7,002 nt of DNA, from the NCBI GenBank assembly GCA_017481185.1, contig JAFUPO010000127.1, positions 1 to 7,002 of the forward strand. The letters run 5' to 3'. The translations under genes were made by a program, and so were the position numbers. Position 1 is the first letter of the stretch. Each line of letters opens with the position of its first letter. The DNA is from Clostridia bacterium. Lineage in GTDB: Bacteria; Bacillota_A; Clostridia; Christensenellales; Aristaeellaceae. The notes beneath the pieces are model-generated. The model ran no database searches. It was not told where the DNA came from and saw only the letters and a program-made list of their open reading frames with translations. Positions 1-7,002 of this stretch are shown here, one piece after another.

Positions 1-395
1 AGGAAGCGGCGTTGGATGCCACCTACGACGACCTGGAAGCAGATCTTCTTCGCAAAATCGAAGGCCTTGAAAAGCAGATCCAGATGCTGTCCGACAAGCG
101 CAACACCATCATTCAGGTGAACCGGACAGCAAAAACCGCCATCGACGTATTCAAGGATATCCTTGAAAAAGAAAAGCTGGATCGCACCGATCTGGAGCTT
201 ATTATCCAGCGCATCCATGTGTATGAGGATCACCTCGAAATCCAGCTTCAAGCCGACATCGACACCCTCATCCGCACGGAAGCCATGGAGGACACCGTAA
301 ATTTTAATCAGGGCATCGAAAATTTGAACTGCCGTATTGTCCAGACGGCCAGGAATCAGAAGGACAAAGTTTTCGATGTCCATGTTATCAGTGAC
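1..395 (+). mobile_element. Right end of an integrative element inserted in spoVT
   Basis: Everything left of about 395 reads as the end of a mobile element: the coding frame is recombinase-like up to roughly 392 and switches at once to SpoVT sequence. The recombinase gene lies at the very edge of the element, pointing at the junction, which is the usual place for the integrase gene of elements moved by large serine recombinases. The rest of the element, its cargo and its other end lie outside the window, so its size and class (conjugative element, prophage or transposon) cannot be told. The exact boundary is inferred from where SpoVT similarity begins, not from seeing both attachment sites. 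Confidence 0.6.
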
Positions 396-860
396 GGCGA
401 CCCGCTGGAAATCTACACCGACCGGGATGGCGAGGTCATCCTGAAGAAGTATTCGCCTATTGGGGAGATGTCTTCCTTCGCGAAAGATTATACGGAATCT
501 CTTTTTCGTTCCCTGGGGCATATTGCCTGCATTGTGGACCGGGATCAGGTGGTGGCGGCCAGCGGCGTGACCAAGAAGGAAATGCTGGACAAGCCCATCT
601 CACACGATCTGGAGACCGCTATCGCCAACCGGCAGACCATTGCCTTGAATCGCAACCTGGGGGGCAAGATGGTTGCTGTGACCTCTGATGAGGACGTCAG
701 CGGCTACACGGCCCAGGTGCTCAGCCCCATCATTGCAGATGGAGAGGCCATTGGCGCGGTGCTGCTTTTGAGCCGCGAGCAGGGCGCCCGCATGGGCGAT
801 ACAGAATTGAAGGTGGCGGAAACCGCCGCAGGCATTGTAGGACGGCAGATGGAGCAATAA
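3..860 (+). CDS. Serine recombinase C-terminus (5' partial) fused in frame to SpoVT C-terminal part
   Basis: The frame is open from the window edge (codons at 3, 6 and 9 before a TTG at 12), so the true start lies upstream; the TTG is probably internal. The first part (12 to about 392, 127 codons) has the charged, helical build of the C-terminal region of large serine recombinases: a coiled-coil-like stretch (LLRKIEGLEKQI) followed by a segment with LELIIQRIHVYEDHLEIQL, which resembles the C-terminal end of clostridial resolvase/invertase-type recombinases. From 396 the protein is SpoVT: GDPLEIYTDRDGEVIL, then the GAF-like domain, ending in ETAAGIVGRQMEQ as SpoVT proteins do. The catalytic serine domain is not in the window. 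The fused product could be a real chimera, or only the reading frame that insertion happens to create. Identification of the SpoVT part is firm; the recombinase part rests on recalled family sequence. Confidence 0.75.
   Translation, partial: EAALDATYDDLEADLLRKIEGLEKQIQMLSDKRNTIIQVNRTAKTAIDVFKDILEKEKLDRTDLELIIQRIHVYEDHLEIQLQADIDTLIRTEAMEDTVNFNQGIENLNCRIVQTARNQKDKVFDVHVISDGDPLEIYTDRDGEVILKKYSPIGEMSSFAKDYTESLFRSLGHIACIVDRDQVVAASGVTKKEMLDKPISHDLETAIANRQTIALNRNLGGKMVAVTSDEDVSGYTAQVLSPIIADGEAIGAVLLLSREQGARMGDTELKVAETAAGIVGRQMEQ
393..413 (+). other. Putative attachment-site junction (attR-like) in spoVT
   Basis: Codons 393-413 read D-G-D-P-L-E-I. In intact SpoVT the same motif follows an Arg-Glu dipeptide about 30 residues from the start, and the residues before it are the highly conserved AbrB-type start of the protein. 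Here the preceding residues (FDVHVIS) do not resemble SpoVT at all, so the crossover should lie within or just before this stretch. Serine recombinases exchange strands at a two-base core; which two bases is not visible without the other end of the element or an empty site. Confidence 0.5.
396..860 (+). pseudogene. spoVT: 3' part of spoVT (stage V sporulation protein T), lacking its start
   Basis: SpoVT is an AbrB-type regulator of about 178-185 residues that acts in the forespore under sigma G and tunes late forespore gene expression. This segment encodes 154 residues, from the GDPLEI motif to the conserved C-terminus MEQ. It holds the end of the AbrB DNA-binding fold and the whole GAF-like sensory domain (SLGHIACIVDRDQVVAASGVTK, then SPIIADGEAIGAVLLLSRE). 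Missing are about 30 N-terminal residues, including the first half of the swapped-hairpin DNA-binding domain, so this half alone should not bind DNA as SpoVT does. The retained part shows no stop or frameshift, which suggests the insertion is recent or that the gene is still rebuilt by excision. The 5' half is expected on the far side of the element, outside the window. Confidence 0.75.
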
Positions 861-886
861 AAAAAGCGGCGCAAAGCCGCTTTTTT
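861..886. terminator. Bidirectional intrinsic terminator
   Basis: Stem GCGGC (866-870) and GCCGC (876-880) around loop GCAAA, flanked by five A on the left and six T on the right, which can extend the stem by A-T pairs. It begins right after the TAA of the spoVT segment and lies five bases beyond the stop of the convergent MalG-like permease gene. Read on + it has a U-tract for spoVT; read on - the A-run supplies a U-tract for the sugar operon. Confidence 0.85.
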
Positions 887-890
887 GCTT

Positions 891-1742
891 TTAACCCTTT
901 ACGCTGCCGGAGGTCAGCCCCTGCACAAAGAAGCGCTGGCAGGTGATGAATACCAGCACCACAGGGAGCAGGGTCAAAACGGACATGGCAAACACATACC
1001 CCCATTGGGTAAACTGGTGCTGGCCGAAGAAGCCAGCGATGGCAATGGGCAGCGTTCGCAGCTGGTTATCGTTAATGACGGTGTTGGCCCAGGGGTATTC
1101 CTCCCAGGCGGTGAGAAAGTTGAAGATGCTCACCGAGGCGATGGCCGGGGCGGCCAGGGGCAGGGCGATGCGGGTGTACACGGTCATCACTCTGGCGCCA
1201 TCGATGTAGGTGGCTTCGGTGATCTCTTCGGGGATGCCTTCCATGAAGCCCTTGATCATAAAGGTGGAAAAGGGGATGACCCAGGCCACATAAAAGGGAA
1301 TCAAGCCCCAGAGCTTGTTCACCAAATTCAGATGGGTGGCCAGCTCAAACTGAGGCACGATCATGGTGGTGCCAGGGATGATCATGGTCAGGATGATAAA
1401 GCCGAAAAGCAGCTTCTTGCCTTTGAAGCGAAACTTGCCCATCACAAAGGCCATGGCGGAGGACACCACCGCAGCCAGAGCAACCGAGGAGAGGGAAACG
1501 AACGCCGAGTTCATAAAGTTCAGGTAGAACTTGCTTTGAGAAAGAATGTACTGATAATTTTCAAGGGTCAGCGCCTCCCACTTGGGAAAGAACCGGGGCG
1601 GATACTCGTACAGCGCCCCGTTGGGCCGCAGGGAGGTGGAGATCATATAGATCATGGGCAGGGTGCAGATCACCGTGCCAAGGGCCAAAGCCAGATACCT
1701 GAAAAGCTTTGCGCGCAGATCGCGCTGTGATTGTTTTTTCAT
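891..1742 (-). CDS. Carbohydrate ABC transporter permease, MalG-like
   Basis: Inner subunit of a CUT1-family sugar importer in the cytoplasmic membrane, pairing with the MalF-like permease encoded just upstream. 283 residues, usual for the family. It starts with a short basic cytoplasmic N-terminus, then about six membrane segments (near 15-35, 78-101, 110-131, 143-164, 198-215 and 247-268). The EAA loop that docks the ATPase is clear at about 173-196 (EITEATYIDGA, then RIALPLAAP), and the tail FFVQGLTSGSVKG is typical of MalG-like proteins. The ATG at 1742 is well supported by AGGAGG (1748-1753), which overlaps the TAG stop of the preceding gene, giving a 9-base gap and likely translational coupling. 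Last gene of the operon; the terminator at 861-886 follows directly. Confidence 0.95.
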   Translation of the reverse strand: MKKQSQRDLRAKLFRYLALALGTVICTLPMIYMISTSLRPNGALYEYPPRFFPKWEALTLENYQYILSQSKFYLNFMNSAFVSLSSVALAAVVSSAMAFVMGKFRFKGKKLLFGFIILTMIIPGTTMIVPQFELATHLNLVNKLWGLIPFYVAWVIPFSTFMIKGFMEGIPEEITEATYIDGARVMTVYTRIALPLAAPAIASVSIFNFLTAWEEYPWANTVINDNQLRTLPIAIAGFFGQHQFTQWGYVFAMSVLTLLPVVLVFITCQRFFVQGLTSGSVKG

Positions 1743-1751
1743 AAGCGCCTC

Positions 1752-2636
1752 CTACGCATCCTTGTTTTTCATGGCCTTGAACTGCAAAATCGCCAGCAGG
1801 CCCAGGCACAGCGCCATCACAAAGGACAGGGCAGCCGCATAGCCAAACTTACCGGTTGAGAAAGCTTTGTAATACATCCAGGTGAGCAGGGTATCCGTCT
1901 GATGGGCAGGCTTGCCGCCGGTGATCATTTTAATGGAAGTAAACACATTAAAACCGCCAATGGTGAGCATGATCAGCGCAAACAGGATGGTACCTTTGAT
2001 GGAGGGCAGGGTAACGCTCACAAACTTTTTCCAGGGGCCGCAGCCGTCGATCTCCGCCGCCTCGTACAAGTCCTGAGGCACCTGCTGCAAAGCGGCCAGG
2101 AACACCACCATATTCCAGCCCACGCCTTTCCAGATGCCCAGGATCATGGCCACGGTCAGGCCGCTCCAGCGAGTATCCAGCCAGCGCACATTAGCCGGCG
2201 TCACCTGAATGATGCGGGTAAGGAAATAGTTGAGCAGCCCTTCGGTATTAAAAATATAGCGAAACACCAGCGAGGCGATTACCCAGGAGGTAATGACCGG
2301 CAGATAGTTAATGACGCGGAAAGTAACGCTCAGGCGTTTGACGCCATTGATGAGCACAGCTGTGAACAAACCCAGAATCATCTGGCCCGGAACGGTGACA
2401 AAGGTGTAGACGATGCTGTTGACAAAAACCGTCCAAAACACATCGTCAGAAAAAACAGCCTGGTAATTGGCAAGGCCGGTAAAGGGCTGATCCAGCATGG
2501 TGGCAAAGCTCCAATCGCAGAATCTCATCCACAAGAGCCGAAAAATGGGATATACGGTGAACATGCCGAAGATGAGCAGCCCCGGCATGATAAGCAGCAA
2601 CAGCTGCAAACGGTTCATGCGGGATTTGAGTACCAA
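1752..2636 (-). CDS. Carbohydrate ABC transporter permease, MalF-like
   Basis: First permease subunit of the CUT1 sugar importer. 294 residues with about six membrane segments (near 10-36, 67-95, 106-128, 160-183, 215-238 and 266-286). The EAA loop is at about 190-211 (DLYEAAEIDGCG, then VTLP), and the TGGKPAHQTDTLLTWMYYKAF stretch before the last segment is typical of MalF-like subunits. The start is a TTG at 2636: AGGAGG (2646-2651) lies nine bases upstream, whereas the first ATG (2618, residue 7) lies 27 bases away and lacks its own site. The TTG could lower translation relative to the binding protein. An 89-base gap with a strong stem-loop separates it from the binding-protein gene. Substrate cannot be read from the sequence; maltodextrin-like sugars are inferred from the GH13 neighbour. 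Confidence 0.95.
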   Translation of the reverse strand: MVLKSRMNRLQLLLLIMPGLLIFGMFTVYPIFRLLWMRFCDWSFATMLDQPFTGLANYQAVFSDDVFWTVFVNSIVYTFVTVPGQMILGLFTAVLINGVKRLSVTFRVINYLPVITSWVIASLVFRYIFNTEGLLNYFLTRIIQVTPANVRWLDTRWSGLTVAMILGIWKGVGWNMVVFLAALQQVPQDLYEAAEIDGCGPWKKFVSVTLPSIKGTILFALIMLTIGGFNVFTSIKMITGGKPAHQTDTLLTWMYYKAFSTGKFGYAAALSFVMALCLGLLAILQFKAMKNKDA

Positions 2637-2645
2637 GGTGGATCG

Positions 2646-2651
2646 CCTCCT
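2646..2651 (-). promoter_or_regulatory. Ribosome binding site deciding the TTG start of the MalF-like gene
   Basis: AGGAGG on the minus strand, nine bases before TTG at 2636. It lies directly after the U-run of the upstream stem-loop, so polymerase pausing there would occur just as this site is transcribed. Confidence 0.75.
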
Positions 2652-2688
2652 AAAAAAAGGCGGCGGGGCGGGCGCGCCCGCCCCGCCG
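2652..2688 (-). terminator. GC-only palindrome plus U-run: attenuating intercistronic stem-loop
   Basis: Positions 2661-2688 form a perfect 28-base palindrome made only of G and C; a realistic hairpin has a 12-pair stem and a GCGC loop. On the minus strand it is followed by CC and seven T (2658-2652). It lies between the stop of the binding-protein gene (2726) and the permease ribosome site (2646-2651). Such structures between binding-protein and permease genes are known, as in malE-malF, to stabilise the upstream message or partly terminate transcription. That gives more binding protein than permease. A complete stop is unlikely because the permease genes have no other obvious promoter. Confidence 0.7.
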
Positions 2689-2725
2689 AAGTGGTTGACT
2701 TTCCCAAGGGGGTCAGGTAAGATAG

Positions 2726-3975
2726 TTACTTGAGCAACGCATCAAACTTGACGGCCAATTCATCCATGGCTTCCTGGGCGGTCTTTTCACCGTTGACCAC
2801 TGCGGTCATGGCCATGGTCAGCTCATTATCCATTTCGGTCCAGGCCGCCACAGTGGGCCGGGCCTTGGCCGTCTGGATGGCCTCAATGAAGGGCGCATAA
2901 GAAGCGTTCTTCACGGTGTCGCTTTCCAGCGCCGCCTTGTTCACGGGGATCTGGCCGCACTTGGCCATTTCGGTCTGCGCAAATTCACCGGTCATGAACT
3001 GGATGAACTTCCAGGCAGCTTCCTTATTGGCATTGGTGAACATGGCAATGTCTTCGCCGCCCAGAACGGAAATGCTGCCGCCCGGGCCTGCGGGCATGGA
3101 CGCGGTGCCGTAAGCCACATCAGGATAAGCGCCTTCCAGTTCGGCGGTCTTCCAGGGGCCTTCCAGCATCATGGCATAGCGGCCGGTGCCGAAGCCGTCG
3201 GTCATGGGGATATCGCCGCTATTGAAGCCGGTGAGGGCGTTTTCCTTTACCAGCTGGGCAAAGGTCTCCACAGCCTTCACGGTGGCTTCGGAGTTCACAT
3301 AGCCGGTAGCCACGGTCTGCTCCTCATTGGTCAGGCTGCCGCCAAAGGTCCAGATGAAGGGGCAGATGTTCCAGCCGGACAGGGCGGGTTCATTCCAGCC
3401 CCACACCTGCTGCCCGTTGGTGTTGGTGCCGGAAAGGGCGCGCACAGCTGCCACCCACTCGTCGGTGGTGGTGGGCACCTTCACGCCGGCAGCTTCCAGC
3501 ATGGCCACGTTGTAGAACAGGATCTTGCTGTTGGTGTTCAGGGGCAGGGCATAGGTGCCGCCGCCGATCTTGGCAGTGGACAGTGCGCTTTCCAGCAGCT
3601 TTGCGGATACTTCATTGAAGTCAGCCATTTCCTGATCCAGAGCCACCAGCACGCCCATCTGCTGGAACTCAGGCAGCCAGGCAATATCGCAGCGGGCCAC
3701 ATCGGGCAGCATCTTGGTTGAGGTGCTGACAAGGATCTTGTCATGCAGTTCAGCCCATTCATGGGAAACGGCGTTAACCTTGATCCCGGGGTTCTCGCTC
3801 TCAAACTTGGGAATGAGCACGTTCATCAGCGTCTCATTTTCAGCCGACTGCGCACTGTAGTGGTGCCAGAAGTTGAGGGTCACAGGGGTTTCTGACGATT
3901 CTGCCAGGGCCGGTAAAGCCGCCAAGCAAAGCACCGCGCTGAGCAGGATCGCCAGAATTTTTTCATGGTCTTCAT
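2726..3975 (-). CDS. Extracellular sugar-binding protein (family 1), with apparent one-base frameshift at its start
   Basis: Binds sugar outside the membrane and delivers it to the two permeases. The open frame covers 402 residues from a GTG at 3934. After the signal peptide it begins VTLNFWHHYSAQ and shows LIPKFESENPGIKVNAV, LPDVARCDIAWLPEF and GRYAMMLEGPWKTAELE, all typical of family 1 solute-binding proteins. The true start is almost certainly ATG at 3975: AGGAGG lies seven bases upstream and the ATG overlaps the TGA of the GH13 gene (ATGA). From that ATG the sequence as given codes only 31 residues before TGA at 3882-3880. One extra A in the A6 run (3958-3963) would give MKTMKKILAILLSAVLCLAA, a textbook signal peptide, and a 416-residue protein. 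Cleavage is expected after Ala-Leu-Ala. No convincing lipobox is seen. Sequencing error, phase variation or a real lesion are all possible. Confidence 0.9.
3958..3963 (-). other. A6 homopolymer where the reading frame breaks
   Basis: On the minus strand the start reads ATGAAAAAATTCTGGCG. Six A place the ATG out of frame with the hydrophobic signal sequence; seven A would join them exactly. The downstream frame otherwise shows no defect. Confidence 0.75.
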
Positions 3976-5663
3976 GGGGTATCCTCCTTTTTAAGATTGA
4001 TGATCTTAACGGCTCGGGCCGGAACTGTTACGCTTCCCTCCGCCTGAGCCGCGAAGTCCTGAGGGGTATCGCCGGTATTGAACACAGCGATCACTTTTTC
4101 TGTATTCAAAGCTCTTTCAAAAGCAAAGAGCTTTTTTTGTTTATCCGCGCACCTTATGCGCAGGCTGCCTTCACAAACAGCGGGATGCTCGTGCCGAAAC
4201 CGAATGAGATCCTCCGTCCATTGGCGCAGCTCCTCATCCATCCGCTCCCAGGCCATGCCTGCCCGGCAGTCGGGGTCGTTTTCCCCTTCCATGCCGATCT
4301 CCTCGCCGTAGTACACCGCCGGGCTGCCGGGGAAAAGCATCTGGAAGGCCACCGCCAGCTTCAATCGCCATTTTTCTCCTCCTGCCAGGGTCAAAAACCG
4401 GGGCGTATCATGGGAGGACAGGCAATTGTACATCCCATGAAGGATCTCGTCAGGGTACTTCATGCGCATCCGTTCCAGCCGGTGAAGAAGCGCTTCCTCG
4501 TCGATCATGCCTCGGGCGAAGTAGTCCACCATGGCATCCCTGAACAGATAGTTCATCGCCGTGTGGCACTGGTCGTTGCCCAACAGCATCCGGGAGGCGT
4601 CTGACCAGGTTTCGCCCAGCAGAAGCGCCTGGGGGTATTCTCGGCAAAGCTCCCTGCGCAGATACTGCAAGCAGTCGGTGTCCAGCTCGTCTGCCACATC
4701 CAGCCGCCAGCCATCGATGCCAGTGCGCTGAATCCAGTAGCGCATTACGGAAAGGATAAACTTTTGAACCTGGATATCCCCAGTGTTCAGCCGGGGCATA
4801 TAGGGATAATCGCCCACGCACTCATAGCAGCTTTCGTGGATCTCGATGGGAAATTTCTTAGGATGGAACCAGTGAACATAGGCTGATTCTTCACCCTTCT
4901 CCACCAGGTCTCGAAAGGGAGCAAAGTGTATGCCGCAGTGATTGAATACGCCATCCAACACAACGCGGATGCCCCGCTCATGGGCCTGGCTGACCAGCCT
5001 CTTTAAATCCTCTTCGCTGCCAAAGTCCGGATCGATCCTGAAATAATCGGTGGTGGCGTATTTGTGATTGAAGTCAGCCTCAAAGATCGGATTCAGGTAG
5101 AGGCAGTCAACGCCCAGCTTTTGCAGGTAGCCCAGCTTTTGCAGGATGCCCGGCAGATCGCCGCCCAGATAGTTTTCACGGGTGGGGAGCGCATCCCATT
5201 TCTCTAGGGGATGAGATTTGGGCAACCCCTCGCTCCGGAAAAACCGTTCGGGAAAGATCTGATAATACACAGCGCCCCGGGCCCAGGCAGGGGGCGCAAT
5301 GACGTCCGCCCCATTGGCCTGCAAAAGCTCAAAGTATCCTGCGGTGGGTTCCCCCACGGTGAGGCCATATTCCGAATAACAGGCCTGGCAGCCATCCCGG
5401 CCGGCGAGGCGAAAGAAGTATTTGATGTAATGCACTTCCTCCGCAAAGGCTATTTCAGCGACCCATTCCTCGCTCTGCCCATCCCGGGCCCGGGGCTGCA
5501 TCGCCGCCTCAAAGCGTTTTTCCGGCTCGGACCTTTTCCAGTAGATGATGCGGCAGCAGGCCAAATCATCGCAGGCCGCAAGAAGGCGAAAACGCATTTT
5601 GCATCGTGCAAGCGGTTGCCTAAATGGCAAAAAAGATTCATGGCGTATAGCGCCAATGTTCAT
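3972..5663 (-). CDS. GH13 alpha-amylase family enzyme, neopullulanase/cyclomaltodextrinase-like
   Basis: Hydrolyses alpha-1,4 (possibly some alpha-1,6) bonds in imported maltodextrins, cyclodextrins or pullulan fragments. No signal peptide, so cytoplasmic. Counted from the ATG at 5663 it has 563 residues. An N-terminal beta domain resembling CBM34 (about 1-115) comes first, then the catalytic barrel opening with GAVYYQIFPERF. The conserved regions are complete: DGVFNHCG (Asp237, His242), MPRLN (289-293, the MPKLN-type signature of this subgroup), GWRLDVADE with nucleophile Asp322, GETW with acid/base Glu351, and SSHDTPR with His418-Asp419. A small C-terminal beta domain follows. A GTG at 5672 would overlap the regulator's stop codon (GTGA) and add three residues, but AGGA at 5674-5677 suits the ATG better, and MNIGAIRHES aligns with typical family starts. 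Its own stop overlaps the next gene's start. Exact substrate is not decidable here. Confidence 0.93.
   Translation of the reverse strand: MNIGAIRHESFLPFRQPLARCKMRFRLLAACDDLACCRIIYWKRSEPEKRFEAAMQPRARDGQSEEWVAEIAFAEEVHYIKYFFRLAGRDGCQACYSEYGLTVGEPTAGYFELLQANGADVIAPPAWARGAVYYQIFPERFFRSEGLPKSHPLEKWDALPTRENYLGGDLPGILQKLGYLQKLGVDCLYLNPIFEADFNHKYATTDYFRIDPDFGSEEDLKRLVSQAHERGIRVVLDGVFNHCGIHFAPFRDLVEKGEESAYVHWFHPKKFPIEIHESCYECVGDYPYMPRLNTGDIQVQKFILSVMRYWIQRTGIDGWRLDVADELDTDCLQYLRRELCREYPQALLLGETWSDASRMLLGNDQCHTAMNYLFRDAMVDYFARGMIDEEALLHRLERMRMKYPDEILHGMYNCLSSHDTPRFLTLAGGEKWRLKLAVAFQMLFPGSPAVYYGEEIGMEGENDPDCRAGMAWERMDEELRQWTEDLIRFRHEHPAVCEGSLRIRCADKQKKLFAFERALNTEKVIAVFNTGDTPQDFAAQAEGSVTVPARAVKIINLKKEDTP
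3983..3990 (-). promoter_or_regulatory. Ribosome binding site deciding the start of the binding-protein gene
   Basis: AAAGGAGG on the minus strand, seven bases before ATG at 3975, located inside the last codons of the GH13 gene (Lys-Lys-Glu-Asp). It shows that translation should begin at 3975 or at the ATG three codons later (3966), both out of frame with the main open frame, and not at the GTG at 3934. Confidence 0.85.
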
Positions 5664-5668
5664 AATCT

Positions 5669-6664
5669 TCACATCCTATGACTTGATTCGCGCTCGATCA
5701 GTGTGGTGCCCAAAAGCACCTGCTGACAGGGCGTTTGATGATCGATATGCTGGAACAAGAGCCTGGCGGCCTGCTCGCCCAGAAGGGCGGTATCCACATC
5801 CACCGAGCTCAGGGGCGGATCGGTAAACTCCGCCAGAGGATAATTATCAAAAGTGACCACGCTTACCTGCCCGGGCACGGAAAGCCCCACCTCGCGGCAG
5901 GCCCGAAGCAGGCCAAAGGCTGTCATATTATCGTTGCACAAAAAGGCGTCAGGCCGGTTTTCGCCCTTAAGCACTTCAAGGGCGATTCGCTGGGCTCCTT
6001 CCACCGTACCATCGGTGGGAAAGATCAAAGCTTCCTGCTTTTCAATGGCTTTTTCATAGCCCTTAACCCGGCGCTTGGAAAAACCGGTACGGCCTTCGCC
6101 CCCCAGATACGCCACGCGGCGGCATCCCTTTTCCGTCAAATGGCGCACGGACATTTCAGCGCCTTGGGTATTGTTCACATCCACCCAGTTCAAATCGTGA
6201 TGGGCAGCCTCCGGCTGGCCCAGCACCACACAGGGAAAGGACTGAATCTTTTTCATAAGCGAGGGCTTCACCGTTGAAGGGGGCAGAATCAACCCATCCA
6301 CCTTGCGCTCCAGCATCAGTTTTTCAATGCTGTTCATGCCTCCGGCCCGCTTGGCGCCGTTGGCCAGAATCACATGATAGCCCCTCTCCTGGGCGACTTT
6401 TTCAATAGCGAACAGGCTGCGGTTGAAAAACACGTTGCTGAATGCCTCTGCATCCTGAGCGTCCACCACCACGCCGATGGCGCCGCTCTGACCGTTGGCC
6501 AGGCTGCGGGCCAGGCTGTTGGGATGATAATCCAATTGGCGCATCGCTGCATAAATTTTTTCCCTGGTTTCTTCCATTACGCTGGCTTTGCCGTTGATCA
6601 CACGGCTTACCGTGGAAGAATTTACCCCTGCCAGTTTGGCAACGTCGTGGATGGTCGAGGCCAT
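5669..6664 (-). CDS. LacI-family transcriptional regulator
   Basis: DNA-binding regulator, usually a repressor released by a sugar. 331 residues, normal for the family. The N-terminal helix-turn-helix (IHDVAKLAGVNSSTVSRVIN, about 5-24) is followed by the hinge helix (HPNSLARSLANG, 47-58). The sugar-binding domain runs from about 61 to the end, with GAIGVVV, ADGLILP-like KVDGLILPPS, VAYLGGEGRT, RPDAFLCNDNMTAFGLL, VSVVTFDN and the closing TLIERESS. The ATG at 6664 has AGGAGG (6671-6676) six bases upstream. It is the first gene of the operon, five bases before the GH13 start, so it probably controls its own promoter and the whole sugar unit. MalR-like function is inferred from neighbours; the inducer is unknown. 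Confidence 0.95.
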   Translation of the reverse strand: MASTIHDVAKLAGVNSSTVSRVINGKASVMEETREKIYAAMRQLDYHPNSLARSLANGQSGAIGVVVDAQDAEAFSNVFFNRSLFAIEKVAQERGYHVILANGAKRAGGMNSIEKLMLERKVDGLILPPSTVKPSLMKKIQSFPCVVLGQPEAAHHDLNWVDVNNTQGAEMSVRHLTEKGCRRVAYLGGEGRTGFSKRRVKGYEKAIEKQEALIFPTDGTVEGAQRIALEVLKGENRPDAFLCNDNMTAFGLLRACREVGLSVPGQVSVVTFDNYPLAEFTDPPLSSVDVDTALLGEQAARLLFQHIDHQTPCQQVLLGTTLIERESSHRM

Positions 6665-6676
6665 GAGAGCCCTCCT

Positions 6677-6691
6677 ATGTAAACGCTTTAT
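6677..6691. promoter_or_regulatory. cre-like site (possible CcpA binding)
   Basis: ATGTAAACGCTTTAT matches the catabolite-responsive element consensus WTGNAANCGNWNNCW at all but one of the fixed positions (A instead of C near the end). It lies just downstream of the expected transcription start of the sugar operon, where CcpA could act as a roadblock. LacI-family regulators share the central AAACG core, so the operon's own regulator could also use it. Confidence 0.4.
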
Positions 6692-6703
6692 GCAATCGGT
6701 TGC
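6692..6703. promoter_or_regulatory. LacI-family operator-like palindrome
   Basis: GCAATCGGTTGC has outer arms GCAA/TTGC and a central CG, with ten of twelve positions symmetric. This is the usual shape of LacI/MalR-type operators (GCAA-N-CG-N-TTGC). It lies directly after the predicted transcription start of the regulator gene, fitting autoregulation and control of the whole operon. Confidence 0.55.
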
Positions 6704-6714
6704 TTTCTGGTTTC

Positions 6715-6744
6715 ATTGTATCAAAGAGTGCCTGCAAGTGTCAA
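6715..6744 (-). promoter_or_regulatory. Sigma-A-type promoter of the sugar operon
   Basis: On the minus strand TTGACA (6744-6739) is separated by 18 bases from TACAAT (6720-6715), with TGA directly before the -10 forming an extended -10. The expected start is near 6708, about 44 bases before the regulator's ATG. The -35 is a perfect consensus and the -10 matches in five of six bases. Confidence 0.8.
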
Positions 6745-6783
6745 TAGGCCTGATGAAAAAAGCTGCTGTGCCCCCAATCAAAA

Positions 6784-6809
6784 CGGACACCCCCTCAAAG
6801 GGGTGTCCG
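6784..6809. repeat. Stem-loop 1
   Basis: CGGACACCCC (6784-6793) pairs perfectly with GGGGTGTCCG (6800-6809) around loop CTCAAA. No T-run follows on either strand, so a simple intrinsic terminator is less likely. Confidence 0.85.
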
Positions 6810-6810
6810 C

Positions 6811-6830
6811 CAGCGTGTCGAAAAAGTGGC
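6811..6830. repeat. Left copy of an imperfect 20-base inverted repeat
   Basis: CAGCGTGTCGAAAAAGTGGC matches the reverse complement of 6982-7001 at 15 of 20 positions. The inner part is also one arm of stem-loop 2. Confidence 0.5.
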
Positions 6831-6847
6831 TTACGCCACTTTTTCGA
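6818..6847. repeat. Stem-loop 2
   Basis: TCGAAAAAGTGGC (6818-6830) pairs perfectly with GCCACTTTTTCGA (6835-6847) around loop TTAC. A and T runs lie inside the stem, so it could act as a terminator in either direction. Confidence 0.85.
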
Positions 6848-6861
6848 GGATGCTAAGGAAT

Positions 6862-6898
6862 GTTTAGCTCCATAAAATTTCATTTTATTACGCTAAAC
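6862..6898. repeat. Stem-loop 3, two-part stem
   Basis: Outer arms GTTTAGC (6862-6868) and GCTAAAC (6892-6898), then a three-by-three internal loop, then inner arms ATAAAAT (6872-6878) and ATTTTAT (6882-6888) around loop TTC. The internal loop makes it look more like a folded RNA than a plain terminator. Confidence 0.75.
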
Positions 6899-6906
6899 GC
6901 CCCGCC

Positions 6907-6925
6907 CGACCGGCAAAGCCGGTCG
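6907..6925. repeat. Stem-loop 4
   Basis: CGACCGGC (6907-6914) pairs perfectly with GCCGGTCG (6918-6925) around loop AAA. Confidence 0.8.
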
Positions 6926-6937
6926 ATACGATTTAAA

Positions 6938-6962
6938 AATGAAGGGGCAACGCCCCTTCATT
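6938..6962. repeat. Stem-loop 5
   Basis: AATGAAGGGGC (6938-6948) pairs perfectly with GCCCCTTCATT (6952-6962) around loop AAC. An A-run lies just left of it, so on the minus strand it ends in a short U-rich stretch and could terminate a transcript coming from the right. Confidence 0.8.
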
Positions 6963-6981
6963 GCATCCCTGGTATTTTTCC

Positions 6982-7001
6982 GTTACTTTATCGACAGTCT
7001 G
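6982..7001. repeat. Right copy of the imperfect 20-base inverted repeat
   Basis: The reverse complement, CAGACTGTCGATAAAGTAAC, matches 6811-6830 at 15 of 20 positions. It ends one base before the window edge, so it may extend further. Confidence 0.5.
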
Positions 7002-7002
7002 A

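Follow-up and report, generated by a model that had tools for sequence, protein, structure and literature searches.

A predicted family of mobile serine recombinase elements that land in the sporulation gene spoVT of gut Clostridia

The sporulation genes sigK, spsM, spoVFB, gerE and yabG act in the mother cell, and to our knowledge all intervening elements known from sporulation genes lie in genes of this compartment. Since the mother cell dies, the germ line is safe with these elements. Those in print, as given in the accessible part of PMC10747680, are skin (in sigK), SPbeta (spsM), vfbin (spoVFB), the gerE element and yin (yabG). In C. difficile, according to the available text of PMC5025042, the mother cell showed skin excision, and the forespore and growing cells did not. 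The gene considered here, spoVT, is under the control of sigma F and sigma G in C. difficile, where no heat-resistant spores were obtained from a mutant in this gene (both from the available portion of PMC3789822).

Integrases supply the other terms of comparison. Mycobacteriophage BPs and its relatives reportedly carry attP in the phage repressor gene, whose product thereby receives a different C-terminus upon integration. A review states, in its accessible text, that integrases disrupting their own gene occur only in archaea (PMC8371274), and engineered directionality-factor fusions described in the available part of PMC5737554 indicate that fusing a domain to a serine integrase can alter the direction in which the enzyme works. 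In the literature searched (subscription papers and preprints were outside its scope) no paper was found with both 'spoVT' and 'serine recombinase', and papers pairing spoVT with integrase, or with recombinase and sporulation, included by their titles none on the arrangement reported here. We regard the spoVT element family as real, widespread and, as far as the searched literature goes, undescribed.

The window (the whole stretch of DNA analysed, 7,002 nucleotides) opens with a single frame, 3-860, that runs from the left edge to the spoVT stop at 860. An earlier note on this DNA had described spoVT as beginning abruptly at Gly-Asp-Pro and joined to recombinase sequence near 395. That description holds, with the junction placed exactly at 395/396, where the arm GTTATCAGTGAC (from 384) is followed by the core GGCGACCC at 396-403. 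Residues 129-284 of the fusion matched the spore_V_T model (TIGR02851) with E 1.9e-55; the match starts at model position 27 and reaches the end of the model, and positions 1-26 have no counterpart in the frame. PF15714 (SpoVT_C) matched with E 1.3e-43, and the SpoVT part aligned with the solved SpoVT 2w1t starting at residue 28. Domain search of the window itself gave no recombinase domain in the upstream part of the frame. This part was recognized as recombinase via longer relatives, namely P0002, which is 92% identical across the entire 285-residue query and has a recombinase zinc ribbon, and L001, where Resolvase, Recombinase, Zn_ribbon and SpoVT_C domains lie within one 724-residue frame and the DNA is 86% identical to window positions 1-860. 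The features are as follows.

3..395, + strand: 3' part of a large serine recombinase gene, forming the right end of the element; in frame with spoVT and extending past the left edge of the window (P0002, 92%; L001, 86% DNA identity)
365..395, + strand: element half of attR, one attP arm including GTTATCAGTGAC at 384-395; the arm is common to relatives, with its inverted-repeat partner at the left end of the relatives' elements
396..403, + strand: attachment-site core GGCGACCC, Gly-Asp-Pro codons, with the crossover inside GACCC at 399-403 (attL versus attR in 36 genomes with both)
396..860, + strand: spoVT 3' part, codon 31 to the stop, with the C-terminal GAF-like sensor domain (TIGR02851, PF15714, 2w1t; intact P0027 differs at 1 of 154 residues)
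861..887, + strand: probable terminator hairpin and T run after spoVT (by eye)

The window contains the right end (attR) of a predicted mobile element inserted in spoVT. Farther downstream, on the minus strand at 891-6664, sugar ABC transporter permeases and a binding protein were noted by eye, and also an alpha-amylase-like enzyme and a LacI-type regulator.

A scan of genomes of 84,980 prokaryote species, in which the query alignment covered recombinase ends and stopped short of the SpoVT part, gave 201 relatives, and the best 80 loci among them were analysed. In 78 of these 80, SpoVT-C followed the recombinase in frame at the same Gly-Asp-Pro; in the remaining two (L031 and L037) the recombinase ended at a contig edge. 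In a protein search with the fusion, 56 of the 120 matches listed were fusions at the same Gly-Asp-Pro, and P0084, also among these 120, was an intact SpoVT. By record titles, the carriers are gut Clostridia that include Agathobaculum butyriciproducens, Butyricicoccus pullicaecorum, Pseudoflavonifractor capillosus, Flavonifractor and Oscillibacter valericigenes; two cultivated carriers are A. butyriciproducens DSM 100391 and B. pullicaecorum DSM 23266 (loci L035 and L049). The same in-frame junction at 78 of 80 loci reached from a recombinase-only query is beyond chance and argues that it is no chimera. It shows that, in many gut Clostridia, a family of predicted large serine recombinases usually lands at codons 31-33 of spoVT (Gly-Asp-Pro). 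The earlier note, which proposed a serine-recombinase element as the cause of the split, is borne out, and the element is site-specific.

The window begins to the right of the expected 5' half of spoVT, and this half was sought in 40 carrier genomes, mostly draft MAGs, by a search with intact SpoVT. A full-length match was found in none of the 40, a C-part in a frame of 718-804 aa in all of them, and an N-part (a match ending at codons 33-42) in 36. In 19 of the 36 genomes having an N-part, it lay upstream of the C-part on one contig and strand. Among 34 further genomes, taken mostly for low SpoVT scores, 33 were non-intact for spoVT and one (G387) was intact; fused-size frames (716-818) were present in 27 of the 33, and both parts shared a single contig and strand in eight, for example on contigs of 2.9, 4.3 and 4.0 Mb in G408, G358 and G075, respectively. 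The spacing between the parts gave elements from about 7 kb (G011) to about 81 kb (G031). In relatives, the first 30 codons of spoVT and the second attachment site, both postulated earlier to the left of the window, are present; an intact second spoVT with no 5' half, which would have pointed away from a split gene, is not their arrangement. In one genome, G036 (L071, L092, L144; 37 kb contig), the C-part is upstream of the N-part on the same strand, in a contig that is either rearranged or chimeric.

When the halves were joined in a script, a complete SpoVT with a start codon was obtained in 38 of 39 genomes, the sole failure being G030 with a broken 5' end. That exact removal would rebuild spoVT, as had been suggested earlier, is supported by this in silico result. 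The empty-site comparison agrees with it, since intact alleles are nearly identical to fused ones. The intact P0027 differs from the window at one of 154 residues, and the fused P0013 at two; in Agathobaculum DSM 100391 the intact P0232 differs at one of 150 C-part residues and the fused P0239 at none. Intact and fused alleles therefore seem to coexist within what looks like one species, both for the window's species and for Agathobaculum DSM 100391.

What the spoVT element has in common with skin, SPbeta, vfbin, the gerE element and yin (as described in the accessible part of PMC10747680) is a serine-recombinase element in a sporulation gene whose exact removal restores the frame, here in silico. 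Site-specific insertion within such a gene, the mark of skin-type elements, is found at 78 of 80 loci, and the N-part in 36 of 40 genomes. Unlike them, the spoVT element hits a regulator of the forespore (by its role in C. difficile), is probably of mobilization type and not prophage-like, and has its recombinase fused in frame to a host protein.

The left end of the element adds a feature that goes beyond the earlier note. The SpoVT N-part does not stop at Gly-Asp-Pro; in most elements it reads on for about 24 residues with the pattern S-Q-x-T-x-x-x-W-E-x-F-C-F-x-M-L-D-L-A-K-R-x-G-W. Since the frame of this tail is the frame of the recombinase across the element, the recombinase of the circular form would end in the tail, with attP about 24 codons before its stop. 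A predicted attP within the recombinase's own 3' coding end means that integration trades C-termini in frame. The two junctions show the predicted exchange, in which recombinase-tail plus SpoVT gives recombinase-SpoVT-C plus SpoVT-N-tail, and by which the integrated recombinase loses the conserved tail of about 24 residues and gains the SpoVT sensor domain.

The attP arms flanking the core are inverted repeats, with a mean of 14.9 of 20 positions matching in 35 elements (shuffled control: mean 8.2, maximum 14 of 20). A comparison of attL with attR in 36 genomes narrows the crossover down to GACCC through the third positions of the Gly and Pro codons. In 38 elements the pN/pS of tail codons was 1.06 inside the attP arm and 0.33 beyond it; these are plain means of all pairwise values, with neither multiple hits nor kinship taken into account. 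The constraint beyond the arm and none within it suggest that the tail is kept as protein.

The native tail was looked for by searching 5.8 billion proteins with recombinase ends bearing the predicted tail. This gave 717 matches, and the best 120 of the 717 were examined, 111 of them being new. Of these 111 proteins, 50 were SpoVT-fused, three (P0123, P0135 and P0183) had the predicted native tail at the C-terminus, and 58 had neither; many of the 58 stop just before or after the junction, some have other ends, and P0227, P0228 and P0144 look like tail variants. The three tailed proteins indicate, at the protein level, that the native form exists. They could be elements at other sites, and P0123, given its unrelated N-terminal domain, may be a chimeric assembly. 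No attP junction was found in 41 split-genome assemblies at up to three mismatches, and no circle was seen as DNA.

The integrated recombinase keeps every catalytic domain in a single frame, whose length is about 714-818 aa in complete cases. The large serine recombinase domain set is found in L001, the window covering the C-terminal end only. The catalytic serine motif Y-x-R-I-S is invariant, and A-G-Y-x-R-I-S is present in all 26 fusions compared. Modelling the structure of the L001 fusion from its sequence alone yielded nothing usable (pLDDT 38). With 26 sequences the overall pLDDT was 57; the SpoVT sensor part, at about 591-724, was confident (block means 61-87), and the preceding stretch, 529-589, was of low confidence.

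By sequence the recombinase matches solved SprA (9dxh, 9dxd) and TnpX (2mhc). It has the same domains, Y-x-R-I-S motif and inverted-repeat attP arms as TnpX and the SPbeta integrase SprA/YokA, but here attP lies inside the recombinase coding end and the C-terminus would depend on the integration state. In the BPs type of integration-dependent immunity the gene concerned is said to be the repressor, whereas here it is the recombinase, with a host sporulation regulator as partner. The archaeal suicidal integrases of the SSV type likewise have the target site in the integrase's own gene (PMC8371274, accessible text). Those enzymes belong to the tyrosine recombinases, and integration breaks their gene, while the serine recombinase of the spoVT element stays in one frame and trades only its tail; unlike integrases broken by integration, this bacterial enzyme emerges with a new tail. 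Engineered fusions of integrase and directionality factor are laboratory constructs that use the cognate factor. In the spoVT element the fusion is natural, to a host sensor domain, and any effect of it is putative.

For 69 fusions, recombinase distances and SpoVT-C distances were uncorrelated (Spearman 0.02, FastTree). For example, L021 and L029 are separated by 0.065 in the recombinase and by 2.05 in SpoVT-C. This indicates that the elements move horizontally and that the fusions are made anew by integration; the simple, single inactivation offered earlier as one option gives way to a family of elements that insert repeatedly and move horizontally. That recombinase and host are inherited together, considered as a sign of long selection on the split gene, was rejected on the same result. 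For this reason also the pN/pS of 0.10 in the SpoVT N-part, likewise an uncorrected pairwise mean, says little about the split state, and since the insertions look recent, an intact N-part is no proof of continued use of the split gene. Taken jointly, the structural and mobility claims (landing site, exchange of C-termini, an element between the parts, horizontal movement) are in our judgement highly probable.

The recombinase family was present in 35 of 250 genomes of one family: 32 with fused-size frames, one inverted (G494), and two with other ends and an intact spoVT (G312 and G298). In the same 250 genomes, a SpoVT match was found in 197, and at least 38 of the 197 were non-intact, a count that leaves out nine genomes with best E from 1.6e-43 to 1.2e-39. 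The 38 comprise 32 fused, one inverted, two other insertions (G429 and G423) and three at a contig edge (G491, G436 and G399). In another order (248 genomes) SpoVT matched in 154, with the fused type in at least seven among those listed.

Within 10 kb upstream of the recombinase, relaxase clusters were found in 13 and in 6 of 77 loci and NikA/MobC-like proteins in 9 of 77, while RhuM-like and primase-like genes recur beside the recombinase. By eye, the contents of the elements vary, with modification-like genes, an ABC transporter and defence-like genes. Two scans of a viral contig collection gave no relatives. The recurrent relaxase and mobilization genes, together with the lack of viral relatives, make an integrative mobilizable or conjugative element the likelier prediction than a prophage.

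At 58 of 77 loci (e.g., L030, L022 and L045) the recombinase is preceded by a conserved protein of about 87 residues (EVNVRDDKKLVEVWLTNAEKNDP...), at 35 of them within 400 bp. This protein has no meaningful match in Pfam or NCBIfam; from its position alone it is a candidate directionality factor. At the left end, no gene was common to more than 5 of the 37 stretches examined (one genome is included twice and three stretches are short). The sole cluster above five genomes was the antisense frame of the junction itself, and the next, a protein of about 80 residues, was present in five. A directionality factor driven by the spoVT promoter, for which a shared left-end gene was sought, was thus not found in the left ends examined.

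Besides the usual fusion, we observed variant arrangements at the site. In G494 (L133/L134/L179) the element is inverted, and the recombinase frame enters the antisense of the spoVT N-part; P0180 and P0171 resemble this insertion. The same spoVT site accepts both orientations. In G429 (L137/L138) a related serine recombinase of 542 residues, with its own stop, sits unfused at the same codons, and in G423 (L135/L136) spoVT is split at these codons with no recombinase adjoining either junction. These variants make the site a hotspot, for which fusion to SpoVT-C is usual and not needed. The right-hand neighbour in G423 has thiamine-like genes (by eye).

Because the element interrupts the AbrB-type DNA-binding domain, SpoVT activity would be expected from neither half. 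SpoVT would be off while the element is in and on again after exact excision. The recombinase with its own tail would be the integrating form, and an integrated cell could make only the recombinase carrying SpoVT-C, which would then have to carry out excision if there is any. That at least some sporulating cells excise the element is plausible, with odds that we put a little below even. If excision is timed to sporulation, it would have to occur in the forespore lineage, unlike that of skin; the earlier note was right to see a forespore gene as a different problem, given the control of C. difficile spoVT by sigma F and sigma G (PMC3789822, available portion).

A more specific version, which we consider improbable, is that the swap of C-termini is itself the switch: the native tail integrates, the SpoVT sensor makes excision answer a forespore signal, and the circle rides in the spore and re-enters spoVT on outgrowth. 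A circle in a dormant spore would not be diluted by division, and the rearrangement would take place in the germ line and not in a dying cell. An effect of the exchanged C-terminus is conceivable, because fusion of a directionality factor changes integrase direction (PMC5737554, in its available part). Excision in the mother cell only, with SpoVT used there in these hosts, would follow the known intervening elements (the accessible parts of PMC5025042 and PMC10747680). It is set against the role of SpoVT as a forespore regulator in C. difficile (PMC3789822, as available) and no sign here of another compartment; restriction to the mother cell is accordingly unlikely, and we give this skin-like switch little credence. 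Least of all, a reading with hardly any probability left, do we see an assembly chimera or a one-off fusion lacking biological meaning. The left flank of the window is unseen, but the junction recurs at 78 of 80 loci and on contigs of 2.9-4.3 Mb, and the near-identical recombinases of L021 and L029 are joined to very different SpoVT-C parts. For the family, the chimera reading, which had been raised along with the split itself, is already refuted.

Purely parasitic insertion is a serious possibility, though we stop short of favouring it. The gene spoVT would be just a landing site, carriers could not finish spores, spread would be horizontal during growth, and excision would be rare and independent of sporulation. 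The uncorrelated distances, and hence recent and repeated insertions, agree with this, as do the varying contents with relaxase and mobilization genes, the lack of a shared left-end regulator, the lack of an assembled circle in 41 genomes, and the tolerance of inverted insertions. On the other hand, spoIVA is about equally kept, in 37 of 40 split and 38 of 40 intact genomes (the intact set from one family, the split set from several, unmatched by lineage), so the split genomes do not look like lineages losing sporulation, although a recent insertion would look alike. Furthermore, 38 of 39 N-parts rejoin to a full gene; a non-intact share of at least 38 of 197 is high for a spore-lethal insertion where sporulation genes are kept; and other sporulation genes carry serine-recombinase elements for which excision is known (PMC10747680, accessible part).

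In one gut family, a considerable minority of the genomes sampled (at least 38 of 197 with SpoVT) have a split version of a gene whose role in C. difficile is in the forespore. There is either a cycle of jumping out and in through the spore or a common mobile element that repeatedly switches off gut sporulation, and both bear on the passage of gut Clostridia between hosts. Serine integrases are widely used tools, and these elements, by swapping C-termini in frame, offer a natural experiment on how the direction of such enzymes is determined. For annotation, the recombinase-SpoVT proteins in databases are to be read as integration products, and calls of 'spoVT absent or truncated' in carrier genomes may mislead.

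The recombinase family is also seen with ends other than SpoVT. In G312 and G298, which carry it with other C-termini, spoVT is intact, and C-termini such as GDASTEYWTRR suggest other landing sites. Several close relatives (P0129, P0130, P0134, P0139, P0188, P0191-P0194 and P0205) end in ...SGDASTEYWTRRK and not in SpoVT, which probably marks another landing site; some of them are on contigs longer than 230 kb.
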